A stretch of 64,000 nucleotides of DNA from Cystobacter fuscus. GTDB lineage: Bacteria; Myxococcota; Myxococcia; Myxococcales; Myxococcaceae. The notes below the pieces were generated by a model, which saw only the letters and a program-made list of their open reading frames with translations, made no database searches and had not been told where the DNA came from. This document shows, piece by piece, positions 1 through 64,000 of the stretch (position 1 is its first letter; every line of letters starts with the position of its first letter). Location of the stretch: positions 6,014,001-6,078,000 of the forward strand of contig NZ_CP022098.1 of assembly GCF_002305875.1 (NCBI RefSeq). Direction: 5' to 3'. The position numbers and the translations under genes were made by a program.

Positions 1-348
1 GCCATCGAGCGGGAATCCGCCCTGAAGGCCATCCTGGAGGAGAGCGGTCAGAAACTGGGTGATGTCTGGCTCGATGGGAGCCTTGGGGGCGTGCCAGGGG
101 GCGAGTCTTGACACGGCATCGCGCCAAAACGCGACGAGCGGGCGTACAACCGCTTCGAGGGGCAGATGGGGGAGCGGCAGCTCAAGGGCGTCGTTGAGTT
201 GACCAACCTCCTTGGCCGTCCCTACTCGAAGACCAAAGACGGGCCCGACATCTTCACGAAGCTGGATTTCCCAACCGCACGCGCTCATTCCAAGGGCGCG
301 GCCGGCTCGAAGAGTCTCGATAAGTTCCTGCGGACACTCGGGGTTTGA
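1..348 (+). pseudogene. Broken or partial gene of unknown function
   Basis: The window opens inside a reading frame that ends at a TGA at 109-111. The same frame then runs on without another stop to 348, through HGIAPKRDERAYNRFEGQ and an ATG at 166. Either this is one gene with an in-frame nonsense codon, or a gene end followed by a separate 60-residue protein starting at 166, which has a GAGGGG motif five bases upstream. The downstream part is basic and hydrophilic, with no signal peptide or membrane segment. I recognise no family. The following 234 bases up to the DUF2381 gene hold nothing I can identify. Confidence 0.35.
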
Positions 349-582
349 CACATATTTCCTTCAGGGCCGATGCCGCTTGGCCACCCAGTAGAACTGTTGG
401 CTCGGGAATCCTCCAGGCGTTGAATTCAATGCTCCTGCGCTGACGCTCATGGATGGCGACACTGTCCACCATACGAGACAGGAGCGGGACCACATCCAGG
501 TGGAAGCAGGGCTCCACGGGGGCGAGCGTGGCACTGCGCTCGTGCAGGGGGCGCGGCACGGTACCGCAAATGGTGGTCCTGC

Positions 583-1491
583 ATGCGACCTCTGCTACGG
601 TGGACTCAGGAGGTATCCACCCTGGCCCGACTTCTCCCGTTGCTCTCGCTCGCGCTCCTCTTGATGGGAGCCACCGCGGGAGCGCAGCCCCCGTCTCCCG
701 CCCGCGAGCGTCAGGAGCGCCGCGTCACCCTGCCCAGCAACCCGGACGAGCCGGGCCTGGAGGTGCGCGTGGCCGCTGGCGTCACCACCTACCTGCGCTT
801 CGACGCCGCCCTGGACAAGGCCGCGGTGGAGGTGGAGAGCCGTACCTTCCGCTTCACCTGGGTGGACGTGGGAGACACCCTCGTGGCCCTGGAGCCCTCG
901 GTGGACTTGGGGGCCGAGGAGAAGCTGGTGGTGCGGGTGCGCTACCGGGACGGGGCTTCCCCGGCGAAAGCCACGCTCGCGCTGGTGACGCGCCCTGGGG
1001 TGGTGGACAAGGAGGTAGAGGTGGTGCGTCGCCCGCGCACGCTCGAGGCACTGGAGGCGGAACTCGCAGCGCTCAAGGCCCAGGTCAGGACGAGTGGGCC
1101 CGCCGGGCTCGTCTTCTCGGGGCGCCTCGACCTCCAAGGCGTGCAGGCCAGGCGCCTCGAGCGTATCCGCATGAGTACCCAGAGTGGGTTGGAGTACGTG
1201 GCGGGCGAGGGCTACCGCGCCAGCCTCTGGGCGCTCGCCGTCGTCCGCGTGCGCAACCTGCCAGGGCAGCCACCCTGGCTGCCCGGCTCCGCGCTCATTA
1301 CCCGGCTGGACGGTACCCCGGTGAAGGTGCTCTCCGTGGGCATGGACAAGGCGCAACTGGCTCCCGGTGAGGAGGGCCTCGTGGCGGTGGAGACGGAAGC
1401 GCCTTTCTGGAACGCGAAGGACGGCCTCCGCCTGGAGATCGTGGACAAGAGCGGCACCCGGCACCTTTCCATCCCCAACGTGAAGCTGTAG
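583..1491 (+). CDS. DUF2381 family exported protein
   Basis: This 302-residue protein has an N-terminal signal-like hydrophobic stretch (about residues 16-34, ending in ATAGAQ). A conserved mid-region of beta-strand character follows (VTLPSNPDEPGLEVRVAAGV, then FDAALD), and then a helical Glu/Ala segment near residues 150-165. This matches the DUF2381 paralogous family of myxobacteria, whose members very often sit directly before a membrane Ser/Thr kinase, as here: the kinase starts 12 bases downstream, so the two are probably one operon. Function is unknown; I infer a periplasmic partner or sensor for the kinase. The ATG at 583 lacks a ribosome-binding site, whereas an in-frame CTG at 622 has a perfect one. 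Confidence 0.85.
   Translation: MRPLLRWTQEVSTLARLLPLLSLALLLMGATAGAQPPSPARERQERRVTLPSNPDEPGLEVRVAAGVTTYLRFDAALDKAAVEVESRTFRFTWVDVGDTLVALEPSVDLGAEEKLVVRVRYRDGASPAKATLALVTRPGVVDKEVEVVRRPRTLEALEAELAALKAQVRTSGPAGLVFSGRLDLQGVQARRLERIRMSTQSGLEYVAGEGYRASLWALAVVRVRNLPGQPPWLPGSALITRLDGTPVKVLSVGMDKAQLAPGEEGLVAVETEAPFWNAKDGLRLEIVDKSGTRHLSIPNVKL
608..613 (+). promoter_or_regulatory. Strong Shine-Dalgarno in front of an in-frame CTG
   Basis: AGGAGG lies eight bases before a CTG at 622 that is codon 14 of the DUF2381 frame. Starting there gives a compact signal peptide (LARLLPLLSLALLLMG). This may be the true start, or the motif may be chance; the upstream ATG at 583 has no comparable motif. Confidence 0.4.
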
Positions 1492-1503
1492 GAGCGACGA
1501 CGC

Positions 1504-3363
1504 ATGACGACGCATGCCCTGCACCCGGACCAACTCAAGCCCGGTGACATGGTGGGGCCCTGGCTCATCACCCATGTGCTGGGCCGCGGCGGCTCCTCTC
1601 GCGTCTTCAAGGTGGAGCGCGACGGCCAGTCCTACTCCATGAAGGTGGCGCTCCGCCCCCTCTCCGACTCCCGGGCACACCTCTTCGAGGACAAGTACCC
1701 GGAAGCGGAGTACGTGGAGGAGAAGAACACCTACCGTCGGCTGGCGCGCGAGGCCGCGGCCCTCTTCACCTACGCCTCCCACCCCAACCTCTTGCGCGTG
1801 TACGGGGTGGACTTCTGGCCCAGCCCCAGCACGGGCTACCCCTTCCTCGTCACCGACTACGTGGACGGGGACACCTGGCACTGGTGGCGCTGGCGCACGC
1901 CCCCTCACGCCACCAAGCTGGTGAGCACCTTCAGTGATGTGGTGCGCACCGTGGGGGCGCTGCACGCGCGCGGCGTCTACCACCGGGACTTGAAGGCGGA
2001 GAACATCCTCATCCGCCGCGCGGACGGCCGCCCCTTCCTCATCGACTTCGGCACCGCGCGCCTGCCCGGCGCCCTCACTCAAACCATGGGTCTGCCCGAA
2101 GGCGTGCTGCACCTGCTGCCGCCGGAACTGCTGGCCTACGCGCGCACCGAGGCGTGGAAGCGGGGCAAGCCCTTCCAGGGCGGTGCGAGTGCGGACCTGT
2201 ACGCGCTGGGGGTGTTGCTCTACCAGGCCCTCACGGACCTGCACCCCTTCGACCCGGAGCTGCCGGACAAGGAGCTGGTGGCGGCCATCGCCACCGTCCC
2301 TCCTATGCCCCCCCACCTCCTCAACCCCCTGGCACCGCGCGCCTTGAGCGACATCGCCATGAAGCTGCTGGAGAAGCGTCCCGAGGATCGCTACCCCAGC
2401 ACCGAGGCGTTGCTCCAGGCGCTGGAGGCGGCCGCGGAGAAGGGGAGTACCTCTCCCGCCTGGAAGGTGCCGCTCTTTCCCGCCGAGGAGGGTTTGGCGG
2501 AGCAGGAGGAAGAAGTGGCGCCTTCGCAGGGATTGCTGGCGCCAGAGTTCAAGGGGCCTGAAGAAGAGGGCCCGCCCATCAGCGAGGAACGGGGCTCACA
2601 GCCGGAAGGCGCGAGCGCGGCTCCGGAGGTGTCCCCGCCTTCAGCCGAGGAGCAGGCGAGCCCCGCGCCCCCTGCTGCTGCCATCCCTCCGCGTCGCGCC
2701 TGGGGGACCCAACTCCTGCTCGGTGCCGTGGGCCTTGGCGTGTTCGGCCTTGCCTTGTGGCTGGTGCTCTCCACACTCGCGCCTCCGCCCGAGGCGCTGC
2801 TGCCCGGGCCTCGCCGTTCCGCGAAAGGAAGTCCGCCCGTGCCCACCGCTCCTCGTTCCTCTCCCTCGAGTCTCCTCGCCGTCTGGTTGTGCGCCACCGC
2901 CGGGCTGGGGTGTCCCGCCGCGCAGGTGAAGCCTCCGGAGCCCACCGACTGCCCCCAGGAGGCCACCGAGGCCATGTCCCAGGAATTGAAGGTCAGGCAG
3001 GGCAGTCCGCTCGAGGCGATCATCGACATCAACCAGCCCGGCAGACCCGGCGAGGAAGGTGTCTACCGGGACGGCCCTGTCATCAGCCGCATCACTCGGG
3101 GGGATGGTAACTTGCCGGCGGGGACGCTGCTCCACGGCCAGCTCTGGACAGGCCCCGGCATCGACGAGGAGTGGGGGAACGAAAGGCTGCCGGCCGTCAT
3201 GGGCCGTTACACCCAGGCCATCCTCCCGGATGGCCGGAAGTACCCCGTGTGCATCGTGCTGGGCGACGTGGACGGGCGTATCGCCATGGAGGATGGCTCC
3301 AAGCCGGGAGCCTTCATCCTTGGCCGGAATGTGCCGGTGAGCGTCGTCTTGCGCTGGCCGTGA
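1504..3363 (+). CDS. Transmembrane Ser/Thr protein kinase
   Basis: Hanks-type kinase of 619 residues. The kinase domain (about 20-305) shows the glycine loop LGRGGSSRVFKV, the ATP-binding Lys47, the catalytic loop HRDLKAEN with Asp162 and Asn167, and DFG as IDFGTA with Asp181, so it should be active. A Pro/Glu-rich linker leads to a membrane helix at about 402-424. Just after it (about 456-472) a second hydrophobic run ending in a Cys resembles a lipoprotein signal, followed by an extracytoplasmic domain of about 140 residues with no family I can name. The layout implies signalling across the inner membrane with the DUF2381 protein encoded 12 bases upstream. It belongs to the large myxobacterial kinase family; its substrates are unknown. 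Confidence 0.9.
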   Translation: MTTHALHPDQLKPGDMVGPWLITHVLGRGGSSRVFKVERDGQSYSMKVALRPLSDSRAHLFEDKYPEAEYVEEKNTYRRLAREAAALFTYASHPNLLRVYGVDFWPSPSTGYPFLVTDYVDGDTWHWWRWRTPPHATKLVSTFSDVVRTVGALHARGVYHRDLKAENILIRRADGRPFLIDFGTARLPGALTQTMGLPEGVLHLLPPELLAYARTEAWKRGKPFQGGASADLYALGVLLYQALTDLHPFDPELPDKELVAAIATVPPMPPHLLNPLAPRALSDIAMKLLEKRPEDRYPSTEALLQALEAAAEKGSTSPAWKVPLFPAEEGLAEQEEEVAPSQGLLAPEFKGPEEEGPPISEERGSQPEGASAAPEVSPPSAEEQASPAPPAAAIPPRRAWGTQLLLGAVGLGVFGLALWLVLSTLAPPPEALLPGPRRSAKGSPPVPTAPRSSPSSLLAVWLCATAGLGCPAAQVKPPEPTDCPQEATEAMSQELKVRQGSPLEAIIDINQPGRPGEEGVYRDGPVISRITRGDGNLPAGTLLHGQLWTGPGIDEEWGNERLPAVMGRYTQAILPDGRKYPVCIVLGDVDGRIAMEDGSKPGAFILGRNVPVSVVLRWP

Positions 3364-3389
3364 GACATGGCCCTCGGAGCTGCCCTGGT

Positions 3390-3442
3390 TACCTCTGGTA
3401 CCCGGGCACCATCTTCGGCGCGGAGAGCGGCGCCCAGAGGTA
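3390..3442. terminator. Candidate bidirectional terminator
   Basis: A perfect 9-bp inverted repeat (TACCTCTGG at 3390-3398 and CCAGAGGTA at 3434-3442) brackets a GC-rich interior between two convergent genes. There is no clear T tract, so a rho-independent role is uncertain. Confidence 0.35.
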
Positions 3443-3495
3443 CAATCGCGACGTGCGGCGTCAGGCCCTCGAGCGGCTGAACTCCGAGGGGTGTC

Positions 3496-4503
3496 TCACA
3501 CGGAGATGACGATCTTCCCGAAGTGGCCGCCGGACTCCATGTAGCGCAGGGCCTCGCGCGCCTCGGCGAAGGGGAAGACGCGGTCGATGACCGGCTTCGT
3601 CTTCTCCCGGCTCATCGCTCGCAGCATGTCCTCGAACATGGCGCGGCTGCCCACGTAGGTGCGCTCGATGCGCAGCGGCTTGCCGCCGGTGTCCACGCTG
3701 TCGGCCTTGCCCGGAGCGCCGGAGAGCAGGCCGATGAGGGCGATGTGGCCCCCCTTCTTCGTCGCCCGCACCGAGTGGGGCAGGGTGCCGGCTCCGCCCA
3801 CCTCGAGCACGTGGTCCACGCCCTCCCCACCCGTGAGCGCGAGCACCTGCTCCTCCCAGTTCGGCGACTTCTTGTAGTTGATGAGTCCCTCCGCTCCCAG
3901 CCGCTTGCCGCGCTCCAGCTTGTCGTCATGGCTGGAGGTGAGGAGGACGCGTGCTCCAAGAACGCGGGCGAGCTGGAGGGCGAAGATGGACACGCCGCCC
4001 GTCCCCTGGGCGAGCACCGTCTGGCCCGCCTTCAGTCCTCCCTGGGGCACGAGCGCGTTCCAGGCGGTGACGGCCGCGCAGGGCAGGGTGGCGCCTTCCT
4101 CGAAGGACAGCCAGTCCGGCAGGACGACGAGCCCCTCGGCATCCAGGGCCACGTACTCGGCGAGCACGCCGGGCACGCTCCCTCCGAGCGCCTTCCCCAC
4201 CTTCTCGGGGGTGCCCGGGCCATCCGTCCACACCTGGAAGAAGGTGGGCGCGACCCGGTCCCCGGGCTTCACGCGGGTGACTCCCTCGCCCACGGCGACC
4301 ACCTCCCCCGCGCCATCCGAGACGGGAATGATGGGCGTCTTCGTACCCGGATAGGTGCCACTGGCGATGATGAGATCCCGATAGTTGAGCGACACGGCGC
4401 GGATGCGGACGAGCGCCTGTCCGGGGCCCGGTTGGGGCTGGGGCTTCTCGACCTGGACCCAACCTTCGGCGCCGGTGGTGCTCTGCAGTTCATAGGCCTT
4501 CAT
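3496..4503 (-). CDS. Zinc-independent MDR oxidoreductase (quinone oxidoreductase-like)
   Basis: This 335-residue protein belongs to the medium-chain dehydrogenase/reductase superfamily. The N-terminal GroES-like domain has SLNYRDLIIASGTYPG and the DGAGEVVAVGEGV motif. The Rossmann half carries AQGTGGVSIFALQLA for NAD(P)H binding. The Cys/His zinc ligands of true alcohol dehydrogenases are absent, which favours NADPH:quinone reductase or enoyl reductase chemistry on an unknown substrate. The start is set by ATG with GGGAG nine bases upstream; the longer upstream frame reads into the neighbouring hydrolase. It is the last gene of a three-gene minus-strand operon, 22 bases after the preceding hydrolase, so it may act on a product of ester hydrolysis. 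Confidence 0.85.
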   Translation of the reverse strand: MKAYELQSTTGAEGWVQVEKPQPQPGPGQALVRIRAVSLNYRDLIIASGTYPGTKTPIIPVSDGAGEVVAVGEGVTRVKPGDRVAPTFFQVWTDGPGTPEKVGKALGGSVPGVLAEYVALDAEGLVVLPDWLSFEEGATLPCAAVTAWNALVPQGGLKAGQTVLAQGTGGVSIFALQLARVLGARVLLTSSHDDKLERGKRLGAEGLINYKKSPNWEEQVLALTGGEGVDHVLEVGGAGTLPHSVRATKKGGHIALIGLLSGAPGKADSVDTGGKPLRIERTYVGSRAMFEDMLRAMSREKTKPVIDRVFPFAEAREALRYMESGGHFGKIVISV

Positions 4504-4525
4504 CGTGTGGTCTCCCTGTGAGTGG

Positions 4526-5545
4526 TCACGGTGGCCCTCCGATGCCCGGCCCCTCCTGACGTTCCGCGTCGAGCAGCACCCGCTGGAGGTGCTCGCACAA
4601 CTTCGTCGTGCCGCGAACGGATTCGGGGAAGCCCTCGCCGAAGGTCTGGAAGTCGTGGACCATCTCCGGCCATACCTCCAGGTGCGCCTGGACGCCCCCG
4701 GCGCGGGCCTTCTCGGTGATGCGAACGCCATCGTCGTACTGGAGCTCCGCGCTGCCCACGTGGACGAACAGCGGGGGCAGGCCCCTCAGGTCCGCGTGAA
4801 GGGGAGAGGCGAGCGGCTCGCGCGCGGGGGCGCCGCCGAGAAACCAGCCCGCCCAGTGCAACAGCATGGCCTTGTCGCCCCAGTCATAGGCGGCATTGCG
4901 CTCCACGCTGGCCCCGCCACACTCCAGGTCCACCCAGGGCGCGATCACCACGGCACCCGCTGGCAACGGCGTGCCCTGGTCTCGCGCGGCCACGAGCGTC
5001 GACAGGGCCAGTCCCCCTCCCGCCGAGTCCCCGGCGAACACCACTCGCCGTGGCGACACGCCCGAGGACAACAGCCACCGGTACACGGCCAGGGTGTCCT
5101 CCAGTTGCGCGGGGAAGGGGTGCTCGGGCGCGAGCCGGTAGTCCGGTGCGAGGACTCGCAGGCCCGTGCCCAGGGCCAGCCGTGCGAGCAGATCCCCATG
5201 CGTGCGCGGGGAGCCCATGACGTACGCGCCCCCATGCAGGTAGAGCACCACCGCGTCGCCGGAGCGCTCGGGAGGCGAGAACCACACCGAGGGCACGCCT
5301 CCCGCCGATACCTCTTCCCGGTGCACCCGCCGCAGGGCAGAGGTGGTGCGGGCCAGCCGCTCCACCTCCTCGCGCTGCTCCGGGGCGGGACGGAGGTAGA
5401 GGCGCTCGTTGTTTGCCTTCATGAAGGCCACGGTGGCTTCGTACGCGAAGCTCCACCCGGGCCTCAGCGGCCCCCGCTTCATGCGCCGCACCGCCGTACC
5501 CAGACTCGCGCGGATCAGCGTCGCGAGCGTGGAAAGCGTTCCCAT
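4526..5545 (-). CDS. Alpha/beta hydrolase, hormone-sensitive-lipase type esterase
   Basis: At 339 residues it shows the HSL-family signatures: the oxyanion-hole motif HGGAYVMGS and the nucleophile elbow GDSAGGGLAL, with a late catalytic Asp and His in the C-terminal third (the VHDFQTFGEGFP region). The expected role is hydrolysis of short- to medium-chain esters in the cytoplasm; no signal peptide is seen. The start is taken at ATG 5545, which has GGGGGAG just upstream. A TTG further upstream would overlap the preceding gene and has no such site. It lies between another hydrolase and an MDR oxidoreductase on the same strand, with gaps of 53 and 22 bases. Confidence 0.85.
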   Translation of the reverse strand: MGTLSTLATLIRASLGTAVRRMKRGPLRPGWSFAYEATVAFMKANNERLYLRPAPEQREEVERLARTTSALRRVHREEVSAGGVPSVWFSPPERSGDAVVLYLHGGAYVMGSPRTHGDLLARLALGTGLRVLAPDYRLAPEHPFPAQLEDTLAVYRWLLSSGVSPRRVVFAGDSAGGGLALSTLVAARDQGTPLPAGAVVIAPWVDLECGGASVERNAAYDWGDKAMLLHWAGWFLGGAPAREPLASPLHADLRGLPPLFVHVGSAELQYDDGVRITEKARAGGVQAHLEVWPEMVHDFQTFGEGFPESVRGTTKLCEHLQRVLLDAERQEGPGIGGPP

Positions 5546-5598
5546 GTCTCTCCCCCTGTCCACGCACTCTGTCCCAGTGGGCGTGTCCGCGGGAAGGG

Positions 5599-6540
5599 TC
5601 AACCCGTAGGAGCCGGATGCACGGAAGACACCCGGGCCTCGGCGGGTGTGCCCGCGCCGAACAGGCCCAGGAGCCGGGTGGTGACGTACTCGGCCCGTAC
5701 CAGGGTGACGTCGTGCCCCGCTCCGGGAACCAGATCGATGTCGATACCAGGGGCCACGCGGCGCAGGCGCTCGACGGCGGCGGATGCCGGGAAGATGCGC
5801 TCGTTCTCTCCCACGATGAAGAGCGTGGGCGAGGGCAGGGCCCGTAGCTGCTCGTCGCTCAGGACCGAGGGCTCCACCAGCCGGCGCGCCTTGAAGCTGC
5901 GGATCGCCAGGTAGCCCTCCTCGATGCGCCGCTCGAGCTGGGACTGGCTCTGGGCGTCCCCCACGGACAGATCATGGGCGAGCCACGTCATGAAGCGGCG
6001 CGTGAAGAAGCGCGAGGGCAGGGCGCACGACACCGCCCGCAGCATGAAGCCCAGGCCCAGCGGCATCACCGTGCCAGCGGGGGCGATGAGGGCCAGGGCC
6101 GAGAGCCGCTCGGGTCGTGCCAGCGCGTACTGCGCGGAGATCCAGGCGCCATAGGAGACGCCCGCGAGTCCGAAGCGTCCCCCGGGTGCCAACGCGGTGG
6201 TGAGCTCGTCCAGCCACGTCACGAAGTCCTGGGCCGTGTGCACCGGACGCGAGGGCTCGCTGCGGCCGTAGTCCGCGATGCTGTCCACGGCCCAGACGCG
6301 GTGGTGGGCGGAGAGCGCGGCGACGTTGGCCGACCACATGAGCGAGGTGGCTCCGGCGCCCGGCAACAGCACCAGGGGGGGCGCGTCCACCGGGCCCGAG
6401 CCGCGGACGAACGTCGAGCCGTACGACGTCGGCACGAAGCGCTGCTCGGAGGGGACTGGCCAGCCTGCGCTCCACTCCTCGTAGGCCTTCAGGTACCTGC
6501 TTCGAGCGGCTTCACTGCGAAAGGGTGAGGGACTCGACAT
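5599..6540 (-). CDS. Alpha/beta hydrolase (carboxylesterase-like)
   Basis: This 313-residue canonical alpha/beta hydrolase has the oxyanion-type motif PLVLLPGAGATSLMW, the nucleophile elbow GVSYGA, and a C-terminal acid/His pair (FIVGENERIFP, then GAGHDVTLVR). These place it among the MhpC/BioH-like esterases; the substrate cannot be read from sequence. No signal peptide is present. It is the first gene of the minus-strand operon with a second esterase and an MDR oxidoreductase, suggesting a small catabolic or detoxification pathway for an ester. A small exported protein gene begins divergently 56 bases away. Confidence 0.8.
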   Translation of the reverse strand: MSSPSPFRSEAARSRYLKAYEEWSAGWPVPSEQRFVPTSYGSTFVRGSGPVDAPPLVLLPGAGATSLMWSANVAALSAHHRVWAVDSIADYGRSEPSRPVHTAQDFVTWLDELTTALAPGGRFGLAGVSYGAWISAQYALARPERLSALALIAPAGTVMPLGLGFMLRAVSCALPSRFFTRRFMTWLAHDLSVGDAQSQSQLERRIEEGYLAIRSFKARRLVEPSVLSDEQLRALPSPTLFIVGENERIFPASAAVERLRRVAPGIDIDLVPGAGHDVTLVRAEYVTTRLLGLFGAGTPAEARVSSVHPAPTG

Positions 6541-6596
6541 GTGCGCAGCATGACCGCGATGGCCGCGCCCTTCCAGCGTTTGACATTGGCGCGTTC

Positions 6597-6920
6597 ATGG
6601 TCAGGTTGAGGCTCATGCGCGGCTTCCCGCATCACATCGCCCGGTGGTTGAGGCTCGCGCTGGCGTGCCTCTCGGTCCTCGGGGCGAGCCTGCCGGCGCA
6701 CGCGCATCCGGCCTCCGAGGCCGCGGTGGTTGTCTGGGTCGAGCGCCACGAGTCGGCGCGCCGGCGCCCAGCGGTGGAGGCTTCCGTCCATCTCGAGCAC
6801 CCGGCCGAGGGTTCTCCCCGTGCTCCCGCCCGTGTGGCGAGCCCGGGTTCCCTCCGGGAGTCGCGCACCGCGGCCCCACCGCGCCGCCTCTTCCTCCTTC
6901 ATCGCGCGCTCCTCCACTGA
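6597..6920 (+). CDS. Small putative exported protein
   Basis: 107 residues: a basic start, a hydrophobic core (LRLALACLSVLGASLP) and a likely signal-peptidase site at AHA-HP, then a short Arg/Pro-rich mature part. I recognise no family. Neither ATG 6597 nor the internal ATG 6615 has a strong ribosome-binding site. The C-terminal half is low in complexity, so this may be a real small secreted protein or a spurious frame with a chance signal sequence. Confidence 0.4.
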   Translation: MVRLRLMRGFPHHIARWLRLALACLSVLGASLPAHAHPASEAAVVVWVERHESARRRPAVEASVHLEHPAEGSPRAPARVASPGSLRESRTAAPPRRLFLLHRALLH

Positions 6921-6971
6921 GCCTTTCCCGGCACCCGTCGCTGGAAAGTCTCTCACCTGGAGGAGTTCCCC

Positions 6972-7172
6972 ATGACCTTGCTTCCCAAGGCCGTGCGCGC
7001 GTTCGTGCGCGCCAGCCTGCGCTTCGCCTTTCGTGTCATCCGATTTCTGTTCATCCTCGCCCTGGTGGCCCTGCCCGCGCCCTTGACGGCCTGGGTGGTC
7101 GTCATCCTGGAGCCGCTCCGCCGCAACGTGCCCGCCGAGGTCCTCCGTCAGGAGGAAGAACCGCCCCAGTGA
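6972..7172 (+). CDS. Small single-pass membrane protein
   Basis: 66 residues. An amphipathic, Arg-rich N-terminus (KAVRAFVRASLRFAFRVIRF) leads into one hydrophobic segment (about 25-47) and an acidic tail ending EEEPPQ. GGAGG lies eight bases before the ATG, which supports translation. No family is recognised. It sits 51 bases after the small exported protein and before an ArsC-like gene on the same strand. Confidence 0.6.
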   Translation: MTLLPKAVRAFVRASLRFAFRVIRFLFILALVALPAPLTAWVVVILEPLRRNVPAEVLRQEEEPPQ

Positions 7173-7238
7173 GTTCGGCGTCGGAGTCCACATCTCCGGA
7201 CGCGAGCCCCGCCGCCCGCCTCTGGTACAAGCGGCGGC

Positions 7239-7604
7239 ATGAAGACCGACGTCCTGATGCTGTCGTACTCCGGTTGTGGAACCTGCAAGAAGGCCCTGCA
7301 GTGGCTCGAGCAGCACGGCGTGGACGCGCGCGTGCGCCCCATCGTCGAGCAGCCGCCCACCCCCGCCGAGCTGGCGAAGTGGATTTCCCAGAGTGGGGTG
7401 TCCGTGCGCAAGTGGCTCAACACCAGTGGGCAGAGCTACCGCGCCCTCGGCAAGGAGAAGGTGGACGCCGCGAGTGACTCGCAGCTCGTCGAGTGGCTCG
7501 CGGCGGACGGCAAGCTCGTCAAGCGGCCGGTGCTCGTGCGGGGCTCGCGGGTGCTCGTGGGCTTCAAGCCCGAGGCCTACGAGGAACTCTTCGCCTCCTC
7601 GTGA
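7239..7604 (+). CDS. ArsC/Spx-family thioredoxin-fold protein
   Basis: 121 residues matching the ArsC-like family (YffB/Spx/MgsR group): beta strand DVLMLSYSGCGTCKKALQWL with the redox pair Cys13-x-x-Cys16, the helix ELAKWISQSGVSVRKWLNTS, and the late RPVLVRGSRVLVGFKPEAYE segment with its conserved cis-Pro region. The spacing fits a small reductase or a glutathionylated-substrate reductase. The resistance-type ArsC catalytic arginines are not clear enough to call an arsenate reductase, and Spx-type regulators of this fold bind RNA polymerase mainly in Firmicutes. There are no arsenic genes nearby. The start ATG has only a weak upstream purine run. Confidence 0.75.
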   Translation: MKTDVLMLSYSGCGTCKKALQWLEQHGVDARVRPIVEQPPTPAELAKWISQSGVSVRKWLNTSGQSYRALGKEKVDAASDSQLVEWLAADGKLVKRPVLVRGSRVLVGFKPEAYEELFASS

Positions 7605-7822
7605 CGACGCCCCGGGAGGAATGCCCCATGCCCCCGGCGCTTAGGGCATTTTGCCCCGACATCCCCTCGGACATGCCCCCGGGAATGAGCGGTCCCGTGG
7701 GCCGCGCCCGAGGGAAGCGGGGCTCTCCGCGTCGGCATGGGGCGTTGGCGCGGAGGATGCACACGGACATCTCCAGAACGGATGCTCTGGGTATGGAACC
7801 CGGCCCGAAAGGAGTCCCCACC

Positions 7823-9286
<1,464 letters not shown>

Positions 9287-9302
9287 GCACCGAGGGGAAC
9301 CG

Positions 9303-9328
9303 ACGCCCGGAGGTTTCTACCCGGGCGT
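9303..9328. terminator. Terminator-like hairpin after the HtrA gene
   Basis: An 8-bp perfect stem (ACGCCCGG at 9303-9310 with CCGGGCGT at 9321-9328) closes a 10-nt loop. Half of it overlaps the left 30-bp direct repeat. Before the island arrived this would have lain between the convergent HtrA and cyclase genes and could have served both. Confidence 0.5.
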
Positions 9329-9344
9329 GAGCCGCTGGGACTCG
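9315..9344. repeat. Left copy of the 30-bp direct repeat (attL-like)
   Basis: Identical over 30 bases to 18510-18539. Read on the minus strand it encodes the last residues of the cyclase protein (SQRLTPG) and its TAG stop, although here no gene precedes it. It is a displaced copy of that gene's 3' end, as left by site-specific integration. Confidence 0.8.
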
Positions 9345-9365
9345 TGTGTCCCCGACCTGGTTCTT

Positions 9366-10862
9366 CTATGCGACCCGCGCCTTGGTAGACGAATCAGTGC
9401 GCGTTGCCTGCCCATACTCCGGGAAGGGATGCGTGATGCGCGCACCCATCAGGAAGAGCAGCTCGTGGGCGATGGCCCACGCGAGCAGAGGGGGAACGCT
9501 GTTGCCGATCTGCCGGAACGCCGGGTTCATCGTGCCGGAGAAGCGGAAGCCGTCCGGGAAGGATTGGAGGCGGGCCGCTTCCCTCACGGAGATGACCCGT
9601 TTCTGGGTGGAGTCGTAGTGGATGTGGCTGTACGTGTCCTTGCCCAGGTGCGCCATCAACGTCCGGGCGGGCTCGTCCTCGGCCATCTTGCGCCACTTGT
9701 TGGGGAACTTGCTGCGGTCGTAGGGAGGGACGTAGTCGGCGCGACGCGGGACGGGCTCGCCCCTGCTCTGGCACTTCTCGACTTCCTCTTTGTACAGCCG
9801 CTCGGCGAGATCGTGGGCCTTCGGGTAGTCGTCGCCCGCGTTCATCCCCTCGAATAGCCGGTAGTCACGCCATTTGAGGCAGCGCGTGACATGGTCCCGT
9901 AGGTATCCAGGGGTCTCGAACTCCGGCCACTTCCTCATGAGCCGCGCATAGTCGCTGGGAGACTGCTCGCCGTAGGGAAGCCTGCCGTCGAGGTACCGGG
10001 CACCGCGGCGATCCCGTCCATCGAGGTGGTCGGTCAACCGGGGTAGATCCCTCAGGGCCTCCTTCGCGGTCACCCAGGGCTGCGCATCCGACGCGGGTCC
10101 CGGGGCGGGCTGGTACCAGCGGCTGTCCGCGGAGTCATCGGTGCCGATGTGTTTCAGGGCCACCTTGCGTGAACCGGCATAGCCGGGCGGGAAGGTGCCC
10201 CGGTGGGTTGGAAGGGGGAAGCCAGGCTTGAGCCCCACGTCCTTTCGGATGGCCACCAGGAAGAAGCGCTCACGCATCTGGGGAACGCCATAGTTGGCGG
10301 CATTCAGCAGGGTGTAGGCGCACTGGTAGTTGCGCTCCAGCAACTCGCAGATCTCCTCGCCCATGTTGCGCCCACCCCAATTGAGCACGTCGGGGACGTT
10401 CTCCATGACGAGCGCGAGGGGACGCAGCTTCTGCACGTACCGCAGATAGCGGACGTAGAGCCGGGCACGGGGATCGTTCTTGAAGGCCTCGGGATCGTTG
10501 GAGATCTCCCTCAACTTGGCGCGGCCGACCCGGGTGAACGCCGGACAGGGCGGTCCACCCACGATGATGTCGACGCCCTTCTCCACCCGCCAGCGCAGCT
10601 CCTTGAGCAGCGCCTGGGGTTCGGTCTTCAGGATGTCCTTGGGGTGGGCCTGCAGCTCGTCGGGGCTCCCATCCGGTTGGCGATGGAAGTTCCAGGCATA
10701 GGAGCGCGCGGCCTCCTCGTCGAGCTCGACTCCTCCGACGCTGTAGCAGCCCGCGGTCACGAAGCCGAGCGCCAGCCCGCCACAGCCGGAGAACAGGTCC
10801 AGCAGCCGTGGCGGTTCTCCCCTGAGGATCCTCGCCAGCTTCGCTTTGGTGCTCTGGCCCAT
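9366..10862 (-). CDS. DNA (cytosine-5) methyltransferase
   Basis: 498 residues with the C5-methyltransferase motifs in canonical order: I (LLDLFSGCGGLALGF, AdoMet binding), IV (GGPPCPAFT, with the catalytic Pro-Cys), VI (VMENVPDVL), VIII (NYGVPQMRERFFLVA), then a long target-recognition region and motifs IX-X (REAARLQSFPDGF and FRQIGNSVPPLLA). It should make 5-methylcytosine at an unknown site. ATG 10862 is chosen over a GTG at 10901 because the family begins shortly before motif I; neither has a good ribosome-binding site. The Vsr gene lies 64 bases upstream on the same strand, so the pair probably forms an operon. It is the modification arm of the island. Confidence 0.92.
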   Translation of the reverse strand: MGQSTKAKLARILRGEPPRLLDLFSGCGGLALGFVTAGCYSVGGVELDEEAARSYAWNFHRQPDGSPDELQAHPKDILKTEPQALLKELRWRVEKGVDIIVGGPPCPAFTRVGRAKLREISNDPEAFKNDPRARLYVRYLRYVQKLRPLALVMENVPDVLNWGGRNMGEEICELLERNYQCAYTLLNAANYGVPQMRERFFLVAIRKDVGLKPGFPLPTHRGTFPPGYAGSRKVALKHIGTDDSADSRWYQPAPGPASDAQPWVTAKEALRDLPRLTDHLDGRDRRGARYLDGRLPYGEQSPSDYARLMRKWPEFETPGYLRDHVTRCLKWRDYRLFEGMNAGDDYPKAHDLAERLYKEEVEKCQSRGEPVPRRADYVPPYDRSKFPNKWRKMAEDEPARTLMAHLGKDTYSHIHYDSTQKRVISVREAARLQSFPDGFRFSGTMNPAFRQIGNSVPPLLAWAIAHELLFLMGARITHPFPEYGQATRTDSSTKARVA

Positions 10863-10926
10863 GTCGATGGGGCTTATAACCCAGCCGGTCGGGGCTGCCA
10901 CTTCGAGCGTGGCCGCGCACGTTGTT

Positions 10927-11499
10927 CTACACGCTGCTACGGGGATGCTCGCGCGTCCGCTTCCACTTCTTCGTGCTGCGCCGGGCGACCAGCGCGTGCC
11001 GGGGCAGCGAGACCCTCAGCTCCTCCAGCCACCGCTGCTCCATGTCTCCCTCTCCGGGGAGCGCGTCGACCTGCACGACCCTCCAGGAGTTGGGGGGAAT
11101 CCACCGCTCTTGCTGGAGCGCCTCACGCACGGTGTCCACTGCCTCGGGCAGGGTCTCGAAGATCTGGTGCTCCCAGAAGCGGCACACGCGCCATCCCTCG
11201 GCTTCGAGCTGGAGCGTCTGGCGGCGGTCCCGTTCCACGTTCTCGAGCAGCTTCGAGGACCAGAACTCGTTGCGGGTCCGGGGGCGGACGTAGTGCTCGG
11301 GGCAGCCGTGCCAGAAGCACCCGTCGATGAAGACGGCCACCCGCGCCTTCGGGAAGACCACGTCGGGCCTTCCATGAGGCGTTCGGGCCTGCAGCCTGAA
11401 ACGCAACCCGGCCCTCCAGAGCGCGGAGCGGAGGATGCGCTCGGGAGAGGTGTCCTTCCCTCGGATTCGCGACATCTGCTCGGAGCGGCTGAGTGCCAT
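10927..11499 (-). CDS. vsr: Very short patch repair endonuclease (Vsr)
   Basis: 190 residues with unmistakable Vsr motifs: the N-terminal MSRIRGKDTSPE, the core GRPDVVFPKARVAVFIDGCF followed by WHGCP, and the later WRVCRFWEHQIF. By alignment with E. coli Vsr the catalytic Asp51 is Asp46 and His69 is His64, while the Thr63-His64 pair is Ile58-Asp59. Vsr nicks beside T:G mismatches that arise when 5-methylcytosine deaminates, which explains its place beside the C5 methyltransferase. In islands of this type Vsr-like nucleases may also serve restriction. The C-terminal 40 residues extend beyond the usual length of about 150 and are basic. Confidence 0.93.
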   Translation of the reverse strand: MALSRSEQMSRIRGKDTSPERILRSALWRAGLRFRLQARTPHGRPDVVFPKARVAVFIDGCFWHGCPEHYVRPRTRNEFWSSKLLENVERDRRQTLQLEAEGWRVCRFWEHQIFETLPEAVDTVREALQQERWIPPNSWRVVQVDALPGEGDMEQRWLEELRVSLPRHALVARRSTKKWKRTREHPRSSV

Positions 11500-11825
11500 G
11501 CCCTTCTTCCCGTGAAGTGCCAGGTGCCCTCACGGCACGGCGACGGGAGGAGCCTACCTCGCGGCCAGCTACTTCAAAGGTAAATGCGAACGAACCAACC
11601 TCGGAGCCAGGGATGGGTGTGTCGGGGAGGGGTGGGGAACGCGCTCGCATGACGGCCCACCGAGCAAGGATGCCCGAGCGCCATACCACTCCGGAGGTAT
11701 TCATGGCTGACCCCGTCCTGGTAGATTCCGGGCTCACCCTCCGCGCCTTCCAGCGTGAGGGGTCTCCCCGGTAAGGTACGGCGGGCGGCATCCGAGCGGA
11801 CCTGCTCGTTCCGGGTCGGGAGACG
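11500..11825. promoter_or_regulatory. Divergent intergenic region of the island
   Basis: These 326 bases separate the divergent vsr and MORC-like genes, so promoters for both arms must lie here. I see no convincing -35/-10 pair. The only clear signal is GGAGGT at 11693-11698 before a 23-codon frame. Confidence 0.5.
11703..11774 (+). CDS. 23-residue micro-ORF ahead of the MORC-like gene
   Basis: An ATG preceded by a near-perfect GGAGGT four bases upstream opens a 23-codon frame (MADPVLVDSGLTLRAFQREG and three more residues) ending in TAA. It lies 51 bases before the MORC-like start on the same strand. It could be a leader peptide that couples or controls translation of the effector arm, or a chance frame. 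No family is recognisable at this length. Confidence 0.3.
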   Translation: MADPVLVDSGLTLRAFQREGSPR

Positions 11826-13400
11826 ATGAGCGTTCCCCGATGCGCGCCAGGGAGACGAGGACGTTTGCGCAAGGCGGGCCAGGTGTCTTTGGGGGATGAG
11901 TACGAGATCGCGGCGCCGAGAGCCTCTTCGATGCTGGAGGCACTCCGGGCCGTGGGCTACAGCGTGCAGACGGCCCTGGCCGATCTCATCGACAACAGCA
12001 TCACGGCGGGAGCACGAAACGTCTGGCTCACCTTCCACTGGAACGGGGCGGACTCGTACATCACGTTGAGGGATGACGGCCGGGGCATGTCCGAGGCGGA
12101 GCTCGCGGACGCCATGCGCCCCGGCAACCGCAGCCCCCTGGACGAGCGAGCGCCACATGATCTCGGCCGTTTCGGCCTCGGCCTCAAGACCGCCTCCTTC
12201 TCGCAGGCCCGCCGCCTCACGGTGGCCAGCATCAAGGCGGGAGAGACGCGCGCGGTCCGCCGCTGGGATCTCGACTATGTGGGGCAGACCGGGGAGTGGC
12301 GCCTGCTGAAAACGGAGGAGCGCAGCTCCACGCCACGCCTGGCCGTACTGGACGGACCGAAGCAGGGGACGCTCGTCCTCTGGGAGCAGATGGACCGCAT
12401 CATCGGCCGGGTGCGCAAGAAGGGCGATGCACAGGCCCAGAGCCGGTTCCTCGCCCTCGCGCGAGCCGTGGGACGGCACCTGGGCATGGTCTTCCATCGC
12501 TACCTCGAGGGAGATGATGACAAGCCGGCCCTGCGCATCTACCTCAACGGAAGCAAGGCCGATTCGCTGGTGCGGCCGTGGGATCCCTTCTGTGGCTCGC
12601 ACGTGGCCACGTACGAGTTTCCGAAGGAGACGCTCGAGCTTCATGGCGCACGCGTTCAGGTGACCGGCTACGTCCTGCCGCACAAGGATCGCATGACGGA
12701 GGACGAGCACGAGGCCGCCGCCGGGCCGGGCGGATGGAACGGCCAGCAGGGGTTCTACATCTACCGTGAGCGCCGGCTGCTCGTGGCTGGAGGCTGGCTC
12801 AACCTCGGGTATTCCAACGAGGAGCACTACAAGCTGGCCCGGTTGAAGGTGGACATCCCCAACTCCACGGATGCTGACTGGGACATCGACGTGAAGAAGT
12901 CCCGCGCCCGGCCTCCCCCCGAGCTGGAGGAGCGGCTGCGGGAACTCGCGGAGACGGTCCGCAAGATGGCTCGTGAGGTGTTCGTCCACAGGGGCGCGAG
13001 GGGAAAGGCACCGGGCACGCGTGAAATCGACGATGCCTGGGAACCGGTCACCATCCGGGGGCGGCTCGGCTATCGCATCCGCAGGGACCATCCCCTCGTG
13101 AGCTTCGTCATGGAGCGGCAGGGGAGCGACCCGAAGCCCTTCCAGGCGCTGCTCCGCCTCCTTGAGGAGACGGTGCCCGTCCAGCGCATCTGGCTCGATG
13201 CGGCCGAGAAGCCCGAGGCCCATGCGGCTGCCTTCGAGAACGAGCCGCCAGCGAAGGTCGCCGAGGTGCTCGAGGAGCTCTTCAAGTCCCTGCTCGCCGA
13301 TGGTGAGACCGTGGAATCCGCCCGGGAGCGGCTCCTCACGATGCGCCCGTTCGAGCAGTACCCGAAAACCATCCAGGCCCTGGGAACGAAGCGACGCTGA
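11826..13400 (+). CDS. MORC/MutL-like GHKL ATPase of a restriction-type system
   Basis: 524 residues with an N-terminal GHKL ATP-binding fold: N-box LADLIDNSITAG (Asn57, with Asp53 where gyrase and MutL have the catalytic Glu), G1 box RDDGRGM (Asp84, Gly85, Gly87) and G2 box DLGRFGLGLKTASF, followed by a transducer-like region (about 200-330) and an uncharacterised C-terminus. Prokaryotic relatives were described in comparative genomics of MutL/MORC ATPases (Iyer, Abhiman and Aravind) within restriction-modification neighbourhoods that also carry Z1, Vsr and methylase genes. It probably dimerises on ATP binding and clamps or loops DNA. A GGAG lies just before the ATG. The Z1 gene starts 38 bases downstream. 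Confidence 0.85.
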   Translation: MSVPRCAPGRRGRLRKAGQVSLGDEYEIAAPRASSMLEALRAVGYSVQTALADLIDNSITAGARNVWLTFHWNGADSYITLRDDGRGMSEAELADAMRPGNRSPLDERAPHDLGRFGLGLKTASFSQARRLTVASIKAGETRAVRRWDLDYVGQTGEWRLLKTEERSSTPRLAVLDGPKQGTLVLWEQMDRIIGRVRKKGDAQAQSRFLALARAVGRHLGMVFHRYLEGDDDKPALRIYLNGSKADSLVRPWDPFCGSHVATYEFPKETLELHGARVQVTGYVLPHKDRMTEDEHEAAAGPGGWNGQQGFYIYRERRLLVAGGWLNLGYSNEEHYKLARLKVDIPNSTDADWDIDVKKSRARPPPELEERLRELAETVRKMAREVFVHRGARGKAPGTREIDDAWEPVTIRGRLGYRIRRDHPLVSFVMERQGSDPKPFQALLRLLEETVPVQRIWLDAAEKPEAHAAAFENEPPAKVAEVLEELFKSLLADGETVESARERLLTMRPFEQYPKTIQALGTKRR

Positions 13401-13438
13401 GCCGCCCATCCGCGAAGATCGACGAGAGGAGCGAAGAG

Positions 13439-16306
13439 ATGAATGCCGAGTACGACAGCGCATGGACCATCGCGCAGGTCCTCATCAAGGGGCAGGTGTT
13501 GCAGGGAATCGCGCTCACCCGGGAGGTGATCGCGGGGAAGGTCGACACGGCCCTCCTGATGGATCCGACGCTCAAGAACCAGGTCGACCGCGAGCGACTC
13601 ATCGCGGATCTCGAGTCTTCGTTCTCGGTGTGGATGGGCAGCTCGGCGACCCTCGAGAACAACGAGGACCATGTCGCCTGGCTGAACGGCCGCAAGTCGG
13701 GCATCGAGTGGAAGTTCTGGAAGCGGTATCAGCGTCTGCTCCAGCAGAAACGCTGGTCTTCCACGAGCATCGATACACTCAACGAGCTCACCGACGAAAC
13801 ACTGGGCCGGCTCGAGGACCCGAACCGCAAGGGCATCTGGAGCCGCCGGGGACTGGTCGTGGGACACGTACAGTCGGGCAAGACCGCCAACTACACGGGC
13901 CTCATCTGCAAGGCCGCCGATGCGGGGTACAAGATTATCATCGTGCTCGCGGGCATCCACAAGAGCCTGCGCAGCCAGACGCAGATCCGCCTCGACGAAG
14001 GATTCCTCGGGTACGAGAGCAAGGACGAGGCGGTCGAGGGCTCCAAGCGGAAGCACATCGGGGTCGGGCAGATCGACCCGAGCATCAGCGCGAATACCAT
14101 CACGACGCGAGCCGATGACGGCGACTTCAAGGTGAGTGTCCGGCGCAATTTCCACATCAGCCCCGAGGCCCTGCGCCTGCCGCTGCTCTTCGTGGTCAAG
14201 AAGAACGCGCGCGTCCTGGAGAACCTCAACTCGTGGGTCGAGCGCTTCGCGCAGAAGAAGATCAAGGTGGATGGAGTGGAGCGGAGCGTGGTGGCGGACG
14301 TCCCGCTTCTCGTCATCGACGACGAGGCTGACCACGCCTCCATCGATACCCGATCCCAGGAGTTCGATGAGGAGGGCAGGCCGGACCCGGATCACGACCC
14401 CACCTCCATCAACCGGCAGATCCGGAAGCTGCTGCACCTCTTCGAGAAGAATTCCTACGTCGGTTACACGGCCACGCCCTTCGCGAACATCTTCATCCAC
14501 GACGCGGGCAGGACGGACGAGCACGGGGAGGATCTGTTCCCCAAGAGCTTCATCACCAACCTGCCTGCCTCGTCTGACTACGTGGGCCCCGTGCGTGTCT
14601 TCGGACTCGAGCCGGATTCCTCGTTGGGCTTGGAGGAGCGCAAGCCGCTCGGGCTCATCCGCCATATCGAGGACCATGCGGATTCACTCGAGCCCGACGA
14701 ACGGGGTGGGTGGATGCCTCCAATCCACAAGAAGGACCACAAGCCCCGCTACAAGGAGAAGCGCGCGCTTCCTCCATCACTCCAGCAAGCCGTGCACGCT
14801 TTCATCCTGGCCTGCGCCGCGCGTCGGGCCCGTGGACAGACCAAAGAGCACAACTCGATGCTCATCCACGTGACGCGCTTCACCAACGTGCAGAACGAGG
14901 TCCACGAGCAGGTCAAGAGCACGCTCAAGAAGCTGCGGGACCAGCTGGAGCTGGGAGAGGCCGCCGGCATCACGGGCGCACACGAGGAGCTCCGCCGCCT
15001 CTGGGAGAAGGACTTCGTTTCCACCTCCGGGACCATCAAGGACCCGGCGCTGCCAGAGCTGTCCTGGGACGATGTCTCCGGGCACCTCAAGGCTGCGGTC
15101 GGCGCCATCAAGGTCAAGCAGATCAACGGCACCGCTGGCGACGTGCTCGACTACGAGGATCACAAAGCCACGGGGTTGAGTGTCATTGCCGTGGGCGGTG
15201 ACAAGCTCGCGCGAGGTCTGACACTCGAGGGGTTGTCCGTGAGCTACTTCCTCCGGGCCTCGCGGATGTACGACACCCTCATGCAGATGGGACGTTGGTT
15301 CGGCTACAGGCCTGGTTACCTGGACCTCTGCCGGCTGTACATGACCGAGGAACTCGACGACTGGTTCCAGTACGTGACGAAGGCCAGCGAGGAGCTGCGG
15401 CAGGAGTTCGACAGGATGGCCGCCGTGGGCGGCACACCCGCGGATTACGGCTTGCGGGTCCGCTCGCATCCGACGCTGCTGGTGACCTCTCCCGTCAAGA
15501 TGAGGAACGGGGTGGAGCTCCAGCTCTCCTTCGCCGGGGACATCATCGAGACGACGCTCTTCGACCCACGCAGGCGAACGCTGGAGCACAACCGTACCAC
15601 CACGATCCGGTTCCTCGAGAAGCTGGGGCCCAGGCCCCAGGGGTGGACGCAGTCCCGACCGGATCGGCCGGAGCAGTGGAAGCATTCGTATGTCTGGCAG
15701 GACGTGCCGGGGACGGAGGTCTCGATGTTTCTCGCCGCGCTCCAGGTTCCCGAGGGTCCGCACAAAGCGAGGGGAGAGCTACTCTCCGAGTTCATCAACA
15801 AGCAGCTCCAGCAGAAGGAGCTGACGCACTGGACGGTCGCCCTCATCGGTCGAAAGGACGGGGAGGATGGGATGCCGGACACGTTGGCCGGACTGCCCAT
15901 CACGCTCACGTTCCGTGACGTCAAGAACAAGGAGCGGAGGGAGTTGTACGGCATCCGCCGATTGGTCAATCCCAGGGACGAGACCATCGACCTCGATGCG
16001 AACACGTACGCCCGGGCGCTCGAACTCACGAAGGAGGGCTTCCAGCGTGATCCGGGGCGAACACGCCGAAAGCAGGAGCCCGAGGAGCCCAGCGGTCCCT
16101 TCATCCGGCACGTCCGACCGAAGAAGCGGGGCGTCCTCCTTCTCTACCCTCTCGATCCCCGCCCGCACTACGCGAATCGTCTGCTCGAAGCGGAGGTGAC
16201 ACCCATTGGATGGGCGGTCAGCTTCCCGAACTCGGAGACAGCGGCGAAGGTGACCTATCGGGTCAACAGTGTCTACCAGACCCAGGAATACGGGGGTGAG
16301 CTGTGA
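13439..16306 (+). CDS. Z1-domain ATPase (putative endonuclease/helicase-like motor)
   Basis: 955 residues. The N-terminal half of the P-loop region has VVGHVQSGKTANYTGLICKA with Lys148, and a Walker B-like LLVIDDEADHAS at about 288-300. The Z1 signature continues with YVGYTATPFANIFI, GGDKLARGLTLEGL and MQMGRWFGYRPGY, which resemble superfamily-2 helicase motifs III to VI. Z1 proteins occur beside MORC-like ATPases and methylases in predicted restriction systems; a DNA-translocating role is likely and a nuclease activity unproven. Its end overlaps the AIPR start in a GTGA arrangement, so the two are translationally coupled. Confidence 0.88.
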   Translation: MNAEYDSAWTIAQVLIKGQVLQGIALTREVIAGKVDTALLMDPTLKNQVDRERLIADLESSFSVWMGSSATLENNEDHVAWLNGRKSGIEWKFWKRYQRLLQQKRWSSTSIDTLNELTDETLGRLEDPNRKGIWSRRGLVVGHVQSGKTANYTGLICKAADAGYKIIIVLAGIHKSLRSQTQIRLDEGFLGYESKDEAVEGSKRKHIGVGQIDPSISANTITTRADDGDFKVSVRRNFHISPEALRLPLLFVVKKNARVLENLNSWVERFAQKKIKVDGVERSVVADVPLLVIDDEADHASIDTRSQEFDEEGRPDPDHDPTSINRQIRKLLHLFEKNSYVGYTATPFANIFIHDAGRTDEHGEDLFPKSFITNLPASSDYVGPVRVFGLEPDSSLGLEERKPLGLIRHIEDHADSLEPDERGGWMPPIHKKDHKPRYKEKRALPPSLQQAVHAFILACAARRARGQTKEHNSMLIHVTRFTNVQNEVHEQVKSTLKKLRDQLELGEAAGITGAHEELRRLWEKDFVSTSGTIKDPALPELSWDDVSGHLKAAVGAIKVKQINGTAGDVLDYEDHKATGLSVIAVGGDKLARGLTLEGLSVSYFLRASRMYDTLMQMGRWFGYRPGYLDLCRLYMTEELDDWFQYVTKASEELRQEFDRMAAVGGTPADYGLRVRSHPTLLVTSPVKMRNGVELQLSFAGDIIETTLFDPRRRTLEHNRTTTIRFLEKLGPRPQGWTQSRPDRPEQWKHSYVWQDVPGTEVSMFLAALQVPEGPHKARGELLSEFINKQLQQKELTHWTVALIGRKDGEDGMPDTLAGLPITLTFRDVKNKERRELYGIRRLVNPRDETIDLDANTYARALELTKEGFQRDPGRTRRKQEPEEPSGPFIRHVRPKKRGVLLLYPLDPRPHYANRLLEAEVTPIGWAVSFPNSETAAKVTYRVNSVYQTQEYGGEL

Positions 16307-18462
16307 GCGGGAACCCGAGTCCGGAGCTGCTCGAGTTCGCTCGCCGGTTCCACGCGGAAATCGTCTCGCTCGCCAGGGGAGAGCAGGCGAGTGGCGCTGG
16401 CGGTGCCCAGTTCGCGGAGTTCAAGGAGAATGCCTTCACCGATCGGGTGATGGAGATCATCTCGGAGGCGGGTGCCATCGAGGATGGGCACACCTGCTAC
16501 TTCCGGAAGGAGGTTGGCAATCGCCAGCTCAAGGTCAACGGCTACAGCGTGAGCGAGGACGAGGAGCAGCTCGACATCGTCACGAGCATCTACAGGGATG
16601 ATGTTGAACCCGTGGTGCTGCGCATGACGGAGGTGCAACAGGTCATCCAGCGTGCCCTGAACTTCGTGCAGCTGGCCTCGACGAGCCTGTCGGACAAGAT
16701 GGAACAGGCCCATCCCGCGCATGACATGGCGGATCGCGTCCGGGGGCTGTTCACCAGCGGGAGCCTGGAGCGGGTGAATGTCATCGTGCTCACCGACTGC
16801 ATCGTGCGTGAGCACAAGCAGCAGAAGCCGCTCAAGCTCGGAAAGCACGCACACATCGAGGTGCGTGCGGACATCTGGGACATCGAGCGCCTGCACCGGA
16901 GCTTGAGCTCGGGGCGCGCCCGCGAGGCCATCGAAATCGATTTCGTGGAGGAGTTCGGACGCTCCATTCCCTGTTTGCCGGTGCCGATCTCCGAGGGCGA
17001 ATACGGGGCCTATCTGGCGGTGGTGCCCGGGGATGTGCTCCACAGGCTCTACGACGACTACGGTGAGCGGCTCCTCGAGCTCAACGTGCGTTCGTTCCTC
17101 CAGGCTCGCGGGAAGATCAACCGGGGAATCCGAGACACGTTGCTCAAGGAGCCGCAGCTCTTCTTCGCCTACAACAACGGCCTGACTGTCGTGGCGGAGG
17201 AGGTGGAGACGGAGCTCCTTCCAGATGGGACCACGGGCCTGTCCCGGGTGAAGGGGCTGCAGATCGTCAACGGGGGTCAGACGACCGCGTCCATCCACCG
17301 CGCGGGCAAGAAGGACCAGGCGGACATGTCGCGGGTCTATGTGCAGATGAAGCTCTCGCAGGTCCGCGCGGAGCTTCTCGAGACGCTCGTCCCGCGCATC
17401 TCCCTGTACGCGAACAGTCAGAACAAGGTGAACGAGGCGGACTTCTCCGCGAACGATCCGTACCATCAGAAGATGGAGAGCCTCTCGCGCACCATCTGGG
17501 CTCCGGGAGAACAGAGTCGCTGGTTCTACGAGCGGGCACGGGGTCAGTACCTGGTGGCCCGCGCGAAGGCCGCCAGCCCCGCGCAGCAGCGCCAGTTCGA
17601 CAGCATCCACCCCATGTCACAGATGTTCACCAAGACGGACCTCGCTGTCTACGAGCACAGCTGGGGCCAGCTGCCGCATCTGGTCAGCAAGGGCGCGCAG
17701 AAGAACTTCGTGCAGTTCACGCTCCGGTTCAAGGAGCAGCAGCCCGACTTCCTCCCCGACGAAGGCCACTTCCACGAGCTCGTGGCGAAGGCGCTCATCT
17801 TCCGCAAGACCCAGGCGCTCGCGAAGGAGGCCAGGGTCGGAGCTTACAGGGCGAACATCGTCACCTATTCCGTTGCGTACCTCGCCGCCCGTGTTGGTGA
17901 CCGGTTGGACCTCGCTGCCATCTGGCGAGCGCAGAAGCTGCCCACTCGGGTCGAGGACGCCCTGGCCGGGCTCCTCGGCCCCATCGAGGCGGCCATCAAG
18001 AGCACCGCCGACGGACGCAACGTCACCGAGTGGTGCAAGAAGGAGGAGTGCTGGAAGGCCATTAAGGCCATGGACATTCCGCTTCCCGCCGAGCTGGAGG
18101 TACCTGCCACTCCGGCGACGCGTGCCAGCAAGAAGGTGGCTCTGCCCGAGATACGGGAGAACCTTCGCAAGGCCGCAGTGCCGGAGCTCGCCAGCGCTCT
18201 GAACAAGGCGTTGAGTGGTGTAGCCCAGGCAGAGGACGGTGGTGACTCGGATTCGATCGCGGACGCGCTCGTCGGCGTGCTGTCACCGGCGGGGCTCGAG
18301 GTCATCAACAAGGTGCCGATGGGTGGAGCACTCTGGGTGGTGGGCGGAATGGATCTCACTCCGTTCATGAAGGAGGTCCGTCGACATGGCATGCGCGCCG
18401 AGTTCCGGGAGGCCGGCGGAAAGGCCACCGGGCAGCGGCCCGCATGGTTCATCGAGTGTTGA
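16303..18462 (+). CDS. AIPR-family protein (abortive infection/phage resistance)
   Basis: 719 residues, starting at a GTG that overlaps the stop of the Z1 gene. The central AIPR core is clear: FFAYNNGLTVVAEEVE at about 287-302 and KGLQIVNGGQTTASIHRAGK at about 317-336, followed by the helical VPRISLYANSQNKVNEADF segment. AIPR-domain proteins include plasmid-borne phage-resistance proteins from lactococci; a nuclease role has been suggested for the family but not shown here. The N-terminal 250 residues resemble a restriction-endonuclease-like region only weakly. As last gene of the MORC-Z1-AIPR operon it is the best candidate effector. Confidence 0.85.
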   Translation: MSGNPSPELLEFARRFHAEIVSLARGEQASGAGGAQFAEFKENAFTDRVMEIISEAGAIEDGHTCYFRKEVGNRQLKVNGYSVSEDEEQLDIVTSIYRDDVEPVVLRMTEVQQVIQRALNFVQLASTSLSDKMEQAHPAHDMADRVRGLFTSGSLERVNVIVLTDCIVREHKQQKPLKLGKHAHIEVRADIWDIERLHRSLSSGRAREAIEIDFVEEFGRSIPCLPVPISEGEYGAYLAVVPGDVLHRLYDDYGERLLELNVRSFLQARGKINRGIRDTLLKEPQLFFAYNNGLTVVAEEVETELLPDGTTGLSRVKGLQIVNGGQTTASIHRAGKKDQADMSRVYVQMKLSQVRAELLETLVPRISLYANSQNKVNEADFSANDPYHQKMESLSRTIWAPGEQSRWFYERARGQYLVARAKAASPAQQRQFDSIHPMSQMFTKTDLAVYEHSWGQLPHLVSKGAQKNFVQFTLRFKEQQPDFLPDEGHFHELVAKALIFRKTQALAKEARVGAYRANIVTYSVAYLAARVGDRLDLAAIWRAQKLPTRVEDALAGLLGPIEAAIKSTADGRNVTEWCKKEECWKAIKAMDIPLPAELEVPATPATRASKKVALPEIRENLRKAAVPELASALNKALSGVAQAEDGGDSDSIADALVGVLSPAGLEVINKVPMGGALWVVGGMDLTPFMKEVRRHGMRAEFREAGGKATGQRPAWFIEC

Positions 18463-18509
18463 GTGATTGGCGTAGACAATTTTGACACCTTTCGCTGCCC
18501 CCTGGGGAC

Positions 18510-18539
18510 TTCTACCCGGGCGTGAGCCGCTGGGACTCG
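18510..18539. repeat. Right copy of the 30-bp direct repeat (attR-like)
   Basis: Identical to 9315-9344. Here it forms the real 3' end of the cyclase/ATPase gene on the minus strand, including its TAG stop. Sequence outside the 30 bases differs on both sides, so the duplication is exact. Confidence 0.85.
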
Positions 18540-21500
18540 GCGAGGTGCCATTCACGATCCGCCTCGTCCAGTCCGGCGAGCAGCCGGTGCGCGGTCGCCG
18601 CCTCCCACGGCATGCCCAGCTCCCTGGCCGAGCGCGCGGCTTCCTCGAACCTCCGCCGCGCGGCCCGGCGCCGCCCCTCCGCCAACAGCAGCCGGCCCCG
18701 GACCAGGCACGCCGCCGGCCGCGCGGCCGTGCACGCCCGGACTCCCCGCTCCAGCGCCTCGCAGAAGCGCCGGGCGAGTCGCTCCAGCGCCGGGGCCTCC
18801 CGTTCGTTTCGCTCCCGCGCCGCGAGCCACAAATCGAGGAACGTCTCCGCCATGGCGCTGTGCCCATCCAACACCGGGATGGTGAGCGGGATGCGGAACA
18901 TCCGCTCCGCCCAGGTCTCGGCGAGGGCACGTGCCCGCTCGGGGTGGCCCTGTCGCAGCCACGCCAACGCCAGTGAGCCCGGAAGGGACGTCACGGCGCG
19001 CGCATCCAGCTCCCGCTCCACCGTCTCCCATTGCTTCGCGGCCTCGGCGACTCGCCCCTCGCGCCACAGCACGCGCCCCTGATCCTCCCCCGCCCACGCC
19101 GCCAGTTGCGCGTCCTCGCGCCGGCGGGCCGAGGCCACCAGCGCCGCCGCCAGCGCCGCCGCCTCGCTCAGCCGTCCCTGGACGATGTGCAGGTTGAGCA
19201 GGACCAGGCCCGCCTCATCGGCCTGGCGCAGGTTGCCCAGGCGGGTGAAGCCCGCGATGCTCTCCTTCACCGTCTCCTCCGCCTCGGCGAAGCGGCCCGC
19301 CTCCATCAGGTAGAGCGACAGCGACAGCCTGGAGAGCCCCTGTCCGTGGGGATCCTTCGCCTCGCTCGCGAGCTCCAGGCTGGCCCGGCTGTAGGCCCTG
19401 GCCGCGCCGTGTGCCGGCACCGCGCCCATCAACACCGTCAACGACGCGTAGGCCCTCGCCCGGAGGCTCGCCACGCCGGAGCGATCGGCGAAGTTGGCCA
19501 GTTGGAACACGAAGTAGCCCAGCCGCGGCATGTCCAGCTCGTAGTACGTCAGCAGCCCCAGGTCCGAGCACGCCTCCGCCGCCTCCACCCACTTCTCCCG
19601 GTCCGCGTCATCTCGCGGCGAGCGCACGAGGCCCGCCCTCCCCAGGAGTTGCCGCGCCGCCCCGAGCAGTGTCCCCATGGCCAGCACCCCGCGCTCCTCG
19701 GGCACCGGGTGGCCCAACAGTTCCAGCGCGCGGCACAGGTGCCGCCCCGCCTCGGGCCGGCCCAACCACCGCAACGCGCGTCCCAGCCTTCGCTCCCAAC
19801 GCGCGCGCCGCGAGGGCGCCTCCCGCTCCGGCCCTTCCGCCTCCAGCTCCAGCGCCTTCGAGAAGAAGCCCACCGCCTCGCTCGGCGCGTACGTCGCCAG
19901 CGCGTGCTCTCCCGCCTTCTCCAACGCCTCCAGCGCCTTGGAGCGCACGTTCGCGCGCAGCCAGTGGTGGGCCAGCCGCGGGTAGAGCAGCGGCAGCTCC
20001 TCCGTGTGCATGCGCTCGTACCAGCGCGCCACCGCCTCGTGGATCCGCCGCCGCTGCGAGAAGAGCATCAGGTTGTAGGCGACCTCCTGGGTGATGGCGT
20101 GCTTGAAGAGGTAGAGCGACTCGGAGGTGTTGCCCACCGGCAGTGCCAGATCCTGCGCCCGCAGGCGCGACAGGTGCGCCGTCAGCCGCTCGCGCTCATC
20201 GGGCAGGGGGTGCACGTCCCCGAGCAGCCGGCTGCCGAAGGTGCGGCCGATGACGCTCGCCGCCTTCAGGGTGAGCTGCTGCACCGTCGTCAGCCGATCG
20301 ATGCGGCTGGTGATGAGGCCCTCCAGCGTCGAGGGCAGACCCAGCGTGTCCAGCTCCTGCGCCGCCGGGGCCAGCCGGCACTCGCCGTGCTCCATGAGCA
20401 GCAGCCCGTTGTCGCGCAGGGTGTAGGCCAGCTCCTCGCTGTAGAAGGGGTGGCCCTCGGCCTTCGCCAGGATGAAGGCCGCTACCTCCTCCTGGAGCCG
20501 CGTCACGCCGAGTCGCGCGCACACCAGCGCGAGGATGTCCTCGTCCGCCATCGCCGACAGCACCACGCGGCGGGTGGAGGGCAGCCGAAGGAGGAACTCC
20601 AGGGCGGGCGGCGGGTTGTCCGCGAGCGGCCGCGTGGACAACACCAACAACCAGCCGGGCAGATCGCGCGCCACCCGCCGGAGCAGCTCCCACGAGGACG
20701 AGTCCAACCACTGGCCGTCCTCGAGCAGCAGCACCGCGGGACCCGTCTCGCGCAGCAGCCGCACCATCAACGACAACTTGGCGTCCGCGCGCGTCTGATC
20801 GCGCAGGTGGGTGGTGCGCTCCGTGTCCGGCAGATCCAACCGCAAGACGGGGTTGAGCAGCGGCGCCAACGCCTCCGCCTCGGGATCCCCGGCCAGCCGG
20901 GCCCACAGCGCCGCGCGCCGGTCCTCGGCGGACGTGGCGGGAGGGAGGCCGAGCCACGCGGTGAAGACGGCGCGCCAGGCGTAGTAGACGGTGGCGTTCT
21001 CCGCCTCGTCCGCCACGCCGGACAGCACCCGCAGCCCACGTGCCCGGGCACCGCGCGCCACGTGCGTGAGCAGGCTGGACTTCCCCACGCCCGCCTCTCC
21101 CTCCAGGACGTGCACGCCCCCCTGGCCCCGGGCGAAGCCCTCCAGCGCCTCGTCGAGGAGCGCGCGTTCCGCGGCGCGGCCCACCAGGGCGTGGGGATCC
21201 GCGCGGGGAGCGCGCGGTTGCGCGAGGCCGCCGGGACGGAAGAGGGGCACCGGCTCCGCCACGCCCTTGACTCGCACCGGGGGCAGACGTTCGACGAGGA
21301 GGCGCTCGCCCACCGCCTGGGCCGTGGCCTCGTCGAACAGGATGCCATCCCGGGCTTCCTGCATCAGCCGCGCGGCGAGGTTCACCGTCCGGCCCATCAA
21401 CGCGTATTCGTATCGGGTGGCGCCACCCCGCAGCCCGCAGCACACCCGCCCGGTGGCGATGCCGATGGCCGCCGTTGCTCCCTGCCTCCGCAGCGCCGTG

Positions 21501-22504
21501 TGCGCCTGGAGCGCCGCCTTCACCGCCCGTGCCGCGTCATCCTCGTGCGCGCACGTGGGCAGTCCGAACGCCGCCACCAGCACCAGGCCCTTGTCGTCCA
21601 CCAGGAGCTGGTTGACGCTGCCGCCCAGGCCGTAGACGGCCTCCTGCATCGCGCGCACGGCATCCGACAGCCATGGCAGCAGCGCGTTCGAGGCCTCTTC
21701 CGCGAGCCCGTCCAGCCGCAGGAAGAGCACCGTCGCCCGGCGCAGCTCGGCGAGCCACCCGGCGCCCACCTCCAGCGTCGCGCGCAGCACCCGCGAGACG
21801 AAGGGCCATAGCGCCGCGTCCGCGCCCTCGGGCAGCTCCGGCGGGCACAGCGCTCGAGGCGCGGGGGCCCGCACCGACTTCACGCGCGCTCCGCCCAGGG
21901 ACGTCGCCTCGCCCACCAGGTCCGCCCCCGCGCACCGCCAGGCCGCCGCGGAGACCACCACCTCGCCCGGCACGGCGGCGCTCCCGGCCTCCCGGAGCTG
22001 CACGAAGGGCTCGCCTCGCACCAGCACCTGCCATCGTCCAGAGACGCCTCCCACCACCACCGCCTGGACCAGGCCCGCCCCCACCGCCACCCGCAGGGCG
22101 AGCGACAACTCCCGCATGAGGGGCTCGCGCATCGCCCGCTGCAACGCGAGCCCGCACTCCGCGGCTCGGAGCACGGCCTCCGCGAGCGCTCCCTCTCCCT
22201 CCCGTCCGGGCCATGACGCGAGCAGCGCATCCCCGGGAAAGTGGAGGATCTCCCCGCCGTGCGCGGTGACGACCTCCACCAGCGGGCCGAAGAGCTGCTC
22301 GAGCAGCCGTGACAACTCCTCCGCGCCCGCCGAGCCTCGCTGGGCCAGGCGCTCGGTGAGCGGGGTGAAGCCGGACACGTCCGCGAACAGAACGGCGGCG
22401 GGGAAACACCTGGACTCGGCTTGCTCCGGCGCCGCGGGATGGCGCGCCGCGCGGTGCACCACCAACATCGGCACGCACGGTACGAGCAACTTGGTGGTCT
22501 CCAT
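18512..22504 (-). CDS. Tandem adenylate/guanylate cyclase-AAA ATPase-TPR protein
   Basis: 1330 residues. Cyclase homology domain 1 (about 25-190) starts AAVLFADVSGFTPLTERL and keeps the metal-binding Asp and FPGDALLASW. Domain 2 (about 255-415) has lost the first metal Asp (LFLRLDGL) but keeps the transition-state motif GRTVNLAARLM. A P-loop NTPase follows (LEGEAGVGKSSLLTH, about residue 465), then a long TPR-like helical region to the end. The two complementary half-sites resemble animal soluble adenylyl cyclase, with one active site at the domain interface. No membrane helix is seen. The last codons form the right copy of the 30-bp repeat, so the adjacent island used this gene's end as its insertion site. 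Confidence 0.85.
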   Translation of the reverse strand: METTKLLVPCVPMLVVHRAARHPAAPEQAESRCFPAAVLFADVSGFTPLTERLAQRGSAGAEELSRLLEQLFGPLVEVVTAHGGEILHFPGDALLASWPGREGEGALAEAVLRAAECGLALQRAMREPLMRELSLALRVAVGAGLVQAVVVGGVSGRWQVLVRGEPFVQLREAGSAAVPGEVVVSAAAWRCAGADLVGEATSLGGARVKSVRAPAPRALCPPELPEGADAALWPFVSRVLRATLEVGAGWLAELRRATVLFLRLDGLAEEASNALLPWLSDAVRAMQEAVYGLGGSVNQLLVDDKGLVLVAAFGLPTCAHEDDAARAVKAALQAHTALRRQGATAAIGIATGRVCCGLRGGATRYEYALMGRTVNLAARLMQEARDGILFDEATAQAVGERLLVERLPPVRVKGVAEPVPLFRPGGLAQPRAPRADPHALVGRAAERALLDEALEGFARGQGGVHVLEGEAGVGKSSLLTHVARGARARGLRVLSGVADEAENATVYYAWRAVFTAWLGLPPATSAEDRRAALWARLAGDPEAEALAPLLNPVLRLDLPDTERTTHLRDQTRADAKLSLMVRLLRETGPAVLLLEDGQWLDSSSWELLRRVARDLPGWLLVLSTRPLADNPPPALEFLLRLPSTRRVVLSAMADEDILALVCARLGVTRLQEEVAAFILAKAEGHPFYSEELAYTLRDNGLLLMEHGECRLAPAAQELDTLGLPSTLEGLITSRIDRLTTVQQLTLKAASVIGRTFGSRLLGDVHPLPDERERLTAHLSRLRAQDLALPVGNTSESLYLFKHAITQEVAYNLMLFSQRRRIHEAVARWYERMHTEELPLLYPRLAHHWLRANVRSKALEALEKAGEHALATYAPSEAVGFFSKALELEAEGPEREAPSRRARWERRLGRALRWLGRPEAGRHLCRALELLGHPVPEERGVLAMGTLLGAARQLLGRAGLVRSPRDDADREKWVEAAEACSDLGLLTYYELDMPRLGYFVFQLANFADRSGVASLRARAYASLTVLMGAVPAHGAARAYSRASLELASEAKDPHGQGLSRLSLSLYLMEAGRFAEAEETVKESIAGFTRLGNLRQADEAGLVLLNLHIVQGRLSEAAALAAALVASARRREDAQLAAWAGEDQGRVLWREGRVAEAAKQWETVERELDARAVTSLPGSLALAWLRQGHPERARALAETWAERMFRIPLTIPVLDGHSAMAETFLDLWLAARERNEREAPALERLARRFCEALERGVRACTAARPAACLVRGRLLLAEGRRRAARRRFEEAARSARELGMPWEAATAHRLLAGLDEADREWHLAESQRLTPG

Positions 22505-22677
22505 ATGAACCCATGGAGTACCCCAGGTTGACTCCTGGTGCGCCAGTGGAGCGTGCTTCGCGGGGCCCTCCTGCCTGGTCGTGCTCCGTCCTGTAGGGCG
22601 AAAGCCGACACACCCGTTCGTTCTGGCCGTGCATAGTGAAGGACTCCAACTGTCGTGGATGAGGAGGAGGCAACGCC

Positions 22678-23091
22678 ATGTCCGGCGAGACGAACCTGGG
22701 CGTATTGCTGAAGTCGATGAAGCCGGTACTGCGGGAGGGTGAGTTCGTCTTCGTCACCACCCGGCGCTCCCTGCTCGAGGTCGCGCCCCTCGAGCCCCTC
22801 GGGCTCTTCCACGAGGAGGAGGGGCTCACCCTCATCCTCCCGCGAGAGAAGGCCGAGGCAGCCGGGCTCCCGTACACCGCCGTCTTCCGGATGCTGACCC
22901 TTTCCGTCCACTCCAGTCTCGAGGCCGTGGGCTTCCTCGCCGCCATCACGAATCGGATGGCGGCCCGGGGCATCAGCGTGAACCCCGTCTCGGCCTACTT
23001 CCACGATCACCTCTTCGTCCCCGCCACTCGGGCTGAGGAGTCCCTGGCGCTGCTCGTCGAGCTCGCTCGCGGCGACGCGTCCCCGGGCTGA
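22678..23091 (+). CDS. ACT-domain protein (COG3602-like)
   Basis: 137 residues with two consecutive ACT-like halves: LREGEFVFVTTRRS and the FHEEEGLTLILPREKAEAAG segment, then FRMLTLSVHSSLEAVGFLA and a closing YFHDHLFVPATRAEESLALL. This matches the small stand-alone ACT proteins of the COG3602 type, which probably bind an amino acid or other small ligand; no enzyme domain is attached. The ATG follows a purine-rich GAGGAGGAGGC stretch. It is divergent from the large cyclase gene across 173 bases. Confidence 0.8.
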   Translation: MSGETNLGVLLKSMKPVLREGEFVFVTTRRSLLEVAPLEPLGLFHEEEGLTLILPREKAEAAGLPYTAVFRMLTLSVHSSLEAVGFLAAITNRMAARGISVNPVSAYFHDHLFVPATRAEESLALLVELARGDASPG

Positions 23092-23171
23092 CGCCGCCTC
23101 GCCCGGGTGGGCTTGCTCCGTTTTGGTGGCACTCCCGTACTTTACCCACTCCAAATTGAAAGGACGTGGCC

Positions 23172-24179
23172 ATGCGTTTGAGCGTTTGTAGCGCCCTCCT
23201 GCTCCTTGTCTCCGCCTGCGCGAGCGCGCCCGCCCCGCCGTCGATGCCACGGCCCCACGCCTTCATCCCGACTCCCCCCATGGGCCCAAGCATCCGGTTC
23301 GTGTCCGCGCCGGTGGAACCGGTGCAGCCATCGTCGCGGATTGGAAAGGCGGACCTGGAGCAGGCCCGGGCGCTGTGGTCTCGGGCGCGCAGTGACTTGG
23401 AGCCGCGTCAATGGGAGAGGTTGGGTGGCAAGCTGACCGCAGCGGAACGGGCCTTTGAGCGCTTCTCCCGTGCCGCGAGGGCGAGCGGGCAAGCCGCCGA
23501 GGTGTCGAGGGGGGCGGAGGGATTCGTGCAGGCTGGACGCGCCAGGACGTTCGCTGAGGCGCTTCCCCGGGTGGGCCCGTTGCTCGCGGTCCTCGCCTTG
23601 CTCTACCCCATCAGCACCGCCTCAGCGGAGATCGACCGCCGCCCGGAGTGGGTTGACGCTCAATGGGAGTACGAGGCGCGGCTGCGAGACGTCTCCGAGG
23701 CTTCGCGGCAGCTCATGGTGGAACTCGAGGCCCAGCCTCGCCCGGCGAAAGCAGCGGCCCGGGCGCCCTCGCCGCAGAAGCAGCCCGCGTCCGCCCCCAC
23801 GAGGGAAGACGACCCGAGATGCAAGCCCATCCCATTGCCGCGCCACCTTGGCGGGCATGGCCTGCACAACGAATGCGCCGACAAGATGCCGGACAACAGC
23901 TTCCCCGGCGGGGATGTGTTCGTGAACGGGAAGAACTTCGACGCGCTGCAACTGGCCACGCGCACACTTTGGGAAGTCAAGACCAACGACATCGAGACGT
24001 ACAACTCCTTCGTGCGGCGAGCCGAATTGGAGAAACAAGTGGAGGAGGCGAAGAGTGAGCGTGCGCTCGCAGCGGCCTGCGGCTATCGATTCACAATCGG
24101 CGTTCGTTCCGATGCTCACAAGAAACTGTTGGAGGCACTGTTGCCCGGTTTTAATATCGTCCTCATGACATGGTGCTGA
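23172..24179 (+). CDS. DUF6310-domain lipoprotein, putative toxin
   Basis: 335 residues. A lipoprotein signal (LLLVSACAS, Cys at about 17) leads into a Pro-rich and helical region. The C-terminal third (about 215-335) is compact: LPRHLGGHGLHNECAD, FPGGDVFVNGKNFDAL, TLWEVKTNDIETY, and a CGYRFTIGVRSDAH-type ending. I recognise this tail as the myxobacterial DUF6310 domain. Its D...EVK pattern resembles a PD-(D/E)xK nuclease core, so a DNase or RNase toxin is plausible but inferred. A membrane-like stretch sits near 137-150. The ATG is fixed by AGGA seven bases upstream; the next gene starts one base after the stop and likely encodes its partner. Confidence 0.7.
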   Translation: MRLSVCSALLLLVSACASAPAPPSMPRPHAFIPTPPMGPSIRFVSAPVEPVQPSSRIGKADLEQARALWSRARSDLEPRQWERLGGKLTAAERAFERFSRAARASGQAAEVSRGAEGFVQAGRARTFAEALPRVGPLLAVLALLYPISTASAEIDRRPEWVDAQWEYEARLRDVSEASRQLMVELEAQPRPAKAAARAPSPQKQPASAPTREDDPRCKPIPLPRHLGGHGLHNECADKMPDNSFPGGDVFVNGKNFDALQLATRTLWEVKTNDIETYNSFVRRAELEKQVEEAKSERALAAACGYRFTIGVRSDAHKKLLEALLPGFNIVLMTWC

Positions 24180-24180
24180 A

Positions 24181-24939
24181 ATGTCATTCATACAAAACAC
24201 CCTGAGCATTCATGTTTACGCGCCCGCGCTGATGGACGATGACAACCGTGCCGTGGCCGTGGTCCATGGGATGGAACGTGCGCTGCCTGGGTTGCGCTTG
24301 GAGTGGACTGTTTCTGAAGATCATCAACTACGCCTTCTGCCGCAGCGGGATGTATGGCTCACCCAAGCCAGGAGAAGAGGGGGTTTTCCACTTGTCTGCA
24401 ATAATGATGGGAGCCATCCCGTGACGATCTTCGGTGTGGCGGAACCGGCAAGATTTGGACCCGGCGGCCAGGCGCTGCTCGAAGTCCACGCGGAACTGCC
24501 CTTGGAAAATTCTGTCCTCGCGACCGTGGAGGACATACTGGAGGGCATTGCAGAAGGTGCTCGCGCTTTCTGGGGGCACGCGACGCCGTTCGAAGCGACC
24601 GTGGAAATCTCGCGGCAAACAAGGGACCCAGTGCACAAGCCGGGGGTTGCACCGCGAGGGCTACCAGAGCTCAAGCTCCCAGAGAAAATCCGCTTGCCTG
24701 AGATTCCGCACCGCCTGGGGTGGCTCAACTACTGGTCGGCTGCTGCCGCACGAGTCGTCGGGTTCCCGGACGCGGCCCGCGACGCGGACCTGCTCTCGCG
24801 CTCACGGCGTACCGCGACGGGTGGGTGGGTTGTGAAGCTCACGGAGGCGTCGCTTGATCTGGACACCCCCGCGCATCTGGAAGCGCTGAAGCGGGCCTAC
24901 GAGCGCTTCCCGGAGGTCGGCGGGCGCTCCAGCCTTTGA
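24181..24939 (+). CDS. DUF5953 family protein, putative immunity partner
   Basis: 252 residues, soluble, without a signal peptide. It begins one base after the stop of the DUF6310 gene, so the pair is translationally coupled. Conserved stretches visible are LSIHVYAPALMDDDNRAVAV, RLGWLNYWSAAAARVVGFPD and a Trp/Leu-rich C-terminus. I recognise it as DUF5953, a family repeatedly found beside DUF6310 genes in myxobacteria. Together with the lipidated, nuclease-like neighbour this suggests a secreted or surface toxin and its cytoplasmic immunity protein. The first 400 bases are less GC-rich than the surroundings, hinting at transfer. Confidence 0.65.
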   Translation: MSFIQNTLSIHVYAPALMDDDNRAVAVVHGMERALPGLRLEWTVSEDHQLRLLPQRDVWLTQARRRGGFPLVCNNDGSHPVTIFGVAEPARFGPGGQALLEVHAELPLENSVLATVEDILEGIAEGARAFWGHATPFEATVEISRQTRDPVHKPGVAPRGLPELKLPEKIRLPEIPHRLGWLNYWSAAAARVVGFPDAARDADLLSRSRRTATGGWVVKLTEASLDLDTPAHLEALKRAYERFPEVGGRSSL

Positions 24940-24943
24940 CGTT

Positions 24944-24968
24944 CAGCGTCGCTCGCGGAGCGTTGCTG
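24944..24968. terminator. Candidate terminator between convergent genes
   Basis: An interrupted stem (CAGC with GCTG, and CGCTC with GAGCG around a GCG loop) lies just after the DUF5953 stop and before the convergent reductase gene. There is no T tract. Confidence 0.4.
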
Positions 24969-24988
24969 GCTGTACTGTTGCCGCTCGG

Positions 24989-25546
24989 TCATGACATCGA
25001 CCCACGGGTGCCCGCGGGGAGGACATAGCGCAGCTCCACCAGCCCCTGTCCGAAGCGCGTCACCCCCGCGAGCTCGAGCGGCGTGTGCAGGGCCGCCGCC
25101 AGGAGGGGCGCCCCCGCGCGGAGGAAGACGGGGACGACGCACAGGTGCAGCTCGTCGATGAGGCCGTGCGCCGCGAACCGCGCGGCCAGGTCCCCTCCCC
25201 CCATCATCCAGATGTTCTTGCCCCCGGCGGCCTCGACCATCCGGGCATGCACCGCCCGGACGTCCTCCGAGGTGAAGCGTACGTCCGCGCCTGGGAAGGC
25301 GGGCAGTTGCCGGTGGGTGAACACCCATGTCGGGAGCCCCGGATAGGGCCACTCCTTGCCCTCGCCGAGGAGGAACTCGTACGTCCGAGCCCCCATGGCG
25401 AGGGCGCCGATGCCCGCGAGGAAGACGTTGTAGTGCTCCATCACTCCTTCGGCATCATTGAACTGGAAGAGCCACTCGAGCCGCCCCTCCGCATCCGCGA
25501 TGTAGCCGTCGAGACTCGCCGCCACGTAGTACTGGGTTCTGGTCAT
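24989..25546 (-). CDS. RibD C-terminal/dihydrofolate reductase-like protein
   Basis: 185 residues of the DHFR-fold family. The N-terminal VAASLDGYIAD, the RTYEFLLGEGKEWPYPGLP segment, the NADPH-binding IWMMGGGDLAARFAAHGLID and the late LHLCVVPVFLRAG match the YyaP/RibD-C group. Such proteins probably reduce an unknown pterin or ketone-type substrate with NADPH; few have assigned functions. The ATG at 25546 is chosen because the family begins almost exactly here and the longer frame upstream has no coding character. It is divergent, across 65 bases, from a WYL regulator that may control it. Confidence 0.82.
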   Translation of the reverse strand: MTRTQYYVAASLDGYIADAEGRLEWLFQFNDAEGVMEHYNVFLAGIGALAMGARTYEFLLGEGKEWPYPGLPTWVFTHRQLPAFPGADVRFTSEDVRAVHARMVEAAGGKNIWMMGGGDLAARFAAHGLIDELHLCVVPVFLRAGAPLLAAALHTPLELAGVTRFGQGLVELRYVLPAGTRGSMS

Positions 25547-25611
25547 GGGCGGGAGCCTGCACGCCCCTCCCTGACACCTCTTGTCAGGGATTCTCGGGCA
25601 GACTGCCGGCC

Positions 25612-26595
25612 ATGAAATCGAGCCGCCTGCTGGCGTTGCTCCTGCAACTCCAGCGTCGTGGGAAGGCCACCGCGCCGCAGCTGGCCGCCGAGCTGGAGGT
25701 GTCCGTCCGGACGCTCTACCGGGACGTCGCCGCGCTGATGGCCGCGGGCGTGCCGCTGTGGACGGAGCCTGGACCGCAGGGCGGCATCCGCCTGGTGGAG
25801 GGGTGGCGGACGCGGCTGGATGGACTGACAGCGCCCGAGGCGACGGCCCTCCTGCTCTCCGGCGCGCCCCGGGCCGTGTCGGACCTGGGGCTCGCCGCGG
25901 TGGCGGCCAGCGCACGCGCGAAGGTGGACGCCACGCTCCCCGAGGCCCTGCGCGCGAGGGCAGGGGCCCTGCGCGAGCGCTTCCACCTGGATGCACCCGG
26001 GTGGTTCTCGCGGCCCGAGCCGCTCGGGGCGCTGCCCGCCGTGGCCGAGGCCGTCTGGGAGTGCCGACGGCTGGACCTGCGCTACGGGAAGGAGGGTGTC
26101 AGACGACGCGTGGACCCGCTCGGGCTCGTCCTCAAGGGGGGCACCTGGTACCTCGTCGCACGCCACCGCGGCGAGGTGCGCACCTACCGGGTGAGCCGCG
26201 TGGCGCGCGCCACGCTCACCGGAGCGCGCTTCACACGCCCCGAGGGCTTCGAGCTGGCCGCCTGGTGGGAGCAGACCTCGGCGGAGTTCGACCGCTCGCT
26301 GCTGCGCCATCCCTGCACGGTGCGCCTGTCACGGCGGGCCTGCCGCCTGCTGCCGCACCTTCTCCCCCATGAGGCCGTGCGGGAGATGCTCGCGGCGGCG
26401 GGGCCGGAGGACGCGGAGGGCTGGCGGACGGCGGAGCTCCGGCTGGAGAGCGAAGACGTGGCGGTGGACCAGCTCGCCGGGCTTGGTGATGGCGTGGAGG
26501 TCCTCGCACCCCTCTCGCTCCGCTCTCGCCTCCACGCGGTCGCCCTTCGCATGGCGGCCCACAATGCCGGAGTGCCGCGCGCGCGCGAACGGTGA
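25612..26595 (+). CDS. YafY-type HTH/WYL-domain transcriptional regulator
   Basis: 327 residues. An N-terminal winged helix-turn-helix (RLLALLLQLQRRGKATAPQL, then VRTLYRDVAALMAAGVPLW) is followed by the WYL ligand-binding region (RRVDPLGLVLKGGTWYLVAR, then RTYRVSRVARA, about 160-205) and a WCX-type C-terminus. WYL regulators sense small molecules or nucleic acids. The divergent DHFR-like gene 65 bases away is the obvious target, along with autoregulation. Confidence 0.88.
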   Translation: MKSSRLLALLLQLQRRGKATAPQLAAELEVSVRTLYRDVAALMAAGVPLWTEPGPQGGIRLVEGWRTRLDGLTAPEATALLLSGAPRAVSDLGLAAVAASARAKVDATLPEALRARAGALRERFHLDAPGWFSRPEPLGALPAVAEAVWECRRLDLRYGKEGVRRRVDPLGLVLKGGTWYLVARHRGEVRTYRVSRVARATLTGARFTRPEGFELAAWWEQTSAEFDRSLLRHPCTVRLSRRACRLLPHLLPHEAVREMLAAAGPEDAEGWRTAELRLESEDVAVDQLAGLGDGVEVLAPLSLRSRLHAVALRMAAHNAGVPRARER

Positions 26596-26597
26596 AG

Positions 26598-26621
26598 GGC
26601 CCACGGCTTGGAGCCTGGGCC
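26598..26621. terminator. Hairpin between convergent regulator genes
   Basis: A stem GGCCCA-c-GGCT with AGCC-TGGGCC around a TGG loop (10 bp with one bulged C) fills the 30-base gap between the WYL and LysR genes and can stop transcription from either side. Confidence 0.6.
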
Positions 26622-26625
26622 GAGG

Positions 26626-27534
26626 CTATTCCCCCTGGGCCTGGGATCCGGACAGCAGCGCGCGCTCGTCACGGAAGAGCTCGAACAGATGGTCTCCCAC
26701 CGCCTTCACCCGGGGCACCCGGGCCGAGTCGCGGCGCATCAATATCCAGACCTCGCGCTCGGGCGGAAGCGGGCCGAACGGGATCCGCACGAGGCCTGGG
26801 TAGCTCGCGGCCAGGAAACAGGGCAGCAGCACGATGCCATACCCGGCCCGCGCGGCCGCCGCCTGGGCTTGGAGGCTGTTGCTTCGGAAGATGATCCGAT
26901 GGCTGGGGAAGCGGGACGCCATCCAGGCCGCCTCGGCTGTCTGATTGTCCGCTCCATACCCGACGAGGGGTGGCTGCTCGCGGGAAAGAAGCGCATCGCG
27001 CTTTCGAGCGGGCGCGAAGAAGGCATAACCCACCGTGGCGGCCCTCCGGGCCAGCAGATCGCTGTCGGCGGGCCGACCGAGACGGATCGCGATGTCCGCC
27101 TCCGAGCGGGATAGGCTGAGCACCCGTGTCTCGGCGATGAGCTCGACGTCGAGCCCGGGGTGGCGGTCATGGAGCGGTCCCAGCCGGTCCACCAGGAAGC
27201 CATGGGCCAGGGATCTGGACGTGGTGAGCCGCACCGGTCCCTTCGGACCGTCATCGCCAGCGAGACGACGCTGCACCACCAGCGCGGCCTCTTCCATCGC
27301 GGTCGCTTGCGCCAACACGGTCGAGCCATCGTCGGTGAGCCTGAAACCGTCTGGCGTCCGAACGAGCAGTGGCCTGCCGAGCCGGCGCTCCAGTCCCTCG
27401 ACACGCCGCGCGATCGTCGAGCGGGCGGCGCCCAGGGCCCGGCTCGCGGCGGCCAGACTGCCGTGCCGGGCCAGGACCGCGAAGTGACGGAGATCGTCCC
27501 AATCCAACTGGGGTGTGCGTTTTTCGGCAGGCAT
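26626..27534 (-). CDS. LysR-family transcriptional regulator
   Basis: 302 residues. The N-terminal HTH (DWDDLRHFAVLARHGSLAAA, then SRALGAARSTIARRVEGLE) is typical of LysR regulators, followed by a two-lobed effector domain (about 90-295) with the conserved VRLTTSRSLAHGFLVDRL entry strand. The effector is unknown. The gene is divergent from a nitrilase-family amidohydrolase across 124 bases, the classic arrangement in which a LysR protein activates the neighbouring catabolic gene. Confidence 0.9.
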   Translation of the reverse strand: MPAEKRTPQLDWDDLRHFAVLARHGSLAAASRALGAARSTIARRVEGLERRLGRPLLVRTPDGFRLTDDGSTVLAQATAMEEAALVVQRRLAGDDGPKGPVRLTTSRSLAHGFLVDRLGPLHDRHPGLDVELIAETRVLSLSRSEADIAIRLGRPADSDLLARRAATVGYAFFAPARKRDALLSREQPPLVGYGADNQTAEAAWMASRFPSHRIIFRSNSLQAQAAAARAGYGIVLLPCFLAASYPGLVRIPFGPLPPEREVWILMRRDSARVPRVKAVGDHLFELFRDERALLSGSQAQGE

Positions 27535-27658
27535 GGGGCAAAGGTCGACAGTTTACCGGGACTGCTCTCGTCTCGGATGCTCCCTCCCGCGTCCGAGGTC
27601 GGCCACCGCACCGGCGGCACTGCCCACGCACGCCTACCGACAGACGGGAGTTCGAGCC
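27535..27658. promoter_or_regulatory. Divergent LysR/nitrilase promoter region
   Basis: These 124 bases separate the LysR and nitrilase starts and must hold both promoters and the likely LysR binding site. I could not single out a reliable T-N11-A box among several chance matches. Confidence 0.4.
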
Positions 27659-28657
27659 ATGACGAGCATACGGGTCGCTTCGGTGCAGTTCCAGCATCTG
27701 CCGGGCGACAAGGCCTACAACCTCGAGCGCATCCGGTACTTCGCCGGCCTGGCCTCCTCCAACGGGGTCAAGCTGATCGCCTTCCCGGAGATGTGCGTGA
27801 CGGGCTACTGGCATGTCCGCCATCTCGACCGGACGGGCATCTCGGCGCTGGCCGAGCCTGTTCCTTCAGGCCCCTCGGTCGACGTCCTCCGCGCGCTGGC
27901 TCGCGAGCAGGACCTGGTGTTGGGCGCCGGCCTCATCGAAGAGGGCGCCGACGGCCGCTTCTACAATGCCTATGCGGTCTGTCTGCCGGATGGGACGGTT
28001 CATACCCATCGCAAGCTCCACGCCTTCGAGAGCGAGCACATGGCGAGTGGCGATCGCTATACCGTCTTCGACACGCCGCTGGGAATCCGGGTCGGGGTGC
28101 TGATCTGCTGGGACAACAACCTCGTCGAGAACGCCCGCGCGACAGCGCTCCTCGGTGCGGATGTGCTCATGGCACCGCATCAGACCGGCGGGACGAACTC
28201 GCGCAGCCCGCACGCCATGGGGCGGATCGAGCCCGAGCTCTGGCGGCGAAGAGCGGAAGACCCCCACGCCATCGAGGCGGAGTTCCGCGGGCCGAAGGGC
28301 CGGGAGTGGCTGATGCGCTGGCTGCCAGCGCGTGCCCACGACAACGGCATGTTCCTCCTGTTCAGCAATGGTGTCGGCCAGGACGACGATGAGGTTCGCA
28401 CCGGCAACGCGATGATCCTCGACCCCTACGGCCGCATCCTGGCGGAGACCTGGCGGGCGGGTGACGACATGGTGGTAGCGGACCTCGACCTCGGCCTGCT
28501 CCCGCTGAGCACCGGACGCCGCTGGATCCGCGGTCGCCGTCCCGAACTGTACGGCCTGCTGGCCGAGCACAGGGGTGACGAGCTGGAGCCCCGGCAGGCC
28601 CGATTCTCTTCCGAACCAACGGCGGCACACCGTCTTCCGCTCCAGAGCGGCGGGTGA
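27659..28657 (+). CDS. Nitrilase-superfamily carbon-nitrogen hydrolase
   Basis: 332 residues with the complete nitrilase-superfamily triad: Glu44 (LIAFPEMCVTGYW), Lys119 (HRKLHAFESEHM) and Cys150 (GVLICWDNNLVENAR). These enzymes hydrolyse amides, carbamoyl groups or nitriles; the WDNNLVEN context and length suit an aliphatic amidase or N-carbamoyl amidohydrolase rather than a true nitrilase, but the substrate is open. It is cytoplasmic. The start is placed at the ATG where the family begins (TSIRVASVQFQHLPGDKAYN); the frame is open further upstream without coding character. Regulation by the divergent LysR protein is likely. Confidence 0.88.
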   Translation: MTSIRVASVQFQHLPGDKAYNLERIRYFAGLASSNGVKLIAFPEMCVTGYWHVRHLDRTGISALAEPVPSGPSVDVLRALAREQDLVLGAGLIEEGADGRFYNAYAVCLPDGTVHTHRKLHAFESEHMASGDRYTVFDTPLGIRVGVLICWDNNLVENARATALLGADVLMAPHQTGGTNSRSPHAMGRIEPELWRRRAEDPHAIEAEFRGPKGREWLMRWLPARAHDNGMFLLFSNGVGQDDDEVRTGNAMILDPYGRILAETWRAGDDMVVADLDLGLLPLSTGRRWIRGRRPELYGLLAEHRGDELEPRQARFSSEPTAAHRLPLQSGG

Positions 28658-29023
28658 CGACGCTCTTCGCCGTGCAGCACGCCATCGACCCGTACTCCCG
28701 CCCAAGCGCGAGGACGTGATTCCCGCCGGCTGCCTCATCCTGCTCGAGGGCCTTCGGGCACTCGGGCTCGACCGCTGCCTCGTGAGCGACCGGGGCCTGT
28801 GTTGGGGCCTGCTCGCGCACCGTTTCGGGGCCACCTGAACCCGTCCCACCCGGAGGGAGGCCGGGCGGGGATGCCTCCCTGCCTCCCGGTGGAACCGCCA
28901 GCCGGAGCGTGAGGAGGCGAGGGCGCCCTGGCCCCTTGTCGGGTGCCGGGAGGCTTCGGACCTTCCTCTCATCACCCGGCTTCGTGTCATGGAGCGCGAG
29001 GCCCATCCGAGAAGGAGACGGCC
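28658..29023. other. Gene-free stretch with a strong hairpin
   Basis: No convincing gene lies in these 366 bases; short frames here lack ribosome-binding sites and family features. Around 28845-28895 a GC-rich inverted repeat (CCGGAGGGAGG against CCTCCCTGCCTCCCGG) can fold into a large hairpin and probably terminates the nitrilase transcript. Confidence 0.5.
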
Positions 29024-29257
29024 ATGGCGGACAACAAGGGCCCGGCGGACAAGCGGACGGACAACCCCCAGGCGGATGGCGCCGTGGGGGAAGTGGAGCG
29101 CGAGGCCCGGCACCAGGACGGAGTGCTGCGCCGGGACGTGTCGGATCGGGACGTGGGAGAGGAGCGCCTCAAGGACAAGGGCCTGGGAGGCCGCGGTGCC
29201 GACGACTTGAGCATCGGCGAGCGGCGTGAAGCGCCTCCCGTGAGTGACTGGGGCTGA
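29024..29257 (+). CDS. Small hydrophilic protein of unknown function
   Basis: 77 residues, extremely charged and probably disordered (for example NKGPADKRTDNPQADGAV and RRDVSDRDVGEERLKDKG). GAAGGAGA sits seven bases before the ATG, so translation is well supported. There is no membrane segment or signal peptide. The composition resembles stress-induced hydrophilins, but no family is recognisable. Confidence 0.6.
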   Translation: MADNKGPADKRTDNPQADGAVGEVEREARHQDGVLRRDVSDRDVGEERLKDKGLGGRGADDLSIGERREAPPVSDWG

Positions 29258-29364
29258 ACCCTCTTCCACCCGCGACGAGGCGCATGGCCACGAGCCCCCT
29301 GGCCGAGCCGCTGGGAGGCACCTAGGCTTGGGGCGAGCGAGTGGAGCACATCCCCTGGAGGGAC

Positions 29365-30447
29365 ATGAAGGACGCGGGCCGCGATGACGCACCGGTGGAG
29401 CTGGACGGAAGCGAAGGGGAGGGCGGTGGGCAGATCCTCCGCTCGGCGCTCTCGCTGTCGCTCATTACCGGACGCTCCTTCCATCTGTCCCGGGCGCGGG
29501 CGAACCGCCAGCCCTCGGGGCTGAGGCCCCAGCACCTCGCCTGCGTGCGGGGGGCGGAGGCGATCAGTGGAGGCCGGAGCGAGGGGGCGGAGGTCGGAGC
29601 CTCGGAGCTGCGTTTCGAGCCGGGGCCGGTGCGTCCCGGGGACTATGTGTTGGAGGTGGGGACGGCGGGCAGCACGCCGCTGCTCTTCCAGTGTCTCTTC
29701 TACCCGCTGGCGGTGGCGGGAGGCGGCTCGCTCACCCTGCGCGGGGGGACGCACCTGCCGCACAGTCCGAGCTACCACTACCTGGCGGGCGTGTGGCAGC
29801 CGATGGCTCGGGCGTTCGGGCTGCACATGACGTTGCGCCTGGTGCACGCGGGCTTCTACCCGGAAGGGGCGGGGGAGTTCGTCGCGCAGGTGGAGCCGGT
29901 GCGCGAGCCCCCGCGGCGGGTGGTGCTCACGGCGCGTGGGACGCTCCAGGACATCGCGGTGGGCTCGTTCGTGGGCGGGCTGCCCTTTGGCATCGCCGAG
30001 CGGCAGTCCAACGCGGCGGTGGCGGCACTGCGCGAGCGGGGCTTCTACAGCCACGCGGCGAACCGTCCCCTGCCCACGACGCGCTCGGTGGGCACGGTCA
30101 CCTTCCTGCTGGCGCAGTTCGAGCACACGATCGCGGGGTTCACCGCCCTGGGACGGCGGGGCCATCCGGCGGAGGCGGTGGGCCGCGAGGCGGCGGAGTC
30201 CCTGGCGCGCTTCATGGAGAGCGCGGGGGCGTTGGACGAGCACCTCGGCGATCAGATCCTCCTGCCGGCGGCGCTGCTGGCGGCGGGGAAGCTGGGTCCG
30301 GCCGCGCCGGGGACGACGCGCTACCTCCCCGAGCGGGTGACGGAGCACCTCACCACCCATGCGCGGCTCATCGAGCGCTTCCTGCCGGTGCGGGTGAGCG
30401 TGGAGGCGGACGGGACGGTGGAGGTCGCGCCCCGCCCCCCGGGATGA
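29365..30447 (+). CDS. rtcA: RNA 3'-terminal phosphate cyclase
   Basis: 360 residues. RtcA converts an RNA 3'-phosphate into a 2',3'-cyclic phosphate with ATP through an enzyme-adenylate. The signature ELDGSEGEGGGQILRSALSL is at the N-terminus, HLPHSPSYHYLAGVW in the middle, and the adenylated catalytic His293 in DEHLGDQILLPAAL near the C-terminus. Length and motifs match bacterial RtcA. The ATG at 29365 follows GGAGGG closely; a GTG at 29341 in the same frame has no site. The partner ligase RtcB is not in this window. The convergent chitinase-like gene ends three bases beyond its stop. Confidence 0.92.
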   Translation: MKDAGRDDAPVELDGSEGEGGGQILRSALSLSLITGRSFHLSRARANRQPSGLRPQHLACVRGAEAISGGRSEGAEVGASELRFEPGPVRPGDYVLEVGTAGSTPLLFQCLFYPLAVAGGGSLTLRGGTHLPHSPSYHYLAGVWQPMARAFGLHMTLRLVHAGFYPEGAGEFVAQVEPVREPPRRVVLTARGTLQDIAVGSFVGGLPFGIAERQSNAAVAALRERGFYSHAANRPLPTTRSVGTVTFLLAQFEHTIAGFTALGRRGHPAEAVGREAAESLARFMESAGALDEHLGDQILLPAALLAAGKLGPAAPGTTRYLPERVTEHLTTHARLIERFLPVRVSVEADGTVEVAPRPPG

Positions 30448-30450
30448 GCT

Positions 30451-31782
30451 TCACCGGCCCATGGCCGAGGACAGCTCGGCCGCCCACTGCCACGGGGCGC
30501 CGGTGTTGCCCGGCAGCGAGTTGAAGTACTCCCAGCTCGCCGCGCCGCCGAACGCCTGGTGGGTGCCGACGAGGCCGCTCACCGTGCTCTTGGCGGTGGG
30601 GATGTCGATGTAGCCGGAGCCGCCATTGCCCGGGTTGCTCAGCATGCCGGCCACCACCTTCTGCGCGGGGATGAGCCCGCGGTTGATGATGGACTGGTAG
30701 TTGGCCGGGGTGCCCATGTAGCCCCAGCCATTGTAGAACTGGGCGTTGAACCAGGAGATCTGCGAGCCCACGTCCCGGTAGAGCTGCTCGTAGTTGAAGC
30801 CAGACAGGTTGCCGCCGCCGTACAGGGCGGTGGCCACCGGGGCGAGCGTGATGACGAAGTTGGGGCCGAAGTCCGTGCGCAGGGCGCGGATGACACGCTC
30901 GATGCCCGCGAGCGACATGTACTCCTCGACGTCCAGGTCCACGCCGTCCAGCTTGTACGTGGTGATGATGTTCTTGAGGATCGGGTAGTAGGTGTTGAAG
31001 TCGGTGTCCAGGCGCTGGAAGCTGCCCTGCGCGGCGCCGCCCACCATCCCGAGCACGCGCACGCCCTTGGCCTGCATCGTGGCCAGGTCGCGCCACATCT
31101 GCTGGAACCGGGCGTCGCTCGGCGGATGGTCGTTGAGGTGCACCTGCGTGGGGGAGTTGAGGTGGATGGCGGCCACGATGACGTCGGTGACGCGCGTGTT
31201 GTTGTTGGTCAGGCCCAGCGGAGAGACATACGTGCCGCCGTTGTATTGGGTCTGGTAGTAGACCACCGTGCGCCGGTACGTCCGGGGGTGGGCGGGGGGC
31301 GTCCACTTCTGGGCGGCGGTGCCGTTGCAATCATAGAGCTGCAGCCGGGTGCCGCTCGCGCTGTTGCCGCCGGTGACGTCCAGGCACTTGTTGGCCTGGG
31401 GGTTGACGAGATCCTGGTTGGGCGTGTGGATCCACTGCTGGGCAGCGGTGCCGTTGCAATCCCACAGTTGGATGGGCGTGCCGTTGGTCGTGCCGGACTG
31501 GGTGACGTCGATGCACTTGCCCAGGGCGCGCAGGGTGCCATCCGCGTTGAAGTTGATCTGCTGGGCGGCGGTGCCGTTGCAGTCGTAGAGCTGGATGGGC
31601 GTGCCGTTGGCCGTGTTGGAGGACGCCACGTCGATGCACTTGCCGGCGAGTCCCGTGACCTGTCCGGTGGGATTGGGCGCGGCCGAGGCGGACGGAGCGG
31701 CGGCGAGGACCGCGACCGCGGTGGTGGCGACACTGGCGGCGGCGAGTCGGCGCCCGAGGGGACGCGTACGCTGAGTGCTCAT
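30451..31782 (-). CDS. Secreted GH18 glycosidase with ricin-type lectin domain
   Basis: 443 residues. A long basic signal peptide (ending SASAAP, about 35) precedes a ricin B beta-trefoil (about 40-165) with three repeats of the pattern GKCIDV...NGTPIQLYDCNGTAAQ. A GH18 barrel follows (about 175-443) with the catalytic DxxDxDxE motif as DGVDLDVEEY (Asp279, Asp282, Asp284, Glu286). The barrel resembles endo-beta-N-acetylglucosaminidase/chitinase-type members. Expected role: extracellular hydrolysis of chitin or N-glycan chains, with the lectin holding the enzyme on its target. GGAG nine bases before the ATG fixes the start. Next to a GH81 beta-1,3-glucanase it suggests fungal-wall attack. Confidence 0.88.
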   Translation of the reverse strand: MSTQRTRPLGRRLAAASVATTAVAVLAAAPSASAAPNPTGQVTGLAGKCIDVASSNTANGTPIQLYDCNGTAAQQINFNADGTLRALGKCIDVTQSGTTNGTPIQLWDCNGTAAQQWIHTPNQDLVNPQANKCLDVTGGNSASGTRLQLYDCNGTAAQKWTPPAHPRTYRRTVVYYQTQYNGGTYVSPLGLTNNNTRVTDVIVAAIHLNSPTQVHLNDHPPSDARFQQMWRDLATMQAKGVRVLGMVGGAAQGSFQRLDTDFNTYYPILKNIITTYKLDGVDLDVEEYMSLAGIERVIRALRTDFGPNFVITLAPVATALYGGGNLSGFNYEQLYRDVGSQISWFNAQFYNGWGYMGTPANYQSIINRGLIPAQKVVAGMLSNPGNGGSGYIDIPTAKSTVSGLVGTHQAFGGAASWEYFNSLPGNTGAPWQWAAELSSAMGR

Positions 31783-31851
31783 GGTTGGGTTCTCCGGGTG
31801 GATTCCCGGCCATGCACACGTCATGTGGCGGCCGGAGACGTGCCTCGATAC

Positions 31852-31865
31852 CCTGCCTAGGCAGG
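31852..31865. promoter_or_regulatory. Perfect 14-bp palindrome upstream of the GH18 gene
   Basis: CCTGCCTAGGCAGG is a perfect palindrome 70 bases before the GH18 start codon, between that gene and the terminator of the upstream gene. Its position suits a repressor or activator operator; no regulator is known. Confidence 0.45.
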
Positions 31866-31932
31866 TAAAACAAGTAGAATCCGTTTTCCTGGTAAGTGAC
31901 AGTCCTGATGGAAGGACGTTGACGCGAAAAGA

Positions 31933-31969
31933 AAGGGCCCGTGCTCCACGGATCGGAGCACGGGCCCTT
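31933..31969 (-). terminator. Strong rho-independent terminator of the GH81 gene
   Basis: A perfect 15-bp stem (31933-31947 with 31955-31969) around a 7-nt loop lies 20 bases after the GH81 stop. On the minus strand it is followed by a TTTCTTTT run, making it a textbook terminator in that direction. Confidence 0.9.
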
Positions 31970-31988
31970 CTTTCTCACTCCCGCCGCG

Positions 31989-34900
31989 TCAGTTGTTCTG
32001 CAGGGGATTCACGCGCACCAGGGAGCGGGCGGGCACGGTGGCCGTTCCAGTGGTTCCGGACGCGTTCTTGAACGTCACTGGCAGCGCGGTGGCGGTGGGG
32101 TTCCACACCAGGGCCGAGTAGGTGGTGCCCTTCTTGTACACCGTCGCGCTCGCCCCGCCCGTGGCCCAGATGTCCGCGCTGCGCTGGCCGAGGCTGGCCA
32201 TGTTGTGGACGAACCAGTACGTGTTGAAGAGCTCGTTCTTCTGCACCGGCGTGGCGTTCCACTTGGCCAGCACCGCCTGGGGATCGCTCAACGACTGGAT
32301 GGGCCACACGACGTGCTGCCACGTGGTCTCCGGTCCGCCGTTGTCCTTCACGAAGCCGTTGTAGAGGCTGGCCGCCTTGGCGGGGTTGAAGCCGTAGCTG
32401 GTGAGGTATTCGGCGGTGGGCAGCCAGTGGATGCCGTAGATGTGCACCGGGGCGCCACTGAAGAAGGTGCCGTAGAAGTTCGACGAGCCATACACCTGGC
32501 CCACCGTCTTGTGCGGCCACTCGGGCAACCAGTTGTCCCCGTCATAGTTGAACCAGTACTGCTCCACCGCCTTGAGTTCCGTGGTGAAGCCGTAGATGGC
32601 CGCGTCGCGGAACGACGTGTTGCCGGTGGTGACGCCCCACAGGTACTGACCCACCCAGCCGAAGAGCGACTCGCCCGCGGCCTCCTGGTTGTTGCCGTTG
32701 TTGTTGTCCGCGTAGCCCCCGGCCCACGAGTGGCCCTCGTAGGGATCGAAGTTGCGGAAGAACGGGTAGAGCGGATCCGTCCGGGTCGGGTTCGCGTAGT
32801 CGCGGATCAGGTGCTCCACCATGGAGCCGTACTGGGTGCGGAAGTTCGCGTCGTACGAGGCCAGCACCGCCGAGGCGAAGACGTAGTAGCCATAGGTGAA
32901 GTGGTGGTCCGTGATGCCCGTGTTGGCCCCGAACTCGCTGACCCGGTAGTACGTCGTTCCCCAGTCCGGGTTGTAATAGAAGAAGAAGTCCTTCTCGCCC
33001 GGCGTGTACGTGTACCACTCCGTCAACAGGGGCTTGAGCCGTGACAGGAACAGATCGCGGTAGACGGTGTCGCCGATCTCGTCCGCGGCCAGCACGCCCA
33101 TCGCCAGCGGGTGCAACGCCTTGCCCTGCCAGTAGGCATCCACCGCGGGCGTGACATTCGCCGTCTCCCGCTCGAGCGTCAGCAGGTACTGGCTCAACAG
33201 GGCGCGCGAGTACTCGGGGTTGTTGGGCTCGGTGAACTGGGGGACGATTCCCTGGAAGCGGTTCGTGGTGAAGAACGTGTTGCCCTCGCGCACCTTCAGG
33301 GTCCCGCGCACGGAGGGGTAGGAGAGCGCGGTGAGGGGCGAGCCCGAGTTCTTCCACTGGTGGGGGAAGAGGGCCGTCAGCGTCTGATCGGAGAACCCCG
33401 TGCGCTTGAGCTGCGTGGTGAGGGTGAAGGTCGTGGTGAGCTGTGCGCTCGCCTCGTCGAAGAGATAGCTGACGCGGGTGCCCGTCACGAACGCGTAGGC
33501 GTGCTGGTGGAAGTAGCTCAGGTCGGCCGCCGAGGGCAGGGCCGCCAGCGACAGATAGCCCTGGCCGCCCCCGAGCTGGATCTTGATCTTCGGGCCGACC
33601 TTGCGGAACACGGTGCCCGCCGGCGCGAAGAGTCCGTAGTAGCGCGTCTGGAGCGTGCCGCCGCCATCGGGGTTGGACACCTTCACGGCGATCCGGTCGG
33701 TCGTCACCGTCGCGCCATCGGTGGTGAGGATCGCGCTGCCCTGGTCATCGAGGATCTGCGTGATGCGCGCGGAGTAGATCTCCACCGAGTTGGGATCGCT
33801 GAACTGGGTGTAGAGGTAGGGGGAGCCCTTGACGAACGTCACCTTGAGCTTGTCCGTGGCGTCGTCGCTGAGCACGGAGTCCACCGACCAGTCGCCGTAG
33901 CCGGTCACCCGGTTGGCCAGCTTGGACGTGTCGATGGTGTTGGCCATCAGGTACAGGTCCGGGTTGCCGTCCGCGTTCACCGCGGACTTGTCGCCGTTGA
34001 TGTAGCCCGCGCCGGGGGTCAGGATGCCGAGCCCCTGGCTGGAGAACTTCGACTTGAGGGGCTGGGTGACGATCATGTCCCCGAGCGGCTTGATGAGCAG
34101 CGACTGCCACCAGTCATTGGAGGGGAGGGGAGCCTTCAAGGTGTCGGCGCGGTATTGCGGATACCGGGGCTGCGGCATCTTGTAGTCGTTCGTCAGGTAG
34201 CTGCCCTGGCCGACCTGGATGGAGCTGGGGGTGGGGAGGGCCGGAATCGTGTAGGTGGGCTTCGGGTGGCCGTCGACGTAGTCGTAGACCTCGAAGTCGA
34301 ACAGGGAATACCCATACCCCGTGGCCCGGGCGTACCCTTTCATCCGGACGTGACGGCCGGAGGCGTACAGGGGAATGTCCTGCTTTCCGCCCGCGCCGTG
34401 CAGCGTCCGGTAGACGGTCGTCCACTGCGAGCCATCCGGGGAGACCTGTAGATCGAACACGCGCCCGGCGGCCGCTTCCCAGTTCAGGACGACCCGGCCA
34501 AGCGTGCGCGTGCTGCCCAGGTCGATGGAGATCCACTCCTCGTCCGTCGAGGCCGAGTTCCAGCGTGTCGACGCGTTGCCATCCACCGCGTTGCCCGGCG
34601 GTAGGGATTGCGCGGTGGAGGAGGCGGTGGCGGTCCGGTTCAGGGCCACGTTGGGGCCATACTGGAGCGGCGGCGTGTTCACGCCTCCGGTTCCGTAGAC
34701 CTCGAACTCCAGGATGGAATAGCCATAGGCGCTCAGGGCCCGCTTCGTGCCGAGCACGCGCACGAACCGGCCGTTGCCGGTGACCGGCTGCTCGTCGACG
34801 CCGCCAGCCCAGTTCGTCCGGGCATAGAGATCCGTCCAGGCGAGCTCGTCGTTGGAGACCTGGACCTTGTAGTCCTTGGCGTACGCACCCTCCCACTGGA

Positions 34901-35189
34901 TCTTGACCCGATCGAGCTGCGCCGTGGCGCCCAGGTCCACGTAGATCCACTGGGGATCCACCCCCCACTGGCTGGCCCAGCGCGCGCCCGTGGTGCCGTC
35001 CACCGCCAGCTCCGCCGAGTTGTTGCCCTCCTGCGAGGAGGCATAGGCGGGACGCTTCAACGACAACAAGGTCGAGGCCGCTTGCGCGCTCCAACCACCG
35101 AGGAAGCTCAGCAGTGGTAGCAGGCACGCCGCCGACCTGAGCCCCCGTGCCGTCTTCCGCGCGTGTGCTTGTCTGTCGGGGAGGTGCAT
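31989..35189 (-). CDS. Secreted GH81 endo-1,3-beta-glucanase with two discoidin domains
   Basis: 1066 residues. After a signal peptide (cleavage near AQAAS, about 38) come two F5/8 type C (CBM32-like) sugar-binding domains, about 40-167 and 172-315, each with the ...RWAS/RWNS..W.YVDLG/SIDLG pattern. The GH81 catalytic region (about 345-1000) shows DHHFTYGYYVFASAVLASYD, RNFDPYEGHSWAGGYAD and GNNQEAAGESLFGW, the motifs around the catalytic residues. A short beta domain ends the protein. GH81 enzymes cleave beta-1,3-glucan, a main wall polymer of fungi and oomycetes, so this is likely a predation or saprophytic exoenzyme. GGAG lies before the ATG. Confidence 0.92.
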   Translation of the reverse strand: MHLPDRQAHARKTARGLRSAACLLPLLSFLGGWSAQAASTLLSLKRPAYASSQEGNNSAELAVDGTTGARWASQWGVDPQWIYVDLGATAQLDRVKIQWEGAYAKDYKVQVSNDELAWTDLYARTNWAGGVDEQPVTGNGRFVRVLGTKRALSAYGYSILEFEVYGTGGVNTPPLQYGPNVALNRTATASSTAQSLPPGNAVDGNASTRWNSASTDEEWISIDLGSTRTLGRVVLNWEAAAGRVFDLQVSPDGSQWTTVYRTLHGAGGKQDIPLYASGRHVRMKGYARATGYGYSLFDFEVYDYVDGHPKPTYTIPALPTPSSIQVGQGSYLTNDYKMPQPRYPQYRADTLKAPLPSNDWWQSLLIKPLGDMIVTQPLKSKFSSQGLGILTPGAGYINGDKSAVNADGNPDLYLMANTIDTSKLANRVTGYGDWSVDSVLSDDATDKLKVTFVKGSPYLYTQFSDPNSVEIYSARITQILDDQGSAILTTDGATVTTDRIAVKVSNPDGGGTLQTRYYGLFAPAGTVFRKVGPKIKIQLGGGQGYLSLAALPSAADLSYFHQHAYAFVTGTRVSYLFDEASAQLTTTFTLTTQLKRTGFSDQTLTALFPHQWKNSGSPLTALSYPSVRGTLKVREGNTFFTTNRFQGIVPQFTEPNNPEYSRALLSQYLLTLERETANVTPAVDAYWQGKALHPLAMGVLAADEIGDTVYRDLFLSRLKPLLTEWYTYTPGEKDFFFYYNPDWGTTYYRVSEFGANTGITDHHFTYGYYVFASAVLASYDANFRTQYGSMVEHLIRDYANPTRTDPLYPFFRNFDPYEGHSWAGGYADNNNGNNQEAAGESLFGWVGQYLWGVTTGNTSFRDAAIYGFTTELKAVEQYWFNYDGDNWLPEWPHKTVGQVYGSSNFYGTFFSGAPVHIYGIHWLPTAEYLTSYGFNPAKAASLYNGFVKDNGGPETTWQHVVWPIQSLSDPQAVLAKWNATPVQKNELFNTYWFVHNMASLGQRSADIWATGGASATVYKKGTTYSALVWNPTATALPVTFKNASGTTGTATVPARSLVRVNPLQNN

Positions 35190-35373
35190 CCTCTTTCTCC
35201 GGGATGAAAGGGTGTGACTTCAAACCAGAGAAACTAGGGAAAGCGGAATTTAAATCAATATTATTATGTAATACTGGTATTCTACAGAAATCTGGAAAAT
35301 TGGGCTTGCGGTGAGCGTTCAGCTCCCGAGCACCTTGTCCCGGTCACGCTCCAGGTTGATAGTGACTCCCGGT
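35190..35373. promoter_or_regulatory. AT-rich divergent promoter region
   Basis: Between the divergent GH81 and TonB-like genes lies a strikingly AT-rich tract (about 35246-35300) in an otherwise GC-rich region. It contains the near-palindrome AATACTGGTATT at 35270-35281. It probably holds the GH81 promoter and a regulator site. Confidence 0.5.
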
Positions 35374-36597
35374 ATGCGCGAGTGCTCGTCCAGAACCCGG
35401 CTCCTCCTCCCCCTGCTGGTGTCGGTGCTCCTGCACCTGGCGCTCCTGGCCATCTGGGTAGGACGGGGAGTGCGGGAGGATTCGCTCGTGACGCCCTCTG
35501 AGTGGGCCCGCTCCTCATCGGTTCCCGTGGAGCTGGAATTCCGTGACGCGCCGACCCGGCCCTCGCCTGCGGTCCCTCCGCCCCCCGCGCAGGAGAAGAA
35601 GATCACCCGGCCGCGGGCCGAGCGCGCTCCGCCCAAACCGGTGGCCGCCGCCGAGAGCCCTCCACCGCCTCCCGCGCCCGTGACGGGCCCGGAGGACTCA
35701 CCCCTCGCGGAGACGGCGGCGCCCGAGGAGGCGCCGCGCCGGCCCCACCTCCTGCCCTCGTGGTCGGTCCTCACCCCGGGCCCGGGCTCGCTGGCCGTGG
35801 CGCCGGAGTCCCATGGCCGGACGCTGCGCCCGGGCGATCCGGAGCTGCGGCCCGAGTCCAAGGACGAGGAGTCGGAGAAGCTCACCGCGCGCGTGCAGGA
35901 CTGGATCGATGACGATACGGCGGGGGTACGTGCCGGAGGGATCGGCGGCCATCCCTATTTCGGGCAGATGCGGGGCTCCCTCGAGGGGGGTCTGGCGCAT
36001 ACGGACGGGGGGACGCCCGAGCAGCTCGGAGTCACCAACCCCGTCGCGGGCCTCATGAAGAACTACGCGGAGGCCGCCAGGGAATTTGGCCGGACGGGAA
36101 CTCCCGGGGGTGCGCCTCCCCCTTCCGCTCCACTCCAGAGCGAGCGGCTCACGGCCCTCTTCGGGAATGATCCGCAGGGGGCTCATCGGATCAGGGCGAT
36201 GGCGCAAGCCCGCGAGTCGCTCGATGCGCTGGCGAGCAGGGGGGCCTTGTTCACGGTCAAGCTCGAGGTGCGTCATGCACGGAGCGGAAAGCTCCTCGAG
36301 GCCCGGCTCGAGGAGCGCTCGGGCAACGAGCTCTTCGATGCCTTCGTCCTGAAGGTCGTGCCCGGCGCGCTCGGCGACCAGGAACCACCTCCCGCGGTGG
36401 TGCTCCGGGACAAGAAGGACCTCCGCACCCAATGGCTGGTCGAAGGCTGGCATCACGCGTCCAAGGAGCTGATGGAGTCGGTTGGCGCGAGCCTGCTCTC
36501 GGGTCAACTCACGGTGTCGCCGCTGCTCCTCTTGAAGGACAAGAAGTCACTCCAACCCAGCTTCGAGTACCGGGCGCGTCTGCTCAAGGTCTACTGA
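35374..36597 (+). CDS. TonB-like energy transducer protein
   Basis: 407 residues. A short cytoplasmic start is followed by one membrane anchor (LLLPLLVSVLLHLALLAIWV, about 10-30). A long Pro-rich periplasmic linker (PAVPPPPAQEKK, ESPPPPPAPVTG) comes next, and a C-terminal domain (about 290-407) with VKLEVRHARSGKLLEARLEE resembles the TonB C-terminal fold. TonB proteins transmit proton-motive force to outer-membrane receptors; the extended 130-residue middle is unusual, so an atypical or gliding-related role is possible. Start at ATG 35374, since a GTG 63 bases upstream adds only a basic stretch. The next gene begins one base after the stop codon. Confidence 0.65.
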   Translation: MRECSSRTRLLLPLLVSVLLHLALLAIWVGRGVREDSLVTPSEWARSSSVPVELEFRDAPTRPSPAVPPPPAQEKKITRPRAERAPPKPVAAAESPPPPPAPVTGPEDSPLAETAAPEEAPRRPHLLPSWSVLTPGPGSLAVAPESHGRTLRPGDPELRPESKDEESEKLTARVQDWIDDDTAGVRAGGIGGHPYFGQMRGSLEGGLAHTDGGTPEQLGVTNPVAGLMKNYAEAAREFGRTGTPGGAPPPSAPLQSERLTALFGNDPQGAHRIRAMAQARESLDALASRGALFTVKLEVRHARSGKLLEARLEERSGNELFDAFVLKVVPGALGDQEPPPAVVLRDKKDLRTQWLVEGWHHASKELMESVGASLLSGQLTVSPLLLLKDKKSLQPSFEYRARLLKVY

Positions 36598-36598
36598 C

Positions 36599-37471
36599 AT
36601 GCTCAAGCGCGACAAGCTCCTGCCCGCGGCCCTCCTGTGTTTCCTGGCGCCAGCCCTGCTGTCCTGTGCCGCTCCTGAACTGACTCGTGGCCCCATCGAG
36701 GCCCTGTATGCCCGACCCGGGGCGTTCGAAGCGGTCTCCTTCGTCGTCAAGGATGGCGCGAACAAGGATCTCTACAAGATCTACCACCCCGTGGAACTGA
36801 CCTCGGGCCATCCGATCATCGTCTGGGGAAACGGGACCCACGCGCTGCCCTCGAACTACGACGAGCTGCTCACGCATCTGGCGACGTGGGGATTCGTGGT
36901 CATCGACACGTACTCCACCACTACCGGAACGGGGGCGGAGATCCTGGGCGCGGCGGAATACATGGCCGCGCGGAACGGTGATCCGGACAGTCCCTTCCAC
37001 GGCAAGCTCGACCCCGACAGGATCGGCGCCGCGGGGCACTCGCAGGGCTCGACCGGGGTCATCAACGCCCAGACCCGGTTCGAGCGCGGGCCGATGATCA
37101 AGACGGTCGTCTCCATCGCCCTGCCGGACCTGCGGTGGTGCGATCCGGAGGACAAGTACGACACCTCGCTGCTGACGGCCTCCTTCTTCATCATGGGCGG
37201 CACGGGGGATGGAATCGTCTCCCCGACCTCCACCAACGTGAAGGCGTATGGCCAGACGCCTCCCGGGCTGGCCGCCGCGATGGCCATGGCCGAGGGCGCG
37301 GGCCATACCGCGATCGAGGGGGACGGCAGCCACCATCGGGGCTACCTCACCGCCTGGATGCGCTACCAACTGGCGAACGATCCCACCGCGCGAGAGGCCT
37401 TCGTGGGAGACACCGCCGAGCTCGAGAACCAGCCCCGGTGGCGGGATGTCGCCCTGAAGAACCTGGAGTGA
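36599..37471 (+). CDS. Lipoprotein alpha/beta hydrolase (cutinase/PET-hydrolase-like)
   Basis: 290 residues. A lipoprotein signal (LLCFLAPALLSC) directs it to the envelope. The core matches dienelactone/cutinase-like hydrolases: strand HPIIVWGNGTHALPSNYDEL, nucleophile elbow AGHSQGS with Ser148, a likely acid in the GGTGDGIVSP loop, and His in EGAGHTAIEGDGSHH. Polyester- and PET-hydrolase relatives have GHSMG here. The substrate is unknown; an exposed esterase for wall or storage polymers is a reasonable guess. Its ATG follows the TonB-like stop by one base, so the two are translationally coupled. The convergent gene ends two bases after its stop. Confidence 0.75.
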   Translation: MLKRDKLLPAALLCFLAPALLSCAAPELTRGPIEALYARPGAFEAVSFVVKDGANKDLYKIYHPVELTSGHPIIVWGNGTHALPSNYDELLTHLATWGFVVIDTYSTTTGTGAEILGAAEYMAARNGDPDSPFHGKLDPDRIGAAGHSQGSTGVINAQTRFERGPMIKTVVSIALPDLRWCDPEDKYDTSLLTASFFIMGGTGDGIVSPTSTNVKAYGQTPPGLAAAMAMAEGAGHTAIEGDGSHHRGYLTAWMRYQLANDPTAREAFVGDTAELENQPRWRDVALKNLE

Positions 37472-37472
37472 C

Positions 37473-38513
37473 TCACGGGGCCAGCCAATGCGGCCGGTGC
37501 AGGATCCGCACGGCCATGCACGCGATGTTCGCCCCCACTCCGGTACCGAGCAGCAGGAGGTTGTCCCCCTCGTTCAGCTCGCCGGAGACGAGCAGGTGGT
37601 CCAGCGAGAGCACCTGGTCGCAGGCGCCGATGTGTCCGATGGTGCGGCCGTACTCCCAGGTCAACCTGGACATGGGCAGTCCAAGCGGGACCGCGGCGCG
37701 TTCCCTCACGCGCTCCTCGGACCAGTTGACGAAGGCGATCCGGGTGATCTCGGACATGTCCATGCTTGCCTCCCGGAGGGTCTTGTCGACGACCTCCAGC
37801 ATGGTGCTGGTAATCAGCGTCGCCATTTCCCGCGGATCCGCGTGCGTGGTCGAGAGCCACTGCTCCTTGGCCTTCCCGAGGTCGAGACTGGTGTCCAGGG
37901 TTGCCTCCGGCGGGAACAGGGGGATCGAGCCCCGGTGCCTCTCCTCGTACTGGGGCAGTGTCACCGAGTTGATCGCCTCCAGGCGTGCGAAACCGCTCTT
38001 CCTGGTGAGCAGCAGCGCGCACGCACCGTCGCCGAGCGGGGAGTGCGGGCTGGACCGCCAGCGGTCGATCTTCGAGGTGTTGTAGTTGTCCGCGGAGGTG
38101 ATCAGGGAGGCCGCGTGCTCCGGTGCCGCCATCAGGTGGGCCGCGGCCAGCTCGCAGGCGCAGAACATGCCCATGCAGGCCTGCCGCACTTCCGCCGCGG
38201 TCGCCTGTCCGGAGCCGGTGTGTCGCTGGACGTAGTACTGGGGACACCAGCCGTGGGGCCCCTGGTACCAGGTGCTGACGTACAGCAGGAGGCTCAGCGC
38301 CGCCGGGTCCTGGCCAGCGCGCTGCAGCGCCTGCCGGCTCGCCCGGAGCGCCATCTCCGGCGCGGGGAGGTCGCCCGCGATCGTGACGCTCTTGATGCCG
38401 TACCGCCTGGCCGTGGTCTCGCCCAGAAGTCCCTGGGCCACGGCCCACTCGACTGGCACTCGCTCGGGGAGATAGGCCCCGGTCGCACTGATGAACACGC
38501 CTGGTGTCTTCAC
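37473..38513 (-). CDS. KAS III-like acyltransferase/ketosynthase
   Basis: 346 residues of the thiolase fold. The nucleophile is Cys113 (AEVRQACMGMFCACELAAAH), at the place of Cys112 in E. coli FabH. The FabH His and Asn positions are changed: VNWSEERV replaces the usual PHQAN motif and EYGRTIGHIGACDQ the usual NTS motif. The retained His in GHIGACD with a nearby Asp recalls KAS III-like acyltransferases of the CerJ type, which transfer acyl groups to hydroxyls or amines instead of condensing them. The GTG start overlaps the stop of the upstream acyl-ligase as GTGA. Probably the last step of a small biosynthetic cassette. Confidence 0.8.
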   Translation of the reverse strand: MKTPGVFISATGAYLPERVPVEWAVAQGLLGETTARRYGIKSVTIAGDLPAPEMALRASRQALQRAGQDPAALSLLLYVSTWYQGPHGWCPQYYVQRHTGSGQATAAEVRQACMGMFCACELAAAHLMAAPEHAASLITSADNYNTSKIDRWRSSPHSPLGDGACALLLTRKSGFARLEAINSVTLPQYEERHRGSIPLFPPEATLDTSLDLGKAKEQWLSTTHADPREMATLITSTMLEVVDKTLREASMDMSEITRIAFVNWSEERVRERAAVPLGLPMSRLTWEYGRTIGHIGACDQVLSLDHLLVSGELNEGDNLLLLGTGVGANIACMAVRILHRPHWLAP

Positions 38514-40060
38514 GAGATGTTCCTGTCCGCCCAGTACGGTGCACGCAGCTCGCGCTTGAGCACCTTGCCAGTGGGTGCTTTCGGCAACTCGGCGACGAAC
38601 TCCACCGAACGTGGTTTTTGATAGGAGGCCAGGTGCTTGCGGGCGACGTCGATGATGTCCTCCGCGGTCGCCGTCTGGTCCGGCTTGAGCACCACGAAGG
38701 CCTTCACCGACTCTCCCCACTGCTCGTCGGGCACCCCGATCACGGCGCATTCCAGCACGGCCGGGTGCTTGCCAATCGCCTCCTCCACCTCGACGCTGTA
38801 GATCTTCTCTCCCCCCGAGATGATCATGTCCTTGAGCCGGTCGACGATGTACAGGTAGCGCTCCTCGTCCCAGGTGGCCACATCGCCGGTTCGCATCCAC
38901 CCGTCCCGGAAGGTGGCCGCGGTCAGGTCCGGCCGCCGGAAGTAGCCGAGCATGTTGGCCGCGCCGCGGACCACGATCTCGCCGGGCGTCTTGCGGTCGC
39001 GCGGCACGTCGTGGCCGTCCGCGTCGACGACCCGGATGCGAGTGCCGAAACCCTCGCGGCCACAGGAGCGCAGCCGGTGCGGATGGACACCTCGCAGCGC
39101 GTCGCGGTGGTCCTCCTGGGACAGGAATGACATGGTCACCCCTTCGGTCTGCCCGTAGCCCTGGATCAACCCGCACGGGAAGGACTCCGCCATCGCGCGC
39201 ACGATCGTGCTGGGCATCGGGCCGCCGCCGTACTGGATGTTGCGCAGACTCGACAGGTCGTAGTGGTCGAACCCCGGCACCGCCAGCATCCAGTTGAGCA
39301 TCGTGGTGATGCCGAGGAACGCCGAGACCCGCTCCTGCTCGATGACTTCCAGCGCCCGCCGGGCGTCGAAGTTCATCAGCACCACGGGGCAGCCGTGGGC
39401 CAGGTAGTTCATCGCGAGCACCACGGGGATGTGGAACATCTGCCCGGTGAGCAGGTAGACGTCCGAGGGGACGACCCGCTCCGCGACCGTCTGGTTGAGC
39501 ATCCCGGCGGCCACACTGCGATGGGAGTGCACCACGCCCTTGGCCATTCCGGTCGTGCCGCCGGTGTAGAGGATGAAGCAGGGGTCGGTGTCCTGGACCT
39601 GCTCGCTCCAGGGCGGCTCGGTATCCGGCGCCGAGGCGATGAGTTCCTCGTAGCTGCCATCCCCGTTGAGTCCAGAGTGGAGCAGGCGCACCAGGTCGAC
39701 CGCCCGGCCCAGGTCCTCGGCCACGAGCCGGAACTCGGCCGAGGTGACCAGGACGGTGGGTTGGGCCTCGACGACGAGTGTGCGCAGCGCCTCGGTGGAC
39801 AGCCGCCAGTTCAGCGGCAGCAGCACCAGGCCCGCGCGGCCCGCCGCGAAGTAGAGTTCCTGGTACTCGATGCTGTTGCGGCTGAGCACGGCCACCCGGT
39901 CACCGGAGCGCAGACCGAGGGCCCGCAGGCCGTTGGCCAGCCTGCACACCCGGGAGTCCAAGGTGGCCCAGTCGATGCGCCGCTGGTGGGTGATGTCGAC
40001 CAGCGCGGTTCGCCGGGGCGTGAGGGCCGCCCACTTGGCGGGGATGAGTCCGAGGTTCAT
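38510..40060 (-). CDS. AMP-forming acyl-CoA/fatty-acid ligase
   Basis: 516 residues of the ANL adenylating superfamily. Key motifs are the P-loop-like FILYTGGTTGMAKGVVHSHR, the adenine motif GYGQTEGVTMSF, the hinge and Asp motif DGWMRTGDVATWDEERYLYI, then DRLKDMIISGGEKIYSVEVE and the C-terminal Lys in APTGKVLKREL. It activates a carboxylic acid as an adenylate and passes it to CoA or a carrier thiol; the chain is not predictable. It sits between an NTF2-like protein and a KAS III-like enzyme with ATGA/GTGA overlaps, so it most likely supplies the acyl donor for that enzyme. Confidence 0.9.
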   Translation of the reverse strand: MNLGLIPAKWAALTPRRTALVDITHQRRIDWATLDSRVCRLANGLRALGLRSGDRVAVLSRNSIEYQELYFAAGRAGLVLLPLNWRLSTEALRTLVVEAQPTVLVTSAEFRLVAEDLGRAVDLVRLLHSGLNGDGSYEELIASAPDTEPPWSEQVQDTDPCFILYTGGTTGMAKGVVHSHRSVAAGMLNQTVAERVVPSDVYLLTGQMFHIPVVLAMNYLAHGCPVVLMNFDARRALEVIEQERVSAFLGITTMLNWMLAVPGFDHYDLSSLRNIQYGGGPMPSTIVRAMAESFPCGLIQGYGQTEGVTMSFLSQEDHRDALRGVHPHRLRSCGREGFGTRIRVVDADGHDVPRDRKTPGEIVVRGAANMLGYFRRPDLTAATFRDGWMRTGDVATWDEERYLYIVDRLKDMIISGGEKIYSVEVEEAIGKHPAVLECAVIGVPDEQWGESVKAFVVLKPDQTATAEDIIDVARKHLASYQKPRSVEFVAELPKAPTGKVLKRELRAPYWADRNIS

Positions 40061-40482
40061 CGCGGGCGCCGGCCGTCCGCGGGGAGGTCGAGCTCGATGT
40101 GCCGGGCGCGCAACCGCCAGACTCCCCCGGTCTGGACCACCTCGTCGGTGTAGGTCCCGGTGGTCACCACCTCGAGGTGCTCGCCCCGCACCGAGATCAG
40201 TGTCAGGTAGGAGCGCGCGGTGGCCGTGTCGGGACCGGAGAGGTCAACGACCAGATTCGTGCACACGTGCCGCCTGCGGTCGTCCTGCGCCGCGGCGGAG
40301 TCCCGCATCAGGCGCATGATCTCCGCGTGTCCCCGGAACGGTCCGGCCAGGTCGCCGCCGGCGACTCGCAGGGACAGCGACGCGTCCGGGGTGAAGCACT
40401 CGACGAGCGCGTCCCAGTTACGGGTGTCGTAGGCCCACGCGTACCTCGCCACCAGGTCGGCGATGGACTCGCGAACGGACAT
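40057..40482 (-). CDS. NTF2/SnoaL-like protein
   Basis: 141 residues of the NTF2-like fold: an N-terminal helix ESIADLVARYAWAYDTRNWD, then ALVECFTPDASL, GHAEIMRLMRDSAA, and the beta-sheet strands with VTTGTYTDEVVQTGGVWRLR. Members include polyketide cyclases, dehydratases and inactive scaffolds; catalytic residues cannot be assigned. Start at the ATG where the family begins; another in-frame ATG 84 bases upstream is possible but adds a basic, unconserved segment. The stop overlaps the ligase ATG. Confidence 0.78.
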   Translation of the reverse strand: MSVRESIADLVARYAWAYDTRNWDALVECFTPDASLSLRVAGGDLAGPFRGHAEIMRLMRDSAAAQDDRRRHVCTNLVVDLSGPDTATARSYLTLISVRGEHLEVVTTGTYTDEVVQTGGVWRLRARHIELDLPADGRRPR

Positions 40483-40783
40483 CGCTCCGCCTCGGGGTGC
40501 TTCATCCGTGTGCTGGCCTCGGCTGGGAGCGGCGGACCTCGAGGTCTTGCTGCTGCCTTTGGGCATGGTCTTGTCTCGTTTTCTCGTTCGGAGAAGGCAG
40601 CCGATATCTCTGCCGAGAGTAGGGAGTCACTCCTCGGAAGAGAACACTCGGAAGCCCATGAAAATACTCACCCGGAAGAGGGAGCGAGCGATCACCCTCC
40701 TGGGCATCCAGTCTCCTCGGAGAGCTTCCTCTCCCACCCGCCGGGGAAGTGGACTCCGGTCTTCCCCCCCCGGCCGGGCCGTG
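40483..40783. other. Gene-free stretch: biosynthetic-operon promoter and upstream hairpin
   Basis: About 300 bases without a reliable gene. They must hold the promoter of the NTF2/ligase/KAS operon. At 40743-40767 a 7-bp stem (GGGGAAG with CTTCCCC) lies just after the stop of the ricin-domain gene and may terminate it, though it lacks a T tract. Confidence 0.4.
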
Positions 40784-42520
40784 TCACGGCGCGAAGCGGA
40801 AGCTCTCGTTCGCCGTCCAGCTGCACGGCCACTGGATCAGGAACCCGCCGTCGTCCATGGAGCCGCCCGCGATGTCCAGGCACTGGTTGCTGTGCTTCGC
40901 CTGGATCGCGAAGTACTCGTTGCCGTAGGGGAGCAGGCGGAACCGCTGGTTGTCGCTGCCGTTGCAGGTGTGTTGGATGACGTTCGTGCCGGCCGTCGTG
41001 GATGCTCCGGCCACGTCCATGCACTTTCCGCTGTGACGTGCGCGCAACGTGAAGTACCCGTCTCCCGTCGACTCGAGCAGCCAGCGCTCGTTGTCCACGC
41101 CCCAGTTGGAGTACTGGGTGAGCTTCACCCCATCGCTGGTGCTCGCCCCGGGGACATCGATCACCTTGCCACTGTGCTGGATGTAGATGGCCGTATGGTC
41201 CGTGCCCATCGGATCGTTCTGGAAGGGCATGTTCTCACCGAGGGAAGACCGGCCGCAGCCGTCCTTCGCGCAGCCGCGCATCGAGCGCAGGTCTCCCGTT
41301 TGTTCGATCGGATGGCCGATACCATCGAAGCAACCCGAGCCCGTGCAGTTCATCCACGCGGGCGAGTTGCCGCCTCGGGTGAGGGGCACGAGGTTGTTCC
41401 AGGTGTCCATGTGGTAGTCGTTGCCACCGGGATTGCGGTAGTCCTCGAAGTAGAGGCAGCCGCCCGAGCCCCCGGAGTCGTGGTAGGTGCCGTGGGCGTT
41501 CTTCCCGACGTAGCCGATGGGATGCGTGCCCTCCACGGTCTCGAACGAACCGGCTTCCCGGCTGTACCACCCGCCGTGCTGGTAGAACGCGACCCGGCTC
41601 AGCCGCCCATCGACGACGAGGACCGCCACCGACTCCCAATCCGCGGCGTGCGAGCCCGAGCTGACGAAGCACGTGCTCTGCCACGCATAGAAGTACCAAT
41701 AGCGGATGAGCACCGTGTTCGTCCCCACCTGGGTGGCGGTGTAGTAGGCCGGGACCCGGTTGTTCCGAATCGTCGAATAGTCCTTGTTGCAGAGTGAAAC
41801 GGGGGATGCGCCCTGCGCGCGTTGCTCGAAGTACGTGGCCGCGTCGCTCGGGAAGCACTTGCTCTGCTCGCCAGAGCCCGTGGTGGTCTCCTGGTCGAAG
41901 CGGAGGCGGGGCGCGTACCGGGTCGCCATCGCGCTCAAGTCGAAAGACGGCCCGCCGTTGTCCGCCTGGCAGAGATAGAGCTGCTTGTTGTCACAGTAGC
42001 GATCCCAGCATCGCACGCCCGCGAGGTACATGGACTCCGGGGCCACGAACGACCCGCCGCTCTCTTCGGAGATGGACTCCGTCCAGTAGCAGTTCGAGCG
42101 CACACCGCCGTTGTTGATCTGTGAGCACCGCAGGGCGATGCTGTCGCAGTAGTCGCCGGAGCAGCCCAGGCCCGTCACGAAGCCGTTGTTGCCGCACACC
42201 TGCTCGTGCGTGCCCTCTTCGGAGAAGGAGTCCGTCCACCAGCTGTTCGTCTGCGTATATCCAGACTCCACGTTGAGCAGGCTCACGTCGTCGCAGTAGC
42301 GGCCGCTGCAGCGCAGGCCGTGCGTCAGGAAGGCGGGGCCGCTCTCGATCGCGGACGCGCCATCGGTGGTCCACGGCATCCAGTGAGGCGGATGGATCTC
42401 GGTATGGAAGTACGTGCCGCGCGCGTCGGCGGCGGGTACGCCGAGCAGTTGGGGCTCGGTGACCAGGACGAACGTGAGCAGGGAGGCGCCGACAGCGACG
42501 CCGATGTTCTTGATCTTCAT
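40784..42520 (-). CDS. Secreted Vps62-like protein with Cys-rich repeats and ricin lectin domain
   Basis: 578 residues. A signal peptide (ending near ADARG, about 34) is followed by three Cys-rich units of about 50 residues, each opening with GLRCSGRYCD-, GLGCSGDYCD- or GVRCWDRYCD-type motifs at residues 68, 118 and 168. A Vps62-like region (about 215-375) has RYWYFYAWQSTCF, HAADWESVAVLVVDG and QHGGWYSREAG. A C-terminal ricin-type beta-trefoil (about 450-578) has repeats of the GKVIDVPGAS/GKCMDVAGAS kind. Function is unknown; a carbohydrate-binding, target-directed exoprotein is likely. The start is the ATG before KIKNIGVAVGASLLTFVL; the upstream extension is His/Pro-rich and unlikely. Confidence 0.75.
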   Translation of the reverse strand: MKIKNIGVAVGASLLTFVLVTEPQLLGVPAADARGTYFHTEIHPPHWMPWTTDGASAIESGPAFLTHGLRCSGRYCDDVSLLNVESGYTQTNSWWTDSFSEEGTHEQVCGNNGFVTGLGCSGDYCDSIALRCSQINNGGVRSNCYWTESISEESGGSFVAPESMYLAGVRCWDRYCDNKQLYLCQADNGGPSFDLSAMATRYAPRLRFDQETTTGSGEQSKCFPSDAATYFEQRAQGASPVSLCNKDYSTIRNNRVPAYYTATQVGTNTVLIRYWYFYAWQSTCFVSSGSHAADWESVAVLVVDGRLSRVAFYQHGGWYSREAGSFETVEGTHPIGYVGKNAHGTYHDSGGSGGCLYFEDYRNPGGNDYHMDTWNNLVPLTRGGNSPAWMNCTGSGCFDGIGHPIEQTGDLRSMRGCAKDGCGRSSLGENMPFQNDPMGTDHTAIYIQHSGKVIDVPGASTSDGVKLTQYSNWGVDNERWLLESTGDGYFTLRARHSGKCMDVAGASTTAGTNVIQHTCNGSDNQRFRLLPYGNEYFAIQAKHSNQCLDIAGGSMDDGGFLIQWPCSWTANESFRFAP

Positions 42521-42551
42521 GGCTCTTGGGGGGGGGTGAGGGTGAGCTGCC

Positions 42552-42596
42552 ACGAGGCCGGGTTTCCGGTCGCCGTCGGGCGACGACCGGCCTCGT
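42552..42596 (-). terminator. Structured terminator after the two-component operon
   Basis: A perfect 10-bp stem (ACGAGGCCGG with CCGGCCTCGT) encloses an inner 6-bp stem (GTCGCC with GGCGAC). It lies 69 bases beyond the histidine-kinase stop on the minus strand. No T tract follows, so it may be rho-assisted or protect the 3' end. Confidence 0.5.
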
Positions 42597-42664
42597 CACC
42601 AGGAGAAAATGGTTGATGAGATCATACCGTATGGCCAGACGGACGACTCGCGCCACGGGCAGAA

Positions 42665-44446
42665 CTACGTCTTCACGGTGGAGTGGGGGAGCCACAGCAC
42701 GAACCGCGCTCCACCCTCCGCCACGCGCTCGTGGCGCAGGTCCGCCTTCATGCTCCGCGCCATCCTCCGGCAGAGGGCGAGTCCCAGCCCCACGCCCGGC
42801 GCCGTCTTCGCCGCCGTCTGCACGGATTTGGAGAAGGGCTCGAAGAGGCGCCGCGCCGTCACCGCGTCCACGCCGGGCCCGTGATCCCTCACCACCAGGC
42901 CCACCCGGCCCCGGCGCCGCTCCACCTCCACGTGGATGCGCCGGTCCACCGCCGGGGCCGCGTACTTGGACGCGTTGTCCACCAGGTTGAAGAGCACCTG
43001 CTCCACGGCGGAAGGGTCCGTCAGCACCGAGACGCCCGCCGGCACGTCCACGCACAGCTCCATGTCCGCCCGCGCCGCCCGCTCCGCCAGCCGCTCCTCC
43101 ATCCGCCCCACCATGGAGCGCACGTCCACCGACTCCAGCCGGGCCGGTGCCCGCCCGCGCTCGATGCGGGCGTAGGCCAGCACGTTCTCCACCAGGTGGC
43201 TCAGTCGCTCCGCCTCGCGGTGGAGGATGTCGAAGTACTCCTGGCGCCGGGCCTCGTCCGGTACCATGCCCGCCGCCAGCATCTCCGTGTACATCCGGAA
43301 CGTCGTCAGCGGCGTGCGCAGCTCGTGCGTCACCGCGGAGACGAACGCGCCCCGCCGCTCGCTCAGCGCCACCACGCCCACCAGGAGCGCCACCACCGCC
43401 GCGCCCGCCAGCAGCACGCCGCTCCACGCCACCGTCAGCACCACCGGCAGCGAGGAGATGGACGCCGTGTCATACCCGCCCTCCGGCACCTGTCCCGGCA
43501 CCAGCCGCACCGGTAGCGCCGCCAGCATCCGGCCATCTCCGTGCGTCGGCCTGCCCGCGACGGGCTCCAGCGTCGCGGAGGGCAGCAGATCTCCCATCTG
43601 CCCCACCAGCCACGTGCGCAGCGCGGGCCAGTCCAGCCAGCAGCCCTGGATGTACTCCCGCCCGTCCAGCCAGACGCGCCGAGCCAGGAGCAGCGTGTCG
43701 CCCACCCAGAGGGCCCGCATCTCGTCTCCCTCCCCCCGCTGAGGCCGCACGGGGGCGCGCTGAAGGTTGTCCTCGTAGGCGTTCGAGTTGGATCCACTCA
43801 CGCCCCGGAGGGCCTGGCTCGCGCTCCGGGAGCGGGCGCTGAACTCGCTCACGTTCTTCGCCACCTGGGAGACCTCGGCGAGCGTGCTCTCGTAGCGCAC
43901 CTTGGGCTCGGGACGCCGGACCTGCGGGGGCGGGTCGATCAGGGAACGCCGGAGGTCCGTACCGCCCAGGAGGCTCCGCAGTTTTCCGAGCCGGTCCTCC
44001 AGCGTGGCCAGCTCGGACGCGGGCAGCGTGGCGCCCACCGACTCGCGCAGCCCGGGCTCCACCACCTGGGGCGAGGACACCGTCCCATCCGGGGCCACCT
44101 GGAAGTGGAGCAGCACATGCTCCGGGAGCGGGGACAGCAGCGGTGAGGCCAGCAGCGCCCCGCCTTCCGGCATGGGACGCAGCTTCGGGTCGAGCACCCC
44201 GCGCGCCGCGGACACGGGGCGGTACGCCTCCGGGGCCACCGCGCTCTCACGGGCCACCAGCGGCAGCAGATCCGAGTCCAGCCGCCACAGCGCCAGCCGT
44301 GCGTTCTCCTCCCGCGCCGCGCTCTCCCGGGCCTGGCGGTCCGCGCGGTCCAGCCGGAGGGCGAAGGCCGACAGCGCCACCACGCCCGCCAGCGCCAGAC
44401 ACAGGCACGCGCTCACGGCGATCCAGATGCGCCAGGAGCGAATCAC
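42665..44446 (-). CDS. Membrane sensor histidine kinase
   Basis: 593 residues. Membrane helices flank a large sensor domain (about 30-335): the first at about 10-30, the second (LLAGAAVVALLVGVVAL) just before the kinase core. The H-box THELRTPLTTFRMYTEM places the phosphorylated His near 373; N (LVDNASKYA), G1 (RDHGPGVD), F (LFEPFSKS) and G2 (GVGLGLALC) boxes follow, so the kinase should be active. The sensor region has no named domain. It overlaps the response-regulator gene as ATGA, and a VWA-domain lipoprotein-like gene starts the operon, perhaps providing the signal. Confidence 0.9.
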   Translation of the reverse strand: MIRSWRIWIAVSACLCLALAGVVALSAFALRLDRADRQARESAAREENARLALWRLDSDLLPLVARESAVAPEAYRPVSAARGVLDPKLRPMPEGGALLASPLLSPLPEHVLLHFQVAPDGTVSSPQVVEPGLRESVGATLPASELATLEDRLGKLRSLLGGTDLRRSLIDPPPQVRRPEPKVRYESTLAEVSQVAKNVSEFSARSRSASQALRGVSGSNSNAYEDNLQRAPVRPQRGEGDEMRALWVGDTLLLARRVWLDGREYIQGCWLDWPALRTWLVGQMGDLLPSATLEPVAGRPTHGDGRMLAALPVRLVPGQVPEGGYDTASISSLPVVLTVAWSGVLLAGAAVVALLVGVVALSERRGAFVSAVTHELRTPLTTFRMYTEMLAAGMVPDEARRQEYFDILHREAERLSHLVENVLAYARIERGRAPARLESVDVRSMVGRMEERLAERAARADMELCVDVPAGVSVLTDPSAVEQVLFNLVDNASKYAAPAVDRRIHVEVERRRGRVGLVVRDHGPGVDAVTARRLFEPFSKSVQTAAKTAPGVGLGLALCRRMARSMKADLRHERVAEGGARFVLWLPHSTVKT

Positions 44447-45150
44447 GAGGCGGCGCCTCGCGTGGCGAACATATAGCCCTTGCCACGGACGGTGAGGATG
44501 ACGCGGGGCTCCTCGGAGTCGTCCCGGAGCTTCTCCCTCAGGCGCGCCATGGTCATGTCCACCGTGCGCGTCTGCACGCCCCGGGGGGGCAGGTGCCAGA
44601 CCCGCTCCAGCAACTCCTCGCGGGAGATGGCGCGCCCCGCGTTGTCACCCAGGTAGCGCAGCGCGTCCGCCTCACGCTCGGACAGATCCACCCGCGAGCC
44701 GTCGTCGAAGCTCAGCTCGCGCCGCTCCACCTCGAAGTGCCCTCCCGGGAAGTCGATGCGGCCCGTCCCCATGGGCCGCTCGGCCGAGCGGCGGAGCACC
44801 GCGCCCGCCCGGGCCAGCAACTCCCGCACCGAGAAGGGCTTCACCACGTAGTCGTCGGCGCCGAGCTTCAGGCCGTTGACCCGGTCCTCTTCCTGACCCC
44901 GGGCGGTGAGGATGATGACGGGGAGGGTGGGGCGGCTCTTGCGCACCGCCCGGAGCAGCTCCAGCCCGTCTCCGTCGGGAAGGACCAGGTCCAGCAACAC
45001 CAGATCGCACGGGGTGCGCTCGGCCAGCCGCTGTCCCTCCACGCGGGCTCCGGCCTCGAGCACCTCATAGCCCTCGAAGCGCAGGGCATCCACGATTCCC
45101 CGCCGGATGGCGGGGTCATCCTCCACGACAAGCACTCGGCGCGCGGCCAT
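44443..45150 (-). CDS. OmpR/PhoB-family response regulator
   Basis: 235 residues. The receiver domain has the acidic pair Asp11-Asp12, the phospho-acceptor Asp54 (LVLLDLVLPDGDG), the Thr in ILTARGQ and the Lys in VVKPFSV. The C-terminal winged helix (about 135-228) shows DLSEREADALRYLGDNAGRA and RTVDMTMARLREKLRDD, the DNA-binding pattern of OmpR-type regulators. It is phosphorylated by the histidine kinase encoded immediately downstream with an ATGA overlap. Nine bases separate it from the upstream VWA gene, so the three form one operon. Confidence 0.93.
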   Translation of the reverse strand: MAARRVLVVEDDPAIRRGIVDALRFEGYEVLEAGARVEGQRLAERTPCDLVLLDLVLPDGDGLELLRAVRKSRPTLPVIILTARGQEEDRVNGLKLGADDYVVKPFSVRELLARAGAVLRRSAERPMGTGRIDFPGGHFEVERRELSFDDGSRVDLSEREADALRYLGDNAGRAISREELLERVWHLPPRGVQTRTVDMTMARLREKLRDDSEEPRVILTVRGKGYMFATRGAAS

Positions 45151-45159
45151 GACGGCATC

Positions 45160-46356
45160 CTACTCCAGCGTGAGGTGACGCTTCTTCGCCTCGCGCTCCA
45201 CGACCTGGCCGATGGCCCCATCCAGCGTGTCCGCCCCCGGAGCGGCCTGCTGCTCGCGCGCCTGGGCGAGGAACCGCTGGCGCTCGGCGTTGAGCGTCTG
45301 GATGCGCTGCTGGAGCTGTGTCCGCTCCTGCTCGCGCGCCTCCAGCCAGGCCTTGCGGCCGGCGGCGTCCAGCCCGCGCATCGGCTCCGGCAGGTCCTCG
45401 GCCCGGACGGACTTCACGTCCACCTGGTTCTTCTTCACCGCGTCCACCAGGTCCCAGCTCTCGTTCGAGTAGTTGCCGGACGACTTGGCCACGGAGCGGG
45501 ACACCATGCTGGCGATGGAGACGCCGCGCGAGTTGCTGTCCTGTTGCTCCTGGCGCAACTGGCTCTTCTTGCCGGCGGCGCCGTAGGCGACGTACGTCTT
45601 GTTCAGCTCCGCGCCCAGTTGGGCGATCTCCGCGTCCTGCGGCGCGGCGATCTCCACCACGCGCTGGTTCTGATCGATGTTCATGTAGCTGCCGTCGGCG
45701 AGCACCGCCGCGTCCTTCCACTTCCCGGCGACGCCCTCCTCGTAGTCGCCGCAGTGGATGGTGTTGACGGTGATGCCGCGCTCGCGGGCGCTCTTCACCG
45801 CGTTATCGAATTCGACGGGGCCCTGGGTGAAGGGCTCGTTGCCAGCGATGAAGATGAGCCGCATGGCGTCCGGATCCTTGCTCCAGGCGAGCTGCGTGGA
45901 GGCGTCGCGGATGACCTCTCCGCAGTACTCCTCGCCGCCGGACGTTCTCAAGGAGAAGAGGTGCTCGGAGAGCAGGTCCAGGTCCGTGGTGAAGGGCAGC
46001 ACCTGGCGGATCTCATGGGAGTTGGCGCCCGGGTCGGCGTTGCCGTACGCGTACAGGGCAATCTGGAGCTGCGGCGCCACGCCGTCGCGCTTCGCGTGGG
46101 AGAAGCGGTTGACGATGTTCCACAGCTGCGAGCGGGCCTGGTCGAGCAGGCCGTCCATGCTGCCGCTGGTGTCCAGCAGCAGGGCAATCTGGATGATGGG
46201 CTGATTCGCATCCGTCCTGGGGACGGGGGCCACGGTCGGCCTCACGGGTGGCGGCGCGGGCGGTGTACCCGGAGAGGGCTGGTCCAGCAGGAGAGCGGAG
46301 ACCGCGAGCACCGCGGCCGAGCCAAGGATGACGGGAAGCTTGAGTGCCGATTTCAT
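45160..46356 (-). CDS. Exported VWA-domain protein
   Basis: 398 residues with an N-terminal membrane/signal segment (LPVILGSAAVLAVSALLL) and a Pro-rich linker. The von Willebrand factor A domain (about 55-250) keeps the metal-ion site DTSGSM, with a later Thr and Asp for MIDAS. The C-terminal half is helical and charged (EAREQERTQLQQRIQTLNAE), probably coiled coil. VWA domains mediate metal-dependent protein contacts; here the protein is likely periplasmic and part of the sensing arm of the adjacent two-component system. AAAGGA before ATG 46356 fixes the start. A decayed fragment of a second copy lies at 58205-58572. Confidence 0.85.
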   Translation of the reverse strand: MKSALKLPVILGSAAVLAVSALLLDQPSPGTPPAPPPVRPTVAPVPRTDANQPIIQIALLLDTSGSMDGLLDQARSQLWNIVNRFSHAKRDGVAPQLQIALYAYGNADPGANSHEIRQVLPFTTDLDLLSEHLFSLRTSGGEEYCGEVIRDASTQLAWSKDPDAMRLIFIAGNEPFTQGPVEFDNAVKSARERGITVNTIHCGDYEEGVAGKWKDAAVLADGSYMNIDQNQRVVEIAAPQDAEIAQLGAELNKTYVAYGAAGKKSQLRQEQQDSNSRGVSIASMVSRSVAKSSGNYSNESWDLVDAVKKNQVDVKSVRAEDLPEPMRGLDAAGRKAWLEAREQERTQLQQRIQTLNAERQRFLAQAREQQAAPGADTLDGAIGQVVEREAKKRHLTLE

Positions 46357-46635
46357 CGTGCGTCCTTTCGTACGTCGGTGCCCGATTGAGCACGCGGAGA
46401 AGAGTACGAATGAGGGGCCTCGTCGGGTGTAACCGGCTTGTAACCGGAGGTGTCGGCGACTCCTCAAGGCGGTCGGCGCCGAGTCCATGAGCGAGTAGGC
46501 GCTGCGAGGTGTCGCGCATTCGGGGAACTGGTGAGGAGCAGCGGAGAGCATGGTAGATCGACCAGCGAGGACAATTGACTTGACCGCCCCATCTACCCAG
46601 CACCTTCGAGCTGTCTCTCCGGGGAGCCTACTCTA
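46357..46635. promoter_or_regulatory. Divergent region between VWA operon and hsdM
   Basis: 279 bases separate the divergent VWA and hsdM starts. They contain the promoters of both operons; a GGGGAG motif lies nine bases before the hsdM GTG. No other clear element is seen. Confidence 0.4.
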
Positions 46636-49143
46636 GTGGCCATCAAGAAATCCGAACTCTACTCCACACTCTGGAAGTCCTGCGACGAACTGCGCGGTGG
46701 CATGGATGCATCGCAGTACAAGGACTACGTCCTGGTGCTCTTGTTCGTGAAGTACGTCTCGGACAAGGCGGCCAGCCAGAAGAACTACGATCTCGACGTC
46801 CCCAAGGGCGGCAGCTTCGCCGACATGGTCGCGCTCAAGGGGGACAAAGAAATCGGCGACAAGATGAACAAGATCATCGCCAAGCTCGCCGAGGCAAACG
46901 ACCTGAAGGGCGTGATCGACGTCGCTGACTGGAACGACGCCGACAAGTTGGGCAAGGGGAAGGACATGGTGGATCGGCTATCGAAGCTGGTTGCCCTCTT
47001 CGACAACCCCGATCTTGACTTCAGGGGCAACCGCGCCGAGGGCGACGACCTGCTCGGAGATGCCTACGAGTACCTCATGCGGCACTTCGCCACCGAGAGT
47101 GGCAAGAGCAAGGGTCAGTTCTACACGCCGGCCGAGGTCTCTCGCATCATGGCCAAGGTCATCGGCGTCGGCAGCGCCAAGAGCCCCGGCCAAACCATCC
47201 ATGACCCCACCTGCGGCTCAGGCTCCCTCCTTATCAAGGCCCACGACGAGGCCAAGAGTGCCACCGGCCTCGACCTCGCGCTCTACGGCCAAGAGATGGA
47301 CAACGCCACTAAGGCGCTGGCTCGCATGAACCTCATCCTGCATGACTGCCCCACCGGCGAGATCTGGCAGGACAACACGCTGTCCGCGCCATACTTCAAG
47401 GATGCCAAGAGCAACGCCCTCAAAACCTTCGACTTCGTCGTCGCCAACCCCCCCTTTTCGACCAAAGCCTGGACCAACGGCTTTGACCCGGCCAACGACC
47501 TCTACGGCCGATTCGACTTCGGCGTCCCGCCGCAAAAGAACGGCGACTACGCCTTCCTCCTCCACATCTTCGCCTGTCTCAAGAGCACCGGGAAAGGCGC
47601 GGTGATTCTCCCGCACGGCGTGCTCTTCCGTGGTGGCGCTGAATCCACGATCCGTCGCAAGGTCGTCCAGCGCGGCTACATCAAGGGCATCATCGGTCTG
47701 CCGGCAAACCTCTTCTACGGCACTGGCATTCCCGCCTGCATCCTTGTGCTCGACAAAGAGGGCGCCGCCGACCGCAAGGGCATCTTCATGGTTGATGCCT
47801 CCAAGGGCTTCATAAAGGACGGCAACAAGAACCGCCTGCGAGCGCAGGATATCCACAAGATCGTCGATGCGTTCACCCGGCAACTCGAGCTCCCCCGCTA
47901 CTCGCGGATGGTCTCGCTCGCCGAGATCAGTGACTCGAAGAACGACTTCAACCTCAATATCCCGCGTTACATCGACTCAAGCGAGCCGGAGGACATCCAG
48001 GACATCGACGGCCACCTGCGCGGCGGAATCCCCGTCCGCGACCTCGATGCCCTCGACCGGTACTGGAAGGCCTTCCCGGGTGTGCGCGAGGCGCTGTTCA
48101 AGAAGGCCAGCCGTCCAGGCTATGCCGAACTCAAGGTCACAGCGGCAGACATCAAGACCACCATCTTCGGGCACACTGAGTTCACGGCCTGGAGCACCCA
48201 GAGCAAGAAGCTCTTCGCCAAGTGGCGGGCGGAGAGTGCGCCACGCTTGAGTGCCATCGCCAAGGGCGACAAGCCCAAGGTCCTCATCGACACGCTTTCT
48301 GAGGAACTCTTGGGCACCTTCCAAAAGGCCAAACTGCTCGACCCCTACGATGTCTACCAGCACCTCATGGACTACTGGGCTGAGGTCATGCAGGATGACG
48401 TCTACCTCATCGTCAGCGACGGTTGGAGCGAGGCTGCCAAGCCCCGGCCGATTGGCGACGACAAGGAAAAGAAGTCCAAAGATAAGCCGGACTTCATCAT
48501 CGGCAAGCAGAAGTTCAAAGCGGAGCTGATTCCGACCACCCTACTCATCGCTCGCCACTTTGCCGCCGAACAGGCGGCGATCGAAAAGCTGGTGTTGGAA
48601 GCTGCCGCCGTCGCGCAGGCGATGGAGGAACTGGCCGAGGAGCACGGCGGCGAAGACGGTCTCTTGGCAGAGGCAAAGAACGACAAGGACAAGCTTACTA
48701 AGGCCTCAGTGTCCGCTCGGCTTAAGGAAGTAAAAAGCGAGCCCGACACGGTTGATGAGCGCAAGGTGCTCGGCGACTACTTGGCGCTCATCGAGAAGGA
48801 GGCGGTCATCAACGCGACGGCCAAGGTGGCGCAGGAGGAACTTACCGCGAAGGTTGCAGCCAAGTACGGCAGGCTGACCGAGGACGACATCAAGATGCTC
48901 GTTGTCGAGGACAAGTGGCTGACCTCGCTTGAGGCATCTGTGCAGGTCGACTCGACAGAGTGTCACAGACGCTCACTGGCCGCATTCGTGAGCTTGCCGA
49001 ACGTTATGACACTCCGCTACCGACGCTCACGGCCGAACTCTCGATGCTTGCCGCTCGGGTGGATCAGCACGTCAAGAAGATGGGCGCAACATGGAACTGA
49101 AGCTTGGCTACAAGCAGACAGAGATGGGCGTCCTTCCGGCTGA
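46636..49143 (+). CDS. hsdM: Type I restriction-modification methyltransferase subunit (C-terminal frameshift)
   Basis: The 835-residue reading frame starts at GTG 46636. The N-terminal helical region (YSTLWKSCDELRGGMDASQY) leads to the N6-adenine methylase core with FYTPAEVSRIMAKVIG, motif I DPTCGSGSLLI (about 191-201) and motif IV NPPFS (about 272), so the catalytic part is intact. Near 48946 the frame shifts: one extra G after GTGCAG would restore an HsdM-like tail (RIRELAERYDTPLPTLTAEL and so on) ending TGA at 49100, which overlaps hsdS in the usual way. As written, the last 60-odd residues are foreign and read through hsdS. This is a real 1-nt deletion or a sequencing error. It modifies the sites read by HsdS. 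Confidence 0.85.
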   Translation: MAIKKSELYSTLWKSCDELRGGMDASQYKDYVLVLLFVKYVSDKAASQKNYDLDVPKGGSFADMVALKGDKEIGDKMNKIIAKLAEANDLKGVIDVADWNDADKLGKGKDMVDRLSKLVALFDNPDLDFRGNRAEGDDLLGDAYEYLMRHFATESGKSKGQFYTPAEVSRIMAKVIGVGSAKSPGQTIHDPTCGSGSLLIKAHDEAKSATGLDLALYGQEMDNATKALARMNLILHDCPTGEIWQDNTLSAPYFKDAKSNALKTFDFVVANPPFSTKAWTNGFDPANDLYGRFDFGVPPQKNGDYAFLLHIFACLKSTGKGAVILPHGVLFRGGAESTIRRKVVQRGYIKGIIGLPANLFYGTGIPACILVLDKEGAADRKGIFMVDASKGFIKDGNKNRLRAQDIHKIVDAFTRQLELPRYSRMVSLAEISDSKNDFNLNIPRYIDSSEPEDIQDIDGHLRGGIPVRDLDALDRYWKAFPGVREALFKKASRPGYAELKVTAADIKTTIFGHTEFTAWSTQSKKLFAKWRAESAPRLSAIAKGDKPKVLIDTLSEELLGTFQKAKLLDPYDVYQHLMDYWAEVMQDDVYLIVSDGWSEAAKPRPIGDDKEKKSKDKPDFIIGKQKFKAELIPTTLLIARHFAAEQAAIEKLVLEAAAVAQAMEELAEEHGGEDGLLAEAKNDKDKLTKASVSARLKEVKSEPDTVDERKVLGDYLALIEKEAVINATAKVAQEELTAKVAAKYGRLTEDDIKMLVVEDKWLTSLEASVQVDSTECHRRSLAAFVSLPNVMTLRYRRSRPNSRCLPLGWISTSRRWAQHGTEAWLQADRDGRPSG

Positions 49144-50341
49144 CTGGGAGGCTCGACCGCTTGGCGACTACGTGCGCTTCAGGACCGGACCGTTCGGTAG
49201 CGCACTGCACAAGTCGGACTACACGCATGACGGCGTTCCAGTGATCAACCCAATGCATATAGTGGACGGCAACCTATCGCCCACCGAGAGTATGACGGTC
49301 ACCGAATCTGCCGCCCGCGCACTCGCAGATTTTCGTGTTCGCGAGAACGACATCCTTATCGGCCGACGTGGCGACATGGGGAGATGTGCCGTTGTGAAAG
49401 CAGGTCAAGCCGGCTGGCTGTGCGGCACCGGCTCGATGATTGTGCGATGTGGGGAGGGGATTGCTCCGTCGTTCCTGCAGCGGGTGCTATCGAGTTCAAG
49501 AGCTATTGCTGCAATCGAGAGCGCGTCCGTAGGTTCGACAATGATCAACCTGAATCAGGGCACACTCTCTGCGCTCCTAGTTCAGATTCCGCCGCTGCCG
49601 GAGCAGCGGGCCATCGCGGCGGCACTGAGCGATGTGGATGCACTGATCGGCGCGTTGGACCGGCTCATCGCGAAGAAGCGTAACCTCAAGCATGCGTCCA
49701 TGCAGAAACTCCTCACCGGCCAGACTCGCCTGCCTGGGTTCGGTGGCAAATGGGAAATGGTGCGCGCTGGAGATATCGGGCGCTTTAAGGGAGGCAGCGG
49801 CTTTCCTACGAGAGCCCAAGGGGCGGCAGCAGGCGACTACCCGTTTTTCAAAGTCTCTGACATGAACCATGCGGGGAACGGTGTGTTCATGATCCAGTCG
49901 AACAACTGGATCTCCGAAGGTGTCAGAAAGCAGCTCGGTGCCACTGTGTTTCCGACAGGCAGCGTTGTATTTGCAAAGGTAGGGGCGGCAGTCTTCCTGG
50001 AAAGAAAGAAGCTCCTCGCGAAGTCGAGCTGTCTTGACAACAACATGGCCGCGTTCATTGTTCAACGCGACCGTCTTGAGCCGCGCTTCGCTCACCTTGC
50101 ATTTCTGCACACCAAACTCGGTGATTTGGTGAGCACGACCGCGCTCCCATCCCTGAGCGGCTCGGTGCTGGCGCAGATCCCGCTGCAAATCCCTCCAATC
50201 GATGAGCAGATAGCCATCATCAACGTGGTCTCGGATATGGACGCCGAACTCCGCGCACTTGAGAGACGTCGTGACAAGACCCATGCCCTTAAGCAAGGAA
50301 TGATGCAGGAACTCCTGACAGGAAGGACGCGACTCGTATGA
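49091..50341 (+). CDS. hsdS: Type I restriction-modification specificity subunit
   Basis: 416 residues with the two-fold layout of HsdS. TRD1 (about 14-160) opens VLPADWEARPLGDYVRFRTG. The central conserved helix follows (IPPLPEQRAIAAALSDVDAL, then KKRNLKHASMQKLLTGQTRL). TRD2 (about 215-360) and a second conserved helix (IPPIDEQIAIINVVSDMDAE, then QGMMQELLTGRTRLV) complete it. Each TRD reads one half of a bipartite site, which cannot be deduced. GC content is visibly lower than in neighbouring genes, as usual for exchangeable HsdS genes. The ATG lies inside the ancestral hsdM 3' end. Confidence 0.9.
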   Translation: MELKLGYKQTEMGVLPADWEARPLGDYVRFRTGPFGSALHKSDYTHDGVPVINPMHIVDGNLSPTESMTVTESAARALADFRVRENDILIGRRGDMGRCAVVKAGQAGWLCGTGSMIVRCGEGIAPSFLQRVLSSSRAIAAIESASVGSTMINLNQGTLSALLVQIPPLPEQRAIAAALSDVDALIGALDRLIAKKRNLKHASMQKLLTGQTRLPGFGGKWEMVRAGDIGRFKGGSGFPTRAQGAAAGDYPFFKVSDMNHAGNGVFMIQSNNWISEGVRKQLGATVFPTGSVVFAKVGAAVFLERKKLLAKSSCLDNNMAAFIVQRDRLEPRFAHLAFLHTKLGDLVSTTALPSLSGSVLAQIPLQIPPIDEQIAIINVVSDMDAELRALERRRDKTHALKQGMMQELLTGRTRLV

Positions 50342-53300
50342 GCACCATCGGTCAGGCCGAAAAGAAGACCCAGCGCCGCGTCGTCAAGCTCTTTGTTGAT
50401 GAATTGAAGTACGAGTACCTCGGCGACCTGAGTGAGGGCGATAACCGCAACATTATCGAGGGGCAACTCGAGCACTTTCTCCGAGTCTATCAGGGCTATG
50501 GCGAGCGTGAGGACGGCGACGACGTCATGCGCCGCGCCATCGCTGAGGTCGTCAAGGCCGCCGGAAACACAGGCGTGAGCCTCTACGACCGCAACCGCGA
50601 CGTCTACGCTCTCCTGCGCTACGGCGTGAAGATCAAGGCTGACGTCGGGGCGCAGTTCGAGACGGTGTGGCTCCTTGACTGGAAGAACCCCGAGAAGAAT
50701 CGCTTCGCCATCGCTGAGGAGGTCACGGTCAAGCCGGCCGATCCCAAGGCGCACGGCAAGAGGCCAGACATCGTCCTCTACGTCAACGGTATCGTGCTTG
50801 GCGTCCTCGAACTCAAGCGCTCTACGGTCTCAGTGGCCGAGGGCATCCGCCAGAACCTCGACAACCAGAAGAAGGACTTCATCCAGCCCTTCTTCTCGAC
50901 CATGCAATACGTCATGGCCGGTAACGATGCCGAGGGGCTGCGCTACGGCACCATTCAAACGCCCGAGAAATACTACCTGACCTGGAAGGAAAACCCTCCA
51001 CCCGGGCACGATGCGGACAACCTGCTCGACCGAGCGCTGCGGCAGCTCTGCGGCAAGAGGCGGTTCCTCGAACTCATCCACGACTTCGTGGTCTTTGACG
51101 CGGGCATCAAGAAGCTTTGCCGCCACAATCAGTACTTCGGTGTGCGGGCCGCTCAGGAACACGTCCGGCGCCGCGAGGGTGGCATCCTGTGGCACACGCA
51201 GGGCAGCGGCAAGAGCCTCACCATGGTGTGGCTCGCCAAGTGGATCCGCGAGAACGTCCAGGACTCCCGCGTCCTCATCATCACCGACCGAACCGAACTC
51301 GACGAGCAGATCGAGAAGGTCTTCAAGGGCGTTGCCGAGGATATCCACCGCACCAAATCAGGCGGCGACCTCATCGCGCAGCTCAACGCCACCGCGCCTT
51401 GGCTCCTGTGCTCCCTCATCCACAAGTTCGGTGGCAAGGAAGACGGTGAGGAGGTCGGGGACATCAAGGGCTACGTCGAGGAGTTGAAGAAGGCCCTGCC
51501 CAAGGACTTCCGGGCCAAGGGCGAGCTGTTCGTTTTCGTGGACGAGTGCCACCGGACCCAGTCGGGCGACCTCCACGAGGCGATGACGAGAATCTTGCCT
51601 GGCGCTGTGTTCATTGGCTTCACCGGGACGCCGCTCCTCAAGGCCGACAAGAAGAAGAGCATCGAGATCTTCGGCCGCTACATTCACACCTACAAGTTCG
51701 ATGAGGCGGTGAAGGATGGCGTTGTACTCGACCTCCGCTACGAGGCCCGCGACATCGACCAGAGCATCACGTCATCGAAGAAGATCGATCAGTGGTTCGA
51801 GGCTAAGACCAAGGGGCTCACACCACTGGCCAAGGCCCAGCTCAAGGCGCGCTGGGGGACTATGCAGAAGGTCCTGTCGAGCCAGTCACGCCTCCAGAGG
51901 ATCGTGGCTGACATCATGTTCGACATGGAGACCCGGGACCGCCTGAAGAGCGGGCGCGGCAACGCGATGCTGGTCGCGGGCAGCATCTACGAGGCGTGCA
52001 AGTTCTACGAGCTTTTCGCCAAGACACCGCTGGTGGGCAAGTGCGCCATCGTCACTTCGTACGTGCCACGGACGGCCGACATCAAGGGCCAGGAGAGCGG
52101 CGAGGGAGCGACGGACGCGCTCGAGAAGTACGCTATCTACCGTCAGATGCTTGCTGATTGGTTCGGTGAGCTGCCTGAGCAGGCCGTCGGCAAGATCGAC
52201 GCTTTCGAGAAGGCGGTGAAGAAGAAGTTCATCGACGAGCCGGGGCAGGTGAAGCTCCTGATCGTCGTTGACAAGCTCCTGACCGGCTTCGACGCGCCTC
52301 CGGCTACGTATCTCTACATCGATAAGCACATGCGCGACCACGGCCTGTTTCAGGCCATCTGTCGTGTGAATCGGCTTGACGGCGACGACAAGGAGTTCGG
52401 CTACATCGTCGACTATAAAGACCTGTTCAAGAGCCTTGAGGGGGCGGTCACGGACTACACCTCCGGAGCTCTCGATGGCTACGACAAGGAGGACGTCGCC
52501 GGGCTACTCGAGGACCGCCTCAGCAAGGCAAAGGAACGGCTGGAGGAGGCTCTTGAGGCCGTGCGCGCGCTGTGCGAGCCCGTCGAGGCGCCTCGCGACG
52601 ATCAGGCGTTCTATCGCTACTTTTCCTCAAAGGAGCATGGCAATACGGCCCAGCTCAAGGAGAATGAGCCGCAGCGCCTCGCGCTGTATAAACTCACGGC
52701 GGCGCTCGTTCGCGCGTATGCGAACCTGGCGGGTGAGATGACCGCGGCGGGCTATACCGAAGCCGAGGCCGCGTCGATCAAGAAGGATGTGACGTTCTAT
52801 GAAAACCTCCGTACGCAGATAAAGCTGCACAGTGGTGACGCAATCGACCTGAAGCAGTACGAACCTGCGATGCGCCACCTCATCGATACATACATCCATG
52901 CGGAGGAGAGCGAGACGGTCTCCGAGTTTGACGATTTGTCGCTGGTACAACTCATCGTCGAGCGCGGCGCGGAAGCAGTGAATGCGCTGCCCGAGGCCAT
53001 TCGCAAGAAGGAGAAGGCTGCTGCGGAAACGATCGAGAACAACGTACGGAGGCTCATCACCGACGAGTCGCCGATCAATCCGAAGTACTACGAGAAGATG
53101 TCTGAGTTGCTCGACTCACTGATCGAGCAACGCAAGAAGAACGCTCTCAGTTACCAAGAATATTTGGAGAAGATTGTCGATCTGACCCGGCAAGCGAAGA
53201 ACGGTCCGACAGTAGGGGGCTATCCGAAGTCGCTGGACTCGGCCGCTAAGAGAGCGCTGTATGACAACCTCGGGAACGACGAGGCTCTTGCTCTTAAGGT

Positions 53301-53454
53301 GGACGGCGCGGTTCGGTCGAGCATGCAGGATGGATGGCGCAGCAACACGATGAAAACGCGCAGGGTCCGGCAGGCCATCAGAGCAGCCTTCGACGGTGAT
53401 GAAGATCTCGTCGATCGAATCTTGGAACTGGTGAAGAGCCAGAATGACTATTGA
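50338..53454 (+). CDS. hsdR: Type I restriction endonuclease subunit
   Basis: 1038 residues. The N-terminal PD-(D/E)xK nuclease motif is RPDIVLYVNGIVLGVLELK (about 143-162). The SF2 helicase motor follows with Walker A HTQGSGKSLTMVW (about 285), motif II DECHRTQSGD (about 402), motif III FTGTPL and a late VDKLLTGFDAP and CRVNRL. A long helical C-terminal region binds the HsdM2HsdS core. It translocates unmodified DNA and cleaves at a distance. The ATG overlaps the hsdS stop as ATGA, and its own 3' end overlaps the following metalloprotease gene by 11 bases, so all four genes form one operon. Confidence 0.93.
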   Translation: MSTIGQAEKKTQRRVVKLFVDELKYEYLGDLSEGDNRNIIEGQLEHFLRVYQGYGEREDGDDVMRRAIAEVVKAAGNTGVSLYDRNRDVYALLRYGVKIKADVGAQFETVWLLDWKNPEKNRFAIAEEVTVKPADPKAHGKRPDIVLYVNGIVLGVLELKRSTVSVAEGIRQNLDNQKKDFIQPFFSTMQYVMAGNDAEGLRYGTIQTPEKYYLTWKENPPPGHDADNLLDRALRQLCGKRRFLELIHDFVVFDAGIKKLCRHNQYFGVRAAQEHVRRREGGILWHTQGSGKSLTMVWLAKWIRENVQDSRVLIITDRTELDEQIEKVFKGVAEDIHRTKSGGDLIAQLNATAPWLLCSLIHKFGGKEDGEEVGDIKGYVEELKKALPKDFRAKGELFVFVDECHRTQSGDLHEAMTRILPGAVFIGFTGTPLLKADKKKSIEIFGRYIHTYKFDEAVKDGVVLDLRYEARDIDQSITSSKKIDQWFEAKTKGLTPLAKAQLKARWGTMQKVLSSQSRLQRIVADIMFDMETRDRLKSGRGNAMLVAGSIYEACKFYELFAKTPLVGKCAIVTSYVPRTADIKGQESGEGATDALEKYAIYRQMLADWFGELPEQAVGKIDAFEKAVKKKFIDEPGQVKLLIVVDKLLTGFDAPPATYLYIDKHMRDHGLFQAICRVNRLDGDDKEFGYIVDYKDLFKSLEGAVTDYTSGALDGYDKEDVAGLLEDRLSKAKERLEEALEAVRALCEPVEAPRDDQAFYRYFSSKEHGNTAQLKENEPQRLALYKLTAALVRAYANLAGEMTAAGYTEAEAASIKKDVTFYENLRTQIKLHSGDAIDLKQYEPAMRHLIDTYIHAEESETVSEFDDLSLVQLIVERGAEAVNALPEAIRKKEKAAAETIENNVRRLITDESPINPKYYEKMSELLDSLIEQRKKNALSYQEYLEKIVDLTRQAKNGPTVGGYPKSLDSAAKRALYDNLGNDEALALKVDGAVRSSMQDGWRSNTMKTRRVRQAIRAAFDGDEDLVDRILELVKSQNDY

Positions 53455-54193
53455 GACCCATACCCTGACCGTCAGCGGCGTGCGTGTGGCCGTTGTCCGG
53501 AAGGCGATCAAGAACCTTCATCTCGGCGTCTACCCACCTGATGGGCGAGTTCGGGTGGCGGCGCCGTTAGCGGTATCCGACGCAGCCGTGAGGGTCGCGG
53601 TCATCAGCAAGCTGCCGTGGATCAAGCGACAGCAAGCGGCGTTCGAGCATCAGCCCCGCGAGTCCGAACGCGAAATGGTCAGCGGGGAGAGCCACTACTT
53701 CCTCGGTCGACGCTATCGCTTGGATGTCGTGGACGCCATGGGGGCCAACAGAGTCGTGCTCCGCAATCGTAGGACCCTCGAGCTTCACGTACAGCGCGGA
53801 GCCGACGCCGAGTATCGCAAGCAGCTTCTGTATCGCTGGTACCGCGAGCGCCTTCGCGAGCTCGTCCCGCCTCTCCTTGAGAAGTGGGAGGCCGCGATTG
53901 GCGTGAAGGTCGCCGGGTGGGGCATCAAGAAGATGAAGACCAAATGGGGCTCATGCAACGCGGAGGCACGCCGCCTCTGGTTGAACCTGGAGCTAGCGAA
54001 GAAGCCACCGGAATGCATTGAGTACCTCATCATTCACGAGTTGGTGCATCTTCTTGTGCGTCATCACGACGATCGTTTCAACGCCTTGATGGACCGTCAC
54101 CTGCCCAAATGGAGGCTGGTCCGGCAGTCGTTGAACGTGGCCCCCCTGGCGAATGACGCCTGGGAGCTAAAGGACAGCGGCGCACGGCACTGA
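53444..54193 (+). CDS. YgjP-like M48-family metalloprotease
   Basis: 249 residues with the metzincin-like zinc motif HELVHLLVRHHDDRF (His at about 198) and the conserved GWGIKKMKTKWGSCNAEARR upstream, typical of the YgjP/DUF45 proteins. It is a soluble putative peptidase. Genes of this family are recurrently appended to type I restriction operons, as here with an 11-base overlap with hsdR. A role in controlling turnover of HsdR or of the complex has been suggested for associated proteases (ClpXP-like control is known in E. coli), but for this family it is inference. Confidence 0.85.
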   Translation: MTIETHTLTVSGVRVAVVRKAIKNLHLGVYPPDGRVRVAAPLAVSDAAVRVAVISKLPWIKRQQAAFEHQPRESEREMVSGESHYFLGRRYRLDVVDAMGANRVVLRNRRTLELHVQRGADAEYRKQLLYRWYRERLRELVPPLLEKWEAAIGVKVAGWGIKKMKTKWGSCNAEARRLWLNLELAKKPPECIEYLIIHELVHLLVRHHDDRFNALMDRHLPKWRLVRQSLNVAPLANDAWELKDSGARH

Positions 54194-54246
54194 GCTGGCG
54201 GCGCTCTTCCACTCGCTGACTGATAACGGATTTCAGTTGAATGTTC

Positions 54247-54622
54247 CTATATATTATATCCGCAATACCGAAACCAGCCGACGATGTCGTCATGAGTGAT
54301 GAGGTCCATGGCCCTGGCAATGGCGTCATCGAGAGCCTGTAGGGTACGCGCGCCCATGCTCTTGAGCAGTTCCTTGAGCTTGTTCCAGAGCAGTTCAATG
54401 GGATTGAGGTCCGGCGAGTAGGGTGGAAGGAAGAGAACATGGGCACCGGCGGCGCGAATACGCTCCAGGATGTGCGCGGGCTTGTGCGCCCCCACATTGT
54501 CCATGACCACAATGTCGCCCGGATTGAGTTTGGGGACGAGCATGTGCTCGACAAAGGCCTCGAAGACACCGGCCGTCGTGGCTCCTTCGATAGTCATCAG
54601 CGCCCGAATGCCGTCCAGAGCC
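54247..54622 (-). pseudogene. C-terminal part of the IS630 transposase
   Basis: Encodes EGIAQ-junction residues then ALALDGIRALMTIEG, the second DDE Asp in VVMDNVGAHKP and the final Glu in PPYSPDLNPIELLWNKLKE, ending at a TAG inside the left terminal repeat. Joined to the segment at 57557-58130 across one copy of AGTGCGCC it forms an uninterrupted IS630 DDE domain. It is separated from its start by the nested IS4 element. Confidence 0.85.
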
Positions 54623-54643
54623 AGTGCGCCCTGAGCTATCCCC

Positions 54644-54976
54644 TCATATTGGGCCGAGAAATTCCTGAAAAACTGGTTGTTCACGTAACAGCGAAGCGAA
54701 TCGCTCCATCAGCGGGACGAGCTGCTCCTCCGGCATCATCGGGATGGCTTGGTAATACTCACAGCCCTGCCGGAAGAGCGAGGAGGTGCGCGTCTTCACT
54801 GTGTTGGCTTTGAGGTAACGCTCCATCCCCAAGCTCTCCCCCGCCGCCCCCAGCAGCGTCAGCAATGCGCAGGCTAGCGCGCTCACCAACAGCAGCCGGT
54901 CCCGCCTCTCCGTCGAGCGGACCCTCACCGACGACAGGCCCATTCCAAAACGCAAGTCCTTCATGTCGCGGAATGT
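54644..54976 (-). pseudogene. C-terminal part of the IS4 transposase
   Basis: Begins at the right of the ISL3 target duplication with FRDMKDLRFGMGLSSV and continues through LLLVSALACALLTLLGAAGE to a stop at 54644. It matches the C-terminus of the IS4 transposase at 56636-57480; the two join in frame when the ISL3 element and one 8-bp duplication are removed. Confidence 0.85.
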
Positions 54977-55256
54977 GGGTCTTCGGTACGTCGAGTGGGC
55001 AGGACTGTCGACAAGAGGCCGTGCGCATGGGGAGGACATGGGGCTCAAGGGCGTGCGGAGCCGAGCGATGGCCATGGGATTCAAGTCCCCGCGAGAGTTC
55101 GAGGCATGAATGAGACAGGGGCACGACCTGGGGTGCCGAAAGCCGCAGCTGTGCATGACAGAGCGCCTGGCTCCGCTGCCCTACTGGCCGGGTTGCAGTC
55201 GAATCTGTCGGCGCTGCGGGGCTCGGTCCCCAGCCGCCTGCTTCTACGGCGAGGGG

Positions 55257-56576
55257 CTACGCCGCTACTGGCAACGGCGGAGTGAACTCCATGCCCCCGC
55301 AGCACAGCAGTATCATCGCCCTGAATGCCTTGGGATTGCGGAAGCCATAGGCGCGGCGGCTGAGGGCTCGAATCTTGTTGTTGATTCCCTCCACCACTCC
55401 GTTGCTCAGTCCCGTCTCCACGTAGGCGAGAATGCCGTCCTTGTGCCGCTGGACTGTCTTCGCCAGCTTCGCGAAGGGGGCGAGCCTGGAGTGGCTGGCC
55501 CATTGACACCACTTGTCCAGGTGCTCCGAGGCTCGCTTGGGCTGCACGTAGTCCATGCCCCGTGCCAGGCTTTCCTTGAGCAGATAGGCCCGGTAGAGCG
55601 TCTGGTTCGTCTTCTTCAACTCGCTGAGCTTCTCTCCCTGGCGCACCGTCAGGTTCCACGGATTCTTCAGCAACGCCCAGCGGCTCTGTTTGAGCGCCTT
55701 TCCCTCCTGGCTCCCCGCCTGCTCGCGCACCTCTTGCCGGCGCACCGTATCCAGCGCTTCGTTCGCCAGCTTCTGCACGTGGAACCGGTCGAACACCTTG
55801 CGCACATGTGGGGCACGGTTGCCCACCGCCTTGCTGAAGGCCGCCGACAGGTCCATCGTCGCGTGCGTCAACTCCTTCGTCCTCTCCTCTCCCAGCTCGT
55901 CGAAGAAGGCGTCCAGGGTCTCTTCGTTCTTCCCCTCTCCCACCCAGACGACTCGCGAGCGCAGGTGGTCCACCACCAGGCTCACGTACTTGTGCCCGGC
56001 TTTCCAGCCCAGCTCGTCCACTCCAATGATTTGCAACCCCTCCAGGCGGCCTGGCGACAGGCGCTCCTCGACAATGCGCTCGATGATGGTGCCCACCGTG
56101 CGCCAGTTGATGCCCAGCAGCCGGCAGATGGAGGACTTGTCCAGGCGTTGCGCCTGCCAGGCCACCAGCTCCTCGAAGGCCCGCGTGAAGCTCGAGTCGT
56201 GCGCCGCCCAGGCCACCCGCTCCACTCTCACCCCATGCTCGCGGCAGTGCACACGGCGCGGGGCGTAATGCAGCCAGAAGATGGTTTGTCCCAGCGCCAG
56301 GTGCCGCCACAACCGCCCAGGGCTCGCGTCGTAGCCGGGGGCGGGCCGGCCGCACACTCCGCAGCGAGGCTTGCGCTGTGCGTGCACCGGAGCATGTGGA
56401 ACACCGATTCCGGGGGAAGTGGAACACTGATTCCGGAGCAAGTGGAACGCCCATTCCGGCCATGTGGAACACCGATTCCGGGGTTGTGGAACGCACCCCG
56501 GGGGCGGCACGTATTGCAACTCCGCGACCTGGTCTCTTCCCAGAGCGACAGCCTCTATCGGCTTCTCGCTCCCCAT
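55257..56576 (-). CDS. ISL3-family transposase
   Basis: 439 residues. The zinc-ribbon region RKPRCGVCGRPAPGYD is followed by the HTH-like DKSSICRLLGINWRTVGTII and the DDE domain: IIGVDELGWKAGHKY (Asp), ATMDLSAAFSKAV (Asp) and the late SNGVVEGINNKIRALSRRAY (Glu). All three catalytic positions are present. The first 65 residues are unusual: about residues 28-60 are encoded by a 22-23 bp tandem repeat and read as CST/VPQ/NR-type repeats instead of the usual N-terminus, so the protein may be impaired. ATG assigned; an alternative start closer to the zinc ribbon is possible. Confidence 0.85.
   Translation of the reverse strand: MGSEKPIEAVALGRDQVAELQYVPPPGCVPQPRNRCSTWPEWAFHLLRNQCSTSPGIGVPHAPVHAQRKPRCGVCGRPAPGYDASPGRLWRHLALGQTIFWLHYAPRRVHCREHGVRVERVAWAAHDSSFTRAFEELVAWQAQRLDKSSICRLLGINWRTVGTIIERIVEERLSPGRLEGLQIIGVDELGWKAGHKYVSLVVDHLRSRVVWVGEGKNEETLDAFFDELGEERTKELTHATMDLSAAFSKAVGNRAPHVRKVFDRFHVQKLANEALDTVRRQEVREQAGSQEGKALKQSRWALLKNPWNLTVRQGEKLSELKKTNQTLYRAYLLKESLARGMDYVQPKRASEHLDKWCQWASHSRLAPFAKLAKTVQRHKDGILAYVETGLSNGVVEGINNKIRALSRRAYGFRNPKAFRAMILLCCGGMEFTPPLPVAA
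56396..56508. repeat. Five tandem 22-23 bp repeats inside the ISL3 transposase gene
   Basis: GTGGAAC starts at 56396, 56419, 56442, 56464 and 56486, each unit reading GTGGAACACCGATTCCGG or a close variant, the last one degenerate. Such repeated GTGGAAC/TTCCGG units resemble transposase-binding sites at the ends of IS21-family elements, so this could be a trapped element end; that is inference. Confidence 0.65.
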
Positions 56577-56635
56577 CTCTCATTGGAGACCCTCCCGTCC
56601 ACGGCGGGAACGCCCATTTCGGCTACAGAAGATCC

Positions 56636-57480
56636 CGGAATGTTTCCTCCGTTCGAAACCTCTTGCCATACAGCCCCACCACGAAGGCCGCCGTCGCTTC
56701 TTTCAAGCTCGTCGCCAGGCACCACGCCTCCTTCATTCCCTTCTGCTTCACGCACACCACTGCCCCCACGGGTGCTTCGTCCTGGGTGACTCGCGCTCCC
56801 ACCAGGCGCACCGCCCGGCCCGATTCGGGCACCCACTCCCCCGCGCTCTTCTTCTCTCCCGTCTCATCCATCACTTGAATGCACTGACGGAAGCGCACCA
56901 CGTAGTCAAACTTCAGTTGCTCGAGCAGCGCATAGAACTTCTGGTCTCCAAAGCCCCGGTCGGCCAGTAGTGTGAGCCGCACCCGCTCGGGCACCACCTG
57001 CCGCAGTCGATTGAGCACGAAGTCCTCGACTTCATTGCGCATCCCCTCCAAGGCGGACTTCTCCACCGTGAGCCAGACCAGGGGCGTCGTGCGTCCATGG
57101 CTCGCCACCAACGACGCCACCAGCGTTGTCTGCCCATCCGCATCGAAGTCCGTCCAGTCCAGCGCCACCAGCGCCTCGCTTCTCTGTCCCAAGGCAAAGG
57201 GCACCCACTGTGCGAACAGCTCCCAGACATCAATCCCTTGGTTGGACAAGAGCCGGTCCACCTGCTTCACCCCATGCTTGCTCTTGGTGCCTCGGGCCCA
57301 CGCCAGGGCCTTGCCAATGAGATGAACACCCAGGCTGGCGGCGTGAATGACACCCAGGACCGCGTAGGCCAGGGACAACACGCGCTTGGCGTGCAGGTCT
57401 TCTTCGAAGAGGGCTTCCAGAAAGGTATGCACCTGCTGGTCATCAAGGCGAGGCTTACGCATGACTGCGGAAGTAAGCAT
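56636..57480 (-). pseudogene. N-terminal part of the IS4 transposase
   Basis: Encodes about 281 residues beginning MLTSAVMRKPRLDDQ, with the first catalytic Asp in VALDWTDFDADGQ, the second in LTLLADRGFGDQKF, and ending in the region FRTEETFRD that carries the catalytic Glu. The frame runs directly into the ISL3 element and stops 13 bases later at 56623. Joined to 54644-54976 it gives a complete IS4 transposase of roughly 390 residues. Confidence 0.88.
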
Positions 57481-57556
57481 GCGGGTCCTACTTCTCGCAC
57501 TACTCGGCCTACGCGGCGCTCCCTTGCTCGCCTGTTAAAATGAGGGGATGGCTCAG

Positions 57557-58130
57557 AGTGCGCCCAGTACGGTGGTGACGACGCCGCGATTCCTGGGGAC
57601 GTACCCCACCACGCGCTCGCCTCGGGGAGCACGTCCGCGAGTGCGCGTCATGCTCGTGTGACAGCCGGTTTCGTCGAGGAAGACGAACCGTCGCGGGTCG
57701 AGCAGGAGCATCAGCAGGAGGAAGACACGCCGCAGTGCCTGAATCCGAGGGGAGCGCTGCTCCGAAGCTACGAGCGACTTTTTTTGAGCCCCAGTCCCTG
57801 GCGTCGCAGTGCCCGCCAGACCGCCGAGGAACTGGTATGCACTTCTGTTCGGGCCACCAACGCGTCGAAGTGCTCCCGCACCGTGGCATCGGGTTGTGTA
57901 CGTACCTGGCCATCAAGCGCTTCCAGCACCTCCCCCCGGATGGCCGAGAAGTTGCCTCCGCCCCTTGGCCGTGGCTCCAGGCTCCCCGTTTCGTCCTCGA
58001 GCGTCAGCCAATGAGAAAGTGTCTTGGTGCATACACTGAATTCAGCGGCCACCTCCTCCAGGGTTCTGCCACCACGTCTATAGGCCGCCACTGCGCGCTC
58101 ACGCAAGTCCACCGAATAGGGCCGGGGCAT
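57557..58130 (-). pseudogene. N-terminal part of the IS630 transposase with slippery frameshift
   Basis: The first frame (58130 to 57768) encodes an HTH domain (VDLRERAVAAYRRGGRTLEE, AAEFSVCTKTLSHWL) ending GLGLKKSRS. A run of seven A on the minus strand near 57780 lets the ribosome slip into the frame KKSLVASEQRSPRIQ, which carries the first catalytic Asp in RRFVFLDETGCH. Such slippery runs are common in IS630. The frame is cut at 57557 by the IS4 insertion. Confidence 0.85.
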
Positions 58131-58204
58131 GACTCCTCCTCCAGCCCCAATAGGTCAATTTTGACCGGAACATTCAACTGAAATCCGTTATGAGACGGCG
58201 TAGT

Positions 58205-58572
58205 GGACGACCTTCAGTCGCGTCCGCTCCTGCTCGTGCACCTCCAGCCACGCCTTGTGGTCGGCGGCGTCTAGCCCACACATCGGCTCCGGCAGGTTCT
58301 TGGCCGGGACGGACGCCACGTCCACTTGGTGTTGCTCCAGGCGAGCTGCATGGAGGCGTCGCGCATGACCTCTCCACAGTACTCGTCGCCGCCGGACGTT
58401 CTCAGGGAGAAGAGGTGCGCGGAGAGCAGGTCCAGGTCCGTGGTGAAGAGCAGCACTTGGCGGATCTCGCTGGATTTGGCACGCGGGTCGACGTTGCCGT
58501 ACGCGTACAGGGCAATCTGGATCTGCGGCCCCACGCCGTCGCGCTTCGCGTGGGAGAATCAGTTGACGATGT
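58205..58572 (-). pseudogene. Decayed fragment of a second VWA gene
   Basis: Closely similar to the intact VWA gene at 45160-46356, for example QIALYAYGNVDPRAKSSEIR and LFSLRTSGGDEYCGEVMRDA. About 450 bases of the central part are missing: AWSN runs straight into the KSV/NLPEPM region in another frame. No start remains; the similarity ends abruptly at 58572. It lies 16 bases beyond the IS630 end and on the same strand as the intact copy. Confidence 0.85.
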
Positions 58573-58583
58573 CTCCTTGAGAT

Positions 58584-58599
58584 AGAGAGCGTACTCTCT
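58584..58599. promoter_or_regulatory. Dyad upstream of the GH43 genes
   Basis: AGAGAG-CGTA-CTCTCT is a perfect inverted repeat 164 bases before the first GH43 start, in the gap between the VWA remnant and that gene. It could be an operator of the arabinan genes, or part of the remnant boundary. Confidence 0.35.
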
Positions 58600-58762
58600 C
58601 GAACATTGATGCAATGCGTTGTACAGACCCCGTGACGCGGCGGCCATAAAATGTGAATTCAATGTCTTGACCGTACACCCAAGAAAGAGTTCACATAGGT
58701 ATGACCGTGGCTGTTGATGTCCAGCGAGCGGTCCCTTCCCCGACACCGCAGGAGTCTTATTC

Positions 58763-60148
58763 ATGCCCCAGACGAGAGCAACGATCGATTCGATGCGTCC
58801 CGAAATGTTAACGCTCACATACGAGGCCGCTTCCGAGCCGGCCCGGGTCCAGAGAGAGGGGCTCAGCTCCACCTTCCTGGGGCCCAGCGCGCTGGCCCTG
58901 GCGGTGCTCACGCTCCTGCCGGCCCCGGCCTCCGCCGCCACCCCGGTGTACACCATGACCGCGTTCACGAACTCGAGTGAATCGAACATGTACGTGTACC
59001 AGTCCTATGACGGCACCCATTACGGATTGATGAAGGGGCCCGCCTATACACCTCCGTCGGGATTGATCCGCGACCCCAGCCTCCTCCGACATACGGACGG
59101 GGTGTACTACGTGACGTACACCACGAACTGGGACGGCAACACGATTGGTTTCGCCAAGAGCACCGATCGCGTGAACTGGACCTTCATGCAGAATGTCACG
59201 CTTCCGACGGCGAACCTGCAGAACACCTGGGCGCCCGAGTGGTTCAAGGACAGCGACGGCAGTATCAACATCATCGTCTCGCTGCGCACCACGGGCACCA
59301 GCAACTTCACCCCTCATGTCATCAAGGCGCTCAACACCTCACTGACCGCCTGGTCCAGCCCCGTGCCCCTGTCGGGCCTGGGGCCCAACTACATCGACAC
59401 GTTCATCGTCAAGCTGGGCAGCACCTACCATGCGTTCACCAAGAACGAGACGAGCAAGTACATCGAGTACGCGACGGCTTCCAGCTTGACCGGACCCTAC
59501 ACCTTCAAGGGCACCGGGGATTGGGCGGGCTGGGGCAACTGGGTGGAAGGTCCGGCCCTGATCCAGTTGGACAATGGCTCCTGGCGGATCCTCTTCGACG
59601 GATACTCGTCCGGGAAGTACTACTACAGCGAATCGGCCAACACCTTCGCCTCCTGGTCGGCCAAGAAGGAGCTCCCCTCGCTCACGGGCTTCGTCCGGCA
59701 CCTGACCGTGCTGAAGGAGCCGGGACAGGCCGGTGACATCCGGCGCCTCCAGTCCTTCAACTTCCCGGACCGTTACGCCCGCCATTACAACTATCAAGCC
59801 CGCATCGATCCGAACGTGTCTCCGGTCGAGGACTCACGCTTCCGCATCGTTCCTGGACTGGCCGATGGCAGCAGCGCCGTCTCGTTCGAGTCGGTCAACC
59901 TTCCCGGCTACTTCCTCAAACACAGCAACTACGTGCTGGTCCTGGCGCGCGATGATGGCACGGACCAGTTCAAGCAGGACGCCACCTTCCGGGATGTCGC
60001 GGGCCTGGCGAACCCGGCCTGGACGTCCTACCAGTCGTACAACGTTCCGGGTTCCTACATCCGTCACTACGACTACACGCTTCGCATCGATCCCATCAAC
60101 AGCTCGACCGGGCAGTCGGACGCGACGTTCAAGGAAGTCAGTCCGTGA
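58763..60148 (+). CDS. Secreted GH43 glycosidase with AbfB arabinose-binding domain
   Basis: 461 residues. An atypically long N-terminus precedes the secretion signal (LALAVLTLLPAPASA, cut near 59). The five-bladed GH43 propeller (about 62-325) has LIRDPSLLRHTDGVYYVTYT (catalytic Asp region) and WAPEWFKDSDGSINII, with a later NWVEGPALIQ. The C-terminal AbfB/CBM42 domain (about 335-461) has repeated ...FPDRYARHYNYQARI / LPGYFLKHSNYVL / VPGSYIRHYDYTLRI blades that bind arabinofuranose. It probably releases arabinose from arabinan or arabinoxylan outside the cell. AGGAG eight bases before the ATG supports the start. Confidence 0.88.
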   Translation: MPQTRATIDSMRPEMLTLTYEAASEPARVQREGLSSTFLGPSALALAVLTLLPAPASAATPVYTMTAFTNSSESNMYVYQSYDGTHYGLMKGPAYTPPSGLIRDPSLLRHTDGVYYVTYTTNWDGNTIGFAKSTDRVNWTFMQNVTLPTANLQNTWAPEWFKDSDGSINIIVSLRTTGTSNFTPHVIKALNTSLTAWSSPVPLSGLGPNYIDTFIVKLGSTYHAFTKNETSKYIEYATASSLTGPYTFKGTGDWAGWGNWVEGPALIQLDNGSWRILFDGYSSGKYYYSESANTFASWSAKKELPSLTGFVRHLTVLKEPGQAGDIRRLQSFNFPDRYARHYNYQARIDPNVSPVEDSRFRIVPGLADGSSAVSFESVNLPGYFLKHSNYVLVLARDDGTDQFKQDATFRDVAGLANPAWTSYQSYNVPGSYIRHYDYTLRIDPINSSTGQSDATFKEVSP

Positions 60149-60199
60149 CCCGGAGCTGAACCCTGTCTCGTGATGACCCGAGGAAAGGAAGAACCTTCA

Positions 60200-61624
60200 A
60201 TGACGAAACGCTCATCCCTCCCGCAGCGCGTGCTCTCCCTGGTCGTGGCGGCCCTGTCCCTGGGCCTCGCGGCGGGAACTGCCCTGGCTGCTCCCCCGAA
60301 GTATACGAACCCCCTGATTGCCCAGCGGGCAGACGCCCAGATCTTCAAGCACACCGACGGCTACTACTACTTCACGGCTTCCGTTCCGGAGTACGACCGG
60401 ATCATCCTGCGGCGCGCGACGTCGATCCAGGGCCTGGCCTCCGCGGCGGAGACGGTGGTCTGGCGCAAGCATTCTTCCGGCGAGATGGCGGCGCACATCT
60501 GGGCGCCGGAGCTCCACTTCATCTCGGGCAAGTGGTACATCTACTTCGCGGCGGGTGCCTCCAACGATATCTGGAGGATCCGTATGTATGCCCTCGAGAA
60601 CAGCAGTACCAACCCGTTGACCGGGTCCTGGACCGAGAAGGGCGCCATCTCCACGGGAGTGGATTCGTTCTCGCTCGATGCCACCACCTTCGAGCACAAC
60701 GGCCAGCGATACATGCTCTGGGCGCAGTACAATCCAGACAGCAATGTGTACATCGCGAAGATGAGCAGCCCCACCACCCTCGCGGGCTCCCCGGTGCTGC
60801 TGACCAAGCCCGAGTATGCCTGGGAGACCCAGGGCTTCCGGGTCAACGAAGGCCCCGCGGTCCTCAAGAAGAACGGGAAGATCTTCGTCACCTATTCCGC
60901 CAGCAAGACCGATGACCGTTACTGCATGGGGATGCTGACGGCCTCCGACAGCAGTGATCTCCTCAATCCCGCTTCCTGGCGGAAGTCGCCGACGCCCGTG
61001 TTCGTCAGCAACGTGAACACGAGCCAGTACGGCCCCGGCCACAACTTCTTCACCGTGTCCGAGGACGGCCAGAGCGACCTTCTCGTCTACCACGCGCGCC
61101 CCTACCAGCAGATCAACGGGGACCCGCTGTACGATCCGAACCGCCACACCCGCGTGCAGAAGATCTACTGGAACGCGGACGGGACACCGAACTTCGGAAT
61201 TCCGCTGGCGGATGGGGCCACGCCCTTCCGGTTCAAGTCATACAACCTGCCCAACTACGTGATCCGTCACTGGGAGTTCCGGGGCCGGCTCGAGACCAAT
61301 GTGAATCCCCTGGCGGATTCGCAATTCCGGCTCGTGCCGGGCCTGTCCGGCTCGGGAACGGTCTCGTTCGAGTCGGCGAACTTCCCGGGCTACTACCTGC
61401 GGCACAAGAACTTGGAGGCCTGGGTGGAGAAGAGTGATGGCTCCACCTCGTTCAAGAACGATGCGTCGTTCTACCAGCGCTCCGGCCTGGCGAGCAGCGA
61501 GGGCTCGTCGTTCGAGTCCTACAACTACGCCGGGCGCTACCTGCGCCACTTCAACTACCTGCTCTACGTCCAGTCGCTCTCCACCGCCACGGACAAGGCG
61601 GACGCGACGTTCATCGCGGATTGA
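60200..61624 (+). CDS. Second secreted GH43 glycosidase with AbfB domain
   Basis: 474 residues with a clean signal peptide (ending ALAAP, about 31). The GH43 domain starts NPLIAQRADAQIFKHTDGYY (catalytic Asp), with HIWAPELHFISGKWYIYFAA in the middle and FRVNEGPAVLKKNGKIFVTY (catalytic Glu). It matches the alpha-L-arabinofuranosidase-type subfamily and differs from its neighbour in loops and length, so this is not a recent duplication. The C-terminal AbfB domain (about 345-474) again has LPNYVIRHWEFRGRL-type blades. AGGAAAGGAA precedes the ATG, 51 bases after the first GH43 gene: probably one operon. Confidence 0.9.
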   Translation: MTKRSSLPQRVLSLVVAALSLGLAAGTALAAPPKYTNPLIAQRADAQIFKHTDGYYYFTASVPEYDRIILRRATSIQGLASAAETVVWRKHSSGEMAAHIWAPELHFISGKWYIYFAAGASNDIWRIRMYALENSSTNPLTGSWTEKGAISTGVDSFSLDATTFEHNGQRYMLWAQYNPDSNVYIAKMSSPTTLAGSPVLLTKPEYAWETQGFRVNEGPAVLKKNGKIFVTYSASKTDDRYCMGMLTASDSSDLLNPASWRKSPTPVFVSNVNTSQYGPGHNFFTVSEDGQSDLLVYHARPYQQINGDPLYDPNRHTRVQKIYWNADGTPNFGIPLADGATPFRFKSYNLPNYVIRHWEFRGRLETNVNPLADSQFRLVPGLSGSGTVSFESANFPGYYLRHKNLEAWVEKSDGSTSFKNDASFYQRSGLASSEGSSFESYNYAGRYLRHFNYLLYVQSLSTATDKADATFIAD

Positions 61625-61638
61625 GGGCCGGGCGGGAT

Positions 61639-61678
61639 GGACCGCCGGGCACGCGCCACCGCGTGTGCCCGGCGGTCC
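61639..61678. terminator. Strong bidirectional terminator
   Basis: A perfect 14-bp GC-rich stem (61639-61652 with 61665-61678) around a 12-nt loop lies between the convergent GH43 and araD genes and can end transcription from both. No T tract follows. Confidence 0.75.
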
Positions 61679-61681
61679 GCG

Positions 61682-62380
61682 CTACTTCTGGCCGTAGTAC
61701 GCGCTCGGTCCGTGCTTGCGCTCGAAGTGTTTGCGAATGAGCCGGTCGGGGAGACGCGCGGCTTCGGGATGAATCCCACGGGTGATGAAGGCCATCTTCG
61801 CGAGCTCCTCCAGCACGGCGGCGTTGTAGACCGCCTTCTCGGGGGTCTCTCCCCAGGCGAAGGGCGCATGTCCGGCCACCAGCACCATGGGCGTGTGCAG
61901 GGGGTCGCGGTGGCGGAAGCATTCCAGGATCTGCTGGCCGGTCTCCATCTCGTAGTCGCGTTCCACCGCCTCGGCGCTCATGACCTCCGTGCAGGGCACG
62001 TCCTCGGCGAGGTGGTCGGCGTGGGTGGTGCCATAGATGGGGATGGGCAGGTGGGCCTGGGCCCAGCCGGTGGCATAGGTCGAGTGCGTGTGGACGATGC
62101 CTCCCAAGCCTTTGAGGTTGCGGTACAGGACGAGGTGGGTCCGCGTGTCGGAGGAGGGCCGCAGGGTGCCCTCGACGATCCTCCCCTCGAGGTCCACCAC
62201 CACCATGTGCTCCACCTGGAGCTGGTCATAGGGCACGCCGCTCGGCTTGATGGCGAAGACGCCCGCCCGGGCGTCCAGGGCGGAGACATTGCCAAAGGTA
62301 TAGATGGCGAGCCCACGCCGCGGGATCTCCATGTTCGCCGCCCAGGCTCGTTCTTTCAGTGCGTGGTATTTCGATTCCAT
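61682..62380 (-). CDS. araD: L-ribulose-5-phosphate 4-epimerase
   Basis: 232 residues of the class II aldolase/epimerase fold, converting L-ribulose 5-phosphate to D-xylulose 5-phosphate, the last step of L-arabinose catabolism. Zinc-binding His residues lie in GGIVHTHSTYATGWAQAHLP, and the phosphate and substrate motifs GNVSALD, IKPSGVPYDQL and RPSSDTRTHLVLY match AraD. The full length agrees with the family. It is on the minus strand with the sugar permease genes 39 bases upstream, so it is probably co-transcribed with them. Confidence 0.9.
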   Translation of the reverse strand: MESKYHALKERAWAANMEIPRRGLAIYTFGNVSALDARAGVFAIKPSGVPYDQLQVEHMVVVDLEGRIVEGTLRPSSDTRTHLVLYRNLKGLGGIVHTHSTYATGWAQAHLPIPIYGTTHADHLAEDVPCTEVMSAEAVERDYEMETGQQILECFRHRDPLHTPMVLVAGHAPFAWGETPEKAVYNAAVLEELAKMAFITRGIHPEAARLPDRLIRKHFERKHGPSAYYGQK

Positions 62381-62419
62381 GGCGCCTCGATGCCGTTGGG
62401 GAAGGGTGCTGCGTGGGGG

Positions 62420-63535
62420 TTACCCGCCCGCCTGGGCGGTCCGCTCGATGGGGGAGGAAACGGGGTGGGGTTGCGCGGAGTCCTGCCGGGCCGCGCGGGT
62501 GGACCCCTGGCGCGCGGGCGCTCTCGCCAGCACCTTCTGCAGCAGGCAGAAGACGAGCAGCAGCAGGCCAATGACGATCTTCGTCCACCAGGAGCTGAGG
62601 CTGCCCTCGAACATGATGAGGGTCTGGATGGTGCCGTAGATCAACACGCCGACCAGGGTGCCCAGGACATGGCCCGCGCCGCCCGTGAGCAGGGTGCCCC
62701 CCACCACCACCGCCGCGATGGCATCCATCTCCATTCCCTGCGCGTGCAACCCGTAGCCAGAGAGCATGTAGAAGGTGAAGGCGATGCCCGCCAGGGCGGA
62801 ACAGAAACCACTGAACGTGTAGACGAAGATCTTCGTCCGCGCGACCGGCAGGCCCATCAGCAGGGCGGACTGCTCACTGCCGCCAATGGCATACAGCGTC
62901 CGCCCCAGGCGCGTGAAGTGCGCCAGGTACACCGCTCCGAGCAGGACCCCCAACGCCATGACGACATTGACGGAGACGGAGGTCTCGAAGGGCAGGGGAT
63001 AGCGGATCGCGGAGACGTCGGTGAAGAAGGGATGGGAGATGGCGATCGAGTCGACGCTGATGAGGTAGCAGAGCCCCCGGGCGAGGAACATGCCCGCCAG
63101 GGTGACGATGAAGGGCTGGAGCGAGAAGTACTGGATGACGACCCCATGGATCAGTCCGATGGTGGCTCCCATCAGCAGGACCAGCGGGATGACCAGCGCG
63201 GGGCTCCAGCCCCGGTTCTCGACGAGGTGCGCCAGCACCATGGTGGTGAGCGCGGTCACCGAGCCCACCGACAGATCGATGCCGCCGGAGATGATGACGA
63301 AGGTCATCCCGACCGCGGAGATCAGCAGGAAGGCGTTGTCGATGAACAGGTTGAGGAAGACCTGGAGGGAGAAGAAGCCGTCGAACGCGATCGAGCCCGC
63401 GCCGAACATCACCCCGAACAGTCCCAGGGTGACCATGAACGGCAGGTGCCGCGGATCCAGCCGGGGCCGCGCGGGCGCGCGAGCCGGGAGGACGCGGGGC
63501 GCGGCGAAGAACCTGGAGTCGGTCTCGTTCCTCAC
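62420..63535 (-). CDS. yjfF: Sugar ABC transporter permease, YjfF-like
   Basis: 371 residues with about eight to ten membrane segments and the BPD_transp_2 pattern of RbsC-type permeases: ISGGIDLSVGSVTALTTMVL, GVVIQYFSLQPFIVTLAGM, YAIGGSEQSALLMGLPVART and VVVGGTLLTGGAGHVLGTLV. It is most like YjfF of the E. coli galactofuranose transporter. The GTG start overlaps the preceding permease stop as GTGA. The C-terminal 45 residues are an unusual Arg/Ala/Pro-rich tail. Given araD and the GH43 enzymes, arabinose or arabinofuranose import is likely. Confidence 0.88.
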   Translation of the reverse strand: MRNETDSRFFAAPRVLPARAPARPRLDPRHLPFMVTLGLFGVMFGAGSIAFDGFFSLQVFLNLFIDNAFLLISAVGMTFVIISGGIDLSVGSVTALTTMVLAHLVENRGWSPALVIPLVLLMGATIGLIHGVVIQYFSLQPFIVTLAGMFLARGLCYLISVDSIAISHPFFTDVSAIRYPLPFETSVSVNVVMALGVLLGAVYLAHFTRLGRTLYAIGGSEQSALLMGLPVARTKIFVYTFSGFCSALAGIAFTFYMLSGYGLHAQGMEMDAIAAVVVGGTLLTGGAGHVLGTLVGVLIYGTIQTLIMFEGSLSSWWTKIVIGLLLLVFCLLQKVLARAPARQGSTRAARQDSAQPHPVSSPIERTAQAGG

Positions 63536-64000
63536 AGTGCTTCCCCCAGCTTGCCCATCGAGGTGATGCGGTCGCGCACCCGATCGGACTGCAGGATGCT
63601 GACGAGAAAGACGACGGCGGCCTTCACCACCAGCGTCACCTCGGGCGGCACGCCGACGGAGTAGATGGTCGTGGTGAGGGTCTGGATGATGAGGGCCCCC
63701 AGCACGCTGCCCACCAGCGTGAACCGGCCGCCATTGAGCGATGTTCCGCCCAGGACCACCGCGAGGATGGCATCCAGCTCGAAGAGCAGGCCCGCGTTGT
63801 TGCCGTCCGCGCTCTTGACGTTCGAGCTGATGATGAGCCCCGCGATTCCGGCGCACAGGCCACAGAAGGCGTAGGCCCAGAAGGTGATGGCGCGTGCCCG
63901 GACTCCCGCGAAGCGGGCGGCGACGGGATTGAGCCCGACCGCCTCGATGAAGAGTCCCAGCGCGGTCCGGCGCGTGAGTACCAGCAGGAACAGCAGCACG
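63532..64000 (-). CDS. ytfT: Sugar ABC transporter permease, YtfT-like (partial)
   Basis: The window cuts the gene after its C-terminal 155 residues. Visible are ALGLFIEAVGLNPVAARFAG, the conserved VVLGGTSLNGGRFTLVGSVL and a hydrophobic end. It is the second subunit of a permease pair with the YjfF-like protein downstream (GTGA overlap), as in the ytfQRT-yjfF operon of E. coli; the ATP-binding and binding-protein genes would lie beyond the window. Confidence 0.85.
   Translation of the reverse strand, partial: VLLFLLVLTRRTALGLFIEAVGLNPVAARFAGVRARAITFWAYAFCGLCAGIAGLIISSNVKSADGNNAGLLFELDAILAVVLGGTSLNGGRFTLVGSVLGALIIQTLTTTIYSVGVPPEVTLVVKAAVVFLVSILQSDRVRDRITSMGKLGEAL

Follow-up and report, generated by a model that had tools for sequence, protein, structure and literature searches.

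The hsdM gene of a type I restriction-modification operon in Cystobacter fuscus, as sequenced, is broken by one base, a commonplace form of damage to a gene. The gene lies in a window of 64,000 nucleotides (G000:C1:6014001-6078000) from a genome assembled as a single contig of 12,349,744 bases. The reading we prefer, with a probability of roughly 60%, is that the deletion is real and recent, and that the tail-less product would fail to assemble into the M2S trimer, leaving an r-m- null system. A literature search for papers pairing "Cystobacter fuscus" with "restriction-modification" returned none. When methylation or barriers to transformation are predicted for this strain, the system is best regarded as probably inactive; an HSDR_N domain was detected in no other system of the genome.

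The hsdM reading frame and its displaced tail

The hsdM ORF (46636-49143) encodes 835 amino acids, including the N6-adenine methyltransferase domain PF02384 (E 2e-99) and the HsdM_N domain PF12161. Beyond these domains, the body continues into a long C-terminal extension, mostly helical. Downstream of it the gene is one base shorter than its homologues (an example of homologous DNA at this site, from locus L035, is GTGCAGGGCGAACTGGACCG). Shifted back by one base, the reading frame has no stop between a TGA at 48930 and the TGA at 49098-49100, before which it encodes RLDRVSQTLTGRIRELAERYDTPLPTLTAELSMLAARVDQHVKKMGATWN. This TGA overlaps the start of hsdS, its last base being base 10 of that gene. 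Coordinates of the features are given in the table.

Table. Features of the hsdMSR operon, in positions of the window
Feature	Coordinates	Strand	Evidence
hsdM body	46636..48945	+	Pfam HsdM_N and N6_Mtase; PADLOC MTase_I; in frame with homologues
Frame-change interval	48945..48951	+	homologue DNA at site; column statistics
Conserved HsdM C-terminal tail, unread frame	48951..49100	+	homologue tails; dN/dS like that of the body
Out-of-frame tail as read	48946..49143	+	matches 0 of 75 homologue tails; low block pLDDT
hsdS, 416 aa, two Methylase_S stretches, apparently intact	49091..50341	+	PF01420; PADLOC; homologue coverage
hsdR, 1038 aa, apparently intact	50338..53454	+	Pfam HSDR_N, SWI2_SNF2; PADLOC REase_I
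YgjP-like metallopeptidase gene, overlapping the hsdR end	53444..54193	+	Pfam PF01863

A scan of species genomes for HsdM relatives yielded 567 loci, of which the best 80 were kept; their best segments are 62-88% identical to the HsdM body. When these 80 are read past the end of the match, most finish in a tail of the unread type. The formal tail test covered 75 usable loci. Set aside were L050 (an ORF of 748 aa with a different ending), L051 and L082 (at contig ends), L081 (whose tail is interrupted by a stop codon) and L094 (read from the start of the match, its ORF is broken at 626 aa, the tail itself being readable). The 50-residue unread tail matches all 75 usable tails at BLASTP E<1e-5 (best 7e-28), and the 64 tested residues of the in-frame tail match none of them even at E<10. 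In a whole-genome search of 98 relatives, 53 of which gave some match, the alignments of the two best ended at query residues 773 and 774. Similarly, the best PADLOC MTase_I model extends no further than HsdM residue 775, which leaves 45 of its 810 positions unused. No close HsdM homologue was found in the three genomes of the same genus (33-35% identity or no match).

Thus the frameshift in the hsdM tail, as described in the first-pass annotation, is confirmed: a single base is lost near the 3' end, the restored frame gives an HsdM-type tail ending at the TGA over hsdS, the last 60-odd residues as read are unrelated to the family, and the ORF overruns the hsdS start by 53 bases. The annotation also suggested a comparison with homologous hsdM genes, and none of the 75 usable ones has the lesion or ends in the shifted tail. 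Since the tail of the HsdM family is out of frame, the operon is filed as a broken type I member.

The base had been placed near 48946, which is the right vicinity, and a site a few bases further on is more parsimonious. The residue preceding LDRVS is Glu in 49 of the 50 aligned homologues, and the residue one further upstream is variable. The loss is more probably to be sought in the conserved Glu codon (48949-48950), ahead of the Leu codon at 48951, because the Glu is conserved and the residue before it is free.

Two of the loci set aside come from metagenome-assembled genomes and contain apparently broken hsdM genes, L081:4001-6400 with a stop codon within the conserved tail and L094:4001-6310 with its frame broken further upstream, at 626 aa; either may be an error.

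Mutation or sequencing error

The lost tail contains six invariant and 12 nearly invariant columns in an alignment of 50 homologues. The unread tail of the window retains five of the six and 11 of the 12, the misses being an L-to-V change at an otherwise invariant position and the Glu codon struck by the indel. Its dN/dS is 0.09-0.17, compared to 0.11-0.15 for the body (six comparisons). Judged by these substitutions, the unread tail shows no sign of relaxed selection or further decay, which leaves two readings of the lesion, a very recent mutation or an error in sequencing.

The second possibility, a residual consensus error, would mean that the strain has an intact hsdM and a functional type I operon of the usual sort. 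Raw errors of PacBio RSII reads are mostly indels, the remainder of the operon appears intact, and an undecayed tail is what an error would leave, although a recent mutation would look alike. On the other hand, there is no run longer than GG at the site; elsewhere in hsdM and hsdS runs reach seven bases at most, in a C run at 47448 that is in frame. The genome, taken to be that of C. fuscus DSM 52655, was assembled from PacBio reads at 62x coverage, and Illumina reads together with Pilon served afterwards to close it, as outlined in PMC5658505, where Pilon is mentioned in connection with contig closing and thus perhaps not with a full polish.

Frame switches were counted against G003, a syntenic relative with long pieces 92-98% identical. 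Of 400 genes predicted in 600 kb of G003, 225 (139+86) had 80% or more of their length covered by matches of at least 85% identity, 311 kb in total, and one of these switches frame in the window genome. In the reverse comparison, with 226 genes (140+86) likewise selected from 476 predicted in the window genome, there is again one switch. Because 30 residues are required either side of a switch, shifts near gene ends escape the test; hsdM itself is outside the set, and such counts cannot separate error from mutation at a single site. A looser run (first region; genes of at least 120 aa, 80% identity) gave two switches each way; all four are near a gene end, and three of them, where the piece is only 80-83% identical, were dropped under the stricter limits. 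An error-ridden assembly can be rejected, as switches are equally rare in both genomes. The sole switch among the 225 genes is in L183, at about G000:C1:5686800.

Given the combination of PacBio, Illumina and Pilon and the rarity of frame switches, a genuine mutation is favoured, short of proof, and we consider it quite probable, a consensus error being correspondingly unlikely.

Role of the lost tail and state of the system

Structures were predicted from 50 and 51 sequences, namely 50 of the 75 usable homologues. In the AlphaFold model of the intact HsdM of Pyxidicoccus fallax (L034, 50 sequences) the C-terminus forms helices 748-791 and 794-814, with block pLDDT of 71-90 from residue 771. 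The frame change falls at approximately residue 770, in the middle of the long helix. In the model of the window HsdM block pLDDT from residue 771 is 42-63, although a tail lacking homologues would be modelled with low confidence in any case. Most of the shifted tail is nevertheless drawn as helix (to 796; 806-829), at low confidence.

The best structural match of the HsdM body is PacII M1 (Z 41.7, 428 residues, rmsd 2.7). The fold matches span mostly HsdM residues 1-451, and that to PacII M1 stops short of the tail. In PacII the C-terminal tails of the M subunits form a four-helix bundle with the coiled coil of S, and deletion of the tails of M1 and M2 abolishes M1M2S assembly, according to the relevant sections of PMC9613975. 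The same source describes two different M subunits in PacII, unlike the system considered here. Moreover, the C-terminal extension of the window HsdM is much longer than that of PacII M and is barely covered by the fold matches. The tails are equated by analogy, from position and helicity only.

The following scheme would account for these observations. A single base was lost recently from hsdM of a probably horizontally acquired type I operon. The product would retain the catalytic domain and lose half of the last long helix together with the final helix, by analogy with PacII the portion packing on the HsdS coiled coil. From the tail-deletion result in PacII, M2S assembly should then fail, and neither methylation nor restriction would take place. 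The output of HsdS may fall as well through reduced translation of hsdS, because translation no longer ends at the hsdM/hsdS overlap. Silencing of HsdM is likely, as what has been lost is a pair of helices resembling the tail by which M is joined to S in PacII. Thus the silencing of the modification subunit suggested at first pass appears probable, as a conserved tail has been replaced; the suggestion that it might phase-vary is taken up below.

The first-pass annotation also warned of consequences for a host that keeps an intact hsdR. Type I systems bind DNA as an M2S trimer, and R makes its contact with this core through M, as stated in PMC3874165. Since R acts through M, loss of M should abolish restriction too, and danger from the intact hsdR is unlikely.

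Natural alleles of a comparable kind are described for Mycobacterium tuberculosis, where small deletions (hsdM DEL900-909, mamB DELG2543) silence methyltransferases, as seen from the methylome data reported in the portion of PMC7591249 that deals with them. In the C. fuscus case, in contrast, silencing is a prediction. In the long-HsdM group this operon is a natural test of the requirement for the HsdM tail.

The altered HsdM might still work, fully or weakly, by residual binding or occasional ribosomal slippage. The frame change leaves the catalytic domain and the greater part of the extension untouched, and the new tail is modelled as a helix, if a poorly supported one. However, the lost tail is strongly conserved, and its presumed counterpart in PacII is indispensable for assembly in the experiments cited above. 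As for slippage, no slippery heptamer was found between 48895 and 48975, and RNA folding downstream of the site is no better than in shuffled sequences (z 0.31; 117 of 200 shuffles as good). We regard residual function as improbable. Still less probable is a dormant system in which a tail-less HsdM is made and folded yet kept off HsdS, with HsdS and HsdR both persisting; the other components all appear intact, and reversion of the one base could restore it.

Reversible phase variation of hsdM hardly merits consideration, even though phase-variable type I systems are known. Phase-variable methyltransferases would be expected to have a simple sequence repeat where the shift occurs, or else copies of hsdS that recombine, and neither is seen. 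Tandem Repeats Finder reported two repeats in 46300-54400 (at 51033 and 54361), none of them inside hsdM or hsdS; there are no inverted repeats within hsdS, the only one found being inside hsdM, with arms of 17 nt about 1 kb apart. With only GG runs and no slippery heptamer at the site, and with the shift absent from all 75 usable homologues, phase variation is rejected. Programmed -1 frameshifting joining the HsdM body to the tail is the least credible of all and is likewise rejected: although the -1 frame preserves the tail, the expected heptamer with a stimulatory structure, shared by homologues, is lacking, and the 75 usable homologues read the tail with no shift.

The operon and its surroundings

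The operon resembles long-HsdM type I systems (PADLOC MTase_I PDLC03027 / REase_I PDLC03044) in the gene order hsdM-hsdS-hsdR and in domain content. The overlap of the hsdM stop with the hsdS start also recurs in a number of the 80 homologue loci. It differs from the 75 usable homologues in the out-of-frame tail of hsdM.

HsdS contains two target-recognition domains (PF01420 in two stretches), and among the best 80 of 567 loci hsdS is matched in 67, in 53 of which at least 90% aligns in one piece. HsdR combines a nuclease with a SWI2/SNF2 motor (PF04313, PF18766) and covers positions 1-1032 of the 1034 in PADLOC REase_I. Matches to hsdR were observed in 37 of the same 80 loci, none with 90% coverage; at least six of these matches run up to the end of the locus sequence.

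A profile search of the whole genome for HSDR_N found no second such gene. The Methylase_S search gave the two domains of the operon hsdS and one weaker match near 239 kb. Beside the latter, on the minus strand at G000:C1:237282-239112, there is a second, distant HsdM-like gene (33% identity), with which no HSDR_N was detected.

The GC content of the operon is 58-60%, compared to 65-68% in the measured adjoining stretches. In G003 a match to 44968-46463 is followed by 57 bases and then by a match to 58565-58820. These 57 bases stand in place of 46464-58564, a region of 12.1 kb with hsdMSR and several insertion sequences. The region is probably a horizontally acquired island; alternatively, it was lost in G003.

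Several minor features were observed in and around this region. Parts of the VWA gene (45320-46118) are found again beyond the island, at 58222-58572, with 85-92% identity. Pfam domains on the minus strand of 54247-58130 indicate nested insertion sequences: an IS630-like transposase is apparently split into a DDE_3 part (54247-54684) and an HTH part (57768-58130), and between the halves there are an ISL3 transposase (55257-56576) and a DDE_Tnp_1 transposase (56623-57480). Finally, 69 bases in the start region of a GH43/AbfB gene (58821-58889) are missing in G003.
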